A stretch of DNA of 64,000 bases from the NCBI RefSeq assembly GCF_000384315.1, contig NZ_ARVW01000001.1, positions 877,746 through 941,745 on the forward strand, read 5' to 3'. Of the stretch, positions 1 through 64,000 are shown piece after piece. The translations under genes were made by a program, and so were the position numbers. Under the pieces are notes generated by a model. The model had not been told where the DNA came from and did no database searches. It saw nothing but the letters and a program-made list of their open reading frames with translations. Position 1 is the stretch's first letter. Each line of letters begins with the position of its first letter. Origin of the DNA: Amycolatopsis nigrescens CSC17Ta-90 (GTDB taxonomy: Bacteria > Actinomycetota > Actinomycetes > Mycobacteriales > Pseudonocardiaceae).

Positions 1-40
1 GGACAAGATCGGCGGCTATGTGGAGCGGGGTACCCGATGA
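1..40 (+). CDS. 3' end of an unidentified gene upstream of the inositol ABC genes
   Basis: The reading frame starting at base 2 runs through twelve codons ending in GGYVERGTR and stops at TGA 38-40. This stop overlaps the ATG of the permease at 37 in an ATGA junction, the coupling seen throughout this operon. From its position it could be the periplasmic sugar-binding component of the transporter, but twelve residues cannot show that. Confidence 0.5.
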
Positions 41-1068
41 CGGCGACACTCGACGAACGACTCGGCAGCCCGAAACTGACCGACCGGCTGGTGGTGCGCC
101 CGGAGATCGGCGCACTGCTCGGCGCGCTGGTGGTGTTCGCCTTCTTCTCGGTGGCCACCGAGCAGTTCCTCAGCTCGAGCGGGGTGGCCACCTGGCTGGA
201 CGACGCGTCCACCCTTGGCATCATGGCGGTGGCGGTCGCGCTGCTCATGGTCGGCGGCGAGTTCGACCTCTCCGCCGGAGTGATGACCGCGTCCACCGCG
301 CTGGTCACCGCGGTGCTGGCCACCCAGGCCGGCTGGAACGTCTGGCTGGCCCTGCTCGCGTCGCTGGTCTTCGCACTGGCCGTCGGCGCGTTCAACGGCT
401 GGCTGGTCATGCGCACCGGGCTGCCCAGCTTCATCGTCACCCTCGGCACCTTCCTCGCCCTGCAGGGCCTGAACCTGGGCGTGACCAAGCTGGTCACCGG
501 CACCGTGCAGGTGTCCGGGATGCGCGGCACCGACGGCTACGCCTCCGCCGGCTTCGTGTTCGCGTCCACTGTGGACATCGGCGGCACCCCGTTCCAGATC
601 TCCATCCTGTGGTGGATCGGGTTCGCCGCGGTGGCGGCCTGGTTGCTGGTGCGCACCAGGTTCGGCAACTGGATCTTCGCCGTTGGCGGCAGCAAGCTCA
701 GCTCGCGCGCGGTCGGCGTGCCGGTGGTGCGCACCAAGATCCTGCTGTTCATGACCACCGCGCTGGCCGGCTGGCTGGTCGGCTCGATCAACATCCTGCG
801 GTTCGCCAGCGTGCAGGCGAACCAGGGCATCGGGCTGGAGTTCCAGTACATCATCGCGGCGGTGATCGGCGGCTGCCTGCTCACCGGCGGTTTCGGCTCC
901 GCGGTCGGCGCAGCGATCGGCGCGCTGATCTTCGGCATGGCCCGCCAGGGCATCGTGTTCGCCCGCTGGGACAACGACTGGTTCATGTTGTTCCTCGGCA
1001 TCATGCTGCTGGCCGCGGTACTGGTGAACAACGCCTTCCGGCGGCGAGCGGAAAGGGTCCGGCGGTGA
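37..1068 (+). CDS. sugar (probably myo-inositol) ABC transporter permease
   Basis: This 343-residue hydrophobic protein belongs to the ribose/xylose-type (RbsC-like) ABC permeases. It has about 8-10 membrane segments, the GGEFDLSAG stretch near residue 75 typical of the family, and a conserved [15 protein letters not shown] region near the C-terminus. It would form the membrane channel of an importer. It overlaps the upstream gene by ATGA and the ATPase gene by GTGA. Because the next genes are iolC and iolD, myo-inositol is the likely substrate; that part is inference from context. Confidence 0.88.
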
Positions 1069-1859
1069 GTGATTCCAAGAAAACGCTGCTCGAAGTGCGC
1101 GGGGTCGGCAAGACCTACGGCAGCGTGCTCGCGCTGCGCGATGTGTCCGCGGTGGTCAACGCGGGCGAGGTCACCTGCGTGCTCGGCGACAACGGGGCCG
1201 GCAAGTCGACCCTGATCAAGATACTGGCCGGGGTGCACCAGCACGACGCCGGCGAGTTCGAGGTGGAGGGCGAGCCGGTCCGGTTCGCCTCGCCCCGGGA
1301 TGCGCTGGACCGCGGGATCGCCACGGTGTACCAGGATCTCGCGGTGGTGCCGCTGATGAGCGTTTGGCGCAACTTCTTCCTCGGCTCGGAACCCACCGTC
1401 GGCTTCGGCCCGTTCCGGATGCTGGACCGGCGCAGGGGCAGGGAGACCACCAAGCGGGCGCTCGCCGAGATGGGCATCGACCTGCGGGACGTCGAGCAGC
1501 CGGTGGGCACGCTCTCCGGTGGTGAGCGGCAATGCGTGGCGATCGCCAGGGCGGTGCACTTCGGCGCCAAGGTGCTGATCCTGGACGAGCCGACCGCCGC
1601 ACTCGGCGTCAAACAGGCCGGGGTGGTGCTCAGGTACGTGGCACAGGCGCGGGACCGCGGGCTCGGCGTCGTGCTGATCACGCACAACCCGCACCACGCC
1701 TTCCCGGTGGCCGACCGGTTCCTGCTGCTCAAGCGGGGCGCGCCGCTGGGGGCCTACGAGAAGTCCGAGATCGACATCGGCGAGCTGACCCGGCAGATGG
1801 CCGGCGGCGCCGAACTCGAGGCGCTGGAGCACGAGCTGAACACGGCGGCGGATTCCTGA
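1065..1859 (+). CDS. sugar ABC transporter ATP-binding protein
   Basis: A single-domain, 264-residue ATPase of the carbohydrate-uptake type. Visible motifs are Walker [10 protein letters not shown] near residue 44, the signature LSGGERQ, Walker [13 protein letters not shown] and the switch histidine in LITHNPHHA. RbsA-type ATPases are usually duplicated (about 500 residues); this short form pairs with the RbsC-like permease as in several inositol and fructose importers. The GTG start at 1065 overlaps the permease stop. The much longer frame opening at base 18 is only read-through of the permease region. Confidence 0.9.
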
Positions 1860-2797
1860 TGGCAGGGGAGGCACTCGAAGCGCTCACCGTCGGCAGGGTC
1901 GGGGTCGACCTCTACCCGGAGCAGAGCGGGGTGCCGCTGGCCGAGGTGCGCAGCTTCGCCAAGTCGCTCGGCGGCACCGCGACCAACGTCGCGGTCGCCG
2001 CCGCGCGGCTCGGCCGCCGCTCGGCGGTGCTGACGAAGGTCGGCCCGGACGGTTTCGGCGACTACGTCCGGCAGGCGCTGGCCGGCTTCGGGGTCTCCCC
2101 CGCGCACGTCTCGACCGCCGCGGACCTGCAGACGCCGGTGGTGTTCTGCGCGCTCGACCCGCCGGCCGACCCGCCGCTGCTGTTCTACCGCTCCCCCATC
2201 GCGCCGGACCTCACCCTCACCGACGCGGACGTGCCGTGGGACGTGGTGGCCGCGGTGCCGCTGCTCTGGGTCACCGGCACCGGGGTCTGCACCGAACCCG
2301 CGCGCGGCACCCAGCGCCGGATGCTGGCGCACCGCTCGCGGCGCGCGCACACCGTGCTGGACCTGGACTACCGGCCGATGTTCTGGCCGGACAAGGCGAC
2401 CGCCCGCGCGGAGATCGGCTGGATGCTCGACCACGTCACGGTCGCGGTCGGCAACCGGGCCGAGGTGGAGGTGGCGGTGGGCACCGCGGACCCGGACGAG
2501 GCCGCGCGCCGGATGCTGGCCAGGGGCGTCTCGCTGGCGGTGATCAAGAAGGGCGCGGACGGGGTGCTGGTGGCGACGCCCGAGGGCTCGTGGACCGTGC
2601 CCCCGCGGCCGGTGGAGGTGGTCTGCGGGCTCGGTGCCGGGGACGGTTTCGGCGGCGCGCTGATCCACGGGCTGCTGTCGGGCTGGGACCCGGTCCGGAT
2701 CGCCCGCCACGCCAACGCGGCCGGCGCGCTGGTCGCGTCCAGGCTGGCCTGCGCGGACGCGATGCCGACCGCCGAAGAGATCGAGGAGCTGCTGTGA
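1859..2797 (+). CDS. iolC: 5-dehydro-2-deoxygluconokinase (IolC)
   Basis: A 312-residue PfkB-family sugar kinase. It shows the N-terminal GGTATNVAVAAARLG substrate signature, and the C-terminal GAGDGFGGALIHGL motif with the catalytic Asp and anion hole. In inositol catabolism IolC phosphorylates 5-dehydro-2-deoxy-D-gluconate (DKG). Its ATG overlaps the ATPase stop (TGATG) and its own stop overlaps the iolD GTG. Direct adjacency to iolD is the main reason to call IolC rather than a general ribokinase-type enzyme. Confidence 0.9.
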   Translation: MAGEALEALTVGRVGVDLYPEQSGVPLAEVRSFAKSLGGTATNVAVAAARLGRRSAVLTKVGPDGFGDYVRQALAGFGVSPAHVSTAADLQTPVVFCALDPPADPPLLFYRSPIAPDLTLTDADVPWDVVAAVPLLWVTGTGVCTEPARGTQRRMLAHRSRRAHTVLDLDYRPMFWPDKATARAEIGWMLDHVTVAVGNRAEVEVAVGTADPDEAARRMLARGVSLAVIKKGADGVLVATPEGSWTVPPRPVEVVCGLGAGDGFGGALIHGLLSGWDPVRIARHANAAGALVASRLACADAMPTAEEIEELL

Positions 2798-4632
2798 AAC
2801 TCACCACCGCGCAGGCGCTGGTCCGCTGGCTGCTCGCGCAGCGCTCGGAAACCCTTGCCGGGCAAGAGGTCCCGCTGTTCCCCGGGGTGTTCGCGATCTT
2901 CGGGCACGGCAACGTGCTCGGCCTCGGCAGCGCGCTCGAGGAGTACCGCGAGCTGCTGCCGGTGTGGCGCGGCCAGACCGAGCAGGGCATGGCGCTGGCC
3001 GCGGTCGGCTACGCGAAGGCCGCGCAGCGGCGCCAGGTCGGCGTGGTCACGTCCTCGATCGGGCCGGGCGCGCTGAACATGGTCACCGCGGCCGGGGTGG
3101 CGCACGCGAACCGGCTGCCGCTGCTGTTGCTGCCCGGTGACACCTTCACCAGCCGCGCGCCGGACCCGGTGCTCCAGCAGGTCGAGCACTTCGGCGATCC
3201 CGGTGCCACGGTGAACGACGCGTTCCGCGCGGTCAGCCGGTACTTCGACCGGATCACCAGGCCGGAGCAGCTGATCGCCACCCTCCCGCAGGTGGCAAGG
3301 GTGCTCACCGACCCGGCGGGCACCGGCCCGGTGACCCTCGCGCTGCCGCAGGACGTGCAGGTGGAGACGTTCGACTTCCCGGACGCGCTGTTCGAGCCGA
3401 TGCCGCACCGGGTGCCGCGCCCGCGGGCCGACCCGCGCGAGCTGGCCGGGGCCGCCGAGGTGCTGCGGTCCGCGGCCAGGCCGCTGCTGGTGCTCGGCGG
3501 CGGCGCCCGCTACTCCGGCGCGGCCGGCCGCGCCCTGCGGTTCGCCGAGGAGCACGGCGTCCCGGTGACCGAGACGACCGCGGGCCGCACCCTGCTGCCG
3601 CACGAGCATCCGCTGCACGCCGGGCCGCTGGGCATCACCGGTTCGGCGTCGGCGAACGCACTGGCCGCGGCGGCCGACGTGGTGCTGGCCGTGGGCACCC
3701 GGCTGCAGGACTTCACCACCGCGTCCTGGACGGTCTTCTCCCCCGACGTCCGGCTGGTCACCCTGAACACCGCCCGGTTCGACGCGGTGAAGCACGGCGC
3801 GCTGGCCGTGGTGGGCGACGCGGACAGCGGGCTGGCCGAGCTTTCCGGGCTGCTGACCGGCTGGCGGGCCGGCGAGGACTGGTCGGGCCGGGCGGCGGCC
3901 GAGCGCGGCCGGTGGGACGCGCACATCGACTCGCTGCGCGCACCGGGCGAAGGGCTGCCCACCTACGCGCAGGTGGTCGGCGCGGTGAACGAGCTGTCGA
4001 CCTCGGAGGACTACGTGCTGACCGCGTCCGGCGGCATGCCCGGCGAGCTGGTCGGCGGCTGGCGCGCCGCCGGACTGTCCACTATGGACGTAGAGTACGG
4101 GTTCTCCTGCATGGGCTACGAGCTGGCCGGCGCCTGGGGTGCGGCGATGGCGCGCACCGGCGGGATCGTCACCACGCTGCTCGGCGACGGCTCGTACCTG
4201 ATGCTGAACTCCGAGCTGTTCTCCGCCGCCTTCGCCGGCCATCCGTTCGTGGCGGTGGTCTGCGACAACGACGGCTACGCGGTGATCGCACGCCTGCAGG
4301 AGGGCCAGGGCGGCAAGGCGTTCAACAACCTGTACCCGGACTGCCGGAGCGAGCACGAGACCCCGCCGCGGGTCGACTTCGCCGCGCACGCGGCGGCGCT
4401 CGGCTGCGCGGTCTTCCCGGCCGAGGGCCTCGACGGACTCCGCTCGGCCTACCGCCGGGCCCGGGAGGCCGCGGTGGCGCAGCGCCGTCCGGCCGTGGTG
4501 ACCATCCGCACCGACCCGCGCTCCTGGACCGAGGCCGGTGCCTGGTGGGAGGTCGGCGTACCCGAGCACGTCTCCGGCCGGGCCGAGTACGAGCAGGTAA
4601 AACCCACCCAGCTGCGCTACTCCCGCTCGTGA
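2794..4632 (+). CDS. iolD: 3D-(3,5/4)-trihydroxycyclohexane-1,2-dione hydrolase (IolD)
   Basis: A 612-residue thiamine-diphosphate enzyme of the acetolactate-synthase fold, close to the usual IolD length of about 620. It has the N-terminal PYR domain with the catalytic Glu region (RGQTEQGMALAAVGYAKA), a central domain with VLGGGARYSGA, and the C-terminal PP domain with LLGDGSYLMLNSEL for Mg-ThDP binding. IolD opens the inositol-derived ring to 5-deoxy-glucuronate. The GTG start gives a GTGA overlap with iolC. The stop codon TGA 4630-4632 lies in the left arm of the following hairpin. Confidence 0.93.
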   Translation: MKLTTAQALVRWLLAQRSETLAGQEVPLFPGVFAIFGHGNVLGLGSALEEYRELLPVWRGQTEQGMALAAVGYAKAAQRRQVGVVTSSIGPGALNMVTAAGVAHANRLPLLLLPGDTFTSRAPDPVLQQVEHFGDPGATVNDAFRAVSRYFDRITRPEQLIATLPQVARVLTDPAGTGPVTLALPQDVQVETFDFPDALFEPMPHRVPRPRADPRELAGAAEVLRSAARPLLVLGGGARYSGAAGRALRFAEEHGVPVTETTAGRTLLPHEHPLHAGPLGITGSASANALAAAADVVLAVGTRLQDFTTASWTVFSPDVRLVTLNTARFDAVKHGALAVVGDADSGLAELSGLLTGWRAGEDWSGRAAAERGRWDAHIDSLRAPGEGLPTYAQVVGAVNELSTSEDYVLTASGGMPGELVGGWRAAGLSTMDVEYGFSCMGYELAGAWGAAMARTGGIVTTLLGDGSYLMLNSELFSAAFAGHPFVAVVCDNDGYAVIARLQEGQGGKAFNNLYPDCRSEHETPPRVDFAAHAAALGCAVFPAEGLDGLRSAYRRAREAAVAQRRPAVVTIRTDPRSWTEAGAWWEVGVPEHVSGRAEYEQVKPTQLRYSRS

Positions 4633-4670
4633 GTGAAAAGTGTTGTTCCAGCAACACTTTTCACTCACGA
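4627..4670. terminator. long perfect hairpin ending the inositol operon (dispersed palindrome family 1)
   Basis: A perfect 19-bp inverted repeat, left arm TCGTGAGTGAAAAGTGTTG at 4627-4645 and right arm at 4652-4670, with a 6-nt loop. It lies between iolD (+) and the leftward PD40 gene, so it can terminate both. The left arm itself carries the iolD stop codon. Close relatives occur at 22427-22470 and, disrupted, at 48582-48653. Confidence 0.85.
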
Positions 4671-4686
4671 CCGGCGAATCGCTCGG

Positions 4687-5697
4687 TCAGGTGATGGCGG
4701 GTGAGGCGGCGCTGGGCACCAGCAGTCTCGGGGTGCCCGAGCCGTCCGCCGGCACGGACCAGACGTCCGAGCCACCGCCGGCGCCGGGCAGCGCGTACAG
4801 CAGCGTGCCGTCGTCCTGCCACAGGGCCTGGTCGTCCACGCTCCGCTGCTCGGCCAGCGGCGTCTCCGCCATCGTCGCCAGGTCGAGCACGAAAAGCCGC
4901 CACGGCGCCGCCGCATCGGCAACGCGTTTCTTGAAGGCCAGCCGCTGCCCGTCCGGGGAAAGCGCTGGGCATTCCACGTTCTCCCGCAGCACCCGTCCGC
5001 CGTACCGGCGGTAGCCCGCCTCGACCAGGTGGGTGCGGCCCCTGCTGGCCATGGTGGCGTAGAACCGGTCACCGTCGGCCGCGAAGGTGATGCCCCAGTA
5101 GTTGACGTCCGCGGCGAAGTAGCGCTTTCCGTTCAGCAGCAAGGGAAGTTCCTCGATCGTCTTGACCAGCCGCCCGGTGTTCACCTCGAGAATGCCCGCG
5201 CGCGTGGAGAATCCCGTCTCGGCGTAGGAGTCACCGGTGACGAACAACGTCCAGAACGCGAACCTGCCGTCCGGCGACAGCCTGGCGCGGCTCGGCGTGC
5301 CGGGCAGTTCGAGCCGGTGCCGGACGTTGAGCGCGCGGTCGAGCACCAGCACGTCGGTGCTCGGCGGCAGCGCGCCGGGCCGGGCGGCCAGGCAGAGCGC
5401 GGTGCCGTCCCCGGACGCCGCGAACCGGTCGCAGCGCAGGTCCGCGGTCTGCCGGACCGCGCCGGGCTGTCCGAGCGGGACGGTCGCCAGCCTGCCGAAG
5501 TCCGGGCCGGCGGCGGTGTTGCGGAACAGCAGGCGGCCCGGCTCCACGGTGACCCGCTGGCCCGGCAGCACCGGGACCGCGTTCGTGCCGGCCTGGTCCT
5601 TCCCCTGTCCCCTGGCGTACAAGGTGTAGCCCACCGCCGCGCCGATCAGCACGAGCGTGCCGAACAGCGCGGCCAGCAACCTGATCCGGTGGTTCAT
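4687..5697 (-). CDS. membrane-anchored PD40/TolB-like beta-propeller protein
   Basis: A 336-residue protein with a short cytoplasmic N-terminus and one hydrophobic segment (about residues 6-26), then an extracytoplasmic part rich in propeller-type repeats such as LSPDGRFAFW, FAADGDRFYATM and LSPDGQRLAFKK. These match WD40-like PD40 repeats found in TolB-type proteins. I cannot assign a ligand. Its ATG overlaps the stop of the upstream MFS transporter gene (ATGA), so the two are translationally coupled. Confidence 0.75.
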   Translation of the reverse strand: MNHRIRLLAALFGTLVLIGAAVGYTLYARGQGKDQAGTNAVPVLPGQRVTVEPGRLLFRNTAAGPDFGRLATVPLGQPGAVRQTADLRCDRFAASGDGTALCLAARPGALPPSTDVLVLDRALNVRHRLELPGTPSRARLSPDGRFAFWTLFVTGDSYAETGFSTRAGILEVNTGRLVKTIEELPLLLNGKRYFAADVNYWGITFAADGDRFYATMASRGRTHLVEAGYRRYGGRVLRENVECPALSPDGQRLAFKKRVADAAAPWRLFVLDLATMAETPLAEQRSVDDQALWQDDGTLLYALPGAGGGSDVWSVPADGSGTPRLLVPSAASPAIT

Positions 5698-6935
5698 GCC
5701 GGTACTCGCAGCGGCCGGAGGATCGCGGCGGCCAGCACCACCAGGCCGAGGGCGCACGCCGTGACCAGCACCGCCACCCGCAGGTCCCAGGCTGTCCACA
5801 GTGCGCCGAACAGGACCGAGGACAGCAACCTGGCGCCGGCCTGCCCGGTCTGCAGCAGCGCCAGCCCGCTGCCCCGCAGGTCCGCCGGCAGCAGCGGGCC
5901 CGCCGCCGCCATCAGCACCCCGTCGGTGGCCGCGTAGAACACGCCGTGCAGCACCAACGCGATCGCGGCCATGGCGAACCCGTCCACCGGCCCGAGCACG
6001 GCGAGCAGCGCGAGGATCAGCGCGACGTGCCCGCCGAGGAACACCCGCCACCGACCCACCCGGTCGGCCAGCCTGCCCACCGGCACCGCCAGCACCAGGA
6101 ACACCCCGGCGGTTCCCAGTGGCAGCAAGGGAAAGTAGACCGCCGCGAGGTCCCAGCGCCGTTGCAGCAGCAGGTAGAGGAACGAGTCGCTGACGGTGAC
6201 CAGGCCGAGCAGCGCGGCCCAGCCGCAGCTCCGGCGGAACGACGATCCGCGCAGCAGCCCGGCCGCCGCGCGAACCGAGATCGCGGCGCGGTCCACTGGC
6301 GGCCGCCGGTCGCGGACGAGCAGCACCAGCAGCAGCACCCCGAGCGACGCGATGCAGAAGCTGGTGAAGAAGACCGCGTCGTAGCTGCCCAGCGCGGCCC
6401 ACAGCACGAACATCGCGACCAGCGGACCGAGGAACGCGCCCACGGTGTCCATCGCCCGGTGCACCCCGAACGAACGACCGAGCGCGCCCGGTTCGCCGCT
6501 CAACGAGATCAGCGCGTCCCGTGGTGCCGTGCGCAGCCCCTTGCCGGTGCGGTCCACGGCGAGCACCGCCCCGATCGCCGCGCTGGACCCGCCCGCGGCC
6601 AGCAGCCCGAGCTTGCTCACCGCGGACAGCGCATACCCGAAGCCGGCCACCGCCTTCAGCCGCCGCCACCGGTCCGCCAGATGCCCGCCCGCCACCCGGA
6701 CCAGCACGGTCACCCCGGAGTACAGCCCGTCCAGCATCCCGAACTGCAACGGGCTCAGCCCCAGCCCGAGCACCAGGTACAGCGGCAGCACCGCGGTCAC
6801 CATCTCCGACGAGATGTCGGTGACCAGGCTGACCGCGCCCAGCGCCAGCACGTTGGCCGGCACCGCGCGCCGCGCCCCGCCGGTACTGCCCGTGCCCCCG
6901 ATCGCCTGGTGCGCCCGGCTGGTCGCGATGTACAT
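5694..6935 (-). CDS. major facilitator superfamily transporter
   Basis: A 413-residue membrane protein with about 12 hydrophobic segments and MFS signature loops, for example GHLADRWRRLKAVAGFGYA in the first half and VGRLADRVGRWRVFLGGH in the second. The start at 6935 is preceded by a strong GAGGGAGG ribosome-binding site. Substrate unknown; the set of charged residues suggests an export-type drug or metabolite transporter but that is weak. It is coupled to the PD40 protein downstream. Confidence 0.85.
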   Translation of the reverse strand: MYIATSRAHQAIGGTGSTGGARRAVPANVLALGAVSLVTDISSEMVTAVLPLYLVLGLGLSPLQFGMLDGLYSGVTVLVRVAGGHLADRWRRLKAVAGFGYALSAVSKLGLLAAGGSSAAIGAVLAVDRTGKGLRTAPRDALISLSGEPGALGRSFGVHRAMDTVGAFLGPLVAMFVLWAALGSYDAVFFTSFCIASLGVLLLVLLVRDRRPPVDRAAISVRAAAGLLRGSSFRRSCGWAALLGLVTVSDSFLYLLLQRRWDLAAVYFPLLPLGTAGVFLVLAVPVGRLADRVGRWRVFLGGHVALILALLAVLGPVDGFAMAAIALVLHGVFYAATDGVLMAAAGPLLPADLRGSGLALLQTGQAGARLLSSVLFGALWTAWDLRVAVLVTACALGLVVLAAAILRPLRVPA

Positions 6936-6949
6936 GCCCGCCTCCCTCG

Positions 6950-8539
6950 TCAGTGGCAGCTGTAGGTCGGGCTGCTGTCGAGGGTTTTGCCGTCCAGGCC
7001 GAGCAACTGGGTGGCGAAGGTGGTGTCGGAGAGGTTCAGCTTGAGCACCCCGAACTCCGACAGCAGCTTCGCCGTCGCCGGGTGCGCGGCGTGCACGTCG
7101 TACAGCGTCATCCCGCCGGTGCCGCCGATGATCTGGGTCGGGCCGGCGGGATCCGGCTGCCCTTCGGCGTTCTGCGGCAGGAACCGCTCGTAGTGGTGGT
7201 CGTGCCCGTTGAGCACCAGGTCGACCTTGTTGTCCACCAAGGTCTGCCACAGCTCGTCCACGGTCGGGTTGTCCCCGTGGTCACCGGAGGAGTACCGCGG
7301 GTGGTGGTAGTACGCGGCCACACAGCCCTTGGTGTTCTTCGCCAGATCTTCCTTGAGCCAGGTGAGCTGCTCCGGCTCCATGGCGCCGGGGGCGAAGTCG
7401 TTGGAGTCCAGTGCGATGAAGTGCCAGTTGCCCTTTTCCCAGCTGTAGTACGTCTTCCCCGCGGGGGTGGCGATCGGGCCGAAGTAGTCCTTGTACCCGC
7501 CCAGCGGGGGATCGTCGTAGGTTTCGTGGTTGCCTGGCACGGGATGCGTGATGTCCTTGAACCGGCCCCAGGTGCTGTCGTAGTACTTCTCGAAGTCGGA
7601 CAGGTGCGCGTCGTCGTACTGGTTGTCCCCCATGGTCAGCACGGCGGCCGGGTTCATCCCCTCGACCAGTTTCGCGGTCTTCGGATGCACGCAGCTGGAA
7701 CTGGAGGCCAGGCACCGGTCGGCGATGTCGCCGGCGGCGGCCACCACGAAAGCGTTGCCACTGCCGGCCGTGGTCTTCAGCGTCACTTCGTCGCCGGGTG
7801 CCGAAACGTTCCCGGCGGCGTCCCTGGCGCGCACCGCGTAACGGTAGGCCGTGTCCGGCGAGAGACCGCTGTCGGTGAACGCCGTCGACGCGGCCGTGGC
7901 CACCACCGCACCGTCGCGCAGCACGTCGTAACCGGTGACGCCGACGTTGTCGGTGGCCGCGCTCCAGCCGAGCGCGGCACTGGTCGCGGTCACCGCGCCG
8001 GCCTTCAGCCCGGCCGGCGTGCTGGGCGCTACCGTGTCACCGCTGGCGTCCGAGGTGCCGAAGACCTCGACCTCCCAGAGCGAGTAGCCGTACTCGGTGG
8101 CACGCTCGGTGCCGACGAGCCGCGCGAAACGGCCGTGCGCGCCGAGGCCGGTCAGTTCGTCGGTGCCGCCGTCGCCCCCGGTGACCTCGCGCGCGGTGGA
8201 CCAGTGGGTGCCGTCGTCGGAGACCTCCAGCCGGTACTTCGCGGCGTAGGCCGCTTCCCAGCTCAGCTTCACCCGGTGCACGGTGGACGGCCCGCCGAGA
8301 TCGATCCGGATCCATTGCGGATCGGCGCTGACCGCACTGGCCCACCGGCTGCGGGGATCACCGTCCACGGCGAGGCCACCGGCGAACCCGCTGCCCTCCA
8401 CAGTGGAGGTGGCCACCGGTTTTCCCTTGGACAGCAGCACATCGGCCGGCTGGGCGGTGGCGCTCGCGCTGATCATCGGAGGTAGTACCAGTATCGCGGC
8501 CACGGCGGGCGCGACCCGGCGGAGGCTGGCTGACTGCAC
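6950..8539 (-). CDS. secreted metallophosphoesterase with discoidin and fibronectin III domains
   Basis: A 529-residue exported protein. Residues 1-29 form a signal peptide (AVAAILVLPPMISASATA). Next come an F5/8 type C (discoidin) carbohydrate-binding domain at about 35-150, a fibronectin type III domain at about 165-250, and a calcineurin-like phosphoesterase at about 265-525 with GDIAD, MGDNQYD, GNHE, HHPRYSSG and GHDHHYE metal-binding motifs. The GTG start has GAGGAG 6 bases upstream. It probably acts outside the cell on phosphate esters bound to polymers; the substrate is unknown. It is followed closely by the MFS gene on the same strand. Confidence 0.88.
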   Translation of the reverse strand: MQSASLRRVAPAVAAILVLPPMISASATAQPADVLLSKGKPVATSTVEGSGFAGGLAVDGDPRSRWASAVSADPQWIRIDLGGPSTVHRVKLSWEAAYAAKYRLEVSDDGTHWSTAREVTGGDGGTDELTGLGAHGRFARLVGTERATEYGYSLWEVEVFGTSDASGDTVAPSTPAGLKAGAVTATSAALGWSAATDNVGVTGYDVLRDGAVVATAASTAFTDSGLSPDTAYRYAVRARDAAGNVSAPGDEVTLKTTAGSGNAFVVAAAGDIADRCLASSSSCVHPKTAKLVEGMNPAAVLTMGDNQYDDAHLSDFEKYYDSTWGRFKDITHPVPGNHETYDDPPLGGYKDYFGPIATPAGKTYYSWEKGNWHFIALDSNDFAPGAMEPEQLTWLKEDLAKNTKGCVAAYYHHPRYSSGDHGDNPTVDELWQTLVDNKVDLVLNGHDHHYERFLPQNAEGQPDPAGPTQIIGGTGGMTLYDVHAAHPATAKLLSEFGVLKLNLSDTTFATQLLGLDGKTLDSSPTYSCH

Positions 8540-8577
8540 GGCGTGCTCCTCTGCTTCCGGGCGAACTGGCGGCTGTT

Positions 8578-8598
8578 CGTTAAGAAACTTTATTAACG
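8578..8598. promoter_or_regulatory. inverted repeat upstream of the secreted phosphoesterase
   Basis: CGTTAA and TTAACG flank a 9-nt AT-rich spacer, 39 bp upstream of the phosphoesterase GTG. It stands in an unusually AT-rich stretch (8575-8620), so it marks the promoter region and may be a repressor or activator site. It does not match a clear PhoP box. Confidence 0.35.
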
Positions 8599-8656
8599 AG
8601 AAACTGTAACGAGTTGCCGTTTTCCGCGCAAGAACATCGCCCGGATGCCGTAGTGC

Positions 8657-9718
8657 TCAGTTCTGGAGCAGCCGCCTGACCTCGCGTACGGCGGCGCGGC
8701 CGGCCCGGTTGGCGCCGATGGTGCTCGCGGACGGGCCGTAGCCGACCAGGTGCAGCCGCGGTTCGGCGACCACCCTGGTGCCGTCCATCCTGATGCCGCC
8801 GCCCGGCTCGCGGATCCGCAGCGGCGCCAGGTGGTCGATCGCGGCGCGGAACCCGGTCGCCCACAGGATCACGTCGGCGCGCTGCGTGCTGCCGTCGGGC
8901 CAGACCACACCGTCGGGGGTGATCCGCTCGAACATCGGCCTGCGGTCCAGGATGCCGTCGCGTTGCGCGCGGACCACCTCGGGCGTGCGCGCCAGATCGG
9001 TCACGCTCACCACACTGGCCGGTGGCCTGCCGGCGCGCACCGCGCGATCCACCTTCGCCACCGCCTCCCGGCCCCAGTCCTCGTTGAACGGCTCCTCGCG
9101 GAACACCGGCGGACGGCGGGTGACCCAGGTGGTCTCCCCGGTGACCGCGGCGATCTCGAGCAGCAGCTGGACGGCCGAGGTCCCGCCGCCGACCACGATC
9201 ACCCGCAGGTCCCGGAACTCCTCGGCCCCGGTGTAGTCCGCGGTGTGCAGCTGCCTGCCGGTGAAGGTCTCCTGACCGGGGTAGTGCGGCCAGAACGGCC
9301 GGTCCCAGGTCCCGGTCGCGTTGATCACCGCGCGGGCCGACCAGGTCTCCGCGGCGCTCGCCACCAGCAGCCGCTCGTCTGCACCGCGGCTGACCGAGAG
9401 CACGTCCACCGGCCGCCGCACGGGCAGGTCGAACTCGCGCTCGAAGGCGGCGAAGTACTCGGAGACCACCTCGGACGCCGGCCTGCGCACATCCGGCTCG
9501 CCGAGCGCCATCCCGGGCAGATCGTGCAGCCCGTGCACCTTGCCCAGCACCAGCGACGGCCAGCGGTACTGCCAGGCACCGCCGGCCCGCTTGCCGTGGT
9601 CCAGCAACACGAAGCCGCCGGGCAGCCCGGCGCGGCGCAGAAAGTAGGCGGCCGACAGCCCCGCCTGCCCGGCGCCTACCACCACCACGTCGGTCTCGTG
9701 ATCCGCCTTCGTCTCCAC
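8657..9718 (-). CDS. flavin-dependent monooxygenase / NAD(P)-binding flavoprotein (CzcO-like)
   Basis: A 353-residue single-polypeptide flavoprotein. It carries an FAD-binding VVVVGAGQAGLSAAYFL at the N-terminus and a second NAD(P)-binding GGGTSAVQLL near residue 180, with an ATGF-type motif (WATGFRAAIDHL) towards the end. This is the arrangement of small flavin monooxygenases and CzcO-like oxidoreductases. The start is GTG. It lies downstream of coxG on the same strand with a 70-bp gap and might be cotranscribed with the cox genes. Substrate unknown. Confidence 0.8.
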   Translation of the reverse strand: METKADHETDVVVVGAGQAGLSAAYFLRRAGLPGGFVLLDHGKRAGGAWQYRWPSLVLGKVHGLHDLPGMALGEPDVRRPASEVVSEYFAAFEREFDLPVRRPVDVLSVSRGADERLLVASAAETWSARAVINATGTWDRPFWPHYPGQETFTGRQLHTADYTGAEEFRDLRVIVVGGGTSAVQLLLEIAAVTGETTWVTRRPPVFREEPFNEDWGREAVAKVDRAVRAGRPPASVVSVTDLARTPEVVRAQRDGILDRRPMFERITPDGVVWPDGSTQRADVILWATGFRAAIDHLAPLRIREPGGGIRMDGTRVVAEPRLHLVGYGPSASTIGANRAGRAAVREVRRLLQN

Positions 9719-9788
9719 ACCGGCTTCAACGATCCCCGCCGCCGGGCACTTCCCTCCGCACCCACGACCCCCGTCACACCACCCAGGG

Positions 9789-10445
9789 TCAGCGGCGGCG
9801 GGCGCGGCGGAGGGCGAGCACCGCGAACACGGCGGCGGCCACGGCCAGCACCGGGGCCAGCCGCTTGAGCACCGAGTCGCCGGCGTAGTCGAACAGGTCG
9901 ATCGGCTCGGCCTCCGGCTGCTCCGCCGGTTTCACGCTCTCCAGTTTGGGTTTCGGCGGTGCGACGGGCTCCGGCTCGATTTCCTCCTGCGCCTCGGCGG
10001 CCGGGGCGGCCAGCTTCTCGGACAGACAGGCCGCGAAGGAGTCGAGGAGCTTGCCGCCCACCTCGGAGATCAGCCCGCGGCCGAACTGCGCGGGACGGCC
10101 GGTGATGCTCAGGTCGGTGTCCACCTTGCCCGTGGTCGAACCGCCCTCTTCGGTCAGCGTGAGGGTGACCGTGGCGGCCGCCGTGCCGGCGCCCCTGGCG
10201 TCCTTGCCGGCGGCCTTGACGACCACCTTGCGTGCCGCCTCGTCCTTCGTCACGAACTCGGCAGATCCCTTGTACAGCAGCGAGATCGGCCCGAGCTTGA
10301 CCTTCACGGTGCCCTTGAAACTGTCGCCGTCGACCTCGGTCAGGGTGGCGCCGGGCATGCACGGTGCCACCCGCTCGGGGTCGAGTACCGCCCGCCACAC
10401 CTCGTCCAGGGACGCCGGGACGGTGAACTCGTGCTCCAGCTTCAC
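9789..10445 (-). CDS. coxG: CoxG-like SRPBCC protein
   Basis: A 218-residue protein. Residues 1-150 form a START/SRPBCC fold typical of CO dehydrogenase subunit G (MKLEHEFTVPASLDEVWRAVLDPERVAPCMPGA-type beginning). After a proline-rich linker, a C-terminal hydrophobic segment followed by Arg residues suggests a membrane anchor. CoxG proteins help recruit molybdenum hydroxylases to the membrane. GTG start with AAGGAG 7 bases upstream. A strong hairpin (10480-10532) separates it from coxM, so its expression may be uncoupled from the structural genes. Confidence 0.85.
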   Translation of the reverse strand: MKLEHEFTVPASLDEVWRAVLDPERVAPCMPGATLTEVDGDSFKGTVKVKLGPISLLYKGSAEFVTKDEAARKVVVKAAGKDARGAGTAAATVTLTLTEEGGSTTGKVDTDLSITGRPAQFGRGLISEVGGKLLDSFAACLSEKLAAPAAEAQEEIEPEPVAPPKPKLESVKPAEQPEAEPIDLFDYAGDSVLKRLAPVLAVAAAVFAVLALRRARRR

Positions 10446-10479
10446 CGGCGCACACTCCTTTCTCTCACTGTCCGGAAAC

Positions 10480-10532
10480 GCAGCGAAGGCCACCTTGCCT
10501 GCGTTGAACGCAGCGAAGGTGGCCTTCGCTGC
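10480..10532. terminator. hairpin between coxM and coxG (dispersed palindrome family 2)
   Basis: A perfect 17-bp inverted repeat (10480-10496 with 10516-10532). The loop contains a second short repeat, CTGCGTT with AACGCAG. It starts 6 bp after the coxM stop. The core, CACCTTGCCT followed by TTGAACG and AAGGTG, is shared with the hairpin at 31160-31212, so this is a dispersed element rather than a unique terminator. Confidence 0.7.
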
Positions 10533-10537
10533 AGGTG

Positions 10538-11392
10538 TCAGGCGCTGAGCGCGGCGGTGACGGCGCGGCCGGTGAGTACGCGGGCGAGGTGCTGCCGGTA
10601 CTCGGTGTCCGCGTTGCCGTCCGCGGTCGGGCTGGTGCCCTCGGCGGCGTGCTCCGCGGCGGCGCGGATGGCGTCCGAACCGGCGGACTGACCGAGCAGC
10701 GCCTGCTCCACCGCGGTGGCCCGGACCGGGGTCGCGGCCATGTTCGTCAGCGCGACCCTGGCTTCGGCGATGGCGCCGCCGTCGGCCCGCACGGTCACCG
10801 CGACCGCCACCATCGACCATGCCTGTGCGACCCGGTTGAACTTCTCGTAGTGCGCCGACCAGCCGGTGTGCTTGGGCACCCGCACCTCGACCAGTATCTC
10901 GTCCGCAGCCAGCGAGGTGGTGAAGAAGTCCTGGAAGAACTCGGCCGCGGCCACCGTGCGACGGCCGCCAGGACCGGCCAGCACCATCTCGGCGTCCAGC
11001 GCCAGCGCCGGGGCGAGCAGGTCACCCGCCGGGTCGGCGTGCGCGATCGAACCGCCGAAGGTGCCCCGGTGCCGCACCTGGGGATCGGCCACCGTGTCGG
11101 TCGCCTTGCCCAGCAGCGCGGCGTGTTCGGCGACCAGCGCGTCCCGCTGCACCTCGTAGTGCGTGGTCATCGAGCCGATCACCAGCGCGTCGCCGTCTTC
11201 ACGGATACCGCGCAGCTCGGCCACCTTGCCGAGGTCGACCAGGACGGTCGGCGCGGCCAGCCGCATCCGCAGCACCGGCAGCAGGCTCTGCCCGCCGGCC
11301 AGCACCTTGGCGTCCTCGCCGGCGTCGGCCAGCGCACGGACCGCTTCGTCCACTGTGGACGGAGCCGTGTAGTCGAAGGCGGCGGGGATCAT
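10538..11392 (-). CDS. coxM: FAD-binding subunit of a CO dehydrogenase-like molybdenum hydroxylase
   Basis: A 284-residue protein of the CoxM/CutM family. It has the FAD-binding motifs AGGQSLLPVLRMRL near residue 32 and GTFGGSIAHADPAGDL near residue 108, which is the TIGGN-type pocket. It would pass electrons from the [2Fe-2S] subunit to an acceptor. Its ATG overlaps the coxL stop (ATGA), so the L and M subunits are made together. The gene contains one of the GTCCACTGTGGAC palindromes (11348). Confidence 0.92.
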   Translation of the reverse strand: MIPAAFDYTAPSTVDEAVRALADAGEDAKVLAGGQSLLPVLRMRLAAPTVLVDLGKVAELRGIREDGDALVIGSMTTHYEVQRDALVAEHAALLGKATDTVADPQVRHRGTFGGSIAHADPAGDLLAPALALDAEMVLAGPGGRRTVAAAEFFQDFFTTSLAADEILVEVRVPKHTGWSAHYEKFNRVAQAWSMVAVAVTVRADGGAIAEARVALTNMAATPVRATAVEQALLGQSAGSDAIRAAAEHAAEGTSPTADGNADTEYRQHLARVLTGRAVTAALSA

Positions 11393-13827
11393 CGGGCACC
11401 TCCAGCGGCGTCGATCGAACCGAGCCCGCCACCGGGTTCGGTACCTGCTCCGCCCTCCGCGGTGCTGCCGCGATGGATCGCGGACCACACCCGCATCGGG
11501 CTCAACGGCATCTCGATCTCGTTCACCCCGAGATGGCGCACCGCGTCGATCACCGAGTTGACCACCGCCGGGGTGGCCGCGATCGTGCCGGCCTCGCCGA
11601 CTCCCTTGACGCCAAGCGGGTTCGTCGTGGACGGCGTCTCGGTGCGGTCGGTGACGAACGAGGGCAGGTCCGCCGCCGATGGCAGCAGGTAGTCGGCGAA
11701 GGTGCCCGTGGTCAGGGTGCCCGACTCGTCGTGCACCGCCTCCTCGAACAGGGCCTGCGCGATGCCCTGGGCGAGCCCGCCGTGCACCTGCCCCTCCACG
11801 ATCAGCGGGTTGACCACCGCGCCGACGTCGTCGACGCAGACGTACTTGCGCAGCGCGACCCGACCGGTCTCGGTGTCCACCTCGGCCGCGCAGAGGTGCG
11901 TGCCGTGCGGGAAGGAGAAGTTCTCCGGGTCGTAGACGGCCTCCGAGTCCAGCGTGGGCTCCACCCCGTCCGGCAGGTCGTGCGCGGCGAACACGGCCAG
12001 TGCGACGTCCTGGATCGTGGTCGCGGACTCGGTGCCCCGCACGGAGAACTTGCCGGCGCCGAACTCCAGGTCGTCCTCCGCGCACTCCATCATGTGCGCG
12101 GCGATGGTGCGGGCCTTGGCGATCACCTTCTCCGCCGCCTTGACCAGCGCGATACCGCCGACGGCCAGCGAACGCGAGCCGTAGGTGTCCAGCCCCTTGT
12201 GCGAGGAGTGGGTGTCGCCGTGCAGCACCTCCACGTCCTCGAAGGCCACGCCGAGCTGGTCGGCCACGATCTGGCTCCACGCCGTCTCATGTCCCTGGCC
12301 GTGCGCCGAGGCGCCGGTGATCACCTCGACCTTGCCGCTGGGCAGCATCCGGATCGCCCCGTGCTCCCAGCCGCCGGCACCGTAGTCCAGCGAGCCGAGC
12401 ACCCTGGACGGGGCGAGCCCGCACATCTCGGTGAAGGTGGAGATGCCGATCCCGAGCTGGACCGGGTCGCCGCTCTCCCGGCGTTCCTTCTGCTCGCGCC
12501 GCAGCCCGTCGTAGTCGAAGAGCTCCTTGGCCTTCGCGGTGGCCGCCTCGTAGTTGCCCGAGTCGTAGGTGAGCGTGGAAACGGTGGTGTACGGGAACTC
12601 CTCGTGGGAGATCCAATTCTTCTCCCGCAGCTCCAACGGTTCCATGCCGAGCTCCGCGGCGAGCTCGTCCATCATCCGCTCGATGCCGAAGGTGGCCTCC
12701 GGGCGGCCGGCGCCGCGGTAGGCGTCGGTCAGCGTGGTGTTGGTGAACACGTTGGTGCAGGCGAAGTGGTACGCCGGGATCTTGTAGATCGCGTTGAACA
12801 TGAACGCGCCGAGGATCGGCACCCCTGGGCCGACCAGGCCGAGGTAGGCGCCCATGTCGGCGAGCAGCTCCACCTTCAGCCCGGTGACCTTGCCGTCCCT
12901 GGTCGAGGTGATGGTGATGTCCTGGATCTGGTCGCGGCCGTGGTGCGCGGCGAGCATCGTCTCCGTGCGCGACTCGGTCCACTTCACCGGCTTGCCGAGC
13001 TTCTGCGCCACCAGCAGCGACATCGTCTCCTCGGGCAGCACCGCGATCTTGCCGCCGAAACCGCCGCCGACGTCCGGCGCGATCACGCGCAGCCGGTGCT
13101 CGGGAATGCCGAGGGTGAGCGCGCACATGGTCTTCAGGATGTGCGGCACCTGGGTGGCCGACCACATGGTCAGCTGCGCGGCGGTCGGGTCCACCACGCA
13201 GGACCGCGGCTCCATGAACGCCGGCACCAGGCGCTGCTGGCGGAACCGCCGCTTGACGGTCACCTCGGCGTTCGCGATCGCCTCGTCCACGCTGCCACCG
13301 GAACCGGCCTCGGCGGAGTCGAAGACCCACAGTGCGTTGCGGTTGGTGCCCAGCTCCTCGTGCACCAGCGGGGCGCCTTCGGCCAGCGCGTTCTCCAGGC
13401 CCAGCACCACCGGCAGCTCTTCGTAGTCGACGTCGATCAGTTCCAGCGCGTCCTGCGCCTCGGCCGCGGTGCGCGCGGCGACCACCGCCACCCCTTCACC
13501 GGCGAAGTTCACCGTGTCCGCGGCCAGGATCGGGCGGCGGGGGTGCTTCATGTCCGGGGTGATCGGCCAGGCGCAGGGCAGCGCGACCGAGCCGTCCGGA
13601 TCCAGGTCGGTCGCGGTGTAGACGGCCACCACACCCGGTGCCCGCTTCGCCTCGGTGACGTCGATCGAGCTGATCCTGGCGTGCGCCATCGGGCTGCGCA
13701 GCACCGCGAGGTGCAGCATCCCGGGCAAGGTCAGGTTGTCGGTCCAGCGGGTGCGGCCGGTGATCAGCCGCGCGTCCTCCTTGCGGAGCCTGGACTTGCC
13801 TACCTCGGGTTCGAGGGTGGAGGTCAT
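11389..13827 (-). CDS. coxL: molybdopterin-binding large subunit, form II CoxL-like
   Basis: An 812-residue xanthine dehydrogenase-family molybdenum subunit, about the usual CoxL length. The active-site loop reads AYRGAGR at about residues 369-375, the form II signature. The true CO-oxidising form I enzymes carry AYXCSFR instead. Other visible features are GGGFGGK (MPT binding) and the C-terminal GVKGVGEAG with the catalytic Glu. The real substrate is therefore probably not CO. The ATG at 13827 overlaps the coxS stop; an in-frame GTG one codon earlier is possible. Confidence 0.92.
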
Positions 13828-14381
13828 CACTCACCACCCCCGCCGACCCGCGAAGCCGTGTCGGCGGCCGTTCCGGTCCCCACGTCCTCGGTGATTCTCT
13901 CCGCGTCCGGCCCGGCGCCGGGTCGCATCTGGTGCGCCGCGTCGCGCACCGCGCGCACGATGTTCTGGTAGCCGGTGCACCGGCACAGGTTGCCTTCGAG
14001 ACCCTCGCGGACCGCCTTCTCGTCCGGATCGGGATTCTCCGCGAGCAGGTCGATCGACTGCATGATCATGCCGGGCGTGCAGAACCCGCACTGCAGCGCG
14101 TGGTTGTCGTGGAAGGCCTGCTGGACCGGATGCAACTGGCCGTCCCTGGCCAGTCCTTCGACCGTGGTTACCTCGTGGCCGTCGGCCTGGACCGCGAGCA
14201 CCGAACAGGACTTCACGCTGTGCCCGTCGAGATGGACGGTGCAGGCGCCGCAGTTGCTGGTGTCGCAGCCGACCACGGTGCCGACCTTGCCCAGACGTTC
14301 ACGCAGATGGTGCACGAGCAAGGTGCGGGGCTCGACATCGTCGGTGTAGCTGGTTCCATCCACGTTGACGGTGATGCGCAT
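13827..14381 (-). CDS. coxS: [2Fe-2S] subunit of the CO dehydrogenase-like enzyme
   Basis: A 184-residue iron-sulfur protein. The plant-type cluster is formed by [21 protein letters not shown], written here as CxxxxCxxC plus a distal Cys. The second cluster is formed by CGFCTPGM and CRCTGY. Typical CoxS proteins are about 160 residues; this one has an extra Gly/Asp-rich C-terminal tail of about 30. It overlaps coxL by TGATG. A 169-bp gap separates it from xdhC upstream, so a promoter may lie there. Confidence 0.93.
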
Positions 14382-14550
14382 CGGGCCTCCAGTGGTGGGA
14401 GCTGGCGGTGATCGTGCTCACACAGGAGCGTGCTACTTCAACCCCGCCGGGACAACCCCCGCCCTGGTGACCCGTTCGCGCAGCACTCCGCAGGTGCGGC
14501 GGCAACTCGATCATCGACCCGAATACGCGGAACTCGCCGCGCTGCTGCCC

Positions 14551-15663
14551 TCAGCCGTGGATGCGCCCCGCGAGGTCGGTCAGCCGCCTGCCGCCGCCGC
14601 CCCAGCGGAGCGCGACGATCTCCGCGGCGATCGACACCGCGGTCTCCTCCGGGGTGCGCGCGCCGAGATCCAGCCCGATCGGTGAAGCGAGCCCCTCCAG
14701 CTCCGCCTCCGTCAGCCCGGCGTCGCGCAACCGCGAAAAGCGGTCGTGGTGGGTCTTCCGCGAACCCATCGCGCCGACGTAGCCGACGTCCAGGCGCAGC
14801 GCGACCTCCAGCAGCGGCACGTCGAACTTCGGGTCGTGGGTGAGCACCGCGATCGCGGTGCGCCGGTCCACCCTGCCCGCCTCGGCCTCGGCGCGGAGAT
14901 AGCGGTGCGGCCAGTCCACCACCACCTCGTGCGCCTCCGGGAACCGGCTGGTGGTGGCGAAGACCGGACGGGCGTCGCAGACGGTGACCTGGTATCCGAG
15001 GTAGGCGCCCATCTTGGCCATCGCGGCCGCGAAGTCGATCGCGCCGAAGACCAGCAGCCGGGGCGGCGGCTCGAAGGAGTTCACGAACACCGTCATGCCC
15101 TCGCCGCGGCGCTGGCCGTCCGGGCCGTAGTGCAGCACCCCGGTGCGGCCCCCGGCGAGCATGCCGCGAGCGTCGTCGGCGACGGCGTCGTTCATCCGGG
15201 TGGAGCCCAGCGTGCCGGCCACCCGGTCCGGCCAGATGATCAGGTGCCGCCCGAGCAGGCCGGCCTCCTCGTGCTCCACCACGGTCACCACCGCGACCGG
15301 TTCTCCCCGGCGCACCGACTCGACCACGTCACCCAGCTCGGGAAGGGTCTCCGAGTCCACCCGCTCCACGTAGACGTCGATGATCCCGCCGCAGGTGAGC
15401 CCGACCGCGAACGCGTCGTCGTCGGTTACCCCGTACCGCTGCAGCACCGGGGTGCCGTCCGCGACCACCTGCTGGGCCAGCTCGTAGACCGCGCCTTCCA
15501 CGCAGCCGCCGGAAACGCTGCCCACCACCTCACCCCCGGCGCCGACCAGCATCGCCGCGCCGGGCGCGCGGGGCGCCGACGAGAAGGTGGCCACCACGGT
15601 GCCGAGGCCGACCACTTCGCCGTCTTGCCAGCGCCGGTACAGCTCGTCCAGGACGTCATGCAT
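14551..15663 (-). CDS. xdhC: XdhC/CoxI family molybdenum cofactor maturation protein
   Basis: A 370-residue protein with the N-terminal XdhC_CoxI domain (GSVSGGCVEGAVYE and GLTCGGIIDVYVE, the Cys residues thought to handle the sulfurated cofactor) and a C-terminal Rossmann domain (LLVFGAIDFAAAMAKMG). Such proteins insert the sulfurated molybdenum cofactor into xanthine dehydrogenase-family enzymes. It overlaps the upstream VWA gene by 8 bp and precedes coxS, so it most probably serves this enzyme. Confidence 0.9.
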   Translation of the reverse strand: MHDVLDELYRRWQDGEVVGLGTVVATFSSAPRAPGAAMLVGAGGEVVGSVSGGCVEGAVYELAQQVVADGTPVLQRYGVTDDDAFAVGLTCGGIIDVYVERVDSETLPELGDVVESVRRGEPVAVVTVVEHEEAGLLGRHLIIWPDRVAGTLGSTRMNDAVADDARGMLAGGRTGVLHYGPDGQRRGEGMTVFVNSFEPPPRLLVFGAIDFAAAMAKMGAYLGYQVTVCDARPVFATTSRFPEAHEVVVDWPHRYLRAEAEAGRVDRRTAIAVLTHDPKFDVPLLEVALRLDVGYVGAMGSRKTHHDRFSRLRDAGLTEAELEGLASPIGLDLGARTPEETAVSIAAEIVALRWGGGGRRLTDLAGRIHG

Positions 15664-16774
15664 CACGAATCTCCCGCAACAGTAGTTCCAGTGTGCGCAG
15701 GCTGTGGCCGGCCAGCAGCCGGTCGATATGCGGCAGCGCCACCGCGATCCCGGACTGGACCGGCTGGTAGCCGTCCCGCCCGGCATGCGGGTTCACCCAG
15801 AACACAGCGTGCGCCAATCTCCGCATTCGTGCCAACTGCTCGCCGAGCAGGGCGGGGTCGCCGCGCTCCCAGCCGTCGGAGAACACGGTGACCACCGCGC
15901 GCCGGGCGACCCCGCGCTGGCCCCAGCGGTCCAGGAAGATCCGCAGCGTCTCGCCGAGCCGGGTGCCGCCGGCGAAATCGGCAACCGCGTTGCCCGCGGC
16001 CAGCATCGCGCGTTCCGGGTCCCGCTGGCGCAGCTGGCGCGAAACCCTGGTCAGCCTGGTGCCGAGGGTGAAGACCTCGACGGTGGCCGGTGCCCGCCGC
16101 ACCACGACGTGGGCGAAGCGGAGCAGCGCGTCCGCGTACGGGCTCATCGATCCGGAAACATCCAGCAGCAGCACCACTTTGCGCGGGCGGCGGGCGCGGC
16201 GGCGGTGTGCCGGCCGGACCGGCTCTCCCCCGGCGGCGAGCATCGCGCGCAGCGTGCGGCCGGGGTCCAGCTGCCCGCGGTTCGCCGGCCTGCGGCGCGA
16301 CGACCGCCGCGTCGGCGGCTCGGGCCGCAGCACCGCGAGCAGCTCACGCAGGTGGATCCGCTCGGCCACGGACAGCTCGCTCAGGTCCCGGCGGCGCAGC
16401 ACCTCGGTGTCACTGGCCGCGGTCGGCAGCTGATCGGCGTCAGCGCCTGCCTGGCCGCTGTCGGCCCCCTGCGCCGACAGCGACGCGATCCGCACCTGTT
16501 TCGGCTTCGGCTTCGTGCCGGCCACCAGCCCCGGCGTGTCCACCGAGAACCACTGCGCGAAGGCGTCGTCGTAGCGGGGTAGGTCGTCCGGGTCCGCGCA
16601 CAACGTCAACCGCCCCGCCCAGTACAGCTGCGTCACGTCCCCCACGTCGAGCTCACCCACCGCCGCCAGATACGCCTCCACCCGCACCGGCCCGCACTGC
16701 ACCCCGGCCTCACGCAACGCCGTCGCGAAGCCGACCAGCCCCGGCAACGGATCTCGCGGGTCGTTCGTGCCCAT
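15656..16774 (-). CDS. coxE: VWA domain protein, CoxE-like
   Basis: A 372-residue protein. Its C-terminal half is a von Willebrand A domain with the metal-ion site DVSGSMSPYAD, preceded by an Arg-rich linker (RRSSRRRPANRGQ). CoxE partners with a MoxR-type AAA ATPase, CoxD, in maturing the active site of CoxL. The start at 16774 (MGTNDPRD) gives the family length. The only MoxR gene in the window is 6 kb away at 22485-23363, beyond the ESX cassette. Confidence 0.85.
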   Translation of the reverse strand: MGTNDPRDPLPGLVGFATALREAGVQCGPVRVEAYLAAVGELDVGDVTQLYWAGRLTLCADPDDLPRYDDAFAQWFSVDTPGLVAGTKPKPKQVRIASLSAQGADSGQAGADADQLPTAASDTEVLRRRDLSELSVAERIHLRELLAVLRPEPPTRRSSRRRPANRGQLDPGRTLRAMLAAGGEPVRPAHRRRARRPRKVVLLLDVSGSMSPYADALLRFAHVVVRRAPATVEVFTLGTRLTRVSRQLRQRDPERAMLAAGNAVADFAGGTRLGETLRIFLDRWGQRGVARRAVVTVFSDGWERGDPALLGEQLARMRRLAHAVFWVNPHAGRDGYQPVQSGIAVALPHIDRLLAGHSLRTLELLLREIRDA

Positions 16775-16924
16775 CCGTCCATTGTCCCCCGCCCCGCCCA
16801 CCCCGGGTACTGGCCGACCCCACAACCCGGCCGGGCTCCCCGCCCTCCAGCCCCGTCGTTTCCCACAGTCCCCGGCCGGTTCCACGGCTACCCTGGCAAA
16901 TCGATCAAGCACGGGGGGAGTCCG

Positions 16925-17563
16925 ATGCGGGCGAGATGGTTATGGGCGGCGGCGGTCTTGCTGCTCCACGGTTGTAGCTCCAGCACGAGCGGTACAGCGG
17001 CGCCCGCCGACGCACCTGCACCCGCGTCAGAGGCTTCGCCGGTGCCCAGTACGCCACCGGGTTTCGTCCACCGGCTGCCGGCGGACAACTGCGAGGCATA
17101 CGTTCCGGCGGATGAGCTGACGCGCCTGCTGAAGGAAACCGTCCAGCTGCTGAACGACAACTACTCCGGCAAACCGGAGATCGGGCACGAGTTCCTGACC
17201 TGCCGCTGGACGGGCACCTCGAGGATCCCGGACAAGGACATCGGGGTCTACAGCCGCACCATAAGCCTGACCTTCGAGCGGACGGGCGTGACGGCCGCCA
17301 AAACCGAGGAGGAAGCGATCCGGCAGGCCGGCAGGTCATTCGAAGATTGGTTCTCGCCCGCGAAGTGGCGCCGCGTCGAGGTCCACGGTACCGACCGGGC
17401 TGCCCGCCACAACTTGGAGCCCGAACGGTCGATCATCCTCGGTCTCCTGGCCGAGAACGTCCGGTTCCAGGTCGACTACAGCAACCCGGACCTGCCCCAG
17501 GAGCAGGTCGAGAAGGAAGGCCTCGGACTCGCCGCGATGATGATCGACCAGCTGAAACGGTGA
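16925..17563 (+). CDS. lipoprotein of unknown function
   Basis: A 212-residue secreted lipoprotein. The signal peptide ends in a lipobox LLHGC with the acylated Cys at residue 17, followed by a Ser/Ala/Pro linker and a globular domain starting at NCEAYVPADEL. It resembles the DUF3558-type lipoproteins that accompany ESX cassettes in Pseudonocardiaceae, but conservation is weaker than in the gene at 18102. It is divergent from coxE and is probably the first gene of the ESX cassette. Confidence 0.7.
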   Translation: MRARWLWAAAVLLLHGCSSSTSGTAAPADAPAPASEASPVPSTPPGFVHRLPADNCEAYVPADELTRLLKETVQLLNDNYSGKPEIGHEFLTCRWTGTSRIPDKDIGVYSRTISLTFERTGVTAAKTEEEAIRQAGRSFEDWFSPAKWRRVEVHGTDRAARHNLEPERSIILGLLAENVRFQVDYSNPDLPQEQVEKEGLGLAAMMIDQLKR

Positions 17564-17661
17564 TCAACATCGAGATGCCCCGAACCGGCCTTTCACCGGG
17601 GAACGATCCGCTACCCTGGCACGTCAGAGGGTCACCGCTGGACGCAAAGGGGAGACGGGTA

Positions 17662-18105
17662 ATGGCTGAGCAAGGGTTCGGAGCGGTCGGCCAGGCCGTA
17701 GCGTCCGCGCAGAACATCCTGGCCGACTTCGTCCCCTGGGAGAACGAGCCGAGACCCCTCGCCGGCGGCGTCTCCGGCGGCTTCACCTTCCCCAGCGCGG
17801 ACGACATCGAAGAACTGCTCGGCCTGTGGCGCGCCCGCGCCGAAAGCATCGCCAAGCGCGGATCCATCGTCGAACAGCTCATCGGCAACCTTGGCGTCGC
17901 TCGCCCGGCTCCGGACGACGCCAGTAACGGCTTCCAGAAGACCTTCGCCGACTGCTTGGCCAAACTCCAGGAGCAGCATGACTCGATGCTCGCCTACATC
18001 CAGGAATACATAGCCAAGCTGGAAACCGCCAAGACGGAGAAGCAGACGGGCGAACAGAACGCCGCGGAGGCGGCCAGCAAAGCGGGCGGGGATTCCGGCC
18101 AGTGA
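17662..18105 (+). CDS. small helical protein of the ESX cassette
   Basis: A 147-residue soluble protein without a signal peptide, predicted mostly helical with a charged C-terminal coiled-coil-like tail rich in Lys, Glu and Ala. The segment FPSADDIEELLGLWRARAE resembles the hypothetical proteins found between DUF3558 and PPE-like genes in related genomes. It may be an ESX substrate or structural partner; I cannot assign a family. The ATG at 17662 follows a GGGGAGACGGGT ribosome-binding region, and the stop overlaps the next GTG (GTGA). Confidence 0.65.
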   Translation: MAEQGFGAVGQAVASAQNILADFVPWENEPRPLAGGVSGGFTFPSADDIEELLGLWRARAESIAKRGSIVEQLIGNLGVARPAPDDASNGFQKTFADCLAKLQEQHDSMLAYIQEYIAKLETAKTEKQTGEQNAAEAASKAGGDSGQ

Positions 18106-18737
18106 GGACCCGACGCAAGCTGGCGATGTCCGCGCTCGGCATCGCACTCGCCACCATCCTGATCGGCTGTTCGCAGCCCGTCGGCGGGACCCCGGAGGCC
18201 ACGCCTTCGACCGGGGCAAGCTCGGCAGGGCCGGCCAGGCCGGAGATCCCCAGGGTCAGCCGGCCGCTCAACGCGGATCCGTACCTAGCGAAGCCGTGCG
18301 AGCTCGTGCCGACCGAAATCGTCACCGAACTCGGTTTTTCCGGTCCTGGCTCGACCAACCCGGCATACGAACTCGCCCCGCCGGGCATGACGGACGGACC
18401 TAGTTGCAGTTGGGGCGCATCGCCTGGGCAGACAATGGGTTTGGTGATCGAAACCAAACTGCGCGAACTGAGCTTGGGCGGACTCAGCGGTATCTACAGC
18501 TTGCACGACCAAGGGCGATTCACCTTCATCGAACCGACGGAGGTTTCGGGATACCCGGCTGTACACGCCGACTTCACGGACCGGCGGAAATTCGGCAGTT
18601 GCCGGATCTACTTCGGAGCAGCCGATGACTTGGCAATTCTGGCCAGCATCGGGGCATACACGAACAAGACCCAGTCCTGCGAGGCGGCCACGAAAATCGC
18701 GGACGGCATAATAAAGAAGCTGCAAGGGGGCGCATGA
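18102..18737 (+). CDS. DUF3558 lipoprotein
   Basis: A 211-residue lipoprotein with a signal peptide ending in the lipobox LIGC (Cys at residue 23). It shows the DUF3558 pattern: an early CELVPTEIVTELG segment, a SCSWG, a central SGYPAV and a late paired Cys. Its base composition is clearly lower in GC than neighbouring genes (18.3-18.75 kb), as often seen in these cassettes. GTG start overlapping the previous stop; its own stop overlaps the next ATG (ATGA). Function unknown. Confidence 0.8.
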   Translation: MRTRRKLAMSALGIALATILIGCSQPVGGTPEATPSTGASSAGPARPEIPRVSRPLNADPYLAKPCELVPTEIVTELGFSGPGSTNPAYELAPPGMTDGPSCSWGASPGQTMGLVIETKLRELSLGGLSGIYSLHDQGRFTFIEPTEVSGYPAVHADFTDRRKFGSCRIYFGAADDLAILASIGAYTNKTQSCEAATKIADGIIKKLQGGA

Positions 18738-20047
18738 AAATGGGAGCTCTGGACGGCACTCAGATCTATCAAAATTTCACCCAGGGCAATTCACGCGGCC
18801 TGCATAACGTGGCAACACTGCTACGTGAACTGTCGAAGGGCTACGACGACGAGGCGGAAGCGATCAAGGCGCTTCAGGAGCGCATGGCGCCGGCTTGGAC
18901 CGGCAACTCCGGCGACTCCGCCTACGCGGGCGCGGGCCCTCTGGCCAGGGCGTACGCGGAGTCTGCGGTGCCGCTGGACGAGACCAACAGGTCGATGATC
19001 GAGCAGTCTTCGACGTTCGACCGGTCCAAGAGTGCCGTGGTCCCGGTGCCGCCGGCTCCGGAGAAGCCGAGTGGCTGGTCCACCGGGCTCAAAGCCGCTA
19101 TTCCGATCGTGGGGCCCGCGCTGGCGGTTAATGACGTCAAGTCGTACGAGAACGGGATGAACAAGCACAACGCTGCCAACGAGACGAACGTCCGGGTGAT
19201 GGACCAGTACGCCTCGGCCACATCGTCTACGCGCAGCCAGATCCCGATGGACTACCAGACCCTGCCGTCGAGCGACGGAGCCGCGATCACTTTCGGCGAC
19301 AGCGCGATCATCGGTGGGCAGGGGAAGAACCCGAATGTGCGGCAGGTGACGCAGAGTTCGGGGACCGAGTCGTACCAGGCACCGACGGGCGGGAGTGTCA
19401 GCCAGGTGGGTGCGGCGCCGAACACGAGCAGTGCGGCGCCCGCGACCGGGGCCGCGATCCCGTCGCAGGGTGGTCCCAGCGGTGGCAACCTGGGCAACCT
19501 GCCGAACGTGCCCGGCGGCGGGCAGGGCGGGCCGAACACCACACCGGGCGGCTACCTGCCCAATCAGCCGATCGGGCGGAACCAGGACGGCACGGGACGG
19601 ACCGGCAGCGGGCGCACCCCGACGAGCACCGGGCCGGGCACCGGCTTCGGGCGTTCGACCAGCACCGGCGCCGGTACGGGTACCGGCAGCGGGCAGGGCC
19701 GGGGCAGCGCGGCCGGGCGGCTGCTCGGCGAGGGCACCGGCGGCCGCGGCGGGGTCGGCGAAAGCGGCCGCGGCATGGGAGCCGCGGAACGGGGGCTCGG
19801 CGCGGGCAAAGGCACCGGCGCCGGGATGCCGGGCGGCTCGGCGGCGGAAGCGGCCGCGGGCCGCGGCGCCGCCGGGGCGGGCGGCCGCGGTGCCGCGGGC
19901 GGCATGGGCGGGGCCCCGATGGGCGCCGGCCGTGGCCAGGGCAGCGAGGACGAAGAGCACCAGCGCCCGGACTTCCTGATCGAGGCCGACCCGGACTCGA
20001 TCTTCGGTACCGACGAGCGCGCCACGCCGCCGGTCATCGGCGAATAG
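18734..20047 (+). CDS. PPE-like / WXG-type ESX protein with Gly-rich C-terminus
   Basis: A 437-residue protein. The N-terminal ~180 residues are helical and contain a WTGNSGDSAYAGAGPLA turn comparable to the WxG turn of type VII secretion substrates. Residues about 220-420 are low complexity, dominated by Gly, Ala, Ser, Thr and Pro (GTGTGSGQGRG-type repeats). The last 25 residues are acidic. PPE-like proteins are exported by ESX systems and need the EspG chaperone, whose gene follows 27 bp downstream. No ESX core ATPase or membrane genes are in the window. Confidence 0.75.
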   Translation: MKMGALDGTQIYQNFTQGNSRGLHNVATLLRELSKGYDDEAEAIKALQERMAPAWTGNSGDSAYAGAGPLARAYAESAVPLDETNRSMIEQSSTFDRSKSAVVPVPPAPEKPSGWSTGLKAAIPIVGPALAVNDVKSYENGMNKHNAANETNVRVMDQYASATSSTRSQIPMDYQTLPSSDGAAITFGDSAIIGGQGKNPNVRQVTQSSGTESYQAPTGGSVSQVGAAPNTSSAAPATGAAIPSQGGPSGGNLGNLPNVPGGGQGGPNTTPGGYLPNQPIGRNQDGTGRTGSGRTPTSTGPGTGFGRSTSTGAGTGTGSGQGRGSAAGRLLGEGTGGRGGVGESGRGMGAAERGLGAGKGTGAGMPGGSAAEAAAGRGAAGAGGRGAAGGMGGAPMGAGRGQGSEDEEHQRPDFLIEADPDSIFGTDERATPPVIGE

Positions 20048-20074
20048 CCACCGACCGACAAGGAAGCACAGCGA

Positions 20075-20830
20075 ATGCCTGCGGTTAGAAGCGACTACGT
20101 GCAGTTGCCGGTCGGCGCACTGGCCGGGCTGGCCGAACAGGAACGGGCCGGTGCGCTGCACGTGGTGCTGCGTCCGGAACCGCTGTGGCTCAGCGACGAC
20201 GAGAAGCTGCACGCCAAGGAGCGGATGCAGCAGGCGCTCGGCGAGGCGGGGCTGGTGGACGGCCGCGGCCGGATCGAGGTGGACTTCCTCGACTGGCTGC
20301 CGCTGCTCACCACACCCTCGCTGGAGTACTACGGCTGGGCGAACGACGGCGAACGCACCTTCGGGGTACTGGCCGCCGCGCGCGGCCTGCAGGGCATCAT
20401 CGCGATCCGCTCCGGCGACGGGGTGGCGATCCGGACCGTCCGACGGGACCGGCTGCCCGAGTCGCTGGTCGCGGAGCTGCCGGAGGTCGCACCCGGTGCC
20501 GGCAGGCCGTTGATGGTCCGGATCGCCGAGCTGGAGGAGGCCGGCCGCCGCACCACCACGGACATGCTGCCTCCGCCGGCGATCCGCGAGCTGGTGAAGG
20601 TGCTGCAACGCCCGGTCGAAGGTACCGGCGAGCTCTACGCGGGCCGCCGTGACGAAGTCGGCCGCTACACCCGCCTCGAACAGCCGCTGCACTACGCCGA
20701 CACCGACTGGGGCCGGTACCTCAACTACACCGTCGGGTCGGGCGACGATGCGGAGGTCCACCTCGCCCCCGGGCACCCCAACGCACTGGTCAACGCGCTG
20801 CTCAAGCTGGAACACACCCTCGACGGCTAG
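20075..20830 (+). CDS. espG: ESX secretion-associated chaperone EspG
   Basis: A 251-residue cytoplasmic protein of the EspG family. Recognisable segments are the opening that places an LWLSDDE stretch near residue 37, a central DWLPLL, and the C-terminal YADTDWGRYL. EspG binds the PPE protein and delivers it to the type VII secretion machine. It closes the cassette. Its stop TAG (20828-20830) overlaps by two bases the stop of the gene remnant on the other strand (sequence CTAG). Confidence 0.85.
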   Translation: MPAVRSDYVQLPVGALAGLAEQERAGALHVVLRPEPLWLSDDEKLHAKERMQQALGEAGLVDGRGRIEVDFLDWLPLLTTPSLEYYGWANDGERTFGVLAAARGLQGIIAIRSGDGVAIRTVRRDRLPESLVAELPEVAPGAGRPLMVRIAELEEAGRRTTTDMLPPPAIRELVKVLQRPVEGTGELYAGRRDEVGRYTRLEQPLHYADTDWGRYLNYTVGSGDDAEVHLAPGHPNALVNALLKLEHTLDG

Positions 20831-21069
20831 GCGCGGACGAACCAGCGGTTCAACGCGTCGCCGAGTCCGGTCAGGTCGCCGTCTTCGGCGGCCCATGCCA
20901 CGCAGCCGTCCGGACGCGCCAGCAGGCCCGAAAGCGAGCCGCCGTCCGCTGCCTTCGCGGTCACCACCCCCACGCCGCTGTACTTGCCGGCGAGTGAGCG
21001 CAGCTCCGCCGAATCGGCGAGGTCCAGCAGCACCGCGGCGCCGTCCCGGCAGTGCTCGCCGCCGGGCAT
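20827..21069 (-). pseudogene. 3' stump of an FAD-binding aromatic monooxygenase
   Basis: The leftward frame ends with about 75 residues that match the thioredoxin-like C-terminal domain of PheA/TfdB-type FAD monooxygenases. Landmarks are DGAAVLLDLADSAELRSLAG, then LLARPDGCVAWA, where LLVRPDGYVAWA is typical, then a final ALNRWF. Upstream of about 21070 the frame no longer resembles the family and the roughly 400 N-terminal residues, including the GxGxxG FAD site, are absent. The exact break is uncertain by about 30 bp. Confidence 0.65.
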
Positions 21070-21327
21070 CCGCTGTCCGGCGCGATCGAGGGGGTGATCG
21101 GGTTCTGGCAGGTGCTGCGGTCCAGCGAGGCGCTGGTCGGCCGGATGTACGCCAGGCTGGTGGCCGGGCTGCTCGCGGCCACCATCGGCGCCGTTTTCGA
21201 CACCGCGGTGCAGCGCATGCTCGCCGGTGACCGGGTCGACGAGGTCCGCCGCGACCAGGCCGGGGTGATCGACCATGCCTTCGATCTGCTGGAGCGCGGG
21301 ATCGGCGACTACGGCTCGACCAGGTGA
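21061..21327 (+). pseudogene. 3' stump of a TetR-family regulator
   Basis: The frame from about 21061 to TGA 21325-21327 encodes about 85 residues matching the C-terminal ligand-binding half of TetR regulators (IGAVFDTAVQRMLAGD and a final DHAFDLLERGIGD). There is no DNA-binding helix-turn-helix and no credible start or ribosome site, although a GTG exists at 21052. It abuts the monooxygenase stump tail-outwards, as if both genes lost their 5' halves in one event. Confidence 0.6.
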
Positions 21328-21389
21328 CACCAGGCCGCTACCGTGAACCGATTCGGGTAACTCCGGCATCTGGCACTGGGGGCACCGTC

Positions 21390-22436
21390 ATGGGATCTTT
21401 CCGTCCTGCCTTGATCTTCGCCGTCGTGCTGGCGCTGGCCGGCATCACACCCGCGTCAGCCACCGCCGCCGCACGGCCGCACCGACCGATCCCGGTCGTC
21501 TACGACAGCGACCTCGACTTCGACGACGCGGTGACCCTCGCCTACCTGTGCCGCGAGCACAAGCGGCAGCGGATCGATCTGCGCGCGGTGACCGTGACCA
21601 ACAACGGGATCGGCGTTCCCGGCCGGGCACTGACCCACGCCCGCAGCATCCTCCGGCACTGCGGCCTTTCCCAGGTGCCGGTGGCCGACGGGTCGGACAC
21701 CGGGGTGCACCCACCGCCGCCGGAAGCCCTCGAGCTGTTCGAGCGGGTGCTCACCGGCGCACTGGGCGACGGCGACCGGCCGGACCAGCCCGCCCCGGTC
21801 CCGGCGGCCAGGCTGATCGCGGACACCGTGCGCCACTCCGGCAGGCAGGTCACCGTGCTGGCCACCGGTCCGCTGAGCAATGTCGCCGCGGCCGTGCGCG
21901 ATCCGCGGGTGGCCGAGCGGATCGACCGGCTGTACGTGATGGGCGGCGCGTTCGACGTGCCCGGCAACCTGTTCGGCTCCACCGCGGGCGGGTTCGACAA
22001 CACGCAGGAGGTCAACATCTGGCTGGACCCGCCGTCGGCCGGCGAGGTGTTCGAGCGGGTGCCGCGGGCACGCGTGCGCATCGTGAGCCTGGACGCCACC
22101 CAGTACGTGCCGATCACCCTGCCCTACCTGGCCCGGCTCGGCGCCGAAGCGGAGACCGAAGAGGCCAGGCTGGTGCACCGGATCATGAGCCACCCGGAAA
22201 TCCCGCCGCTGGTCGAGGACGGCGGCATGTTCTGGTGGGACCCGCTGGCGGCGACCTCGATCCTGGACCACCGCATGGTCGGCTACCGGGTGCGGAAGGT
22301 GGACGTGGTGCTGCCCGGCGTCTCCTCCGGCCGCACCGTCGTGACCCCGGACGGCACCCCGCAGCGGGTCGCGCACACCGCCGACCGGGCACGGTTCGAG
22401 CGGACCTTCCTCACCCGCCTCAACGGTCGTGAGTGA
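21390..22436 (+). CDS. secreted inosine/uridine-preferring nucleoside hydrolase
   Basis: A 348-residue protein with a signal peptide (residues 1-28, ending ASATAAA) and a nucleoside hydrolase domain. The N-terminal Asp cluster that binds calcium reads DSDLDFDDAVTLAYL, a variant of the usual DTDPGIDDA. ATGPLSNVAAAVRD, VMGGAF and the late DPLAA with an Asp near residue 285 are also present. It would cleave N-glycosidic bonds of extracellular nucleosides or related compounds. The ATG at 21390 was chosen because it gives the signal peptide directly. Confidence 0.85.
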   Translation: MGSFRPALIFAVVLALAGITPASATAAARPHRPIPVVYDSDLDFDDAVTLAYLCREHKRQRIDLRAVTVTNNGIGVPGRALTHARSILRHCGLSQVPVADGSDTGVHPPPPEALELFERVLTGALGDGDRPDQPAPVPAARLIADTVRHSGRQVTVLATGPLSNVAAAVRDPRVAERIDRLYVMGGAFDVPGNLFGSTAGGFDNTQEVNIWLDPPSAGEVFERVPRARVRIVSLDATQYVPITLPYLARLGAEAETEEARLVHRIMSHPEIPPLVEDGGMFWWDPLAATSILDHRMVGYRVRKVDVVLPGVSSGRTVVTPDGTPQRVAHTADRARFERTFLTRLNGRE

Positions 22437-22470
22437 AAAACGTTGCCCCAGCAACACTTTTCACTCACGA
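22427..22470. terminator. bidirectional hairpin (dispersed palindrome family 1)
   Basis: Arms 22427-22445 and 22452-22470 are the same as in the hairpin at 4627-4670, except for a two-base change in the left arm that leaves two adjacent mismatches. It lies between two convergent genes. The nucleoside hydrolase stop TGA (22434-22436) is the second TGA of the GTGAGTGA in the left arm. Confidence 0.8.
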
Positions 22471-22484
22471 GGTCGCGAATGGCT

Positions 22485-23363
22485 TCACTGGGCGAAAAGC
22501 ACGTCGAGCTTGGCGCGGACGCGGTCGATGTCCTCGCTGTACTTCAGCACCGCACCCAGCGTTTCCGCCGCCGACTCGGCGTCGAGGTCGGTGCGGGACA
22601 GGGTGTCCAGCGCCATCGCCCAGTCCAGCGACTCGGCGACGCCCGGAGGTTTGAGCAGCTCCAGCTCGCGCAGCCGGTGCACCGCGGCGGCGACCTGGGT
22701 GGCCAGCCGCTCACCGATCCCGGGCAGCCGGTGGCGCAGGATGGCGACCTCGCGGGCCAGGTCCGGATGCTCCAGCCAGTGGTACAGGCAGCGGCGCTTG
22801 AGCGCGTCGTGCACCTCGCGGGTGCGGTTCGAGGTGAGCACCACCAGCGGCGGTTGCGCGGCCCGCACCTCACCGAACTCCGGGATAGTCACCGCGTTCT
22901 CGTCCAGCAGCTGCAGCAGGAAGGCCTCGAACTCGTCGTCGGCCCGGTCGATCTCGTCCACCAGCAGCACGCACGGCGCGGAGGTCAGCGCCAGCAGCAA
23001 CGGCCTGGCCAGCAGGAAACGCTCGGTGTAGAGCGACTGCTCGGCGGCCTCCACGTCAAGTCCGCCGTCACCGGCTTCCAGTGCCCGCAGGTGCAGCAGC
23101 TGCCGCGGGAAGTCCCATTCGTACAGCGCCTGCGCGGCATCGATGCCCTCGTGGCACTGCAACCGGATCAGCGGCAGGCCGAGCCCCCGCGCCAGCGACA
23201 CCGCGAGCGAGGTCTTGCCGGTGCCCGGCTCGCCTTCGCAGAACAACGGCCGCTGCATGCGCAACGCGAGGAAGGCGGCCGTCGCCACCCCGTCGTCGGC
23301 TAGGTAGCCCACGGATTCCAGGGTCCGTGCCAGCTCGCGGGGTGAACCGAGGTCGCCTGTCAC
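22485..23363 (-). CDS. MoxR-type AAA ATPase (CoxD-like)
   Basis: A 292-residue AAA+ ATPase of the MoxR family with Walker A GEPGTGKTS near residue 40, Walker B VLLVDEIDRADDE, and sensor LTSNRTREVHDALKRRC. It matches the CoxD subgroup that works with a CoxE-type VWA protein to mature molybdenum hydroxylases. It overlaps mobA by GTGA and is the last gene of the long leftward pca transcript. Its natural partner, coxE, is 6 kb away at 15656-16774. Confidence 0.85.
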   Translation of the reverse strand: MTGDLGSPRELARTLESVGYLADDGVATAAFLALRMQRPLFCEGEPGTGKTSLAVSLARGLGLPLIRLQCHEGIDAAQALYEWDFPRQLLHLRALEAGDGGLDVEAAEQSLYTERFLLARPLLLALTSAPCVLLVDEIDRADDEFEAFLLQLLDENAVTIPEFGEVRAAQPPLVVLTSNRTREVHDALKRRCLYHWLEHPDLAREVAILRHRLPGIGERLATQVAAAVHRLRELELLKPPGVAESLDWAMALDTLSRTDLDAESAAETLGAVLKYSEDIDRVRAKLDVLFAQ

Positions 23364-23944
23364 CCGTCCGACACTAGATCGTCGGGGCGGTCCACGTCAG
23401 CTCCGCGGCCGAGGTCCCCGCATTCGACCAGCCGCAGATCCGCCCGGCCGGCCAGCCAGTCCCTGGCGCCTCGGTCGCCGCTCGCGCTCGCCGCGACCTC
23501 GGCCCACCAACGCCGCCCGAACAGCACCGGGTGACCGGGCACCCCGTCATAGGCCGCCCTGGCCACCACCTCCGGCCCCGCCGACGCGCACAACCGGGTG
23601 AGCGCGGCGGCCGGGACCCACGGCAGGTCGACCAGGTGCACCAGCACCGCGTCCGGCACCGGGTCCAGCCTGGCGACGGCGTGCAGCCCGGCCCGCAGCG
23701 ACGCGCCCATCCCGCTCGCCCAGTCCGGCGCGAACACCGCGATCGACGGGTCCGGCAGCAGCGCGCGCACGGACTCCGCGTGCGCGCCGAGCACCACCCG
23801 GACCGGGTCGCAGCCACCGCCGGACAGCACGTTCAGCGCGCGGCGCACCAGTGGCTCGCCCTGGTATTCGACGAGTGCCTTGGCGCGGCCGAACCGGCGT
23901 CCCGCGCCCGCGGCCAGCAGCAGGCCGGCCGGGACGTCAGCCAC
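23360..23944 (-). CDS. molybdenum cofactor nucleotidyltransferase (MocA/MobA-like)
   Basis: A 194-residue NTP-transferase-like protein. The N-terminal LLAAGAGRRFGRAKALVEYQG motif binds the nucleotide, and LVHLVDLPWV supplies the metal-binding Asp. Members of this group add CMP or GMP to molybdopterin; the cytosine form serves xanthine dehydrogenase-family enzymes such as the CoxLMS-like complex in this window. It overlaps the regulator gene upstream by 8 bp and moxR downstream. The link to the cox genes is inference from function, not position. Confidence 0.8.
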   Translation of the reverse strand: MADVPAGLLLAAGAGRRFGRAKALVEYQGEPLVRRALNVLSGGGCDPVRVVLGAHAESVRALLPDPSIAVFAPDWASGMGASLRAGLHAVARLDPVPDAVLVHLVDLPWVPAAALTRLCASAGPEVVARAAYDGVPGHPVLFGRRWWAEVAASASGDRGARDWLAGRADLRLVECGDLGRGADVDRPDDLVSDG

Positions 23945-24743
23945 GCCGTGCCCTTGCCGGCGGCGCGACGGCCAGGTCCGCCTCGATCCGGGCGGCCGCG
24001 GCGAGCAGCGGTGGCACCATGTCCGCGCGCACCGACTCCCGGCTGGTGCGGCTGGCGTGCGTGGACACGTTCACCGCCGCGACCACCGTGCCGTGCCGGT
24101 CGTGCACCGGCGCCGCCACCGAGCGCAGCCCCTCTTCCAGCTCCTGGTCGACCAGCGCCCAGCCCTGTTCGCGGACCGAGAGCAGCTCGGTGCGCAGCGC
24201 CGCCGGAGAGGTCAGCGTGTGCGTGGTGAGCCGTTCCAGCCTGGCCGCTTCGAGGTAGCCCGCGAGCGCCTTGGCGTCCAGGCCGGCCAGCAGCACGTGC
24301 CCCATCGAGGTGGCGTGCGCCGGGAAGCGGGTGCCCACGTCGATGGTCACCGTCATGATCCGCGAGACCGCGACCCTGGCCACGTAGACGATCTCGGTGC
24401 CATCCAGCACGGACACCGAACTGGACTCGCGCACCTCGGCGGAGAGCCGTTCCAGGTGCGGCTGGGCCACCTCCGGCAGCGAAATACCGGACAGGAAGGC
24501 GTAACCGAGTTCCAGCACCCGCGCGGTGAGGGAGAAGTACTTGCCGTCCGTGCGGACGTAACCGAGGTCGGCCAGGGTGAGCAGGAATCGGCGGGCCGCG
24601 GCGCGGGTCAGCCCGGTGGTCCTGGCGACGTCACTGAGGGTGAGCTCCGCGGCGCCGCTGCCGAACGCCTTGATCACCGCGAGGCCGCGCTCCAGCGACT
24701 GCACGTGGTGCGCGCCACGCGGGGTCGCTTCGGCCTCGTCCAT
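23937..24743 (-). CDS. pcaR: IclR-family regulator of the protocatechuate pathway (PcaR/PobR type)
   Basis: A 268-residue IclR regulator with the winged-helix LTLSDVARTTGLTRAAARRFLLTLADLGYV at residues 35-65 and a C-terminal effector-binding domain (VDQELEEGLRSVAAPV). The subfamily includes PcaR, PcaU and PobR, which respond to beta-ketoadipate or protocatechuate. It is cotranscribed with the genes it probably controls, 9 bp after pcaC. A candidate operator is the palindrome at 30143-30157. Confidence 0.85.
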   Translation of the reverse strand: MDEAEATPRGAHHVQSLERGLAVIKAFGSGAAELTLSDVARTTGLTRAAARRFLLTLADLGYVRTDGKYFSLTARVLELGYAFLSGISLPEVAQPHLERLSAEVRESSSVSVLDGTEIVYVARVAVSRIMTVTIDVGTRFPAHATSMGHVLLAGLDAKALAGYLEAARLERLTTHTLTSPAALRTELLSVREQGWALVDQELEEGLRSVAAPVHDRHGTVVAAVNVSTHASRTSRESVRADMVPPLLAAAARIEADLAVAPPARARRG

Positions 24744-24752
24744 CGGGCCAGC

Positions 24753-25169
24753 CTATCCGGCGCTACCGGCCCGACCGGCACTGTCCGTCACGGCCGAGGG
24801 CTCACCCAGCTCGGCGAGGGTGCGCCGGGCGATGGCGAAAGCCTCGTTCGCGGCCGGTACCCCGGCATAAACGCCGGTGTGCAGCAGAACCTCGCCGATC
24901 TCGGCCGCGGTCAGTCCATTGTGGATCGCAGCCCGCACGTGCATGGCCAGTTCCCCGTGGCTGCGCGTCGCGGTGAGCGCGGCCAGTGTGATGCAGCTGC
25001 GGGTGCGCCGGTCCAGCCCGTCCCTTGTCCACACCGAACCCCAGGCGGCCTCGGTGATGTACTCCTGGAACGGCGCGGTGAACTCGGTGGTGCCCGCGAT
25101 GGCCGCGTCCACGTGGTCGTCGCCGAGCACCTCGCGGCGCACCCGCATACCGTCTTCGTACTTGCTCAT
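24753..25169 (-). CDS. pcaC: 4-carboxymuconolactone decarboxylase
   Basis: A 138-residue AhpD-like protein with the PcaC landmarks EYITEAAWGSVWTRDGLD, then RSCITLAALTA, then a HVRAAIHNGLTAAEIGEVLLH helix-turn and YAGVPAANEAF. It decarboxylates gamma-carboxymuconolactone to beta-ketoadipate enol-lactone. It overlaps pcaD by 4 bp. In many actinomycetes pcaD and pcaC are fused as pcaL; here they are separate. Confidence 0.92.
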   Translation of the reverse strand: MSKYEDGMRVRREVLGDDHVDAAIAGTTEFTAPFQEYITEAAWGSVWTRDGLDRRTRSCITLAALTATRSHGELAMHVRAAIHNGLTAAEIGEVLLHTGVYAGVPAANEAFAIARRTLAELGEPSAVTDSAGRAGSAG

Positions 25170-25960
25170 CGTGGGTCTCCGCTTTGCCGGAAGTGCTGGA
25201 CCATCAGTTCGCCGAACCGTTCCGGCTGCTCGAAACTACCGAGATGCGCGGCCCCGGGCACGATCTCCAGCCGCGCACCCCGGATGCCATCGGCGATCCG
25301 GCGGCCGTGCTCCGGCGGGGTCGCCTGGTCCTCGGCGGCGGAGATCACCAGGGTCGGCGCGCTGATCCGGCCGAGCGCGTCGAGCTGGTCCATCCGCTCG
25401 ATCACCCCGCAGCAGCTCGCGTAACCCTCGTCCGAGGTGGTTTCGATCATCTCCCGCAGCACGGCCACGGTGTCCGGGTGCGCGGCCGCGTAGCCGGGGG
25501 TGAGCCAGCGCCCGATCGCCCCGTCCGCGATCGACGTCGTGCCACCGGCGCGCACCGCCGCGGCCCGGTCCGACCACCTGCTCGGCGGGCCCAGCTTGGC
25601 CGAGGTGCAGCACAGCACCAGGCTGGCGACCCGCTCCGGGGCCCGGGCGGCCACGTGCATGGCGACCATTCCGCCCAGCGACAGCCCGGCCAGGTGCGCG
25701 CGCGGCACGCCGAGCCGGTCGAGCAGGCCGGTCAGGTCCGCGCCGAGGTCGTCCAAGGTGTAGGGCCCCGGCGGTGCCGGGGACCCGCCGTGCCCGCGGT
25801 GGTCGTAGCGCAGCACCCGGAATCCGGCCGACACCAGCGGCCCCACCTGCGGGTCCCACATGCGCAGGTCGCTGCCGAGCGAGTTGCTCAGCAGCACCAC
25901 CGGCCCGTCCTCCTGGCCGTCCAGGACGTAGTGCGGAAAGGCGCCGGAAATCTCAGACAT
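25166..25960 (-). CDS. pcaD: 3-oxoadipate enol-lactonase
   Basis: A 264-residue alpha/beta hydrolase with nucleophile GLSLGGMVAMHVA (Ser near residue 94), an oxyanion HG-equivalent in LLSNSLGSDLRMWDPQ, and the catalytic His in PGAAHLG. It hydrolyses beta-ketoadipate enol-lactone to beta-ketoadipate. It overlaps pcaG by 8 bp. The position next to pcaG is where pcaB is normally found in actinobacterial pca operons. Confidence 0.92.
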   Translation of the reverse strand: MSEISGAFPHYVLDGQEDGPVVLLSNSLGSDLRMWDPQVGPLVSAGFRVLRYDHRGHGGSPAPPGPYTLDDLGADLTGLLDRLGVPRAHLAGLSLGGMVAMHVAARAPERVASLVLCCTSAKLGPPSRWSDRAAAVRAGGTTSIADGAIGRWLTPGYAAAHPDTVAVLREMIETTSDEGYASCCGVIERMDQLDALGRISAPTLVISAAEDQATPPEHGRRIADGIRGARLEIVPGAAHLGSFEQPERFGELMVQHFRQSGDPR

Positions 25961-26462
25961 CGAAGAACACCGTCTCGCCGTCGCCCTGGAGGCGCACGTC
26001 GAAGCGGTAGCCGTCGTCGGCGGGGGTGGCGATCAGGGTGCCGCGCCGCTCCTCGGGCACCGACGCCAGCACCGGGTCCTCCGGGTCGTCGGCGAAGTAG
26101 ATCCGGGTGACCACGCGGCTGAGCAGTCCGCGCGCGAACACCGAGACGTCGATGTGCGGCGCCTGTCCCGGCAGCGCGCCGGGCAGCAGCGTGCAGATCC
26201 CGTACTCGCCGTTGTCGTCGGTCGGGCAGCGGCCGAAACCGCGGAAGTCGCCGCCCGGCTCGCCGGACTCCGGGAACCGACCGGACGGATCGGCCTGCCA
26301 GCTCTCCACCATCGCGTCCGGCACCGGGTTCCCGGCGCCGTCGAACACGGTGCCGCGGATCCAGATCGCGCCGGGCGTGCCCTCGGCCACCACCTCGGGG
26401 CCGTCCGGCCACGGCAGGCCGATCGACAGGTACGGCCCGACCGTCTGCGAAGGAGTGCTCAT
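25953..26462 (-). CDS. pcaG: protocatechuate 3,4-dioxygenase alpha subunit
   Basis: A 169-residue intradiol dioxygenase subunit with TPSQTVGPY at the N-terminus, a PVPDAMVESWQAD strand and FARGLLSRVVTRIYF. The iron ligands sit in the beta subunit; here the AHIHFS equivalent reads PHIDVSVFA, as expected for alpha. The ATG at 26462 overlaps the pcaH stop (ATGA). Confidence 0.93.
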   Translation of the reverse strand: MSTPSQTVGPYLSIGLPWPDGPEVVAEGTPGAIWIRGTVFDGAGNPVPDAMVESWQADPSGRFPESGEPGGDFRGFGRCPTDDNGEYGICTLLPGALPGQAPHIDVSVFARGLLSRVVTRIYFADDPEDPVLASVPEERRGTLIATPADDGYRFDVRLQGDGETVFFDV

Positions 26463-27196
26463 TCGTCGTGCTCCTCGTCCTCGAACACCGAAGCCTCCCG
26501 CCCGCGCAGCACGATGTCGAACTCGTAGGCCAGCGCCCAGGACGGCACGGTCCGCTCCAGGTCGAACCGCGAGATCATCCGCTTGCGGGCGTTCTCGTCC
26601 GGTACCGAGTTGAAGATCGGGTCCTGGTCGAACAGCGGGTCGTCCGGGAAGTACATCTGGGTCACCAGGCGCTGGGTGAAGGACGTGCCGAACACCGAGA
26701 AGTGGATGTGCGCCGGGCGCCAGGCGTTGTCGTGGTTCTGCCACGGGTACGCGCCGGGTTTGATGGTGGTGAACTGGTAGCGGCCGTCGCCGTCGGTCAG
26801 GGTGCGCCCGACCCCGTCGAAGTTGGGGTCCAGCGGCGACGGCCAGCGGTCCAGGGTGTGCTTGTAGCGCCCGCCCGCGTTGGCCTGCCAGATCTCCACC
26901 AGCGAGTCGCGCACCGGGCGACCGTCGCCGTCGAGCAGCCTGCCGGTCACCACGATCCGCTGCCCCTGCGGTTCGCCGGCGTGCCGTCGGGTCAGGTCGT
27001 TGTCGTGCTCGCCAAGCCTGCCCGGCCCGAGCAGCGGCCCGGTCAGCTCGGTGAGCCGGTGCGGCATCAGCACCAGCGGCTGTTTCGGGTGCCGCAGCGC
27101 GGTCGACCGGTAGCCCGGCGAGTCCAGCGGCGGGTGGGTGCCCGCCGGGTCGCGGCGGAAGCCCGGTGCCGGAACCTCGTTACCCATCACGCCCAT
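26459..27196 (-). CDS. pcaH: protocatechuate 3,4-dioxygenase beta subunit
   Basis: A 245-residue iron-binding subunit. The ferric ligands can be read as Tyr in NAGGRYKH, Tyr in KPGAYPWQN and two His in RPAHIHFSVFG. It cleaves protocatechuate to 3-carboxy-cis,cis-muconate. I chose the ATG at 27196 because GGAGG lies five bases upstream and the ATG overlaps the stop of the small ORF there (TGATG). A second ATG three codons later is possible. Confidence 0.93.
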   Translation of the reverse strand: MGVMGNEVPAPGFRRDPAGTHPPLDSPGYRSTALRHPKQPLVLMPHRLTELTGPLLGPGRLGEHDNDLTRRHAGEPQGQRIVVTGRLLDGDGRPVRDSLVEIWQANAGGRYKHTLDRWPSPLDPNFDGVGRTLTDGDGRYQFTTIKPGAYPWQNHDNAWRPAHIHFSVFGTSFTQRLVTQMYFPDDPLFDQDPIFNSVPDENARKRMISRFDLERTVPSWALAYEFDIVLRGREASVFEDEEHDE

Positions 27197-27282
27197 CACG
27201 CCTCCAGTGCTTTGCGGGACACCCGCACCCGGTCGGCGCGAGGACCGAGGCTCCGCGATTGTCCGGTCATCACGCCTCCAGT
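27194..27282. repeat. insert A: 59-bp element flanked by 15-bp direct repeats
   Basis: The 15-bp sequence CATCACGCCTCCAGT occurs perfectly at 27194-27208 and 27268-27282, a 74-bp period. Read leftward it contains the end of pcaF, its stop, a GGAGG ribosome site and an ATG. The 18-bp core GCGGGACACCCGCACCCG (27214-27231) recurs in insert B and at 48602-48619, and forms a small hairpin GCGGG-ACA-CCCGC. Confidence 0.85.
27196..27270 (-). CDS. 24-residue coupled small ORF A inserted between pcaF and pcaH
   Basis: ATG 27270-27268 overlaps the pcaF stop and TGA 27198-27196 overlaps the pcaH ATG. It has GGAGG five bases before the ATG. The peptide contains RADRVRVSRK and ends in ALEA, repeating the LEA end of PcaF. 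The ORF spans an insert of 59 bp bounded by identical 15-bp repeats (27194-27208 and 27268-27282). I know no family. It may be a real peptide or a by-product of an element that keeps translation coupled. Confidence 0.5.
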   Translation of the reverse strand: MTGQSRSLGPRADRVRVSRKALEA

Positions 27283-28448
27283 ACCACGGCGAGGCCCTGG
27301 CCGACCCCGATGCAGATGGCGGCGAGGCCCCATCCCCCGCCCCGGCGCCGCAGCTCGTGCGCGAGGGTGCCGAGGATCCGGCCGCCGGACGCGCCGAGCG
27401 GGTGGCCGATGGCGATGGCGCCGCCGTTGACGTTCACGATCTCCGGGTCCAGTTCGGGCCAGTCCGCGAGACAGGCCAGCGACTGGGCGGCGAAGGCCTC
27501 GTTCAGCTCCACCGCGGTCAGGTCGGACCAACCGATCCCGGCCCGTTCCAGCGCGATCTCGGCGGCGCGCACCGGCCCGATGCCGAACACGTCCGGGTCC
27601 ACCCCGGCCGCGCCCCGGCCGGCGATCCTGGCCAGCGGCTGCTTGCCGAGCCTGCTCGCGGTGACCTTGTCCCCGAGCAGCACCGCGGAGGCGCCGTCGT
27701 TCAGCGGTGACGAGTTGCCCGCGGTGACCGTGCCGTCGGGCCGGAAGGCCGGTTTGAGCCCGGCCAGCTTCTCCGGGGTGGAATCCGGGCGAATGCCCTC
27801 GTCGCGGTTCAGCTCGGTGCCGGGCACGGCGACCACGTGCGTGTCGTAGAAACCCTCGTCCCAGGCCCGCGCGGCGGCGCGGTGGCTGCGCACCGCGAAC
27901 TCGTCCTGCGCCTCGCGGCCGACGCGGTAGCGCTCAGCGAGCCGCTCGGTGGACTCGCCGAGCGAGATCGTCCACTGCTCCGGCATCGCCGGGTTGACCA
28001 TCCGCCAGCCGAGCGTGCTGGAGTGCAGGGTCTGCGGCGCGGCGGGGAAACCCTTCTCCGGCTTGAGCATCACCCATGGCGCCCGGCTCATCGACTCGAC
28101 GCCGCCGGCCACCACCAGCGACGCGTCGCCGACCGCGATCGCCCGGCTCGCCTGCATCACCGCGTCCAGGCCGGAACCGCAGAGCCGGTTGACCGTGGCA
28201 CCGGGCACCGAGGTCGGCCAGCCCGCGAGCAGGGCGGCCATCCTGGCCACGTTGCGGTTGTCCTCGCCGGCACCGTTGGCGTCGCCGAGGATCACCTCGT
28301 CCACTTCGGCCGGATCGAACTCGTTGCGCCCGCTCAGCGCGCGCAGGGTGTGCGCGGCCAGGTCGTCCGGGCGGATCCCGGACAGCGCGCCACCGTAGCG
28401 GCCGAACGGGCTCCGCACCGCGTCCAGTACGAACACTTCAGCAGTCAT
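27270..28448 (-). CDS. pcaF: beta-ketoadipyl-CoA thiolase
   Basis: A 392-residue thiolase. The acylated Cys is in NRLCGSGLDAV near residue 90, the active His in NGGAIAIGHPLGASG and the second Cys in ICIGVGQG; NEAFAAQ is also present. It splits beta-ketoadipyl-CoA into succinyl-CoA and acetyl-CoA. The ATG at 28448 has GAAGG upstream; a GTG two codons earlier is possible. The protein ends AVVLEA at the TGA shared with small ORF A. Confidence 0.94.
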   Translation of the reverse strand: MTAEVFVLDAVRSPFGRYGGALSGIRPDDLAAHTLRALSGRNEFDPAEVDEVILGDANGAGEDNRNVARMAALLAGWPTSVPGATVNRLCGSGLDAVMQASRAIAVGDASLVVAGGVESMSRAPWVMLKPEKGFPAAPQTLHSSTLGWRMVNPAMPEQWTISLGESTERLAERYRVGREAQDEFAVRSHRAAARAWDEGFYDTHVVAVPGTELNRDEGIRPDSTPEKLAGLKPAFRPDGTVTAGNSSPLNDGASAVLLGDKVTASRLGKQPLARIAGRGAAGVDPDVFGIGPVRAAEIALERAGIGWSDLTAVELNEAFAAQSLACLADWPELDPEIVNVNGGAIAIGHPLGASGGRILGTLAHELRRRGGGWGLAAICIGVGQGLAVVLEA

Positions 28449-28464
28449 GCTCACCTTCTTCGCT

Positions 28465-28542
28465 TCATGCGGCCTTCAGTGTCTTGCGGGACACCCGCAC
28501 CCGATCGGCCCGCATGACCGGGGCTTCGCCAGTTTCGGTCAT
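28465..28542 (-). CDS. 25-residue coupled small ORF B inserted between pcaJ and pcaF
   Basis: ATG 28542-28540 overlaps the pcaJ stop (ATGA), and the ORF ends at TGA 28467-28465, 16 bp before the pcaF ATG. GAAGG precedes the ATG. The peptide shares RADRVRVSRK with small ORF A and ends in TLKAA, repeating the LKAA end of PcaJ. Same arrangement and the same 74-bp period as ORF A, although the flanking repeats differ in sequence. Confidence 0.5.
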   Translation of the reverse strand: MTETGEAPVMRADRVRVSRKTLKAA

Positions 28543-28553
28543 GCGGCCTTCAG
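28465..28553. repeat. insert B: 59-bp element flanked by 15-bp direct repeats
   Basis: TCATGCGGCCTTCAG occurs at 28465-28479 and 28539-28553, again a 74-bp period. The core GCGGGACACCCGCACCCG is at 28486-28503. The two elements agree at nearly all of about 29 bases around the core and diverge elsewhere, while each set of flanking repeats matches its own host gene end. Confidence 0.85.
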
Positions 28554-29306
28554 CGCACGCAGCACCGCCAGCTCTTCGCCGGTGGGCGCGGGTGTGGTCG
28601 CGAGGTTTTCGGCGACCTTGAGCCGCCAGCCGGTGGCCGCGCGCACCTGCTCCGGCTCGACGCCGGGGTGCACCTCGGTGAGCGTCAGCTCGCTGGTCTC
28701 CGGGTCGGGCCGCAGCAGCCCGAGGTCGGTGACCACCAGGGTCGGCCCGGCGCCGGGCAGGCCGAGCCGCGCGCGGTCGCCCTTGCCGGAGCCGTGGCCG
28801 AACGAGGTGATGAAGTCCACCTGCTCGACGAAGGCGCGGGTGTTCTGCCGGAGCACGATGAACACCTCGCGGCAGGACGCGGCGATTTCCGGCGCGCCAC
28901 CGGCACCGGGCAGGCGCACCTTCGGGTCGTCGTAGTCGGAGCCGATCACCGTGGTGTTGATGTTGCCGAACCGGTCCAGCTGGGCGGCGCCGAGAAAACC
29001 GACGTCGATCCGGCCGGGCTGGAGCCAGTAGTTGAACACCTCCGGCACGCTGACCACCGCGTCCGCGGTCTCCGCCAGCTCACCGTCCCCAATGGACAGT
29101 GGCAGCCGGGTCGGCTTGGCGCCGAGGCAGCCGGACTCGTAGATCAGCGCGAGCTTCGGCGCGTGCGTGCGCCGGGCGAGGTTGGCCGCCGTGCTGGGCA
29201 GGCCGATGCCCACGAAACACGACATTCCGTCCCCCAGCGCCCTTGCCGCGGCCACGCTCATCATTTCGTCGGCACTGTAATTCCCGTCGACACTGTAGTC
29301 GATCAT
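28539..29306 (-). CDS. pcaJ: 3-oxoadipate CoA-transferase subunit B
   Basis: A 255-residue class I CoA-transferase subunit. The catalytic Glu lies in LIYESGCLGAKP near residue 57, and GFLGAAQLDRFGNINTT is typical of the beta subunit. With PcaI it moves CoA from succinyl-CoA to beta-ketoadipate. It overlaps pcaI by ATGA. Its last residues, LRALKAA, are duplicated in the following insert. Confidence 0.93.
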   Translation of the reverse strand: MIDYSVDGNYSADEMMSVAAARALGDGMSCFVGIGLPSTAANLARRTHAPKLALIYESGCLGAKPTRLPLSIGDGELAETADAVVSVPEVFNYWLQPGRIDVGFLGAAQLDRFGNINTTVIGSDYDDPKVRLPGAGGAPEIAASCREVFIVLRQNTRAFVEQVDFITSFGHGSGKGDRARLGLPGAGPTLVVTDLGLLRPDPETSELTLTEVHPGVEPEQVRAATGWRLKVAENLATTPAPTGEELAVLRALKAA

Positions 29307-30112
29307 GCCGTGACCCCCACCGTTTCAGCGAGCCACTTCTTGAACTCGGCACGGTCCCGGCTGATCGCGTCCCAGTCCTGGTAGGCCGAATTGTCCCGTT
29401 CGTAGTAGCCGGCCGCATAGGACGGTCTCGCCCCGGACGGCACCTCGGCCACCGCGGTCACCGCCCAGCCCGGCAGCACCATCGCGCCCGGCCGCGGTTC
29501 GAGCTCGTCCACGATCTCCTCCACCGTCACCAGTGCGCGCTTCGCCGCGAGCACGGCTTCCTTCTGCACGCCGGTGATCCCGGTGAACTGCACGCTACCG
29601 GCGCGATCCGCGCGCTGGGCGTGCACGATGGTGACGTCCGGGTTGAGCGCGGGCACCGCGGTGAGCCGCTCGCCGGTGAACGGGCAGCTGATCGGCTTGA
29701 TGGTGTCGGTGTGCTCGGCCAGGTCCGTGCCGGTGTAGCCGCGCAGCACCGCGAACGGCAGCCCGGACGCGCCCGCGACATAGCGGTTGGCCATCCCGGC
29801 GTGGCTGTGCTCCTCGATTTCCAGCGGCACCGGCCAGGAGTTCTGCACCGCGTCGCGGAACCGGTGCAGCGAGCCGACTCCGGGGTTGCCGCCCCAGGAG
29901 AAGATCAGCTTCCGCGCGCAGCCGGCACCGATCAGCTGGTCGTAGACGATGTCCGGGGTCATCCTGGCCAGCGTCAGCTCCCGGCGGCCCTGGCGGATGA
30001 TCTCGTGGCCGGCCGCGACCGGGATGAGGTGGGTGAAACCCTCCAGCGCCACCAGATCCCCGTCGTGCACCAGCTCGCGCACCCCTTCGGCCAGTGAAAC
30101 GAGCTCGGCCAT
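29303..30112 (-). CDS. pcaI: 3-oxoadipate CoA-transferase subunit A
   Basis: A 269-residue class I CoA-transferase alpha subunit with the oxyanion-hole motif SWGGNPGVGSL near residue 92. It is the first gene of the leftward pca operon; the promoter must lie in the 85-bp gap before the divergent dehydrogenase gene, where there is an AT-rich palindrome. Confidence 0.93.
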   Translation of the reverse strand: MAELVSLAEGVRELVHDGDLVALEGFTHLIPVAAGHEIIRQGRRELTLARMTPDIVYDQLIGAGCARKLIFSWGGNPGVGSLHRFRDAVQNSWPVPLEIEEHSHAGMANRYVAGASGLPFAVLRGYTGTDLAEHTDTIKPISCPFTGERLTAVPALNPDVTIVHAQRADRAGSVQFTGITGVQKEAVLAAKRALVTVEEIVDELEPRPGAMVLPGWAVTAVAEVPSGARPSYAAGYYERDNSAYQDWDAISRDRAEFKKWLAETVGVTA

Positions 30113-30142
30113 CCACGGCCTCCGTTCGCATTACGCACACAC

Positions 30143-30157
30143 GTTCTTCATATGAAC
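30143..30157. promoter_or_regulatory. palindromic operator candidate in the pcaI promoter
   Basis: The perfect palindrome TTCATATGAA (30147-30156) lies inside a wider repeat GTTC-N7-GAAC (30143-30157), 31 bp upstream of pcaI and in the only AT-rich part of this 85-bp divergent region. It is a plausible site for the IclR-type regulator encoded in the same operon; this is inference. Confidence 0.5.
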
Positions 30158-30197
30158 ATAGTTGTGGGCGGCTCGGCGCGCAAGAGAAGGTGTGCCC

Positions 30198-31166
30198 ATG
30201 AGCGAACGGCCACGAATCGTGGTGACCAGGGAGATTCCCGAGCCGGCGCTGGAGATCCTGCGCGCGGCGGGCGAGGTGTGGGTTTCCGGGGCCGACCGCG
30301 CCCTCGCCCCCGGCGAGCTGCGGGAAGCGGTGGCCGGCGCGTCAGCCGTGGTGAGCATGCTCCAAGACCGCATCGACGGCGAAGTCGCGGACGCGGCCGG
30401 GGAGAACCTGCGAGTGGTGGCCAACGTCGCGGTCGGTCACGACAACCTGGACGTGGCCGGGCTGGCGGCCCGCGAGGTACTGGTGACCAACACGCCGGGG
30501 GTGCTCACCGAGGCCACCGCGGATCTCGCCTTCGGTCTGCTGCTGGCCGTCACCCGGCGGCTCGGTGAGGCCGAGCGGCTGCTGCGCGACCGCCGCCCGT
30601 GGTCCTTCCACCTGGGTTTCATGCTGGGTACCGGACTGCAGGACAAGACGCTGGGCATCGTCGGCCTCGGCCAGATCGGGCAGGCGATGGCCCGCCGCGC
30701 CCGCGCCTTCGGCCTGCGGATCGTCTACTCAGGACGGTCCCGCTCGGACGCGGAGACCGCGCTGGACGCCCGGTATCTCCCGTTCGACGAGCTGCTGTCC
30801 GAATCGGACGTGGTTTCGCTGCACTGCCCGCTGACCCCGGACACCCGGCACCTGATCGACGCGCACGCGCTGGCCGCGATGAAGCCGGGCGCGTTCCTGG
30901 TGAACACCACGCGCGGCCCGGTGGTCGACGAGCCCGCGCTGGCGGCCGCGCTGCGGGACGGGGTGATCGCCGGCGCGGCGCTGGACGTGTTCGAACGCGA
31001 GCCGGAGGTCGACCCTGGCCTGCTGGAGCTGGACAACGTAGTCCTCAGCCCGCATCTCGGCTCCGCCACCGTGGAGACCAGGACCGCGATGGCCGTGCTC
31101 GCCGCCCGCAACGTCGCCGCCGTCCTCGCCGGCTCCCCCGCCCTCACCCCGGTCCCGAGTCCGTGA
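30198..31166 (+). CDS. D-2-hydroxyacid dehydrogenase (glyoxylate/hydroxypyruvate reductase type)
   Basis: A 322-residue NAD(P)-dependent dehydrogenase. It has VVANVAVGHDNLD in the substrate domain, the nucleotide site GIVGLGQIGQAMARRA near residue 152, and the catalytic Arg in NTTRGPVVDE, Glu in EREPEVDP and His in SPHLGSAT. It reduces glyoxylate, hydroxypyruvate or related 2-oxo acids. Divergent from the pca operon. Its stop TGA 31164-31166 lies inside the left arm of the next hairpin. Confidence 0.9.
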   Translation: MSERPRIVVTREIPEPALEILRAAGEVWVSGADRALAPGELREAVAGASAVVSMLQDRIDGEVADAAGENLRVVANVAVGHDNLDVAGLAAREVLVTNTPGVLTEATADLAFGLLLAVTRRLGEAERLLRDRRPWSFHLGFMLGTGLQDKTLGIVGLGQIGQAMARRARAFGLRIVYSGRSRSDAETALDARYLPFDELLSESDVVSLHCPLTPDTRHLIDAHALAAMKPGAFLVNTTRGPVVDEPALAAALRDGVIAGAALDVFEREPEVDPGLLELDNVVLSPHLGSATVETRTAMAVLAARNVAAVLAGSPALTPVPSP

Positions 31167-31212
31167 AGGGCACCTTGCCTACCTTGAACGTAGGCAAGGT
31201 GCCCTTCACGGA
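31160..31212. terminator. perfect 23-bp hairpin (dispersed palindrome family 2)
   Basis: Arms 31160-31182 and 31190-31212 are perfectly complementary, with the 7-nt loop CTTGAAC. It lies between convergent genes. The central part (GGCACCTTGCCT, TTGAACG, AGGCAAGGTGCC) is closely related to the coxM-coxG hairpin at 10480-10532. Confidence 0.85.
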
Positions 31213-31226
31213 CGAACGGGAGCGGG

Positions 31227-31529
31227 TCAGGTTTCGTCGGTTCGCTGGAGGACGGCGAAGTTCAGCTGGCCCTGGTCGTCCTGCTGGACGTCGAGCACCT
31301 TGTCGTCGAGGAACGCGGCGGCCTGCGGTTCGAGGAAGACCTTCCCCCCGCCGTCGGTGCCGAGTACCTGGTCACCGTCTTCCGGCGCCGGTGCGACGGA
31401 CAGCGCGAGCTGCGCGCCCTCCTGCTGTTCGTTCTGCACGGCGAAACGGAGGCCACCGGCCTCGTCCTGGCCCTGCTGTGCGGTCAGTGCGCTGATCGCC
31501 TCGGCGGCGGCGTCTGTCATGGCGAGCAT
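31227..31529 (-). CDS. HesB/IscA-like protein lacking cysteines
   Basis: A 100-residue protein of the HesB/IscA fold: LTAQQGQDEAGGLRFAVQ at the start, then VFLEPQAAAFLDDKVLDV, which matches the region before the C-terminal CxC of iron-sulfur assembly proteins. All the usual Cys ligands are absent, as in the Fe-S biogenesis-like proteins common in actinomycetes, so a cluster-scaffold role is doubtful. Start 31529 has AAGGGAAGG upstream. Confidence 0.7.
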   Translation of the reverse strand: MLAMTDAAAEAISALTAQQGQDEAGGLRFAVQNEQQEGAQLALSVAPAPEDGDQVLGTDGGGKVFLEPQAAAFLDDKVLDVQQDDQGQLNFAVLQRTDET

Positions 31530-31625
31530 GCTCGGCCTTCCCTTCGGTTTGCGGTCGTTGCGATCTGACCGTCCACCGTAGGGGGCCCTGCTCCGGCCCG
31601 CCGATCGGGCGGCCGGTGCGCTCGG

Positions 31626-32039
31626 TCACTCCGGGGTGCGGATCGTCTCGGCCACCGACCCGCCGGCCACATCCGCGTTCTGCCCGCGCACCACATCGGA
31701 AGAGCGCGGGCCGTCCAGCCGCTCGTCCGGCGCGACTTCCTCGGCGTCGGGCGGTGCGTCGTCGACAGACTCGTCGAGCTCCTGGGCCGGGGTCGCCGCG
31801 ATCGGCCGCTCCGGCACGTCCTCGGGTCGCACGTCCGGCTGCTCCTCGGCCAGCTTCCGGTCCAGGCTCTCCCCCGCCCGCTGTTCCGCCGGGGTCATGC
31901 CGTAGCCGTCGGCGGCGGTCCAACGTTCGGGCGGCTCGACCCCTTCTTCCAGCGGATCGGCCTGCAGCCGGTCCTCGTCGAGGTCCTCGCTGGCGCTCAG
32001 CGCGGCCGGATCCCGCTCCACCTCGGACGCCTCGGCCAT
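31626..32039 (-). CDS. DUF5709 protein
   Basis: A 137-residue acidic, largely disordered protein. The conserved block DPLEEGVEPPERWTAADGYGMT followed by EQRAGESLDRKLAEEQPDV (shown here in pieces) is characteristic of DUF5709, a family found in actinomycetes and sometimes linked to stress. No membrane segment and no Cys. Function unknown. It is divergent from the GtrA gene across a 133-bp AT-richer region. Confidence 0.75.
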   Translation of the reverse strand: MAEASEVERDPAALSASEDLDEDRLQADPLEEGVEPPERWTAADGYGMTPAEQRAGESLDRKLAEEQPDVRPEDVPERPIAATPAQELDESVDDAPPDAEEVAPDERLDGPRSSDVVRGQNADVAGGSVAETIRTPE

Positions 32040-32172
32040 GGGTCAACCTCCCGTCTCGGTCTGCTGGTCACCCGGCAGTACCCGGGCCGCCCGGTCGCCA
32101 AACTCGCGGCCGAGACCGAGATCACCCAGGGAAGTATTCATAGTTTTGTGAAGAGTATGTAGCGTTGCGGGT

Positions 32173-32622
32173 ATGACCACCATCCGGTGGATGCCAGGGC
32201 CGGCCCGGCCGGCACCCGCGCGAACGCACGAAGTCGGCCACCACGTCGCCTGGTACGTGCTGGCCGGCGCGATCACCACCGGGCTGCAGAGCGCGCTGTT
32301 CTTGCTCGCACAGCCGGCGTTCGGCTCCTTCGCCGCCAACCTGGCCTCGATCGCGGTGACCACCGTGGCGAACACGGAGTTCCACCGCCGGGTCACCTTC
32401 GCGGACACGCCGAGCCGCCCCGCCCGCCGCCACCTGCAGTCGGTGCTGACCTTCCTGTTCTACGCCGGCTACGGCTCGGTGGTGCTGGCCTCGCTGCACG
32501 TGCTGGACCCCGGCTACTCGGCCACCGAGGAGGCGACGGTGCTGGCCGCGGCCAGCGTGCTCGGCGGGGTCGCGCGGTTCGTGCTGCTGCGCTGGTGGGT
32601 TTTCGCCCGCACCGCCCGGTGA
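32173..32622 (+). CDS. GtrA-like membrane protein
   Basis: A 149-residue protein with four membrane segments and the GtrA pattern: FLLAQPAFGSFAANLASI, then ANTEFHRRVTFAD after the second helix, then a final RWWVFAR. GtrA proteins are thought to flip or carry polyprenyl-linked sugars for cell-surface glycans. The ATG is 11 bp after a TATGTA that could be a -10 box. Confidence 0.78.
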   Translation: MTTIRWMPGPARPAPARTHEVGHHVAWYVLAGAITTGLQSALFLLAQPAFGSFAANLASIAVTTVANTEFHRRVTFADTPSRPARRHLQSVLTFLFYAGYGSVVLASLHVLDPGYSATEEATVLAAASVLGGVARFVLLRWWVFARTAR

Positions 32623-32703
32623 GCGCCGGGACCGGCGGACGGGCACCCCGGACGGCCCGCGGTTAGCCTTGGCCCGCCCTTGCCGACCGGTCAGAAAGAG
32701 CGC

Positions 32704-33051
32704 ATGGCGGACACCGAACGCACCGAGACCGAACCGGACTACCGGTTCACGCTGGCCAACGAACGCACCTTCCTGGCCTGGATCCGCAGTGCGCTCGGCC
32801 TGCTGGCCGGCGGGGTCGCGGTGGACCAGCTGGTGCCGCTGCCGTCCGGCTCCTGGGTTCGGACCGTGCTCGCGCTGGGCTGCGTCGCGCTGGCGGCGAC
32901 GCTGGCGGCGACCAGCTACCCGCGCTGGCGGCGGGTGCAGACCGCGATGCGGCGCGGCGACCCGCTGCCCCGGTCCCGGATGCTGCCGGTGCTCGCCACC
33001 GGCGTGCTGCTGATCGCGGGCTTCGCGGCGGCTCTCGTGATCGCCGGATGA
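32704..33051 (+). CDS. DUF202 membrane protein 1
   Basis: A 115-residue DUF202 (YidH-type) protein. It has the hallmark N-terminal ANERTFLAWIRSALGLLAGG before the first of three membrane helices. Function unknown. It is followed after 18 bp by a second DUF202 gene; tandem pairs are common in actinomycetes. Confidence 0.82.
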   Translation: MADTERTETEPDYRFTLANERTFLAWIRSALGLLAGGVAVDQLVPLPSGSWVRTVLALGCVALAATLAATSYPRWRRVQTAMRRGDPLPRSRMLPVLATGVLLIAGFAAALVIAG

Positions 33052-33069
33052 GCGCCGGGTGAGCACGGC

Positions 33070-33366
33070 ATGACGGACGGGGCGCAGCGGCAGCGGACCG
33101 GGCTGGCGTGGCAGCGGACCGCGCTGGGCGCCGCCGGGTGCACCCTGCTGCTCGCGCACGCCGCGGGGAAGCAGGACTGGGGGATCGGACTACTACCCGT
33201 AGTGTTCGGCGCAATCACCACAGTGATGCTGTCCGGGGCCGGCAGACGTCGTGAGCGAGCGCTCCGGGCCGATAATCCGACAACCCCGATTAATCGTTCC
33301 ACGATTAAAGTCACGGCCGTCATGGTTGTGATGACCGTGGTTTCTGCGCTTCCGCTGCTGCGTTGA
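33070..33366 (+). CDS. DUF202 membrane protein 2
   Basis: A 98-residue companion of the preceding gene with the shorter signature RTGLAWQRTALGAAGCTLLLAH and three hydrophobic helices. The last third of the gene (33255-33366) is noticeably less GC-rich than its neighbours. Function unknown; probably forms a complex with DUF202 protein 1. Confidence 0.8.
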   Translation: MTDGAQRQRTGLAWQRTALGAAGCTLLLAHAAGKQDWGIGLLPVVFGAITTVMLSGAGRRRERALRADNPTTPINRSTIKVTAVMVVMTVVSALPLLR

Positions 33367-33377
33367 GCGATCGGATT

Positions 33378-33433
33378 ATGCTCGAACAAGCAGTTTCGAG
33401 CATGTTCCCGAGCGTCCCGTTCCTGCGAACGGG
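33378..33433. terminator. two consecutive hairpins after the DUF202 pair
   Basis: The first is ATGCTCGAA with TTCGAGCAT (33378-33386 and 33395-33403). The second is CCCGTTC-CTGC-GAACGGG (33416-33433). They end the DUF202 transcript. The following 165 bp to the sigma factor start must hold its promoter; it includes a TTGACG at about 33466, but I cannot pair it with a convincing -10 box. Confidence 0.6.
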
Positions 33434-33598
33434 GTATATCTAGTTGAATTCTGGACTGCGTGCTTGACGGGGCCTACGATTACGCTCAGTCGCACCGACG
33501 GCTGACCGCCCCGGATCGTTTGGAGTATCCGCCGACGGTGAATCACTGAGCGTGTACCCCGCACCGGATCCGGCCCGGGGAGTCGTGGGGAGCCGACG

Positions 33599-34276
33599 AT
33601 GAGGAATCACGTGACACCGAGGACCGCTGACACCAGCCCCACCACCAGGTCCGAACGCGACCCGGTATCGGGTTACCTGACGCCCCAGGCGTACCCGCGC
33701 GGGCAGCGGCTCACCAAGGAGCAGCTGGCCCCGCTGGTGCGGGACGCGGCAGACCAGAACCCCGCCGCGGTGCAGGCACTGCTGCAGACCCTGATGCCGG
33801 TCGTGGTGCGGTACTGCCGCGCCAGGATGGGCGGCCGGGACCTGTCCTACCTGTCCGCGGACGACGTCGCGCAGGAGGTCTGCCTCGCCGTGCTCAAGGC
33901 GCTGCCCGCCTACCAGGACCGCGGCGGCTCCTTCCTGTACCTGGTGCACGCCATCGCCGCGAACAAGGTCGCCGACGCCTACCGCCTTGTCTCCCGCGAC
34001 CGCTCCGAACCGGTGCCCGAACTGCCGGAACGGCCACTGGCCGACAACGAGCCGGAAAAGCACGCGCTCGCACTCGACCTCGGCGAACGGCTCACCGGGC
34101 TGCTGTCCTGCCTGCCCCAGCTGCAGCAGGAGATCCTCGCGCTGCGGATCGCGGTCGGCCTGTCCGCCAACGAGACCGCCGAAGCGCTCGGCATCTCACC
34201 CGGCAACGTACGGGTCACCCAACACCGCGCCATCACCAAGCTCCGCACCGTCGTCCGGCCCGACGGCGAATTCTGA
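33599..34276 (+). CDS. sigD: ECF-type RNA polymerase sigma factor, SigD/ShbA group
   Basis: A 225-residue sigma-70 family protein. Region 2 (IVVRYCRAR-like VVVRYCRARMGG, then DVAQEVCLAVLKALPAYQDRGGSFL) and region 4 (LPQLQQEILALRIAVGLSANETAEALG, then NVRVTQHRAITKLR) match mycobacterial SigD and Streptomyces ShbA closely. In streptomycetes this factor drives hrdB. The ATG at 33599 follows GGGGAG. It is convergent with the WhiB gene, a neighbourhood also known for sigD/whiB3 and shbA/whiD. Confidence 0.85.
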   Translation: MRNHVTPRTADTSPTTRSERDPVSGYLTPQAYPRGQRLTKEQLAPLVRDAADQNPAAVQALLQTLMPVVVRYCRARMGGRDLSYLSADDVAQEVCLAVLKALPAYQDRGGSFLYLVHAIAANKVADAYRLVSRDRSEPVPELPERPLADNEPEKHALALDLGERLTGLLSCLPQLQQEILALRIAVGLSANETAEALGISPGNVRVTQHRAITKLRTVVRPDGEF

Positions 34277-34309
34277 CCGCTCCCTTCGGCAAAGCGCTGG
34301 CGGGATCGT

Positions 34310-34603
34310 TCAGGCGGCGGGCAGCTGACGGCGGCGGTTGATGGCGTCGCGGCGCTCGCACTCGTCCAGCCCGCCCCAGACTCCGAACGGCTCCTCCGCG
34401 GTGAGCGCGTGGTGCCGGCACTCCACGATCACCGGGCAGCTGCGGCAGATCAGCTTCGCCCGCGCGACCCGGTCCGCGCGGGCGAACCCGCGCTCCCCGT
34501 CGGGGTGGAAGAACACCGCGCTGTCGAGGTTCCGGCAGTTCCCGTGCCGCTGCCATTCCCAGGTCTCCGCGACCGGTGTCGGCAACCTGCTGGTGTCCGC
34601 CAT
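34310..34603 (-). CDS. whiD: WhiB-family iron-sulfur regulator, WhiB3/WhiD type
   Basis: A 97-residue Wbl protein. Four Cys bind the [4Fe-4S] cluster (GNCRNLDSAVFF, CRSCPVIVEC), followed by the GVWGG turn and a basic tail. ETWEWQRHGNC and FFHPDGERG are diagnostic of the WhiB3/WhiD branch, which controls redox-responsive development and lipid metabolism through the primary sigma factor. The start at 34603 gives the normal length. Confidence 0.9.
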   Translation of the reverse strand: MADTSRLPTPVAETWEWQRHGNCRNLDSAVFFHPDGERGFARADRVARAKLICRSCPVIVECRHHALTAEEPFGVWGGLDECERRDAINRRRQLPAA

Positions 34604-34677
34604 CGTGCCCACCTCCACAGCTCGTTCGGCACTGCCCGTCCGAAAAGGAGGTACCCAGGCCGTGGCCCGCTTACACG

Positions 34678-35511
34678 TCACGCGGCCAGGTGATAGACCC
34701 GTCGGGCGGTGTGCTCGAAGACCTCGGCCCGTTCGTCGTCGGACAGCCCTCCGGTGAGGGAGACCGCCGCGTCCCGCACCACCTGATAGGCGGCAGCGAG
34801 CTCGCAGACCGGCCAGTCCGAGCCGAACAGCACCCGCCGGGGCCCGAAGGAATCCAGGATGTGCTCCGCGTGCCGGCGCAGCTGCCCGACCCGCCACTGC
34901 TCCCAGTCGGCCTCGGTGACCAGACCGGAAAGCTTGCAGGCCACGTTCTCCCGGCGCGCCAGCTCGGCCAGTGCGCCGGCCCACGGCTGCCAGGGGCCGT
35001 TCGCGATCGGCGGCTTGCCGGCGTGGTCGAGCACGAACCTCAACTCCGGCAACGCATCCACGGTTGCCAGCGCGGCGGCCCACTGGTGCTGGCCGACGAG
35101 AAGGTCGTAGACCAGCCCGGCGGCGGAGACCGCGGACAGCCCGCGGCGCACCTCCGGCCGGTTCAGCCAGTCGGGGTCCGCTTCGTCCTCCACCTGGTGC
35201 CTGATCCCGACCAGCCCGCCGCGCCCGGCAAGCTCGGCCAGCCGCTCTGGCACGTCCGGCGCGGCCAGGTCCACCCAGCCGACCACCCCGGCGATCAGCG
35301 GCTCGGCGGCCGCGATGTCCAGGAACTCCCGGGTTTCCTCGGCCGAGGAGACCGTCTGCACCAGCACGGTCTCCCTGATCCCGGCCGCACCGGCGACCGC
35401 CCGCAGGTCTTCGACGGTGTAGGGGCGGCGGATCGGGGTGAGCGAGTCGGCCGCCAGCCACGGGTACGCCCGCCGTGCCGGGTCCCAGAGGTGGTGGTGT
35501 GCGTCGATCAT
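34678..35511 (-). CDS. L-fuconolactonase (amidohydrolase family 2)
   Basis: A 277-residue TIM-barrel hydrolase: metal ligands in MIDAHHHLWDP at the N-terminus, HAGKPP in the middle and GSDWPV near residue 240. This is the L-fucono-1,5-lactonase/sugar-lactonase group. It would open L-fuconolactone to L-fuconate. It overlaps the aldo/keto reductase gene by ATGA. The substrate comes from the pathway context rather than from the fold. Confidence 0.82.
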   Translation of the reverse strand: MIDAHHHLWDPARRAYPWLAADSLTPIRRPYTVEDLRAVAGAAGIRETVLVQTVSSAEETREFLDIAAAEPLIAGVVGWVDLAAPDVPERLAELAGRGGLVGIRHQVEDEADPDWLNRPEVRRGLSAVSAAGLVYDLLVGQHQWAAALATVDALPELRFVLDHAGKPPIANGPWQPWAGALAELARRENVACKLSGLVTEADWEQWRVGQLRRHAEHILDSFGPRRVLFGSDWPVCELAAAYQVVRDAAVSLTGGLSDDERAEVFEHTARRVYHLAA

Positions 35512-36467
35512 GGGACCCGCTCCCGGATCGGTGTGCCTGCCCGCAGCAGGCCCGTTTCGATCAGCTCGGCCCACAGCGCCGGCGGCACCGGCCGCCGCGC
35601 CCGCCGGACGTTCGCGCTCACCTGCTCGGGCCTGTGCGCCCCGGCGACCACGCCGGCCACCGCCGGATGCGCCGCGGGCAGCGCGAGCGCGGCCTGCGGC
35701 AGCTCCACCCCGTGCCGTGCGCAGGCCGCCGCGATCCTCGCCGCCCGCGCGCTGAGCTCGGCCGTGGCCGGCCGGTAGTCATACATTTCTCCGGGTTCCG
35801 GAGTGGCCAGGATGCCGCCGTTGAACACCCCGGCCGCCAGCACCGGCACCCCGCGCTCTTCGCACAGCGGCAGCAGCTCGTCCAGCCCGGACTGGTCCAG
35901 CAGGGTGTAGCGGCCCGCCAGCATGACCGCGTCCAGCTCGGCCGCGCGGACGAACTCGGCGAGCATCGGACACTGGTTCATGCCCACCCCGACCGCGCCG
36001 ACCACGCCCTGCTCCCGCAACTCGACCAGCGTCGGCAGCGCCTCGTCCAGCGCGGTCGCGAAGTGCTGGTCCGGATCGTGCACGTACACCAGGTCGATCC
36101 GGTCCAGTCCCAGCCTGGCCAGGCTCTCGGTGATCGAGCGCAGCACCCCGTCCCGGCTGAAGTCCCAGCGGCGCCGGTAGGCCGCCGGCACGTCGAACCC
36201 GGCGTCGTCCCGGCGACCGGCGCCGGCCGGGTCCGGCTCCAGGATCCGGCCGACCTTGGTGGACACCGTGAACTCGTCCCTCGGGCGGGACGCCAGCGCG
36301 GCACCGAGCCGCCGCTCGGACAGCCCGAGTCCGTAGTGCGGCGCGGTGTCGAAGTAGCGGATTCCCTCCGCCCAGGCGCGATCCACGGTGGCGGTGGCGT
36401 TCTCGTCGGACATCGCGTGGTAGAGGTTGCCCAGCTGCGCGCAGCCGAGACCGGACGTGAGATTCAC
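35508..36467 (-). CDS. L-fucose dehydrogenase (aldo/keto reductase)
   Basis: A 319-residue aldo/keto reductase with the catalytic Asp-Tyr (FDTAPHYGLGLSERRLG), the Lys in STKVGR, and His in YVHDPDQH. It resembles D-threo-aldose 1-dehydrogenases that oxidise L-fucose or D-arabinose to the lactone. The GTG start overlaps the mutarotase stop (GTGA). It sits between mutarotase and lactonase, matching the order of the pathway. Confidence 0.85.
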   Translation of the reverse strand: MNLTSGLGCAQLGNLYHAMSDENATATVDRAWAEGIRYFDTAPHYGLGLSERRLGAALASRPRDEFTVSTKVGRILEPDPAGAGRRDDAGFDVPAAYRRRWDFSRDGVLRSITESLARLGLDRIDLVYVHDPDQHFATALDEALPTLVELREQGVVGAVGVGMNQCPMLAEFVRAAELDAVMLAGRYTLLDQSGLDELLPLCEERGVPVLAAGVFNGGILATPEPGEMYDYRPATAELSARAARIAAACARHGVELPQAALALPAAHPAVAGVVAGAHRPEQVSANVRRARRPVPPALWAELIETGLLRAGTPIRERVP

Positions 36468-36778
36468 GGTTTCTCCCAGACCAGTCCGAGGCTGCCGTCG
36501 GAGACCGAGTAGCCCTCGTCCTCGTCGAGCAGCTCGGCCATCCGCGCCTGCCAGGCCAGCTCGACCGGGTGGCCGGCCAGCTTGGCGCGCATGGCCGCGT
36601 AGTCGTCCACCTCGACCACGTGGAACAGGTCGAGCCCGTCCCGCCAGATCCGCCACGAACGCACCCCGGCCTCGGTGAGCAGGGCGTCCAGCTCGTCCGG
36701 GATCACCGCGTGCACCCGTTCGTACTCCGCTTCCCGGCCGGGTTTGAGACGGGTGTGCAGCGCGACACGCTGGGTCAT
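36464..36778 (-). CDS. L-fucose/L-rhamnose mutarotase (RhaM-like)
   Basis: A 104-residue protein of the rhamnose mutarotase family: RLKPGREAEYERVHAVIPDEL with the active His, then WRIWRDGLDLFHVVEVDDY and the C-terminal EKP. It interconverts anomers of a 6-deoxy sugar. In this cluster fucose is the more likely sugar, because a fuconate dehydratase is present and no rhamnose enzymes are. First gene of the leftward half-operon, divergent from the GntR gene. Confidence 0.85.
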   Translation of the reverse strand: MTQRVALHTRLKPGREAEYERVHAVIPDELDALLTEAGVRSWRIWRDGLDLFHVVEVDDYAAMRAKLAGHPVELAWQARMAELLDEDEGYSVSDGSLGLVWEKP

Positions 36779-36818
36779 TGCGGCTCCTGGGGAACGTCCA
36801 TGGCAATCTGGGCGAGAA

Positions 36819-36829
36819 ACATCCGAGGT
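36819..36829. promoter_or_regulatory. operator candidate 1 of the fucose regulator
   Basis: ACATCCGAGGT differs by one base from the perfect palindrome ACATCCGATGT found upstream of the other fucose transcript (44094-44104). It lies in the 81-bp divergent gap between the mutarotase and the GntR gene, so it could control both. Confidence 0.55.
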
Positions 36830-36859
36830 CTGCGCAGGTTCTGGAACAGGGAGGGTCGC

Positions 36860-37552
36860 GTGCCGGTCACCGACGTCGCGATCGACAAGATCAAGGACAT
36901 GATCATCTCGGGCGAGCTGGCGCCCGGCGACCGGCTGCCCAAGGAGGCCGAGCTGGCCCAGCGGCTCGGCCTGTCCCGCAGCTCGCTGCGGGAGGCGGTC
37001 AAGGCGCTCTGCCTGATCAGGGTGCTCGACGTGCGCCAGGGCGACGGCACGTACGTCACCAGCCTGGAGCCGCACCTGCTGCTGGACGCGATGACCTTCG
37101 TGGTGGACTTCCACCGCGACGACACCGTGCTCGACTTCCTCGCGGTACGGCGGATCCTCGAGCCCGCGGCCACCGGGCTGGCCGCGCAGCACATGAGCGA
37201 GGCGGACATCGCGGAGCTACGCGTCCTGCTCGACGAGCTGGCGGACTCCCCGACGGTCGAGGCGCTGGTCGCCAACGACCTGGCGTTCCACCGCCGGATC
37301 GCGGAGGGTTCCGGCAACCCGGTGCTCTGCTCGCTGCTGGACAGCCTGTCCGGGCCGACCGCCAGGGCCCGGATCTGGCGTGGTCTGACCCAGGAGGGCG
37401 CGGTGGCCAGAACCCGCGAGCAGCACCTCGCGATCTACGAAGCGATCGCGGCGCGCGAACCGGAGCTGGCGCGTTCCTGGGCGACCGTGCACGTGGCCGG
37501 TGTCGAGCAGTGGCTGCGCAACGCACTCGGTACCGCCGACGACCCCTCCTGA
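36860..37552 (+). CDS. GntR/FadR-type regulator of the fucose genes
   Basis: A 230-residue regulator. The N-terminal winged helix reads LAPGDRLPKEAELAQRLGLSRSSLREAVKAL. The C-terminal FCD domain has the metal/effector His and Asp (RRILEPAATGLAA, FHRRIAEGSGNP). The GTG at 36860 is preferred because GGAGGG lies six bases upstream; an ATG at 36800 would add twenty residues across the operator. It sits between the two leftward fucose transcripts and ends 5 bp from the convergent permease gene. Confidence 0.85.
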   Translation: MPVTDVAIDKIKDMIISGELAPGDRLPKEAELAQRLGLSRSSLREAVKALCLIRVLDVRQGDGTYVTSLEPHLLLDAMTFVVDFHRDDTVLDFLAVRRILEPAATGLAAQHMSEADIAELRVLLDELADSPTVEALVANDLAFHRRIAEGSGNPVLCSLLDSLSGPTARARIWRGLTQEGAVARTREQHLAIYEAIAAREPELARSWATVHVAGVEQWLRNALGTADDPS

Positions 37553-37557
37553 GCCGG

Positions 37558-38577
37558 TCATGTCTGCGGTTTCCCTCCGGTGAACCGGGCGATCATCAGT
37601 GCCACCAGGATGATGCCGCCGTAGACGGCCTGAATCCAGAACGACGGCACCTGGGCCAGCGTCAGCAGGTTCTCCACCACGGCCAGCAGCAGCACCCCGG
37701 TGAGCGCGCCGAACATGGTGCCGCGCCCACCGTCCAGCGAGATCCCGCCGATCACCGCCGCGGCGAATACGGTGAAGATCATCCCGTCGCCCTGGTTCGC
37801 GTTGATCGCGCCGACGTAGCCGGTCATCACCAGCCCGCCCAGTGCGGCGAGCACCCCGGCGACCACGAAGACCAGCCAGGAGATCCGGTTCACCCTGATC
37901 CCGGCCGCGCGGGCCGCCTCGCGGTTGCCGCCGATCGCGTACAGCGCCCGGCCGACCTTGTGGTAGCGCAGCACGAACCCGGTGATCGCGTAGGCCGCCG
38001 CGGCCAGCCACACCGACGCGGGCAGGCCGAGGAAGGTAGCGGTGGCCAGTGCGAAGAACGCCTCCGGCATGTCGAACAGGGTCTTGCCCTCGGTGGCGCC
38101 GACCAGCAGGCCGCGCAGCACGATCAGCATGGCCAGTGTCACGATGAACGCGTTCAGCTGCAGCTTGACGATCAGGAACCCGTTGAAGGTGCCGATCGCG
38201 GCGCCCACCAGCAGGATCACCAGGATGCCGACGGCCGCCGGCAGCTGCACGCCGAAACCGGCCGAGGCGGCCGGGATCACCACCAACGCGCCGAGCGCCG
38301 GCGCGATGCCCACGGTGGACTCCAGCGACAGGTCGAACTTGCCGCTGATCAGCACCAGCGACTCGCCGAGCACCACCAGCGCCAGCGCGGCCGAGGCGCC
38401 GAGGATGCTGATCAGGTTGTCCGCGGCCAGGAAGTTGTCGTTGACCAGCCCGCCGACCACGATCAGCACGGCCAGCGCGGGCAGCAGCGCCAGTTCCCGC
38501 AGCCGCGGCACCCGCCGGCGCCGCGCTGGCGACGGCGGCGCGGCCGGCGCGGTCTCGGACAGCACGGAGTTGGTCAC
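37558..38577 (-). CDS. sugar (L-fucose) ABC transporter permease
   Basis: A 339-residue RbsC-like permease with about ten membrane segments. It has the SGKFDLSLESTVG stretch and, near the C-terminus, GGISLDGGRGTMFGALTG. GTG start overlapping the ATPase stop (GTGA). With the ATPase and the binding lipoprotein it makes a complete importer placed between the fucose catabolic genes. Confidence 0.88.
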   Translation of the reverse strand: MTNSVLSETAPAAPPSPARRRRVPRLRELALLPALAVLIVVGGLVNDNFLAADNLISILGASAALALVVLGESLVLISGKFDLSLESTVGIAPALGALVVIPAASAGFGVQLPAAVGILVILLVGAAIGTFNGFLIVKLQLNAFIVTLAMLIVLRGLLVGATEGKTLFDMPEAFFALATATFLGLPASVWLAAAAYAITGFVLRYHKVGRALYAIGGNREAARAAGIRVNRISWLVFVVAGVLAALGGLVMTGYVGAINANQGDGMIFTVFAAAVIGGISLDGGRGTMFGALTGVLLLAVVENLLTLAQVPSFWIQAVYGGIILVALMIARFTGGKPQT

Positions 38578-40079
38578 TGTTCGACTCCTTCGATATCGGC
38601 CACCAGCTCGGCGTCCGACCAGCCGGCCGGGTGTTCGGCGACCAGCTCGCCGGCCCGCAGCACCAGCACCCGGTCGCTCGGTCGCAGGTCGTCCAGCTCG
38701 TCGCTGACGATCAGCACCGCCTTGCCCTCGGCGCGCACCCTGTCCACCACGGCGAGCAGCGCCTCCTTGGACTTCACGTCCACCCCGGCGGTCGGGTTGA
38801 TCAGCACCAGCACCCGAGGGTCGCTGGCCAGCGCCCTGGCCAGCACCACTTTCTGCTGGTTGCCGCCGGAGAGCGCGGACACCGGCTGCTCCGGCCCGGC
38901 GGCCACGATGTCGTACTCGGTCACCGCCCGGCTCGCCGAGCTGAACCGCGCCGCCGGGGACGCGGTACCGGCAGGGCCCATTCTGTCCAAAATGGACATC
39001 GTCGCGTTGTCCGCTATGGACAGTCCCAGTACCAAGCCCTGATGATGCCGGTCCCGTGGCACACAACCGATCCCGGCCTTCAGCGCGGCACCGACGTCGC
39101 CGGGAGGCAGCGCCCTCCCTGCCACCTCGACCGAACCGTCGGCGGGTGCGCGCAGCCCGTAGACGGTCTCCGCGAGCTGGTGCTTGCCGCTGGCGTTGCT
39201 GCCGGCCAGCCCGAGCACTTCGCCGGCGCGGAGCCGGAAGGAGATCCCGGTGAACGAGTCCCCGGACAGCCCGTCCACGGTGAGCACGTCCGCGGCGTCC
39301 GGCGGCAGCGGGTCCCGCGCCGAGCCGTCCGCCACCGCGAGCCCGCCGCGGGCGCCGGTCATCGCGTCCACCAGCTCGGCCCGGCTCAGCTCGGCCACCG
39401 GCGCGGTGACGATGTGCCTGGCGTCGCGCAGCACGGTGACCGCCTGGCAGACCTCGTGCACCTCCTGCAGGTGGTGCGAGATGAACAGGAAGGTCACCCC
39501 GGCGGCCTGCAGCTCGCGCATCCGCCCGAACAGCCGCTCGATCGCCTGGCTGTCCAGCTGCGCGGTCGGTTCGTCGAGCACGATGAACCGCGCGCCCCGA
39601 GACAGCGCCCTGGCGATCTCCACCAGCTGGCGGTCCTCCACGGACAGCTCGCCGGCCGGCACCTCCGGGTCGACCGCGACGCCCCAACCTTCGAGCAGTT
39701 CGGCGGACTGACGGCGCAGCTTCGGCCAGCTGATCATGAACCGGCCGCCGGGCTGGCGGTTGAGGAACAGGTTCTCCGCCACGGTCAGGTGCGGGATCAC
39801 CGTGGAGTGCTGGTAGACGCAGGCGACCCGGCGCTGCCAGCCCTCGCGGTCGGCCGGTGCCGGCGCGGGCAGCCCGCCGAACTCCACCGTGCCGGTGTCC
39901 GGTTTGGACAGTCCGGTGAGCAGCGAGACCAGGGTGGACTTGCCGGCCCCGTTCCGGCCGACCAGCGCGTGCGACTCGCCGGGGCGCACGGTCAGGCTCA
40001 CGTCGGCCAGCGCCACGGTCGGCCCGTAGCGCTTCCCGACCCCGCTGGCCCGCACCACCGGCAGGTCCACCGCACTCAT
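38574..40079 (-). CDS. sugar (L-fucose) ABC transporter ATPase, duplicated
   Basis: A 501-residue RbsA-type protein with two ATPase halves. The first has Walker A GRNGAGKST and Walker B FIVLDEPTAQLD. The second is degenerate: Walker A reads GSNASGKHQ and the Walker B region LVLINPTAGVD lacks the catalytic Glu, although its signature LSGGNQQK is intact. One weak site is normal for the family. It carries three copies of the GTCC-N5-GGAC palindrome. Overlaps the binding protein and permease genes. Confidence 0.9.
   Translation of the reverse strand: MSAVDLPVVRASGVGKRYGPTVALADVSLTVRPGESHALVGRNGAGKSTLVSLLTGLSKPDTGTVEFGGLPAPAPADREGWQRRVACVYQHSTVIPHLTVAENLFLNRQPGGRFMISWPKLRRQSAELLEGWGVAVDPEVPAGELSVEDRQLVEIARALSRGARFIVLDEPTAQLDSQAIERLFGRMRELQAAGVTFLFISHHLQEVHEVCQAVTVLRDARHIVTAPVAELSRAELVDAMTGARGGLAVADGSARDPLPPDAADVLTVDGLSGDSFTGISFRLRAGEVLGLAGSNASGKHQLAETVYGLRAPADGSVEVAGRALPPGDVGAALKAGIGCVPRDRHHQGLVLGLSIADNATMSILDRMGPAGTASPAARFSSASRAVTEYDIVAAGPEQPVSALSGGNQQKVVLARALASDPRVLVLINPTAGVDVKSKEALLAVVDRVRAEGKAVLIVSDELDDLRPSDRVLVLRAGELVAEHPAGWSDAELVADIEGVEQ
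38985..39021. repeat. two copies of the iterated GTCC-N5-GGAC palindrome
   Basis: GTCCAAAATGGAC at 38985-38997 and GTCCGCTATGGAC at 39009-39021 lie 24 bp apart in the ATPase gene. They belong to a set of at least twelve such sites in the window: starts at 564, 4077, 11348, 29085, 38985, 39009, 39897, 41914, 43405, 47055, 50104 and 58447. All are inside genes and most have an AT-rich centre ending in T. Confidence 0.8.
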
Positions 40080-41116
40080 AGGTTGTTGCCCCAGAGCGCC
40101 TTGTCGTCCACGTTCGCCCTGGTCACCACCGGGGCGGGCAGCTGGTCCTCCAGAATGCCGGGCCTGCTTTCCACCACGGTGCTGTTGTGGTCGGTCGGGC
40201 CGGGCTGGAAGGTCTCCCCCGCCATCGCCTTCTTGAGCCAGTACATCCCGTACTTGGCGTAGTCGTCGGCGGGTTGGGACACCGTGGCGTCCAGCTCGCC
40301 CTTGCGGATCGCGTCCAGCTCCTGCGGGATGCCGTCGTTGCTGACCAGCACCACGTGCTTCGGGTCGCCGACCGGGAAGGACATGTTCTTGCGCTGCAAG
40401 GCCTGCAGGGTCGGTGCCAGGTAGACCCCGCCGGCCTGCATGTACACCGCCTTGAGGTCCGGGTTCGAGGTGAGCACGCCCTCCAGCCCGCTGGCCGCCT
40501 TGTCCGCCTTCCAGTCCGCGGGCACCTCGAGCACCTGCACCGCCGGGAACTTGGTCGTCATGCAGGCGCGGAAGGCTTCGGAACGCTCGCGGCCGTTGAC
40601 CGAGGCCAGATCGCCCATGATCTGCACGACCTTGCCGTTGCTGACCTTCTCGCCGATGGCCTCGCAGGCCTTTACCCCGTACGCCTTGTTGTCCGCGCGC
40701 ACCACCATGGCCACCTTGCCGCTCTCCGGCGCCACGTCCACCGCCACCACCGGCACGCCCTTGCGCTCGGCCTGGTTCAGCCCGGCGACCACGGCCGCCG
40801 AGTCCAGCGGGGTCACCACCATGCCCTTGACGTTCTGGTTGAGCAGGTTGTTCATGTCGGTGATCAGCTTGGTGGGGTCGCTGTTGGCGTTCACCGTCGG
40901 CAGCGCGTCCACGCCGAGTTCCTGCGCCATCTTCGGCACGTAGTTGTTGTAGGCCTGCCAGAACGGCGACGTCAGCAGCGGCACGGTCGCGCCGGCCTTG
41001 CCGCCACCGCCGCTGTTCTGCGCGGGCGCCGACGCGTCCTTGGTCGAGCCACAGCCGGAAACCGCAAGGGCGAGCACCGAAGCCGCCGCCGCGGCATTGA
41101 TCAACTTCTTGCGCAC
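40076..41116 (-). CDS. sugar (L-fucose) ABC transporter substrate-binding lipoprotein
   Basis: A 346-residue periplasmic-binding-protein of the ribose type. The signal peptide ends in a lipobox AVSGC (Cys at 22), followed by a Gly/Ser linker. KGMVVTPLDSAAVVAGLNQAE and VQIMGDLASVNGRERSEAF are typical of RbsB-like proteins. The GTG start at 41116 has a strong AAGGAGG six bases upstream, so this protein may be made in excess over the other components. Confidence 0.9.
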   Translation of the reverse strand: MRKKLINAAAAASVLALAVSGCGSTKDASAPAQNSGGGGKAGATVPLLTSPFWQAYNNYVPKMAQELGVDALPTVNANSDPTKLITDMNNLLNQNVKGMVVTPLDSAAVVAGLNQAERKGVPVVAVDVAPESGKVAMVVRADNKAYGVKACEAIGEKVSNGKVVQIMGDLASVNGRERSEAFRACMTTKFPAVQVLEVPADWKADKAASGLEGVLTSNPDLKAVYMQAGGVYLAPTLQALQRKNMSFPVGDPKHVVLVSNDGIPQELDAIRKGELDATVSQPADDYAKYGMYWLKKAMAGETFQPGPTDHNSTVVESRPGILEDQLPAPVVTRANVDDKALWGNNL

Positions 41117-41151
41117 CGCATCCTCCTTGATGCTTGATGCCAGCGGGTGGT

Positions 41152-41901
41152 CTAGTTCTTCGGGCGCGGCCGCAGCCCGTACATGCCTCCGTCCACGGCG
41201 AGCGTGCTGCCGGTGGTGGACGCGGACAGCGGGCTGGCCAAGTAGGCGATCGCGTTCGCCACCTCGTCCGCGCCGACCAGCCGCCCGATCGGCTGCCGGG
41301 CGCGCAGCGCGGCCCGTTCCGCGGCCGGATCTTCGGCCGAGTCGAGCAGCCTGCCCACCCACGGGGTGTCCACCGTGCCGGGGCAGACGCAGTTCACCCT
41401 GATCCCGTCCGCGAGGTGGTCGGTGGCCATGGCCAGGGTCAGCGCGAGCACCGCGCCCTTGCTGGCCGAGTAGAGCGCGCGGCCGGGCAGCCCGGCCCAG
41501 GCCGCGATCGAGCAGGTGTTCACGATCGCGGCCGCCTCGGAACGCCGCAGGTGCGCCAGCGCGGCCCGGCTCACCCTGGCCATGCCGACCACGTTCACGT
41601 CCAGCACCCGGTGCCACTCATCGTCGCCGTTGGCCGAAACGTCGCCCTGCGCGCCGATTCCGGCGTTGTTGACCAGCACGTCGATCCCGCCGAGTGCGTC
41701 CGCGGCGGCCGCCACCGCCGCCACCACACTCGCGTCGTCGGTGACGTCGCAGCGGAAACCGGCCAGCTCACCGGGCACCTCGGGGTTCAGGTCCAGTACC
41801 GCCACCGACGCGCCGCGCGCGGCCAGCAGCCCGGCCGTGGCCAGTCCGATACCGGAGGCACCGCCGGTGACCACCGCGTTCAGTCCGTGGAAATCCGTCA
41901 A
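41152..41901 (-). CDS. 2-keto-3-deoxy-L-fuconate dehydrogenase (SDR)
   Basis: A 249-residue short-chain dehydrogenase: [17 protein letters not shown], and the catalytic Ser-Tyr-Lys ([20 protein letters not shown]). Position after fuconate dehydratase and the known Xanthomonas pathway make it the enzyme oxidising 2-keto-3-deoxy-L-fuconate at C4. I chose a TTG start at 41901 because it overlaps the upstream stop (TTGA) and has GGAG nearby; an in-frame GTG farther upstream is less likely. Confidence 0.85.
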
Positions 41902-43199
41902 GGGCTCGTCTCCGTCCACTCTGGACCGTCCGGGAACCGGAACCGCCGCAGCGTAGCGTCGTGCATCCGCGCGGAGAAGCCCGGAACGGTCGGGGTGAGA
42001 TAGCGGCCGTCCCGCACCACGGCCGGGTCGGTGAAGTGCTCGTGCAGGTGGTCCACCCACTCGATGGCCCGGTCCTCGTCGGTGCCGGAGACCGCCACGT
42101 AGTCGAACATGGCCAGGTGCCGGACCAGTTCGCAGAGCCCGACCCCGCCCGCGTGCGGGCACACCGGCACGCCGAACTTGGCCGCCAGCAACAGGATCGC
42201 CAGATTCTCGTTCACCCCGCCGACCCGGCACGCGTCCAGCTGCAGCACCGAGATCGCGCGGGCTTGCAGCAGCTGCTTGAAAACGACCCGGTTGTGCACG
42301 TGCTCCCCGGTGGCCACCCTGATCGGCGCCAGCTCGCGCGCGATCCTGGCGTGCCCGAGCACGTCGTCCGGCGAAGTCGGCTCCTCGATCCAGTACGGGT
42401 CGTACGGCGCCAGCTCGCGCATCCAGCGCACCGCCGCGTCCACGTCCCAGCGCTGGTTCGCGTCCACCGCGATCCGCACGTCGTCGCCGACGGTCTCCCT
42501 GGCCAGCTTCATCCGGCGGACGTCGTCGGCCAGGTCGCCGCCCACCTTGAGCTTGATCATGCCGAAACCGTCCGCCACGGCCTGTTCGGCCAGGCGCACC
42601 AGCTTCGCGTCGGAGTAGCCGAGCCAGCCAGGTGACGTGGTGTACGCCCGGTACCCGGCGGCGAGCAGCCGTTCGGTGCGCTCGGCCCGGCCCGGCTCGG
42701 CCGCGCGCAGGATGTCCAGCGCCTCCTGCTCGGTGAGCGCGTCGCTGAGGTAGCGGAAGTCCACCAGCCCGGCCAGCTCCTCCGGGCTCATCTCCGCCAT
42801 GAACCTCCACAGTGGACGGCCGGCCCGGCGGGCGGCGAGGTCCCATGCCGCGTTCACCACCGCGCCGACGGCCATATGCGCCACGCCCTTCTCCGGGCCG
42901 AGCCAGCGCAGCTGCGAGTCGCCGATCAGCGTGGCCGAAAGCGCGGCCAGCGCCGCCGCGTCCTCGGGCACCTCCCGCCCGACGACGTGCCCGGACAGCG
43001 ACTCGATCGCGGCGGCCTGCACGTCGTTGCCCCGGCCGATAGTGAAGGTCAGCCCGTAGCCGTCCGGCCCACCGTCGGTGTGCAGCACCACGTACGCGGC
43101 CGAATAGTCCGGATCGGGGTTCATCGCGTCGGACCCGTCCAGCTCCCGCGACGTGGGGAAGCGGACGTCGAGCACCTCCATCCCGGTGATGCGCGCCAT
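41898..43199 (-). CDS. L-fuconate dehydratase
   Basis: A 433-residue enolase-superfamily enzyme of FucD length. The catalytic Lys pair is in MIKLKVGGD, metal ligands are in [14 protein letters not shown] and ATGEH, and the base His is in [11 protein letters not shown]. The segment [17 protein letters not shown] closely matches characterised fuconate dehydratases. It removes water from L-fuconate to give 2-keto-3-deoxy-L-fuconate. It begins one base after the fumarylacetoacetase-family gene stops. Confidence 0.92.
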
Positions 43200-43200
43200 T

Positions 43201-44058
43201 TCAGCCCTGCTTGGTGACGGACTGGCGCTGGCGGCCGAGCCCGTCGATCTCGAGCTCCACCACGTCGCCGGCCCGCAGGTACGGTTTCGGTTCCGGCTGG
43301 CCGAGCGCCACCCCGGCCGGGGTGCCGGTGTTGATCAGGTCGCCGGGCCGCAGCACCATGAACCGGCTGACGTAGTGCACGATCTCGGCCACCCCGAAGA
43401 CCATGTCCTTTGTGGACGAATCCTGCCACTTGCGGCCGTTCACCCAGAGCCGCAGGCCCAGCGCCTGCGGGTCGGCGATCTCGTCGGCCGGCCGCAGCCA
43501 CGGGCCGAGCGGGTTGAAGTTCTCGCAGGACTTGCCCTTGTCCCAGGTTCCGCCGCGGTTGAGCTGGAAGTCGCGCTCGGAGACGTCGTGCGACAGCACG
43601 TAGCCGGCGACGTGGCCGAGCGCCTCCGCCGGGCTCTCCAGGTACCGCGCGGTCTTGCCGATCACCACCCCGAGTTCGACCTCCCAGTCGGTGCTGACCG
43701 AGCCGCGCGGCAGGAACACCGGGTCGTCCGGGCCGACCACCACGTCCGGCGCCTTCATGAACAGCACCGGCTCCTCGGGAATCGCGGCACCGGTCTCGGC
43801 GGCGTGCCCGCGGTAGTTCAGCCCGACGCAGACCACCTTGCCCGGCTGAGCGATCGGCGCGCCGTTCCGCGTTCCCGGCTCGACGGCCGCGGGCAGCGCA
43901 CCGTCGCGCAGCGCGTCCCGTACCCGCGCGATGCCGTCCGCTGCGAGGAAAGTGCCGTCGATGTCGGCGGTCAGCGGGCTCAGGTCGTGCAGGGTCCCGC
44001 CGTCCGCGCGAACATAGGGGCGTTCACTTCCCGGGGCACCGAGGCGCAGCAACTGCAC
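43201..44058 (-). CDS. 2,4-diketo-3-deoxy-L-fuconate hydrolase (FAH family)
   Basis: A 285-residue fumarylacetoacetate hydrolase-family protein with [27 protein letters not shown] (metal-binding Glu) and [15 protein letters not shown]. It would cleave 2,4-diketo-3-deoxy-L-fuconate into pyruvate and L-lactate, the last step of the non-phosphorylating pathway. GTG start with GAGAGGA upstream. First gene of the main leftward fucose operon. Confidence 0.88.
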
Positions 44059-44093
44059 GGATGTTTCCTCTCGCCGGAGCGTTAGCAAGCAAG

Positions 44094-44104
44094 ACATCCG
44101 ATGT
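44094..44104. promoter_or_regulatory. operator candidate 2 of the fucose regulator
   Basis: ACATCCGATGT is a perfect palindrome around a central C, 36 bp upstream of the first gene of the main fucose operon and followed by AT-rich TATAT. The start region of that gene also contains GAAACATCCG on the coding strand, as in the operator at 36819. The two sites flank the regulated operons. Confidence 0.6.
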
Positions 44105-44165
44105 ATATCTCATCGCCCGCCGGGAATCTAGGGGGCGGACGGGTTGTGATCGCGGAGTGATCAGC

Positions 44166-44669
44166 TCAGTCGATGTGCTTCTCGAAGAAGTGCTCCCCAT
44201 AGGTGGCCTCCCAGAACGGCTCGACCTCCGCATAGCCGTTCTTGGCGTACAGCCCCCTGGCCTCCACCAGGTCATTCCGGGTGTCCAGCCGGAGACGGCG
44301 GATGCCGAGGGCGCGCGCCTCCCGCTCGGCGGCGCGCAGCAGCCGCGAGCCGCCGCCCTGGCCGCGCGCGGCGGCGTCGACGTACATCCGGGTCAGCGCG
44401 GCGGTGCCGGGTTCGCGCAGTCGCAGGCCGACACATCCGACCGTTCGCCCGCCGGCGGTGGCGACCAGGAACAGGCCGGTCGGCGGCACCAGGTCGTCGC
44501 TGGGCTCCTCCGCCATCGCCATGTCGACCACGGACTCGGCCACTTCGCGTTGCCAGTACCGGTTGACGATCTCGACGTAGTAGCGCCGGAGCACGGCCGC
44601 GGCCTCCGGCTGCTCGGGCCGGGCGGGGCTGATCTCCCACGCCGGGGTGGGGGTCACCGAATTGCGCAC
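44166..44669 (-). CDS. GNAT acetyltransferase
   Basis: A 167-residue GNAT-family protein with the acetyl-CoA loop RGQGGGSRLLRAAEREA near residue 115 and a C-terminal FWEATYGEHFFEK typical of small-molecule or protein N-acetyltransferases. GTG start at 44669; a second GTG five codons in has no ribosome site. Substrate unknown. Confidence 0.82.
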   Translation of the reverse strand: MRNSVTPTPAWEISPARPEQPEAAAVLRRYYVEIVNRYWQREVAESVVDMAMAEEPSDDLVPPTGLFLVATAGGRTVGCVGLRLREPGTAALTRMYVDAAARGQGGGSRLLRAAEREARALGIRRLRLDTRNDLVEARGLYAKNGYAEVEPFWEATYGEHFFEKHID

Positions 44670-44701
44670 ACAGCCATCCTGACCCGGCCGTCCAGCGGTT
44701 T

Positions 44702-45520
44702 TCAGCCCGGCAGCCGCACCCCGGCGAGCTGAGTGGCCTGCGCGACCAGCCGTCCGGTGGCGTCCCAGACGTGCGCGACCTCGTCCATCCGGTCCCCGGT
44801 CACCTCGGTAGCCGTCATCCGCACCCGCACCGGGCCCGGCGCGGGCAGCGCGCGCAGATAGGCGCTGAGCTGCACGGTCGGCGCCCAGCCCGGCAGGCCG
44901 AGCTGGTAGGACACCGGCGGCACCGGATCCAACGCGACCAGCAGGCTGAGCGGGTCCCAGTCGGTGCCGTCGGCGAGCCGCTGCCAGGTCTGGATGCACC
45001 CCGGCGCCGAGCGGGTGCCGAAGTCGGCACCGAACGAGCCGGGGTCGAGATGCTGGGTGACGACCTCCATCAGCGGCACCTTGAACTCGCCGCCGGGCGC
45101 CTCCACCGTCGCCGGCACGCAGTCCTGTTCCGGCGGCAGCTCGGGCGCGGTCAGCGCGGACCAGGCCGGAGCGTCCGCGCTGAGCGTGCCCTGGGTGATC
45201 AGTGCCTCCACGCAGGGCCGGTCGTGCTGGCTCAGCCGCGCCCTGACCTGGGTCACCCCGCGACCGGCGCGCAGGACCTCCACCTCGGCCACCGCCGGGC
45301 CGGAGTCCGGGGCGGTGCTGAACAGGCCGCTCACCGCGGTCGGCTGGGGATGCGCGGGGCCGGTCACCTCGGCGGCCGCCCTGGCCAGGATCGCGAGCAG
45401 GTACCCGCCGTGCAGCTTGGTGCCGATCGCCCACTGCGGGTCGAGCTCGGTGTCGAAAACCGCCGTCCCGGACTTCGAACCGCGCGGCACGACCGCGGTG
45501 GCCTCGGTGAAGCTTCCCAT
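44702..45520 (-). CDS. acyl-CoA thioesterase-like protein (double hot-dog)
   Basis: A 272-residue TesB-like thioesterase: WAIGTKLHGGYLLAILARA in the first hot-dog domain and an LSAYLRALP with VRVRMTATEV in the second. It would hydrolyse acyl-CoA esters. It is divergent from a TetR gene, with a good operator between them, so it is probably that regulator's target. Confidence 0.78.
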   Translation of the reverse strand: MGSFTEATAVVPRGSKSGTAVFDTELDPQWAIGTKLHGGYLLAILARAAAEVTGPAHPQPTAVSGLFSTAPDSGPAVAEVEVLRAGRGVTQVRARLSQHDRPCVEALITQGTLSADAPAWSALTAPELPPEQDCVPATVEAPGGEFKVPLMEVVTQHLDPGSFGADFGTRSAPGCIQTWQRLADGTDWDPLSLLVALDPVPPVSYQLGLPGWAPTVQLSAYLRALPAPGPVRVRMTATEVTGDRMDEVAHVWDATGRLVAQATQLAGVRLPG

Positions 45521-45545
45521 CAGCCCTCCCTTCCCTGCGATCAAG

Positions 45546-45572
45546 TTGACACCGTCAGGTTAACGATGTCAA
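45546..45572. promoter_or_regulatory. TetR operator between thioesterase and tetR genes
   Basis: TTGACACCGT and ACGATGTCAA form a 10-bp inverted repeat with one mismatch around a 7-nt spacer, centred in the 61-bp divergent gap. It covers a TTGACA -35-like box and ends 10 bp before the tetR ATG, the usual position for an autorepressor. Confidence 0.65.
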
Positions 45573-45581
45573 CCTCGTCCC

Positions 45582-46250
45582 ATGAGCACCAGGGTCCGGG
45601 CCCGGCGCGGTGAGGGCGAGCGCCTGCGGGAGGAGATCCTGCGGGTGGCCGAGGAGCTGCTGGTCGAGTCCGGCAGCGAGGACGCGCTGACCCTGCGGGC
45701 GGTGGCGCGGCTGGCCGGGGTCACCACGCCGTCGGTGTACCTGCACTTCGCCGACAAGGAGGCGCTGGTCCAGGCGGTCTGCCTGCGGTCGTGGAACGAG
45801 CTGCGCGAACGGATGCACGCGGCCGCGGCCAGTGCCGAGGACCCGTTCCTCGCGCTCGGCCGGTGCGGGCACGCCTACGCCAGGTTCGCCCTCGACCACC
45901 CGGTGCAGTACCGGCTGCTGATGATGCGGCCGGGTAGCCCGCAGGCCTCGGCGACCTGCTTCGGGCACATGGTCGACGGCGTTTCGGCCTGCGTAAGTGC
46001 CGGTGTGCTGCGCGGCGACCCGAAGGTGCTCGCGCTCGGCCTGTGGTCGGCCCTGCACGGCTGCGTCTCACTGCTGATCGCGCAACCCGGCTTCGCCTGG
46101 CCCGAGGACCTCGACGCCTTCATCGACGACACCATCCGGATGGCGGGCCTCGGCTCCGCGCTGGCGTCCCGCCTCCCCCGCCGCACCATCCCGGCCGCCG
46201 CCACCCTCACCACCGAACTCGACACCTTCGCCGCCCGGCTCACCCACTGA
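45582..46250 (+). CDS. TetR-family regulator
   Basis: A 222-residue regulator. The N-terminal helix-turn-helix (TLRAVARLAGVTTPSVYLHFADKEALV) is followed by a TetR_C_13-like ligand domain (LDHPVQYRLLMM). Likely represses itself and the divergent thioesterase through the palindrome at 45546-45572. Confidence 0.88.
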   Translation: MSTRVRARRGEGERLREEILRVAEELLVESGSEDALTLRAVARLAGVTTPSVYLHFADKEALVQAVCLRSWNELRERMHAAAASAEDPFLALGRCGHAYARFALDHPVQYRLLMMRPGSPQASATCFGHMVDGVSACVSAGVLRGDPKVLALGLWSALHGCVSLLIAQPGFAWPEDLDAFIDDTIRMAGLGSALASRLPRRTIPAAATLTTELDTFAARLTH

Positions 46251-46274
46251 CGCCACCGGCCAACTCGGTGCCGC

Positions 46275-46344
46275 CACGAGCAAACTCGGTGCCGGGAACG
46301 GCCAACTCGCGAGTTTGCCGAACGCGGCGGTGAGTTTGCTCGTG
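46275..46344. terminator. composite bidirectional terminator between tetR and an SDR gene
   Basis: CACGAGCAAACTC (46275-46287) pairs perfectly with 46332-46344. Inside the loop a second near-palindrome, GGCCAACTCG with CGAGTTTGCC (46300-46319), can form its own hairpin, giving a cruciform. AACTCGGTGCCG occurs twice in the left part. It lies between convergent genes. Confidence 0.7.
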
Positions 46345-46352
46345 ACGACGGG

Positions 46353-47171
46353 TCAGCGGAGGGTCCGTTTGGCGGCGAGGGCGACCAGGCGCTGGTAGGT
46401 GGCACCGAAAACGCGCGGGAGCGCGTCGATCAGGTAGGCGTCCGCGCCGATCAGGATCTTCGGGCTGTTGCGGGCCACGCCGCGCAGGATGGTCGCGGCC
46501 GCGGCCTCCGGCGAGGTGCGCGCGATCTTGTCGAAGGCGCGCGCGAGCTCGTCGGTGTTGCGGCTCGCGGCCGCCCGCGCGTCGCGGGCGATGTTGGTCC
46601 TGATCCCGCCGGGGTGCACGCAGCTGACCCGCACCGGGCGCTTCTCGATCAGCATCTCCTGGCGCAGCGCCTCGGTGAACCCGCGGACGGCGAACTTGGT
46701 CGCGTTGTACGCGCTCTGCGACGGGACGCCGATCAAGCCGAACACGCTGGAGATGTTCACCAGGTGCCCGTCCCCGGAGGCGATCAGGTGCGGCAGGAAC
46801 GCCTTGGTGCCGTTGACCACCCCGCCGAAGTTGATCCCGACGATCCAGTCGAGCTGGTCCCAGGTCATCTCGGCGACCGTGCCGGTGAGCGCGACCCCGG
46901 CGTTGTTCACCACCAGGTTGACCTTGCCGAACTCCCCGGCCACCTGCTCGGCGTGCGCCAGCACGGCCCCCCGGTCGGCCACGTCGAGCTGGTAGGACTG
47001 CACCCGCGCACCGGCCTTCTCGCAGTGCGCCGCGGTATCCGCGGCCCGCGCGGAGTCCACATCGGACAGAGCCAGCGCGGCCCCCTTCCCGGCCAGGTTC
47101 AGCGCGAGCGCCCTGCCGATGCCCGAACCGGCCCCGGTGATCACCGCGACCTTGCCGGTGAAGTCCTTCAT
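46353..47171 (-). CDS. short-chain dehydrogenase, SadH-like
   Basis: A 272-residue SDR with VITGAGSGIGRALA, NNAGVALTG and SSVFGLIGVPSQSAYNATKFAVRG (Ser-Tyr-Lys). The extended C-terminus (KILIGADAYLIDALPRVFG) matches the group that includes mycobacterial SadH of the mymA locus. Substrate is probably a long-chain or lipid alcohol/ketone. Upstream lies a GATAC/GTATC inverted repeat. Confidence 0.85.
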   Translation of the reverse strand: MKDFTGKVAVITGAGSGIGRALALNLAGKGAALALSDVDSARAADTAAHCEKAGARVQSYQLDVADRGAVLAHAEQVAGEFGKVNLVVNNAGVALTGTVAEMTWDQLDWIVGINFGGVVNGTKAFLPHLIASGDGHLVNISSVFGLIGVPSQSAYNATKFAVRGFTEALRQEMLIEKRPVRVSCVHPGGIRTNIARDARAAASRNTDELARAFDKIARTSPEAAAATILRGVARNSPKILIGADAYLIDALPRVFGATYQRLVALAAKRTLR

Positions 47172-47199
47172 CCGCGCGTCCCTTCGACTGGGAGATACG

Positions 47200-47216
47200 A
47201 GATACCGTAAGTATCT
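47200..47216. promoter_or_regulatory. inverted repeat upstream of the SadH-like gene
   Basis: AGATAC-CGTAA-GTATCT, a perfect 6-bp repeat with a 5-bp spacer, 29 bp before the SDR ATG in an AT-rich patch. Related GTAT/ATAC repeats occur upstream of the monooxygenase at 51041-51103, hinting at a common regulator. Confidence 0.4.
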
Positions 47217-47277
47217 GTTACCGTCAGTACTATCGCCGCTCCCGGTACGCAGTGTCAACACACAGGAGTGACCAGGT

Positions 47278-47403
47278 ATGACTGTGTCTAATTCAAATGA
47301 ACGTTATGCACCCTTGCCGGTGCGCCCGCCGTCCGTGCGTCACCGGCATCCGGCCGCCGCGAGCCACCCTCCGGGCGGCCCCCGTCGACCAGATAGTGCA
47401 TAA
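47278..47403 (+). CDS. possible 41-residue leader ORF
   Basis: ATG 47278 has AGGAG nine bases upstream, and the frame stops at TAA 47401-47403, five bases before the ATG of the next gene. That next gene has no ribosome site of its own, so translation of this ORF could feed it. The peptide is Pro/Arg-rich and resembles nothing I know. Coding is unproven. Confidence 0.3.
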   Translation: MTVSNSNERYAPLPVRPPSVRHRHPAAASHPPGGPRRPDSA

Positions 47404-47408
47404 CCCTC

Positions 47409-48587
47409 ATGACTGCTGCACGCGAATACGACGTGGTCGTCTTCGGGGCGACCGGGTTCACCGGCGGCATGACCGCCGAGTACCTGGCCCGCGCCGCGCC
47501 ACCCGGCTTTCGCTTGGCGCTGGCCGGGCGCAACCGGGGCAAGCTCGAAGCCGTGCGCGCCCGGCTGGCCGCGCTCGATCCGGCCTGCGCGGAGCTGCCG
47601 CTGCTGACCGCGGACATCACCGACCGGGACTCGATCCTGGCAGTCGCACGGGCCACCAAGGTGGTGATCACCACGGTCGGGCCGTACGCGCTGTACGGCG
47701 CGCCGCTGGTGGCGGCCTGCGCCGAGGCGGGCACCGATTACGTCGACCTGTGCGGTGAGCCGGAGTTCGTCGACCGCACCTACCTGAACCAACATGCGAA
47801 GGCGCGGTCGAGCGGGGCGCGGATCGTGCACGCCTGCGGGTTCGACTCGATCCCCTACGACCTCGGGGTGCTCTACACCGTGCGGCAGCTTCCCTCGGAC
47901 GTACCGCTCCAGGTCCGCGGGCAGGTCCGCATCGGCGCGACGCTCTCCGGCGGCACCTTCGCCAGCGCCCTGACCGCAGCCGCCAGGCCGGTGGCGATGT
48001 GGCGGGCGGCGAAGGAACGCGCCAATGCCGAGCCACGCCCCGAAGGGCGCCGGGCGCGGGCACTGACCGGTAGGCCGCGTCGCGACCACGAAACCGGGCA
48101 CTGGCTGGTGCCGCTGCCGAACCTGGACCCGCAGATCGTCGCGCGCTCGGCGGCCGCGCTCGAGGAGTACGGACCGGACTTCGGCTACACGCACTACGCC
48201 GCGGTCAAGCGGCTGCCGACCGTCCTCGCCGGCGCGGCGGGCGTGGCGGCCATGGCCGCCCTCGCGCAGGTCCCGCCCGTCCGCAACGCGCTGGGAAACC
48301 TGCGCAAGCCCGGCGAAGGGCCGAGCCCGGAGCGGCGGGCGCAGTCCTGGTTCGAGGTGAGGTTCGTCGGCGAGGGCGGCGGGCAGCGGGTGGTCACCGA
48401 GGTCTCCGGCGGCGACCCCGGCTACGACGAGAGCGCGAAGATGCTCGCCGAGTCGGCCCTGTGCCTGGCCGTGGACGATCTACCGGAGACGGCCGGACAG
48501 CTCACCACCGCGGTCGCCATGGGCGACGCGCTCGTCGATCGCCTGACCAAAGCCGGCATCACCTTCCGCACCCTGCCCGGCTCGTGA
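47409..48587 (+). CDS. saccharopine dehydrogenase-family / trans-acting enoyl reductase-like protein
   Basis: A 392-residue protein with an N-terminal Rossmann domain (VVVFGATGFTGGMTAEYLA), TVGPYALYGAPLVAACAEAGTDYVDLCGE and HACGFDSIPYDLG. These are the landmarks of the mycobacterial Rv2449c/Rv2953 group; Rv2953 is an enoyl reductase acting with polyketide synthases in lipid synthesis. Its stop TGA is supplied by the following palindrome. Confidence 0.82.
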   Translation: MTAAREYDVVVFGATGFTGGMTAEYLARAAPPGFRLALAGRNRGKLEAVRARLAALDPACAELPLLTADITDRDSILAVARATKVVITTVGPYALYGAPLVAACAEAGTDYVDLCGEPEFVDRTYLNQHAKARSSGARIVHACGFDSIPYDLGVLYTVRQLPSDVPLQVRGQVRIGATLSGGTFASALTAAARPVAMWRAAKERANAEPRPEGRRARALTGRPRRDHETGHWLVPLPNLDPQIVARSAAALEEYGPDFGYTHYAAVKRLPTVLAGAAGVAAMAALAQVPPVRNALGNLRKPGEGPSPERRAQSWFEVRFVGEGGGQRVVTEVSGGDPGYDESAKMLAESALCLAVDDLPETAGQLTTAVAMGDALVDRLTKAGITFRTLPGS

Positions 48588-48653
48588 GTGACGGTGTCTA
48601 AGCGGGACACCCGCACCCGAGGTGTTGCCCCCAGCAACGCTTTTCACTCACGA
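48582..48653. repeat. palindrome family 1 copy interrupted by the pca-insert core
   Basis: Ends TCGTGAGTGA (48582-48591) and TCACTCACGA (48644-48653) match the hairpins at 4627 and 22427. The left arm is broken after GAGTGA by about 31 bp that contain GCGGGACACCCGCACCCG (48602-48619), the core of pca inserts A and B. The ends provide stop codons for both convergent genes (48585-48587 on +, 48644-48646 on -). Confidence 0.7.
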
Positions 48654-49525
48654 CCCTGACCGCGGGACTCGACCTGCTTGGCGACGCGCTGGGTGTAGTC
48701 GGCACGTCCGGCGGGATCGATTGACGTGAGGGCGCGGTTGTCGCCGATCAGCCGGCGACCGAGGTTCATCAGCGGTTCCGGGGTGAGCGCGGCCAGCAGG
48801 TCCCAGGCGCCGACGTAGCCGGGCACCGGGATCTCCGCCCGCCGGGTGCGGCAGCTGCGCAGCACCGCGGCGGCGATGTCCTCCGGATCCACCGTCGGCA
48901 GGCCCCCGCCCAGCGGCACCCCGGACGCCAGCCCGGTCCGCACCGCGCTGGGCAGCACCGCGCTCACGCTCACCCCGGTGCCCGCGTACTCCCGCCGGAC
49001 CGCGGCGGTCAGCCCGACCGCGGCGAACTTGCTCGCGTTGTACACCGCCATCCCCGGCAACGGAATCTTGCCGGCCATGGAGGCGATGTTGACCACGTGC
49101 CCGCGGCCACGGGCGATCATCGCGGGCAGCACCAGCCGCATCCCGTGGATCGGGCCCCAGACGTTGACGTCCATCGTGGTCCGGCTGAGCGCGTCCGCCT
49201 CGGTCAGGAAGTCGCCGAGCGGCATCACCCCGGCGTTGTTCACCAGCACGTCGATCCGGCCGAACTCGGCGAGCACCGCGGAGCTGAACGCCTCGAAGGA
49301 CGCCCGCGCCGAAACGTCCACTGTGTACGGACGCGTGGCCGGACCGATCGCCTTCGCGGCCTCCTCGGCTGCCGCGCGGTCCAGGTCGCCGAGGCAGACG
49401 GTCGCGCCGCGCGCCGCGAACGCCTCGGCGGTGGCGCGGCCGATCCCGCGCCCGCCGCCGGTGACCACCACGACCGCGCCGGCCAGGTCGATCGCCGGGT
49501 AACGGTGGGAGAAAGGCAGTTTCAC
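48644..49525 (-). CDS. short-chain dehydrogenase
   Basis: A 293-residue SDR: VVTGGGRGIGRATAEAF, NNAGVMPLGDF, and IASMAGKIPLPGMAVYNASKFAAVG. It has an extended C-terminus like the SDR at 46353. GTG start overlapping the monooxygenase stop (GTGA), so the two are cotranscribed. It may oxidise the product or substrate alcohol of the monooxygenase. Confidence 0.87.
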   Translation of the reverse strand: MKLPFSHRYPAIDLAGAVVVVTGGGRGIGRATAEAFAARGATVCLGDLDRAAAEEAAKAIGPATRPYTVDVSARASFEAFSSAVLAEFGRIDVLVNNAGVMPLGDFLTEADALSRTTMDVNVWGPIHGMRLVLPAMIARGRGHVVNIASMAGKIPLPGMAVYNASKFAAVGLTAAVRREYAGTGVSVSAVLPSAVRTGLASGVPLGGGLPTVDPEDIAAAVLRSCRTRRAEIPVPGYVGAWDLLAALTPEPLMNLGRRLIGDNRALTSIDPAGRADYTQRVAKQVESRGQGRE

Positions 49526-51024
49526 GACACGCTCCGCTCTGCTTCCACGTCCCGGCCGACGGTGTCGACCGTGTACTCGGCGGGGTCGAACTCCCGGATC
49601 CGCGCCCGCAGCCGCCCGGTCGACCACGGCCAGTTGAAACTGTTGCGGCCGTTCTCGTCCAGGTAGTAGCTAGAGCAGCCACCGGAGTTGTAGACGGTGC
49701 CCGGCAACGCCGCCTGCACCTCGTCGTTGAACGCGTCCTGCACGTCGCGCCGCACGTCCACCTCGGTCCAGCCGTGCCGCAGGATCCGGGTGACGCCGTC
49801 CATGGCGTAGGCCAGTTGCGCCTCCAGGATCATGAACGCGGAGCTGTGCCCGGTGCCGAGGCTGGGGCCGAGCAGCAGGAAGGCGTTCGGGAACCCGGCC
49901 ACCGTGGTGCCGAGGTAGGCCCGCGGGCTGCCCTGCCAGTGCTCGGCCAGGCTGCGCCCGCCCGCGTCGAACACCCGGTCCGCCACCGGCATGTCCAGGA
50001 TGTGGAAGCCGGTGCCGAAGATGATGGCATCCACCTCGGCCGAGGAACCGTCCGCGCCGAGCACCCTGTTCCCTTCCACCGCGCGCACCGCGGTGGCATG
50101 AACGTCCACATTGGACTTCGTCAGCGCCGGATAGTAGCGGTTGGACATCAGCAGCCGCTTGCAGCCCAGGGTGTAGTCCGGGGTCAGCGCCGCGCGCAGC
50201 CGCGGGTCGCGCACGGTCAGCCGCAGGTGCGCCAGGCCGATCCGCTGCACCTGGCGCAGGATCCACGGCCGCCGGAAGCCGACGCCGAGCGCCTCCATCG
50301 CGCCGTATTCGACGGCCCGCAGCGCGCGCTGGGTCCGCGGGAACCGGTGCAGCAGCCGGCGTTCCACGCGCGGCACGTAGTGGTCCGGCTTGGGCAGCAC
50401 CCACTGCGCGGTGCGCTGGAACAGGTGCAGCGCGGCCACCTTCGGCTGGATCTCCGGCACGAACTGGACCGCGGACGCCCCGGTGCCGACCACCGCGACC
50501 CGCTTGCCGGTCAGGTCGTACTCGTGGTTCCAGCGCGAAGAGTGGAAGACCTCGCCGCCGGAGTCACGGAAGCCGTCGAGGCCGGGCAGTTCGGGGATCT
50601 TCGGTTCGTGCCACGGCCCGGTGCCGGCGATCACGATCCGCGCGCTGAACTTCCCCTTGCTGGTCTCCAGCCGCCAGAGCTTGCCGGCGGCGTCCCACTG
50701 CGCCCGGAGCATCTCCACCCCGAACCGCAGGTGCCCCGTCACCCCGTGGCGGCGCGCGGTGTCGGCCAGATAGGCACGGATCTCCGGCTGCCCGGCGAAC
50801 ATCCGGGTCCACTCCGGGTTGGGCGCGAACGAGTACGAGTACAGCGCCGATGGCACGTCGCAGGCGCAGCCGGGATAGGTGTTGTCGCGCCAGGTGCCGC
50901 CCAGCTCAGCGGCCTTCTCCAGCACCGCGAACTCGGTGATCCCGGCCTGGCGGAGGCGGATCGCGGCGCCGATGCCGGAGGCGCCGGCACCGATCACCAG
51001 CACTTCGAAGTGACGTTGCTCCAT
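49522..51024 (-). CDS. Baeyer-Villiger-type flavin monooxygenase (MymA-like)
   Basis: A 500-residue class B flavoprotein. FAD motif VIGAGASGIGAAIRLRQAG at the N-terminus, NADPH motif VVGTGASAVQFVPEI near residue 175, and just before it FHSSRWNHEYDLTGKRV, the fingerprint FxGxxxHxxxW with Ser for Gly. It would insert oxygen next to a ketone or act on long-chain substrates, as proposed for mycobacterial MymA. Forms a unit with the SDR downstream. Confidence 0.88.
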   Translation of the reverse strand: MEQRHFEVLVIGAGASGIGAAIRLRQAGITEFAVLEKAAELGGTWRDNTYPGCACDVPSALYSYSFAPNPEWTRMFAGQPEIRAYLADTARRHGVTGHLRFGVEMLRAQWDAAGKLWRLETSKGKFSARIVIAGTGPWHEPKIPELPGLDGFRDSGGEVFHSSRWNHEYDLTGKRVAVVGTGASAVQFVPEIQPKVAALHLFQRTAQWVLPKPDHYVPRVERRLLHRFPRTQRALRAVEYGAMEALGVGFRRPWILRQVQRIGLAHLRLTVRDPRLRAALTPDYTLGCKRLLMSNRYYPALTKSNVDVHATAVRAVEGNRVLGADGSSAEVDAIIFGTGFHILDMPVADRVFDAGGRSLAEHWQGSPRAYLGTTVAGFPNAFLLLGPSLGTGHSSAFMILEAQLAYAMDGVTRILRHGWTEVDVRRDVQDAFNDEVQAALPGTVYNSGGCSSYYLDENGRNSFNWPWSTGRLRARIREFDPAEYTVDTVGRDVEAERSVS

Positions 51025-51040
51025 ACGGCCGGAGACTAGC

Positions 51041-51103
51041 AGTATCTCAATACCAAGGGTACCCCTAACAATGTTCAATAAAGACCGCGAGTATCCCGAT
51101 ACT
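51041..51103. promoter_or_regulatory. cluster of small palindromes in the monooxygenase-tetR gap
   Basis: Within the 106-bp divergent gap lie GTAT-CTCA-ATAC (51042-51053), GGGTACCC (51057-51064) and AGTATC-CC-GATACT (51090-51103). Any may bind the TetR encoded at 51131. AGTATC-CC-GATACT is the longest perfect repeat. Confidence 0.45.
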
Positions 51104-51130
51104 GGCCCGATCAGCGAATAGAGTGTTCCC

Positions 51131-51736
51131 ATGGCCAGACTCACCCGCGCCGAAAGCCAGGCGCGCACCCGCGAGCAGCTCGTCGCGACGGCCAAGGACC
51201 TGTTCCTGCGCGACGGCTACTCCGCCACGTCGCTGGAGAAGGTCGCCGACGAGGCGGGCTATTCGAAGGGCGCGGTCTACTCCAACTTCCGCAGCAAGGA
51301 CGAGCTCTGCCTGGCCGCGCTGGACCGGATCCACCAGGAGCAGGCCGAGCTGATGGCCGAGTCGCTGGTCGGCGCCGAGGGGATGGACGGCCTGCTCACC
51401 GCGTTCCAAGCCTGGGCCGAACGCAGCATCGGCGACGAGGCGTGGACCGCGCTGGAGGTCGAGTTCGCCACCAACGCCCGGCACGACCCGGAGATCCGGC
51501 GGGAGCTGGCGGTACGGGACAAGGCCATCCGCGACTCCATCGCCGGGCTGCTCACCAGCTACTCCGACCGGTTCGACATCGTGCTGCCGATGTCCGCCGA
51601 CGACACCGCGACCGCATTGCTCAGCCTCGGCATCGGGCTCGGCGTGCAACGCGCCATCGACCCCGGCATCCCGGTCAACGTGCTGCCCGACGTCATCCGC
51701 ATCTTCGCCGGGGCCCGCAGCTACGTGACGTCCTGA
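51131..51736 (+). CDS. TetR-family regulator
   Basis: A 201-residue regulator with helix-turn-helix SATSLEKVADEAGYSKGAVYSNFRSKDEL and an AcrR-like C-terminal domain. Divergent from the monooxygenase-SDR unit and convergent with the acyl-CoA synthetase gene, 12 bp away. The natural controller of the lipid cluster. Confidence 0.88.
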   Translation: MARLTRAESQARTREQLVATAKDLFLRDGYSATSLEKVADEAGYSKGAVYSNFRSKDELCLAALDRIHQEQAELMAESLVGAEGMDGLLTAFQAWAERSIGDEAWTALEVEFATNARHDPEIRRELAVRDKAIRDSIAGLLTSYSDRFDIVLPMSADDTATALLSLGIGLGVQRAIDPGIPVNVLPDVIRIFAGARSYVTS

Positions 51737-51748
51737 GCGGACTGAACG

Positions 51749-53335
51749 TCACGTGTCGGCGGAGGCGCGGAGCGCGGCCTTGGCGATCTTGCCGGCCGGG
51801 GTGAGCGGCAGCTCTTCGGCGAAGCGGATCTGCCTGGGGGCCTTGTAGTCGGCAAGACGAGCCCGGCAGAACTCGATCAGCTCGGCCTCTCCCGGTGCGT
51901 CGACACCGGGCTTGGGCACCACGTAGTAGCGGCCGATCTCCCCCAGCACCGGGTCCGGCACGCCGATCCCGGCGGCCATCGCCACCGCCGGATGCGCGGT
52001 CAGCACGTTCTCCACCTCGACCGGGTACACGTTGTAGCCGCCCTGCAGGAACATCTCCTTCTTCCGGCCGCGCAGCACCAGGTGCCCGTCCGGTTCGAGC
52101 GCGACCATGTCCCCGGTGGCGAGCCAGCCGCCGGGGAGGAAGGTCTCGGCGCCTTCCCCAGCCGTGCCCCAGTAACCGGCCGCCACCCCGCCGCCGCGGA
52201 GGTGCAGCTCGCCTTCGCCGCCAGGGCCCACCTCGGTTCCGCCGCCGTCCACCACGCGGGCCTGGAAGTCGCCGATCGGCACGCCGAGCGTCCTGGACAC
52301 GGTGGCCAGATCGTCCTCGGCGGCGCTGAACACGCAGCCGCCCGAGCATTCGGAGAGCCCGTACAGGTTGGTCAGCCGCGCGTCCGGGAACCGCTGGGCG
52401 ATCGACGCGCACAGCGCCGGGTCCGCGTTCGACCCGCCGACCAGCGCGATCCGCACCGAGCCGAGGTCCGCCGACGCGAATTCCGGGCGGCCGAGGATCA
52501 GCGTGTACATGGTCGGCACGCCGCCGAACACCGTGACCCGGTGCCGTTCAGCGGCCGCGATCGCGGTCTCCGGGGAGAACGAGGGCATCAGCACCACCGC
52601 GGCACGGGACACCAGCGCCGCGGAGACCGTGCAGGTGAGCCCGCCGACGTGGTTCAGCGGCAGCAGGCCGAGGTACACGTCCTCGTCCCCGGTGCCAAGA
52701 TGCCCGGCCTGCGCGGCGGCGGAGGCGAGCACGCTGCCGTGGGTGAGCACCGCGCCCTTGGGCGTGCCGGTGGTGCCCGAGGTGTACAGGATCACCGCCG
52801 GGGTGTCCGCCTCGACGCCCGCCTCCGCGGCGAGCACCGCGTCGGTGTCCGGCTCGGCGCGGGCCAGCTCGCTGAAGGCCGGGCCGGCAGCGGCAGCACC
52901 GCCGACGCCCTCGATGAAGAAGATGTGCTCCACGCCGGGGATGCGCTCGCGGAAGCTCGCGTAGAAGGCGGCGTAGTCGAAGTCGGCCAGTGCCGAAACG
53001 GTGACCACCGCTTTCGCCCCGGAGTGGTTGAGCATGTACTCCAGCTCGTGCTCCCGGTAGCGCACGTTCAGCGTCACCACCAGCAGCCCGATCCTGGTCG
53101 CCCCGAAGAACAGGGCCAGCCACTCGATCCCGTTCGGGGCCGCGATCGCGATCCGGTCGCCGGGGCGCAGGCCCCGGCCGAGCAGCCCGGACGCGACCCT
53201 GGTGCTCAGCCGGTCCAGATCGGCATAGGAGATTTCGCGGGAGATTTCACCCGATGGTGTGTAAATGAAGATGCGGTCGCCGTGCGTGCCGGCGGCGTCC
53301 GCGAGCTGCTGGGGGAAGGTCGCCAGCGCGGGCAT
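51749..53335 (-). CDS. acyl-CoA synthetase (FadD13-like)
   Basis: A 528-residue adenylate-forming ligase with P-loop LYTSGTTGTPKGA, YGLSECSGG, GWLATGDMVAL, RKKEMFLQGGYNVYP and the terminal GKIAKAAL Lys. It activates fatty or other carboxylic acids to CoA esters. Near-neighbours (monooxygenase, SDRs, TetR) mirror the mymA-fadD13 locus of mycobacteria. Confidence 0.88.
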   Translation of the reverse strand: MPALATFPQQLADAAGTHGDRIFIYTPSGEISREISYADLDRLSTRVASGLLGRGLRPGDRIAIAAPNGIEWLALFFGATRIGLLVVTLNVRYREHELEYMLNHSGAKAVVTVSALADFDYAAFYASFRERIPGVEHIFFIEGVGGAAAAGPAFSELARAEPDTDAVLAAEAGVEADTPAVILYTSGTTGTPKGAVLTHGSVLASAAAQAGHLGTGDEDVYLGLLPLNHVGGLTCTVSAALVSRAAVVLMPSFSPETAIAAAERHRVTVFGGVPTMYTLILGRPEFASADLGSVRIALVGGSNADPALCASIAQRFPDARLTNLYGLSECSGGCVFSAAEDDLATVSRTLGVPIGDFQARVVDGGGTEVGPGGEGELHLRGGGVAAGYWGTAGEGAETFLPGGWLATGDMVALEPDGHLVLRGRKKEMFLQGGYNVYPVEVENVLTAHPAVAMAAGIGVPDPVLGEIGRYYVVPKPGVDAPGEAELIEFCRARLADYKAPRQIRFAEELPLTPAGKIAKAALRASADT

Positions 53336-53366
53336 CGGGTATCTCCTCCTCGTCGGCGGGCCCCGA

Positions 53367-53867
53367 TCATCGCGGCGGGAGCGCGTGCAGTTCAACCTCT
53401 GCCAGGGCACCGTGATCGACCCGTGCCGTGAGGTAGGTGTGCCGGGGCTGACGGCGACGATCGGTCGGCGATCCGGGGTTGAGCAATCGAAGGCCGTTCG
53501 GGGCGGTGCTGTCCCACGGGATGTGGCTGTGCCCGAAGACCAGCACGTCGGCGTCCGGGTAGTCGCGGGCGCAGCGCAGCTCGCGACCTTTCGCCGGGCC
53601 GGTTTCGTGCACCACCGCCAGCCGAAGCCCGGCCAGCTCGGCGACCGCCACCTCGGGCAGCCTGGCCCGCAGGTCCGGGCCGTCGTTGTTGCCGTAGACC
53701 CCGATCACCCGCTTCGCCGCGGCCTCCAGCCGGTCCAGCAGCGCCGCCTCCACCCAATCCCCCGCGTGCACCACCACGTCCACCGAGGCGGCCAGCCGCC
53801 AGACCTCGTCCGGCAGGTCGCGCGCCCGCTTCGGCAGATGGGTGTCCGCGATGATCAGCAGTTCCAC
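53367..53867 (-). CDS. YfcE/MJ0936-type metallophosphoesterase
   Basis: A 166-residue phosphodiesterase with metal motifs ADTHLPK, HAGDW, GNNDGPD, VVHETG and FGHSHIP. Such proteins hydrolyse small phosphodiesters or cyclic nucleotides. The GTG start at 53867 lies just after the stop of the FCD regulator and lacks a good ribosome site, so it probably depends on translation of that gene. Confidence 0.82.
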   Translation of the reverse strand: MELLIIADTHLPKRARDLPDEVWRLAASVDVVVHAGDWVEAALLDRLEAAAKRVIGVYGNNDGPDLRARLPEVAVAELAGLRLAVVHETGPAKGRELRCARDYPDADVLVFGHSHIPWDSTAPNGLRLLNPGSPTDRRRQPRHTYLTARVDHGALAEVELHALPPR

Positions 53868-53874
53868 GACCGAC

Positions 53875-54525
53875 TCAGATCGCCGCGAGGATCCGCTGCA
53901 GGAAGTCGCCGATGTGCGCGCGCAGCAACCCGGCCGCGCCCTCCGCGTCCCCCTTCTTCGCCGCGGCAAGCACCGCCTTGTGCTCGGTCCACTCCTTGCG
54001 CCAGCTCGGGTTGCTCTCCCAGCCGACGATGCTGATCAGCGCGGCCCTGTCCTTGAGGTCGTCCAGGATGCCGATCATCAGCGGGTTCCCGCAGCCGCGG
54101 TAGAGCGCGCGGTGGAAGCGCCGGTTCAGCAGGCTCAACGCGGCGTGGTCCCGCTCCGCGATAGCCGACGACGCTTCCTTCAGCGTCTCGGCCGCTTCTT
54201 CCAGCAACGCCGGGTTCTTGGCCGCCACCGAGCGGCGCACCGCCTCCGGCTCCAGCACCAGCCGCACGTCGTAGACGGACTTGGCCATTTCGGCGTCCAC
54301 CGTGCAGACCGAAGCGCCCTTGTACGGGCTGAAGGTGACCAGGCCGGAGTTGGACAGCACCTTCAGCGCTTCGCGCACCGGCGTCTTCGAGACCCCGAGC
54401 CGGGCGGCGAGATCGGCCTCCACCAGCGGCTGGCCCGGCTTGAGCTCGCGGGTGAGGATGCTGCGGCGGATCTCCTCCAGCACGACCTCGGTGCGCGAGG
54501 CGGGCAGGCTGAACGTTTCCGGCAT
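53875..54525 (-). CDS. GntR-family regulator with FCD domain
   Basis: A 216-residue FadR-group regulator: LVEADLAARLGVSKTPVREALKVLSNSGLV for DNA binding, then an FCD domain (RLVLEPEAVRRS, LNRRFHRALYRGCGNP). Divergent from the sugar-acid dehydratase with a palindromic site between them. Likely responds to a sugar acid. Confidence 0.87.
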   Translation of the reverse strand: MPETFSLPASRTEVVLEEIRRSILTRELKPGQPLVEADLAARLGVSKTPVREALKVLSNSGLVTFSPYKGASVCTVDAEMAKSVYDVRLVLEPEAVRRSVAAKNPALLEEAAETLKEASSAIAERDHAALSLLNRRFHRALYRGCGNPLMIGILDDLKDRAALISIVGWESNPSWRKEWTEHKAVLAAAKKGDAEGAAGLLRAHIGDFLQRILAAI

Positions 54526-54561
54526 CGGCTACTCCCCCTTCGGACGGAACCGCCCTATCGT

Positions 54562-54577
54562 ATATGAGACTTCATAT
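54562..54577. promoter_or_regulatory. operator candidate for the FCD regulator
   Basis: ATATGA-GACT-TCATAT, a perfect 6-bp inverted repeat with a 4-bp spacer, 20 bp before the dehydratase ATG and 37 bp before the regulator ATG, in the only AT-rich part of the 72-bp gap. Confidence 0.6.
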
Positions 54578-54597
54578 TTCACACCGAGGCGGCCCGC

Positions 54598-56316
54598 ATG
54601 AAGAACCCGGAAGACCTCCGCAGCCATCGCTGGTACGGCGGCGACGAACTGCGGAACTTCAGCCACCGCTCACGCACCAGGCAACTCGGGCTGAACCCGG
54701 AGGAGCACCTCGGCAAACCGGTGATCGGCATCCTGAACACCTGGAGCGACATCAACCCCTGCCACCAGCATCTGCGCGAACGGGCCGAACAGGTCAAACG
54801 CGGGGTCTGGCAGGCGGGCGGCTACCCGCTGGAATTCCCGGTGGCCACCCTGTCCGAGACCTTCCAGAAGCCTACGCCGATGCTCTACCGGAACCTGCTG
54901 GCGATGGAGACCGAGGAGATCCTGCGGTCCTACCCGCTCGACGGCGCGGTGCTGATGGGCGGCTGCGACAAGACCACCCCGGCGCTGCTGATGGGCGCGG
55001 CCAGCGCCGGGCTGCCGGCGCTGTTCGTGCCGGCCGGGCCGATGCTGCGCGGGCACTGGCGCGACGAGACCCTCGGCAGCGGCACCGACCTGTGGAAGTA
55101 CTGGGACGACCGGCGGGCCGGCCTGATCGGCGACGCCGAGCTGGCCGAGCTGGAGAACGGACTGGCCCGCTCGCCAGGACACTGCATGACGATGGGCACC
55201 GCGTCCACGATGACCTCGGCCGCCGAGGCGATGGGGCTGACCTTGCCCGGCGCGGCCGCCATCCCCGCCGTCGACTCCGCGCACCAGCGGATGGCCGCCG
55301 CCAGCGGGGCCCGCGCGGTGGCCATGGTCTGGGAGGACCTGACCATCTCGCGGGTGCTCTGCGGCGAGGCCTACGCCGACGCGATCACCACCGTGCTCGC
55401 CCTCGGCGGCTCGACCAACGCGCTGATCCACCTCATCGCGATGGCCGGCCGCAGCGGAATCCCGTTGCGGCCCGGCGACTTCGACGCGGCGGCGCGGCGG
55501 GTCCCGGTGCTGGCGAACATCCGGCCCGGCGGTGCCTACCTGATGGAGGACTTCTACTACGCGGGCGGGTTGCGCGGGCTGCTGTCCAGGCTGACCGGCC
55601 TGCTGCACCTCGACCGGCTCACCGTTTCCGGGCGGACCTTCGGCGACACCCTGCGTGACGCTCGGGTGCACAACGACGACGTGATCCGCACGCTGGACGA
55701 CCCGGTGGCGGCCGAGGCCGGGGTCGCCGTGCTGCGCGGCAACCTGGCCCCGGACGGCGCCGTGATCAAGCACCTCTCCGCCGCGCCGGACCTGTTGCGG
55801 CACACCGGACCCGCCGTGGTCTTCGAGGACTACCGCGACCTCAAGCGGCGGATCAACGACCCGGATCTGCCGGTCACCAAGGATTCGGTGCTGGTACTGC
55901 GCGGTTCCGGACCGATCGGCGGGCCGGGCATGCCCGAGTACGGCATGCTGCCGATCCCGGACCGGCTGCTGGCCAAGGGAGTGCGCGATCTGGTGCGGAT
56001 CTCGGACGCGCGGATGAGCGGCACCTCCTACGGCGCCTGCGTGCTGCACGTGGCGCCGGAGTCGGCGGTCGGCGGCCCGCTCGCGCTGGTCCGCGACGGC
56101 GACCTGGTCACCCTGGACGTGCCGGGCCGGCTCCTGCGCCTGGAGGTGGAGGAGGGTGAATTGGCCAGAAGACGGGCACAGTGGGTGCAACCCGCCCGGC
56201 GTTTCGAGCGTGGTTATGGCGCGCTCTACAGCGAGCACGTCACCCAGGCGGACCTCGGCTGCGACTTCGGCTTCCTCGCGCGGACCGGAGGCAACCCGGA
56301 ACCGGACCCACGGTGA
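54598..56316 (+). CDS. sugar-acid dehydratase of the IlvD/EDD family
   Basis: A 572-residue iron-sulfur dehydratase. Cluster ligands are in NPCHQHL, GGCDKTTPALLMGA and SPGHCMTMGTASTM. RSHRWYGGDELRNFSHRSRTRQLG at the start is typical of the pentonate/aldonate branch (L-arabinonate, D-xylonate), not of branched-chain amino acid IlvD. It would convert an aldonate to a 2-keto-3-deoxy acid. No partner enzymes are adjacent, so the exact sugar is unknown. Confidence 0.85.
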   Translation: MKNPEDLRSHRWYGGDELRNFSHRSRTRQLGLNPEEHLGKPVIGILNTWSDINPCHQHLRERAEQVKRGVWQAGGYPLEFPVATLSETFQKPTPMLYRNLLAMETEEILRSYPLDGAVLMGGCDKTTPALLMGAASAGLPALFVPAGPMLRGHWRDETLGSGTDLWKYWDDRRAGLIGDAELAELENGLARSPGHCMTMGTASTMTSAAEAMGLTLPGAAAIPAVDSAHQRMAAASGARAVAMVWEDLTISRVLCGEAYADAITTVLALGGSTNALIHLIAMAGRSGIPLRPGDFDAAARRVPVLANIRPGGAYLMEDFYYAGGLRGLLSRLTGLLHLDRLTVSGRTFGDTLRDARVHNDDVIRTLDDPVAAEAGVAVLRGNLAPDGAVIKHLSAAPDLLRHTGPAVVFEDYRDLKRRINDPDLPVTKDSVLVLRGSGPIGGPGMPEYGMLPIPDRLLAKGVRDLVRISDARMSGTSYGACVLHVAPESAVGGPLALVRDGDLVTLDVPGRLLRLEVEEGELARRRAQWVQPARRFERGYGALYSEHVTQADLGCDFGFLARTGGNPEPDPR

Positions 56317-56377
56317 GCCGCCCGTATCTTGGGTGCAGTTGTCCGGTATCCCGCAGTCGGACGTGGAGGGTGGAGCC

Positions 56378-58168
56378 TTGCCGCAGGGACCCGTCTGGCC
56401 CGAGTCGCATTCCGAGCAGACCGATGTGCTGCCCGCGATCAGCGACCGGCCGGCACCGCAGCAGGACCCGGCCCCGGGCAGACGCAGATCGCTGCGCCGG
56501 GCCGGCATCATCGGCGGCGCGGTGGTCGGCGTGCTCGCCGTCCTCTACGGCGTCGACCTGCTGGTCACCCAGGGTGATGTGCCGCGAGGGGTGACCGTCG
56601 CCGGGGTGGACGTCGGCGGGCTGGACCACACCGCCGCCGGGCAGCACCTGCGCGAGCAGATCGAACCGCGGCTCACCCAGCCGGTGCAGGTCAAGGCCGG
56701 GGACGTCGAGCAGTCCCTGGACCCGAAGCAGGCCGGGCTCGACCTGGACTGGGCCGCCACCCTGGACCAGGCGGGCAGCCAGCCGCTCAACCCGTTCACC
56801 CGGATCGCCTCGTTCTTCTCCAGCCGCGAGGTCGGGGTGGTCACGGCGACCGCGCAGGACAAGCTGTCCACCGCCATCGAAGCACTGCGCGCGAAGGTGG
56901 ACCGCGACCCGATCGAGGGCACGGTCCGGTTCGAGAACACCAAACCGGTGCCGGTGGAGCCGAAACCGGGCCAGAAGCTGGAGCCGGTGGGTGCGACGCA
57001 GGTGGTGCTCAGCGACTGGGCCTCCGGCAAGCCGCTGGACCTGCCGGTGGACCTCACCCCGGTGCGCACCGCGCCGGGCGCGGTGCAGGCGGCGCTGGAG
57101 CAGTTCGCCAGGCCCGCGGTCTCCGGGCCGGTGACGGTCAAGGGCGAGGGCAAGGACGCGAAGCTGGAGCCCAAGGCGATCGCGGCCGCGCTCACCTTCG
57201 AGCCGGGTGACGGCGGCGTGCTGAACCCGAAGCTCGACCAGGGCAAGATCGTCGAAGCGGTGGGCCCGCAGCTCAAGTCCACCGAAAAAGAGGGCAAGGA
57301 CGCGGAGATCGTCTTCCACGGCGGCTCGCCCGCGGTGGAGCCGTCCGAGGACGGCAAGAAGGTCAACTGGGAGCCGAGCCTGGCGCCGCTGGCCGAGGTG
57401 CTCAAGCGGACCGGCGACCGCCAGCTGGTCGCGCAGTACACCACCAGCCCGGCGAAGGTGACCACCGAGCAGGCCAACCAGCTGGGCATCAAGGAGGTGA
57501 TCGGCGAGTTCAGCACCGGTGGCTTCGCCGCGGACTCCGGGACCAACATCAAGGTGGTCGCGCAGAAGGTGGACGGCGCGATCGTCAAGCCGGGCGACAC
57601 CTTCAGCCTCAACGGTTTCACCGGCCCGCGCGGCACCGCGCAGGGCTACGTGGAGGCGGGCGTGATCTCCGACGGCGCGCCGGGCCGCGAGGTCGGCGGC
57701 GGCATCTCGCAGTTCGCCACCACGCTGTTCAACGCCTCCTACTTCGCCGGCATGAAGGACGCCGGGCACAAGGAGCACAGCTATTACATCAGCCGCTACC
57801 CCGCGGCGCGTGAGGCGACCGTGTTCCAGAGCCACGGCGGCGCCAGCGTGATCGACCTGAAGTTCACCAACGACAGCGAGACCGGGGTGGCCGTGCAGAC
57901 CATCTGGACCCCGTCCCAGATCACCGTGAAGCTGTGGGGCACCAAGAAGTACAACGTCGAGTCGGTGCCCGGCGCCAGGACGAACTTCACCGAGCCGCAG
58001 ACCAAGCCGGGCCCGGCGGAGAACTGCCACGCCGGCAACGGCGCGCAGGGTTTCACCGCCACCGACACCAGGGTCCTGCGGGACGCGGCGTCCAACCGGG
58101 AGGTCCGCCGGGAGCCGCGCACGGTCCGCTACAACCCCCAGCCCAAGATCGTCTGCGAAGCGCCCTAG
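56378..58168 (+). CDS. VanW-family membrane-anchored protein
   Basis: A 596-residue protein: a cytoplasmic tail of about 35 residues, one membrane helix (GIIGGAVVGVLAVLYGVDLL), two repeated extracytoplasmic domains of the PG_binding_4 type (VTVAGVDVGGLDHTAAGQHL), then the VanW domain (PGDTFSLNGFTGPRGTAQGYVEAGVI). Probably acts at the cell wall; no resistance role is implied. TTG start at 56378 with GGAGGG seven bases upstream; a GTG five codons earlier is possible. It shares CTAG with the cutA stop. Confidence 0.83.
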   Translation: MPQGPVWPESHSEQTDVLPAISDRPAPQQDPAPGRRRSLRRAGIIGGAVVGVLAVLYGVDLLVTQGDVPRGVTVAGVDVGGLDHTAAGQHLREQIEPRLTQPVQVKAGDVEQSLDPKQAGLDLDWAATLDQAGSQPLNPFTRIASFFSSREVGVVTATAQDKLSTAIEALRAKVDRDPIEGTVRFENTKPVPVEPKPGQKLEPVGATQVVLSDWASGKPLDLPVDLTPVRTAPGAVQAALEQFARPAVSGPVTVKGEGKDAKLEPKAIAAALTFEPGDGGVLNPKLDQGKIVEAVGPQLKSTEKEGKDAEIVFHGGSPAVEPSEDGKKVNWEPSLAPLAEVLKRTGDRQLVAQYTTSPAKVTTEQANQLGIKEVIGEFSTGGFAADSGTNIKVVAQKVDGAIVKPGDTFSLNGFTGPRGTAQGYVEAGVISDGAPGREVGGGISQFATTLFNASYFAGMKDAGHKEHSYYISRYPAAREATVFQSHGGASVIDLKFTNDSETGVAVQTIWTPSQITVKLWGTKKYNVESVPGARTNFTEPQTKPGPAENCHAGNGAQGFTATDTRVLRDAASNREVRREPRTVRYNPQPKIVCEAP

Positions 58169-58485
58169 CGGGTCTCGTCGGCCAGCCAGCGCAGGTACTC
58201 GGCGCTGCCGCCCTCGATCGGGGTGGCGATGATCTCGGGCAGGTCGTAGCCGTGCTTCGCCTTGAGGTGCTCGACCAGCTCTGGCGCCCGGCCGGCGGTG
58301 GTCTTGATCTCCACCCGCCACTCCTGGTCGGTCTGCACCTCGCCCTGCCAGCGGTACACGCTGGTGATCGGGCCGACGACCTGCGCACAGGCGCCGAGCC
58401 CTGCCTCCACCGCGGACGAGGCCAGTTCGAGCGCACCCCGCTCACTGTCCACTGTGGACGAAACGATCAGCTGGTCCGCGGCCAT
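58165..58485 (-). CDS. cutA: CutA1-like protein
   Basis: A 106-residue protein of the CutA1 trimer family with ACAQVVGPITSVYRWQGEVQ, EWRVEIKTT and HGYDLPEIIATPI. The family was named for copper tolerance but the role is unclear. Convergent with the VanW gene with the two stop codons overlapping; 7 bp after the TetR gene on the same strand. Contains one GTCCACTGTGGAC palindrome (58447). Confidence 0.92.
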   Translation of the reverse strand: MAADQLIVSSTVDSERGALELASSAVEAGLGACAQVVGPITSVYRWQGEVQTDQEWRVEIKTTAGRAPELVEHLKAKHGYDLPEIIATPIEGGSAEYLRWLADETR

Positions 58486-58492
58486 GGCACCC

Positions 58493-59212
58493 TCAGGTAT
58501 TCCGCTTGAGCTCTTCGAGCCGGACGGCGACGCCGTCCAGGCAGCGCTGGATCGCGTACTCGTACAGCGACGGGTAGTAGGCCGCGATCAGCTCCGGGTT
58601 CTCCACCCGCGCCCGCACCGACTCCGCCATCAACGCCATACCGGGCATTTCGGCGCAGTCGCGGTAGGCCATCCAGGCGTGCGCGACCCGCAGCCCCTCC
58701 GCCGGATCCCGCACCCGGTCGTCCTCCGCGGCCAGGAACTGGCACGCCGTGTTCAGCAGCAGGTGGTACACCAGCGGCGACTCGTCGCCGAAACCGGCCT
58801 GCTGGAGCAGCCGCACCCCGCGGTCGATGGTCTTGGCCGCCGACTTCACCGACGGGCCGTAGAGCGAGAGCCGGCGCGCGACCCCGGGATACTGCTTCAG
58901 CACGCCGCGCAGTTCCCGGAGCAGCTCGACGAACCAGTCCCGCCACGGCAGGTCGTCCGGCGGCAGCGGGTAGCCGGTGATCACCCGCTCGATCACCGCG
59001 GCCACCACCGCGTCCCGGTCGCCGACGTGGTGGTAGATCACCGCCGGGTAGGCGTCCACCGCGGCCGCGAGCTGACGCAGGGTCCAGTTCTCCAGGCCCA
59101 GCTCCTCGGTCAGCCCGAGCGCGGCGTCCACCACCCGTTCCGCGGTCACCGCGGGCAGTCCGGCCGCGAACCGCGACCGCGGCCGGTGGTGTCCCGGCTC
59201 CGACGAAGACAT
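58493..59212 (-). CDS. TetR-family regulator (TetR_C domain)
   Basis: A 239-residue regulator: LENWTLRQLAAAVDAYPAVIYHHVGDRDAVV for DNA binding, and a C-terminal domain of the tetracycline-repressor type (FVELLRELRGVLKQYPGVARRL). Probably cotranscribed with cutA. The upstream gap holds the inverted repeat at 59318-59340. Confidence 0.87.
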   Translation of the reverse strand: MSSSEPGHHRPRSRFAAGLPAVTAERVVDAALGLTEELGLENWTLRQLAAAVDAYPAVIYHHVGDRDAVVAAVIERVITGYPLPPDDLPWRDWFVELLRELRGVLKQYPGVARRLSLYGPSVKSAAKTIDRGVRLLQQAGFGDESPLVYHLLLNTACQFLAAEDDRVRDPAEGLRVAHAWMAYRDCAEMPGMALMAESVRARVENPELIAAYYPSLYEYAIQRCLDGVAVRLEELKRNT

Positions 59213-59317
59213 CGCCACGAGGGGAACAGTACTGGCGCGCCCTCCCCCGCGCTGAGCAACCACCGGACTTCCGTGCGTCCGGCCGAAGCGGCACAACGTC
59301 AAGGAACCGTCAACAAG

Positions 59318-59340
59318 GTTTTCCGCACCGTACGGAAAAC
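59318..59340. promoter_or_regulatory. inverted repeat GTTTTCCG-N7-CGGAAAAC
   Basis: A perfect 8-bp repeat around CACCGTA, 105 bp upstream of the TetR ATG and 28 bp upstream of the small membrane-protein ATG. It may be an operator for the TetR regulator; it is too far from any gene end on the + strand to be an obvious terminator. Confidence 0.4.
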
Positions 59341-59368
59341 GTGTTCAGGGCAGCCGGAAACGCTTGCC

Positions 59369-59809
59369 ATGACGTGCAATCGTCTCGTGCGTATGCCCGT
59401 CCCGGGCCGGATCAACGGTGGATTCGGCTTCCCGCTCGGTTTCGCGGTCACCGGACTGACCGCGGTGGCGGCGGTGGCCGCGGGTGGCACCGGGCATCCG
59501 GACGCGGCGCTGGCCGCGCTGTGCGGGGCGGCCGCCGTGGTCGCGGTGCTGACCACGCTGCCCGCGGCCTTCGGCACCGCCGCGATGGCCTGGGCGTGTC
59601 ACTCCGGGTTCGTGCTCGGCCGCGCCGGCGAACTGGTCTGGACGCCGGCGGCCGGGCGGGCCGCGGTGATCCTGCTGGTGACCGCGGCCGCCGCGCACGG
59701 TTGCGGTCTCGCGCTGCACCACGCGCGTCAGCGCGTCCGCCGCTCCGGGCCTACGCCCGCCCGCCGGGCCGCGACCGCCGCGGTGATGCGCGGCAGGCCG
59801 GCCGGGTGA
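59369..59809 (+). CDS. small membrane protein of unknown function
   Basis: A 146-residue protein with three or four hydrophobic segments (FPLGFAVTGLTAVAAVAAGG, ALCGAAAVVAVLTTLPAAFG, AAVILLVTAAAAHGCG) and an Arg-rich tail. I do not recognise a family. The start could also be the ATG at 59393; neither has a convincing ribosome site. Its last 82 bp overlap the end of the PucR-type gene on the other strand, which is unusual in this compact region. Confidence 0.55.
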   Translation: MTCNRLVRMPVPGRINGGFGFPLGFAVTGLTAVAAVAAGGTGHPDAALAALCGAAAVVAVLTTLPAAFGTAAMAWACHSGFVLGRAGELVWTPAAGRAAVILLVTAAAAHGCGLALHHARQRVRRSGPTPARRAATAAVMRGRPAG

Positions 59810-61032
59810 CCTGGGTCGATCCCGGTCAGCTCCCGGATCCGACGCAGTCGGTAGTCCACCGTGTTCGGGTGGACGTGCAGCCGGGCGGCGGTGCGCCGCC
59901 GGTTGAGCTCGTCGGCCAGGTAGGTGTGCAGGGTCTCCAGCAGCTCGGGCCGGTCCGCCAGCGGGTCGAGCAGCGCGGCCAGCCGGTCGCGCGCCGCGCC
60001 CGGCCTGGTCAGCTGGTACTCGACCAGTACGTCCTCCAGCCGGTAGAGCCCCGGCGCCAGGCCGAACCAGGACACCACCTCCAGCACCTCGGCGGTGCGC
60101 TCGGCGGCCTCCGGCAGCTCCGCCGGGCCGGCGACCTGCCCGGCGGCGGTGACCTCGGCCCCGGCCGCCCGCGCCGCCCGCCGCAGCAGCCCAGACCAGT
60201 CGGCCCAGTCCTCGCCGCCGGCGGGCAGCAGCAGGACCCCGCCCGCGCCGTCCAGTGACGCCAGCACCGAGCCGCGGCCGAAGTGGTCGAACTCGGCAAG
60301 CAGCCGGCGCAGCTTCCGGCGCACCGCGATGGCCGCGTCCACCCCGGGCACGACCTCGTCCGGATGCGCACCGACGGCCAGGCTGAGCACCAGGTACGCG
60401 GGCGAAAGCTCGATCCCGGCCGAGCGCGCGCCGGCCTCCGCCTGACCGCCTTCGAGCAGCGCGGAGAGCAGAGCACCCCTGGCGTTGTGCTCCTGGCCGA
60501 ACTTGATCTGCAGCTCGTCCAGGTAGCCGGTGGTCACCGCGCCGACCACGTCCTGCAGGAAGGCGAGCACCCGGTCGGTGACGGCCCGGACATCGGCCAC
60601 GTCTTCGGGCCCGGCGTCGGCGGTGATCTCGGCCAGGGTGATCCGGGTGCCGAGCTGGTAGGCGGTCAGCACCGCGGCGAGCGGGAAGCCCTCCTCCGCG
60701 CGCCGGGCGGCCGAGGCGGTGATCTGCTCCAGCTCGGCCGCGCTCAACGGCCGGTCCTCCCGCAGGCTCCGGCTGAAGGCCCGCAGGGTGTCCGCGGTGA
60801 TCGACGAGATGTCGCCGCGCAGTTCCTCCACCGGGAGCTGGCGGTAGGCCGGGATCTCCTCGTGCAGCCTGCTCAGCACCAGCCGGCTCAGCTCCGGCAT
60901 CCGGCCGGCGAGCAGCGCGTGGAAGGGCACGCCCCGCAGTCCCAGTTCCACCGTCGCCTTGTGACCCGTCACAACCATCTCCAGCCGACTCTGCCTGTGC
61001 GCCCAGTCACAGCGCACCCGAACCGTGCTCAT
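59728..61032 (-). CDS. PucR/CdaR-type regulator
   Basis: A 434-residue regulator. N-terminal helical domain of the RsbRD/RsbT co-antagonist type, a central GGDEF-like domain (SVLASLDGAGGVLLLPAGGEDW), and a C-terminal PucR HTH with LHTYLADELNRRRTAARLHVHPNTVDYRLRRIRELTG (given here as landmarks LNRRRTAARLHVHPNTVDYR). Regulates unknown genes; it is divergent from the GDSL esterase across 65 bp. Confidence 0.85.
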   Translation of the reverse strand: MSTVRVRCDWAHRQSRLEMVVTGHKATVELGLRGVPFHALLAGRMPELSRLVLSRLHEEIPAYRQLPVEELRGDISSITADTLRAFSRSLREDRPLSAAELEQITASAARRAEEGFPLAAVLTAYQLGTRITLAEITADAGPEDVADVRAVTDRVLAFLQDVVGAVTTGYLDELQIKFGQEHNARGALLSALLEGGQAEAGARSAGIELSPAYLVLSLAVGAHPDEVVPGVDAAIAVRRKLRRLLAEFDHFGRGSVLASLDGAGGVLLLPAGGEDWADWSGLLRRAARAAGAEVTAAGQVAGPAELPEAAERTAEVLEVVSWFGLAPGLYRLEDVLVEYQLTRPGAARDRLAALLDPLADRPELLETLHTYLADELNRRRTAARLHVHPNTVDYRLRRIRELTGIDPGHPAGLPRITAAVAARRAGVGPERRTR

Positions 61033-61097
61033 GATGTCACTCAGAGCTTTTTCGCACTTTTCGCTCTGCCGCCACTTCGCCGGTCAAGGAGGATCAC

Positions 61098-61979
61098 GTG
61101 AGAGGTCGAACCGCGAGCACGGCCCGGTCCGGGCTGCCGCTGCTGCTGTGCGCGGTGCTGGGCCTGGGTTTCACCACCGGCACCAGCACCGCCGCGACCG
61201 CCGAGCCGATCGGCTATGTCGCGCTCGGTGACTCCGCGGCAGCCGGCCCGCTGGTGCTGCCGCCGGACCTGAGTTCGCCGGGCTGCCTGCGCTCGCTCGT
61301 GGACTATCCACACATCGCGGCCGAAGCGCTCGGAGCCGAGCTCACCGACGTGACCTGTTCGTCCGCCACCACCGACCATTTCGAGCAGTCGCAGCCCACC
61401 TTCGCCGGCCCGGTCGCGCCCCAGTTCGACGCACTGCGACCGGACACCGACATCGTCACGATCACCATCGGCGGCAACGACATCGGCCTGGTCGGCGTGG
61501 CGCTGGGCTGCGTGAACGCACTGCCGGAACCGGCCGGGACGTCCTGCGCGGACCGGTACACCTCGGGCGGCCGCGACCAGATCGCGGAGCAGATCACCGA
61601 GTTCGCCCCGCGCTGGGGCGCGATGCTCGACCAGGTTCGCGAGCGCGCCCCGAAGGCCAAGGTCTACCTGGTCGGCTACGGCACCTACCTGCCGCCCGAC
61701 GGCTGCTGGCCGGCCGTGCCGCTGTGGGCCCGTGACGCGAACTACCTGCAGGACAGCATCGGCAGGATGAACGACGCGCTGGCCGGGCAGGCCGCCGCGC
61801 ACGGCGCCGAGTTCGTCGACATCGAGGGGCCGAGCGAGGGACACGACGTCTGCCAGGCGCCCGCCGACAAGTGGTTCGAGGGCCTGGTGCCCACCTCGAT
61901 CGCGGCCCCGCTGCATCCGAACGCCACCGGTATGGCCGGGATCGGCGCGCACCTGGCCGGGGTCGTCTCGGCGGGCTAA
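61098..61979 (+). CDS. secreted SGNH/GDSL esterase
   Basis: A 293-residue exported esterase. Signal peptide 1-35 (PLLLCAVLGLGFTTGTSTAA), the nucleophile block YVALGDSAAAGP (GDSA in place of GDSY), ITIGGNDIG and the catalytic Asp-x-x-His in LHPNATG. Six Cys suggest disulfides, as in the Streptomyces lipase/esterase family. GTG start with AAGGAGG six bases upstream. Confidence 0.9.
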   Translation: MRGRTASTARSGLPLLLCAVLGLGFTTGTSTAATAEPIGYVALGDSAAAGPLVLPPDLSSPGCLRSLVDYPHIAAEALGAELTDVTCSSATTDHFEQSQPTFAGPVAPQFDALRPDTDIVTITIGGNDIGLVGVALGCVNALPEPAGTSCADRYTSGGRDQIAEQITEFAPRWGAMLDQVRERAPKAKVYLVGYGTYLPPDGCWPAVPLWARDANYLQDSIGRMNDALAGQAAAHGAEFVDIEGPSEGHDVCQAPADKWFEGLVPTSIAAPLHPNATGMAGIGAHLAGVVSAG

Positions 61980-61998
61980 CGTCGGCGCTGGTTTCGGC

Positions 61999-62088
61999 GA
62001 GGTGGGCGCACCGGTGGCGCGCCCACCTCACTGACCCCGACGACCAGGGCGTCACGGCCGGGTTCCTTCTCCCCCCGGGAGAGAAGGA
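61999..62088. terminator. two hairpins after the esterase gene
   Basis: GAGGTGGGCGC (61999-62009) pairs with GCGCCCACCTC (62019-62029). A second hairpin TCCTTCTC (62064-62071) pairs with GAGAAGGA (62081-62088) around a C/G-rich loop. Together they end the esterase transcript. The remaining 150 bp to the HxlR gene contain a TAAAAT at 62206 that could be its -10 box. Confidence 0.7.
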
Positions 62089-62214
62089 GCCGCGCGGGCC
62101 GCTTCACCGCTGGGTCGTCAAGTTCACGTAGGCGCACGGCGACCGATAGGACACTACGATTTGTGTATCCAGGGGTCAATAGGGTTCGTTCTTTGTAGCC
62201 AGCGCTAAAATGGG

Positions 62215-62233
62215 CCCCAGTTGGAACCTGGGG
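62215..62233. promoter_or_regulatory. hairpin or operator over the HxlR translation start
   Basis: CCCCAG-TTGGAAC-CTGGGG ends five bases before the ATG at 62239 and includes the G-rich sequence that would act as ribosome site. It could be an operator for the HxlR protein itself or an RNA hairpin masking the start. Confidence 0.4.
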
Positions 62234-62238
62234 GTCCC

Positions 62239-63225
62239 ATGTCCGAACCACTCGCCACCTGCGGGGTTCGCGCCGGCGAACCGGTGCGGCACGCCCTTGA
62301 CCTGCTCGGCGACCAGTGGACGCTGCTCATCCTGCAGAGCGTGTTCCTGCACATCCGCCGCTACGAAGAGCTGCGGAGGCGCCTCGGCATCTCGCCGACC
62401 GCGCTGTCCGGGCGGCTGAACGAGGCCGTGGCCGCCGGAATCCTCACCCGGGTGGCGTACCGCGACCACAACCGGACCAGGCTCGAATACCGGCTGACCG
62501 AACAGGGCCTGCCGCTGTGGTCGCTGCTGGTGTCGATCTGGGCCTGGGAGCGGGAATGGGTGGCCGGCCGCCGCGAGCAGCTGCCCGCGCTGACGCACCT
62601 GGACTGCGGGGTCGAGACGGCCGCCCCGCTGGGCTGCGGCGGCTGCCTGCGCACCGTGCGGCTGCGCGATGTGGACGCGGCGCAGGGCAAGCCGGCCACC
62701 ATCCCGATGCCGAGCACGAGCAGGCGGTTCCGCCGCCGGGACGCGGACCGGCTGGCCGGTGACCCGCTGCTGTTCTTCCCGGCCACCATGGAGCTGCTCG
62801 GTGACCGCTGGTCCATCGCGCTGATGGTCAGCTCCTTCTTCGGCGCCGAACATTTCTCCGAGTACCAGCGCGAGCTCGGCATCGGCCCGAGCGTGCTGTC
62901 CGACCGGCTGGCGCGGCTGCGCCGAGTCGGCGTGCTGCGCACCGGGACCGCGGGCACCAGGACCGACGCGCACGCCTACCGGCTCACCGAGATGGGCCGG
63001 GCGTTCTTCCCAGCGCTGGCGTTCATCGTGGAGTTCGCGCGTACCCGCTGCCCGTCCGGCGAGGCCGGGGTGTTCCTGCGGCACCGCGACTGCGGCCACC
63101 GGCTGGCCCCGGTCCTGCTGTGCGATCACTGCGGGAAGCCGCTCGAACGGAACGCGGTCCGGTTCGAGGGCGGCCCGGACTGGTCCGTCCGGGTGCCCGC
63201 CGTCACCTCGCCGCCGGCGAAATGA
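62239..63225 (+). CDS. tandem HxlR-family regulator with paired cysteine motifs
   Basis: A 328-residue protein made of two HxlR winged-helix units. Unit 1 (about 10-145) has LDLLGDQWTLLILQSVF and ISPTALSGRLNEAV, then LDCG and CGGC. Unit 2 (about 180-320) has MELLGDRWSIALMVSSFF and IGPSVLSDRLARL, then RDCG and CDHCG. Ordinary HxlR proteins are about 110-150 residues and work as dimers; this is a fused dimer with a likely metal site after each unit. Effector unknown. Confidence 0.85.
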   Translation: MSEPLATCGVRAGEPVRHALDLLGDQWTLLILQSVFLHIRRYEELRRRLGISPTALSGRLNEAVAAGILTRVAYRDHNRTRLEYRLTEQGLPLWSLLVSIWAWEREWVAGRREQLPALTHLDCGVETAAPLGCGGCLRTVRLRDVDAAQGKPATIPMPSTSRRFRRRDADRLAGDPLLFFPATMELLGDRWSIALMVSSFFGAEHFSEYQRELGIGPSVLSDRLARLRRVGVLRTGTAGTRTDAHAYRLTEMGRAFFPALAFIVEFARTRCPSGEAGVFLRHRDCGHRLAPVLLCDHCGKPLERNAVRFEGGPDWSVRVPAVTSPPAK

Positions 63226-63299
63226 ACTCGCCTTCGATCGGTGCTCCTGACAGGCTGGAGCCTGAACGTCGCTGCACCCGTCACCACCTGGAGGTCCGT

Positions 63300-63506
63300 A
63301 TGTCCGAACAAACCCCGTCGCAGCAGGACGGTGCTCCGGAGGACGCTCAGGAGGACGGCGTCAAGCGCAAGTTCCGCGAGGCACTCGAACGCAAGCAGGC
63401 GCAGACCAAGGCGCGCCAGTCGCACGAGGACCGCGGGTCGAAGGTCGGCAACACCGCGCACGGCCCGGCCGCCGGGAAGCGCGAGTTCCGCCGCAAGAGC
63501 GGCTGA
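63300..63506 (+). CDS. DUF5302 protein
   Basis: A 68-residue, highly charged protein with GVKRKFREALERKQAQ, the signature of DUF5302, and a basic tail ending FRRKSG. Function unknown. The ATG at 63300 follows GGAGGTCCGT. Confidence 0.8.
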   Translation: MSEQTPSQQDGAPEDAQEDGVKRKFREALERKQAQTKARQSHEDRGSKVGNTAHGPAAGKREFRRKSG

Positions 63507-63515
63507 CCCCCTGAA

Positions 63516-63573
63516 CGGCAAATAGCCGACTTTTTGCCCCCTGGCGTGCGGGCGAAAAGTCGGCTATTTGCCG
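63516..63573. terminator. 24-bp bidirectional hairpin
   Basis: The arms 63516-63534 and 63555-63573 (CGGCAAATAGCCGACTTTT and its complement) are perfect and extend inwards through GCCC/GGGC with one T-G wobble pair. It lies between convergent genes, with T-runs at the inner stem. Confidence 0.85.
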
Positions 63574-63578
63574 GTGGG

Positions 63579-64000
63579 CTACGGGGTGCGGATGGAGCTC
63601 AGGCGGCTGATTTCGGCCATGCGCCGCTCGGCGAGCCGGTCGGCGGCGGTCACCGGGGGCACACCCTCGGCCTTCGCCAGCGCGAACACCGACTTGGTGG
63701 TGTCGAACAGCGCGGTGGTCTTGCGCTTGGCGCGGGCGAAGTCGAACCCGTGCAGCTCGTCGCTGACCTGGATCACGCCGCCGGCGTTGACCAGGTAGTC
63801 CGGCGCGAACAGGATGCCGCGGTCGTCCAGCTGCTTCTCCACCCCGGGATGGGCGAGCTGGTTGTTGGCGGCGCCGCAGACGATCTTGGCCCGCAGCACG
63901 GCGACGGTCTCGTCGTCGAGCACCCCGCCTAGCGCGCAGGGCGCGAAGACGTCCAGCTCCGAGCGGACCAGCGCACCGGCGTTCGCGGCCACCTCGACCC
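63579..64000 (-). CDS. Leu/Val/Phe-type amino acid dehydrogenase, C-terminal part
   Basis: The frame is open at the right edge. The last ~140 residues read [16 protein letters not shown], then [13 protein letters not shown], then [20 protein letters not shown], which match the NAD-binding domain of valine/leucine dehydrogenases. They catalyse reversible oxidative deamination of branched-chain amino acids. The N-terminal catalytic Lys region is outside the window. Confidence 0.85.

Follow-up and report, generated by a model that had tools for sequence, protein, structure and literature searches.

Twin inserts in the pca operon of Amycolatopsis nigrescens are probably copies of a dispersed, MIRU-like element at doubled start/stop junctions

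Two junctions of the pca operon of Amycolatopsis nigrescens CSC17Ta-90 carry short inserts of the same period, each of which opens a small reading frame between two genes, and the question is what these inserts are and how an operon accommodates them. The window, i.e. the whole stretch of 64,000 nucleotides that was analysed (contig NZ_ARVW01000001.1, positions 877,746 to 941,745), carries the operon on the - strand. Pfam matches comprised a thiolase (read as pcaF), two CoA-transferase subunits (pcaI, pcaJ) and dioxygenases (pcaH, pcaG), and the best named relatives of pcaF came from Qaidamihabitans, Amycolatopsis and Prauserella. A sequence-only reading of this DNA had described twin inserts flanked by perfect 15-bp direct repeats with a period of 74, which was confirmed at both junctions, with the repeat CATCACGCCTCCAGT at pcaF/pcaH (element A) and TCATGCGGCCTTCAG at pcaJ/pcaF (element B). 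The two inserts have a 41-nt stretch in common at 88% identity. The small ORFs of 24 and 25 codons were found as described there, and the overlap of the stop of the insert A frame with the ATG of the next gene was borne out (TGA with ATG 27196 of pcaH). At pcaJ/pcaF the relay has two steps, because a frame of 5 codons (ATG 28468 to TGA 28451) begins at the first start past the insert and overlaps GTG 28454 of pcaF. All features are listed in Table 1, where T1 and T2 are the two copies of the doubled junction and T' is an arm complementary to T1.

Table 1. Positions of the elements and their parts within the window
Feature	Position	Strand	Remark
T1 of element B (CTGAAGGCCGCATGA), comprising the 3' end of pcaJ, a ribosome site, a stop and the relay start	28539..28553	-	
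Relay micro-ORF B, 25 codons, TGA overlapping ATG of T2	28465..28542	-	
T' arm of element B, 11 contiguous Watson-Crick pairs with T1	28507..28520	-	coordinates from letters
Core CGGGTGCGGGTGTCCCGC of element B, including a 5-bp hairpin invariant in 36 aligned copies	28486..28503	-	
T2 of element B, 15-bp duplicate of T1	28465..28479	-	
Second relay frame, 5 codons (ATG AAG CGA AGA AGG TGA)	28451..28468	-	direct reading
T1 of element A (ACTGGAGGCGTGATG), comprising the 3' end of pcaF, a ribosome site, a stop and the relay start	27268..27282	-	
Relay micro-ORF A, 24 codons; TGA overlaps ATG 27196 of pcaH by one base	27196..27270	-	
T' arm of element A; with T1 11 Watson-Crick pairs, 1 G-U, 1 mismatch	27235..27248	-	coordinates from letters
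Core of element A	27214..27231	-	
T2 of element A, 15-bp duplicate of T1	27194..27208	-	
Type 3 element (L008), core 48602-48619 inside palindrome GTCGTGAGTGA...TCACTCACGAG	48581..48654	-	ends from letters

The 18-nt core was found exactly at 27214, 28486 and 48602 of the window, and at up to 3 mismatches these remained the 3 matches, against 0.91 expected and with 3 reached in 8 of 100 shuffles. Recurrence in the window alone is moderately unusual; the whole genome was decisive. The 9.1-Mb genome holds 65 exact cores, 10 with one mismatch and 16 with two, so that the proposed search of the genome for further copies of a spreading element returned 91 matches at up to 2 mismatches, compared to 2 for a reversed control pattern. 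Copies were compared side by side as 80 distinct rows, for which copies with identical flanks were collapsed and ten of the sixteen two-mismatch copies were left out. Three element types were found to have the core in common, of which the pca inserts are type 2. Type 1 (45 rows) runs CTGAG, GGGGGCATGC hairpin, core, AAGATT and then host CTGnn; it is a 69-bp hairpin unit, some copies being tandem at 69 bases, and in 14 of the 45 rows the TGA within the left CTGAG serves as the stop of an upstream open frame. Type 1 copies in this genome were mostly near-identical and placed just 5' of host CTGnn; they look like a recent burst. Type 3 holds the core inside a palindrome GTCGTGAGTGA...TCACTCACGAC (12 rows, one two-mismatch row being without the palindrome). 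The recurrence at 48602 that the sequence-only reading had pointed out was therefore right as to the exact core, but the copy belongs to this different hairpin element and is not of type 2; neither the T1:T' hairpin nor the presence of one core in three element types had been part of that reading.

In type 3 loci (L005, L010, L024 and others, and L208-L225 of genome G070) a long palindrome GTCGTGAGTG...CACTCACGAC was observed to hold the core, either in its loop or in an arm, and a palindrome of similar kind, without the core, stands in the flank of L111. G070 gave 50 core matches, and the 18 examined were mostly of the type 3 kind. Genome G099 (2.4 Mb, another family) was seen to hold the core, at up to 1 mismatch, in quite different hairpin-like contexts (L232, L237, L242, L247, L252, L257).

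Type 2, with 16 copies in the Amycolatopsis genome, follows the layout T1 - loop - T' - GAC - core - AAGACAC - T2. T1 and T2 each contain a ribosome site (GGAGG or similar) and usually a stop and a start codon, and T' lies directly before the core, complementary to T1. The fit of T' was 8.48 for its own T1 as against 5.21 for the T1 of other copies (sd 1.44), and 6.26 as against 4.98 for its own T2, both over 69 rows that include four non-type-2 rows (L001, L012, L021, L116) dropped from later counts; on average, T' fits T1 better than T2 (8.48 vs 6.26). Base pairs between T1 and T' in 65 copies, scored with equal treatment of G-U and A-C, numbered 708 Watson-Crick, 66 G-U, 9 A-C and 34 other. 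With one copy per locus, 51 G-U stood against 7 A-C (50 loci, p = 2.4e-9), G-U being ahead in 34 of the 50 loci and behind in 5. Decay at the level of DNA would yield G-U and A-C equally, and the constraint would for this reason act on the sense RNA. Covariation was detected at all 11 pairs in a structure-blind MAFFT alignment of 36 copies (score 0.426, versus 0.207 for shuffled and 0.06-0.11 for slid partners), and ATG versus GTG starts were matched by U versus C in T' (pair 16-47: AU 20, GC 12). For the predicted RNA, these counts show a pairing of T1 with T' that is site-specific and covarying. The hairpin within the core, GCGGG-UGU-CCCGC, was invariant among the 36 aligned copies and therefore affords no proof by covariation.

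Single-strand folding of 44 loci gave a T2 more open than T1 in 25 (p = 0.12, not significant), and 'T2 open, T1 closed' was rejected as a general rule. In element A the minimum-energy single-strand fold has T' paired with T2 instead of T1. In type 3 stems the ratio of G-U to A-C was 13 to 5 in the Amycolatopsis genome and 6 to 17 in G070, so a G-U excess there was discarded as inconsistent; type 1 stems, with 9 G-U and 1 A-C, were too few to judge.

Reading frames were then scored from the T1 start, a frame end within -8 to +6 of the T2 start being counted as a relay. A first set of 54 copies with recognisable T1 and T2 starts was reduced to 40 loci with one copy each, both pca copies forming one locus, and the frame ended on the T2 start in 35 of these, compared to 0 and 1 for the other two frames. 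A second set consisted of 60 loci found with covariance model R1, built from 36 copies; 47 were scorable, 39 of them in frame (other frames 0 and 1), and an upstream frame of at least 60 codons stopped on T1 in 38 of the 47. R1 favours paired arms, and this set thus supports the relay and not the pairing. The rule was broken in 5 of 40 and 8 of 47 loci, and three copies of the Amycolatopsis genome (L028, L111, L121) have a T1 without a start codon. Copies with an ATGA overlap show spacings of 74, 77, 71, 80 or 83, and those with the longer overlap ATGGCTGA show 73, 76 or 85 and not 74, a shift that the frame requires. An arrangement suited to translational coupling at stop/start junctions, as the sequence-only reading had proposed, was in this way found to be kept well beyond the two pca sites.

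What is encoded varies. The distance from T1 start to core was spread over all three frames (21, 16 and 3 of 40 loci), and the core is accordingly translated as DRVRVSR, RPGAGVP or PTGCGCPA. The shared peptide RADRVRVSRK had been taken as a possible mark of a family of conserved coupled micro-proteins, and the DRVRVSR frame is indeed the commonest (21 of 40 and 34 of 47). However, 19 of 40 and 13 of 47 copies use another frame and encode another peptide, most of them keeping the relay, and the letters that are conserved belong to the DNA core, present in other element types too. With the core translated in any of three frames and the relay nevertheless preserved, it is not the peptide that is conserved; a functional peptide is largely refuted and, as an explanation, hardly credible. 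The predicted relay frames, rather, are shown by both sets to end on the next start whatever peptide is encoded.

The neighbours of the 16 type 2 copies in the Amycolatopsis genome were varied operon genes, many of them read as gltB-gltD, a CoA-transferase pair, or a sensor kinase and regulator (names read from translations). The junction read as gltB-gltD was seen to bear the element in several genomes, and twice in this one (L009, L119, L177, L202, L207, L236; probably L362, L382, L396), with a spacing adapted to the 8-base overlap ATGGCTGA.

Orthologous junctions were compared with and without the insert. With up to 2 mismatches allowed, no core lay 300 bases or less from either end of pcaF in any of the 80 named relatives, one locus of which (L073) was cut off downstream, and none lay at the pcaF ends in the 29 congener loci examined after 79 congeners had been searched. 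The lone core among those 29 loci was that of G021, at the pcaH-pcaG junction. This junction (as read) was observed to be filled in both G021 (L178) and G047 (L227), with differing loops and arms, which may represent either independent insertions or an old insertion much changed. Locus L345, filled in G719, was empty in 5 of 8 congeners (genus g192), the other 3 giving no flanking match, and in the empty sites the flanks overlap by 15-19 bases, i.e. there is one junction copy. L376, also filled in G719, was empty in 8 of 8 congeners. Congeners were 76-89% identical at best, so that these empty sites do not come from the same species. A small element that spreads at stop/start junctions, as had been suggested from the two inserts, is in line with the many copies together with sites that are empty in relatives.

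The comparison of filled and empty L345 supports, as read from the flanks, an insertion that doubled the junction. A target duplication like that of a MITE would give what this set shows, one junction copy in the empty sites and two in the filled one; an exact T1/T2 repeat of at least 12 bases was kept in 20 of 50 loci, some of them tandem arrays, and was reached in 2 of 400 mismatched T1/T2 pairings. By eye, type 2 shows no terminal inverted repeats, the inverted repeat (T1:T') being internal. Simple target duplication is weakened because the exact repeat is found in only those 20 of 50 loci and because in several copies (L020, L029, L145, L146) T1 equals the family consensus and T2 deviates. 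That T' is copied exactly from the target on insertion was not supported, for L131, L151 and the pcaF/pcaH copy have identical T1 and T2, yet a mismatched or bulged T'.

At up to 1 mismatch the core was matched in 77 of 150 genomes, the Amycolatopsis genome included, compared to 7 matches for the reversed control; isolated core matches in distant genomes appear to be chance hits. Extended at its 3' side, the core was found in 3 of 394 genomes of the class, again with the Amycolatopsis genome included. Model R1 gave matches in 106 of 249 genomes of the family (this genome included), spread over 31 of the 46 genera; the counts vary a great deal inside a genus and are lower bounds per genome, as 18 candidates were scored in each. 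The type 2 element family most likely belongs to Pseudonocardiaceae. Arrays of 2 to 5 tandem units, spaced 72-76 bases, were present in several genomes (L189, L190, L191, L245, L368, L379) and possibly vary between strains.

The closest described analogue is the mycobacterial interspersed repetitive unit (MIRU; Supply et al. 1997, cited in PMC12548453); according to that 2025 review, MIRUs seem to be mobile, have start codons as insertion sites and bring an internal frame into coupling with the gene (PMC12548453). As far as this account goes, the likeness lies in small repeats dispersed over start/stop junctions in an actinobacterial lineage, with an internal frame coupled to the next gene, and single and tandem copies occur in both. 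A putative MIRU motif, with up to 1 mismatch allowed, was matched in 75 of the 118 genomes searched from the genus of G096, probably Mycobacterium, against 8 matches for the reversed control, with repeated spacings of 51-56 bases; 6 of the 7 scorable among 19 copies passed the relay test. Type 2 elements share with MIRU the dispersed repeat between operon genes and a frame bridging upstream stop and downstream start. They differ in that the doubled junction takes in the ribosome site and that the core is also found in other hairpin elements; in type 2 an inner arm pairs with the start region of its own site. R1 was run on 16 loci, 15 of them with the MIRU motif, and gave no match at the motif, the best match (19.2 bits, E 0.004) lying away from it. 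From these comparisons type 2 looks MIRU-like but of a family apart, marked by its site-matched hairpin and by a core that other elements share. The statement that no description was known thus held in part: MIRUs are a known analogue (PMC12548453), and no sequence relation to MIRU was found, either with R1 or with the extended core, present in those 3 of 394 class genomes. No published description of the type 2 family was found in the literature searched (most subscription papers lying outside it), and no terms for such an element were found in PMC10969869 and PMC3733652.

Other small repeats resemble parts of the picture. Enterobacterial RU, Correia/NEMIS and RUP are, like type 2, non-autonomous small mobile repeats, some with reading frames, but they are described as intergenic or gene-fused and not as start/stop relays (PMC2229807, PMC2759123). 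REP/BIME and IS200/605-derived palindromic repeats are short, many-copy hairpin repeats, and types 1 and 3 look like them; a difference is that the Y1 transposase (PF01797) was found in 0 of the 10 genomes tested here, the same search being positive in 5 of 14 control genomes. A Y1/RAYT transposase was on these grounds rejected as mobiliser, and the REP/RAYT route would therefore be without its enzyme in those 10 genomes. Carriage by phage or plasmid was also rejected: 6 viral contigs held the bare core and none the surrounding element, and the 89-base element B was matched by none of 72,556 plasmid and 50,697 phage records. An Rfam search of positions 26000-30000 gave nothing at the elements and one sub-threshold snoRNA match elsewhere.

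The twin inserts are thus read as two copies of a dispersed MIRU-like mobile element that relays ribosomes at doubled operon junctions, a reading to which a probability of about 0.78 is assigned. At the level of sequence comparison it is shown that the element is dispersed, that one lineage has it at sites which are empty in relatives, and that the junction is doubled. A ribosome finishing the upstream gene would open the T1:T' hairpin, re-initiate at the T1 start and translate some 25 codons of arbitrary peptide, after which it would stop on T2 and re-initiate on the downstream gene; in the pcaJ/pcaF copy the second, 5-codon frame would hand the relay on to the GTG of pcaF. Such a relay would make insertion nearly neutral for the operon. 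The T1:T' hairpin would bar free ribosomes from the relay start, and it may also permit switching between T1 and T2. The core, common to three hairpin classes, would be the piece recognised by a mobilising or RNA-binding factor.

The elements could instead be pure DNA parasites, MITE- or REP-like, whose position and frame come from the loss of other insertions and whose RNA structure is irrelevant. Types 1 and 3, with the same core, are mostly intergenic (32 of 45 and 12 of 12 rows, called by a crude GC3 rule, with 13 type 1 rows inside an open frame), and the type 3 stems lack a consistent G-U excess, both of which would suit a parasite. It is the type 2 stems, with covariation at all 11 pairs and an excess of G-U on the sense strand, that tell against it, as does the absence of PF01797 in the 10 genomes, and this alternative is unlikely, though one to be taken seriously; loss of harmful insertions may all the same contribute to the frame rule.

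A regulatory switch, in which the anti-start arm T' pairs with T1 or T2 and so tunes or attenuates the downstream gene, would draw on the same hairpin. The partial fit of T' to its own T2, the minimum-energy fold of the pcaF/pcaH copy and the element at the gltB-gltD junction (as read) of several genomes speak for it. Against these stand the better average fit of T' to T1, a G-U over A-C excess that is weaker for T2 (54 to 21) than for T1 (51 to 7), and the varied operon genes next to the 16 copies, and the switch is regarded as doubtful. Quite improbable is a role of T' as a guide, by which RNA or a single strand of the element would find sites by pairing, or the arm would be rewritten from the landing site; if true, it would be a minimal RNA-guided spreading element with a structure imprinted by its target.

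For the relay element preferred here, the site-matched hairpin raises the question of whether the arm is copied from, chosen by, or adapted to the landing site. Its tandem arrays might serve strain typing. The variable core frames amount to a natural experiment in which the relay is conserved and the peptide is not, and re-initiation as the function of a micro-ORF is therefore directly testable. The findings suggest a second origin of MIRU-like relay elements, in another actinobacterial lineage and with no homology that could be detected, and the coupled start/stop junction may therefore be a general niche for tiny mobile DNA.
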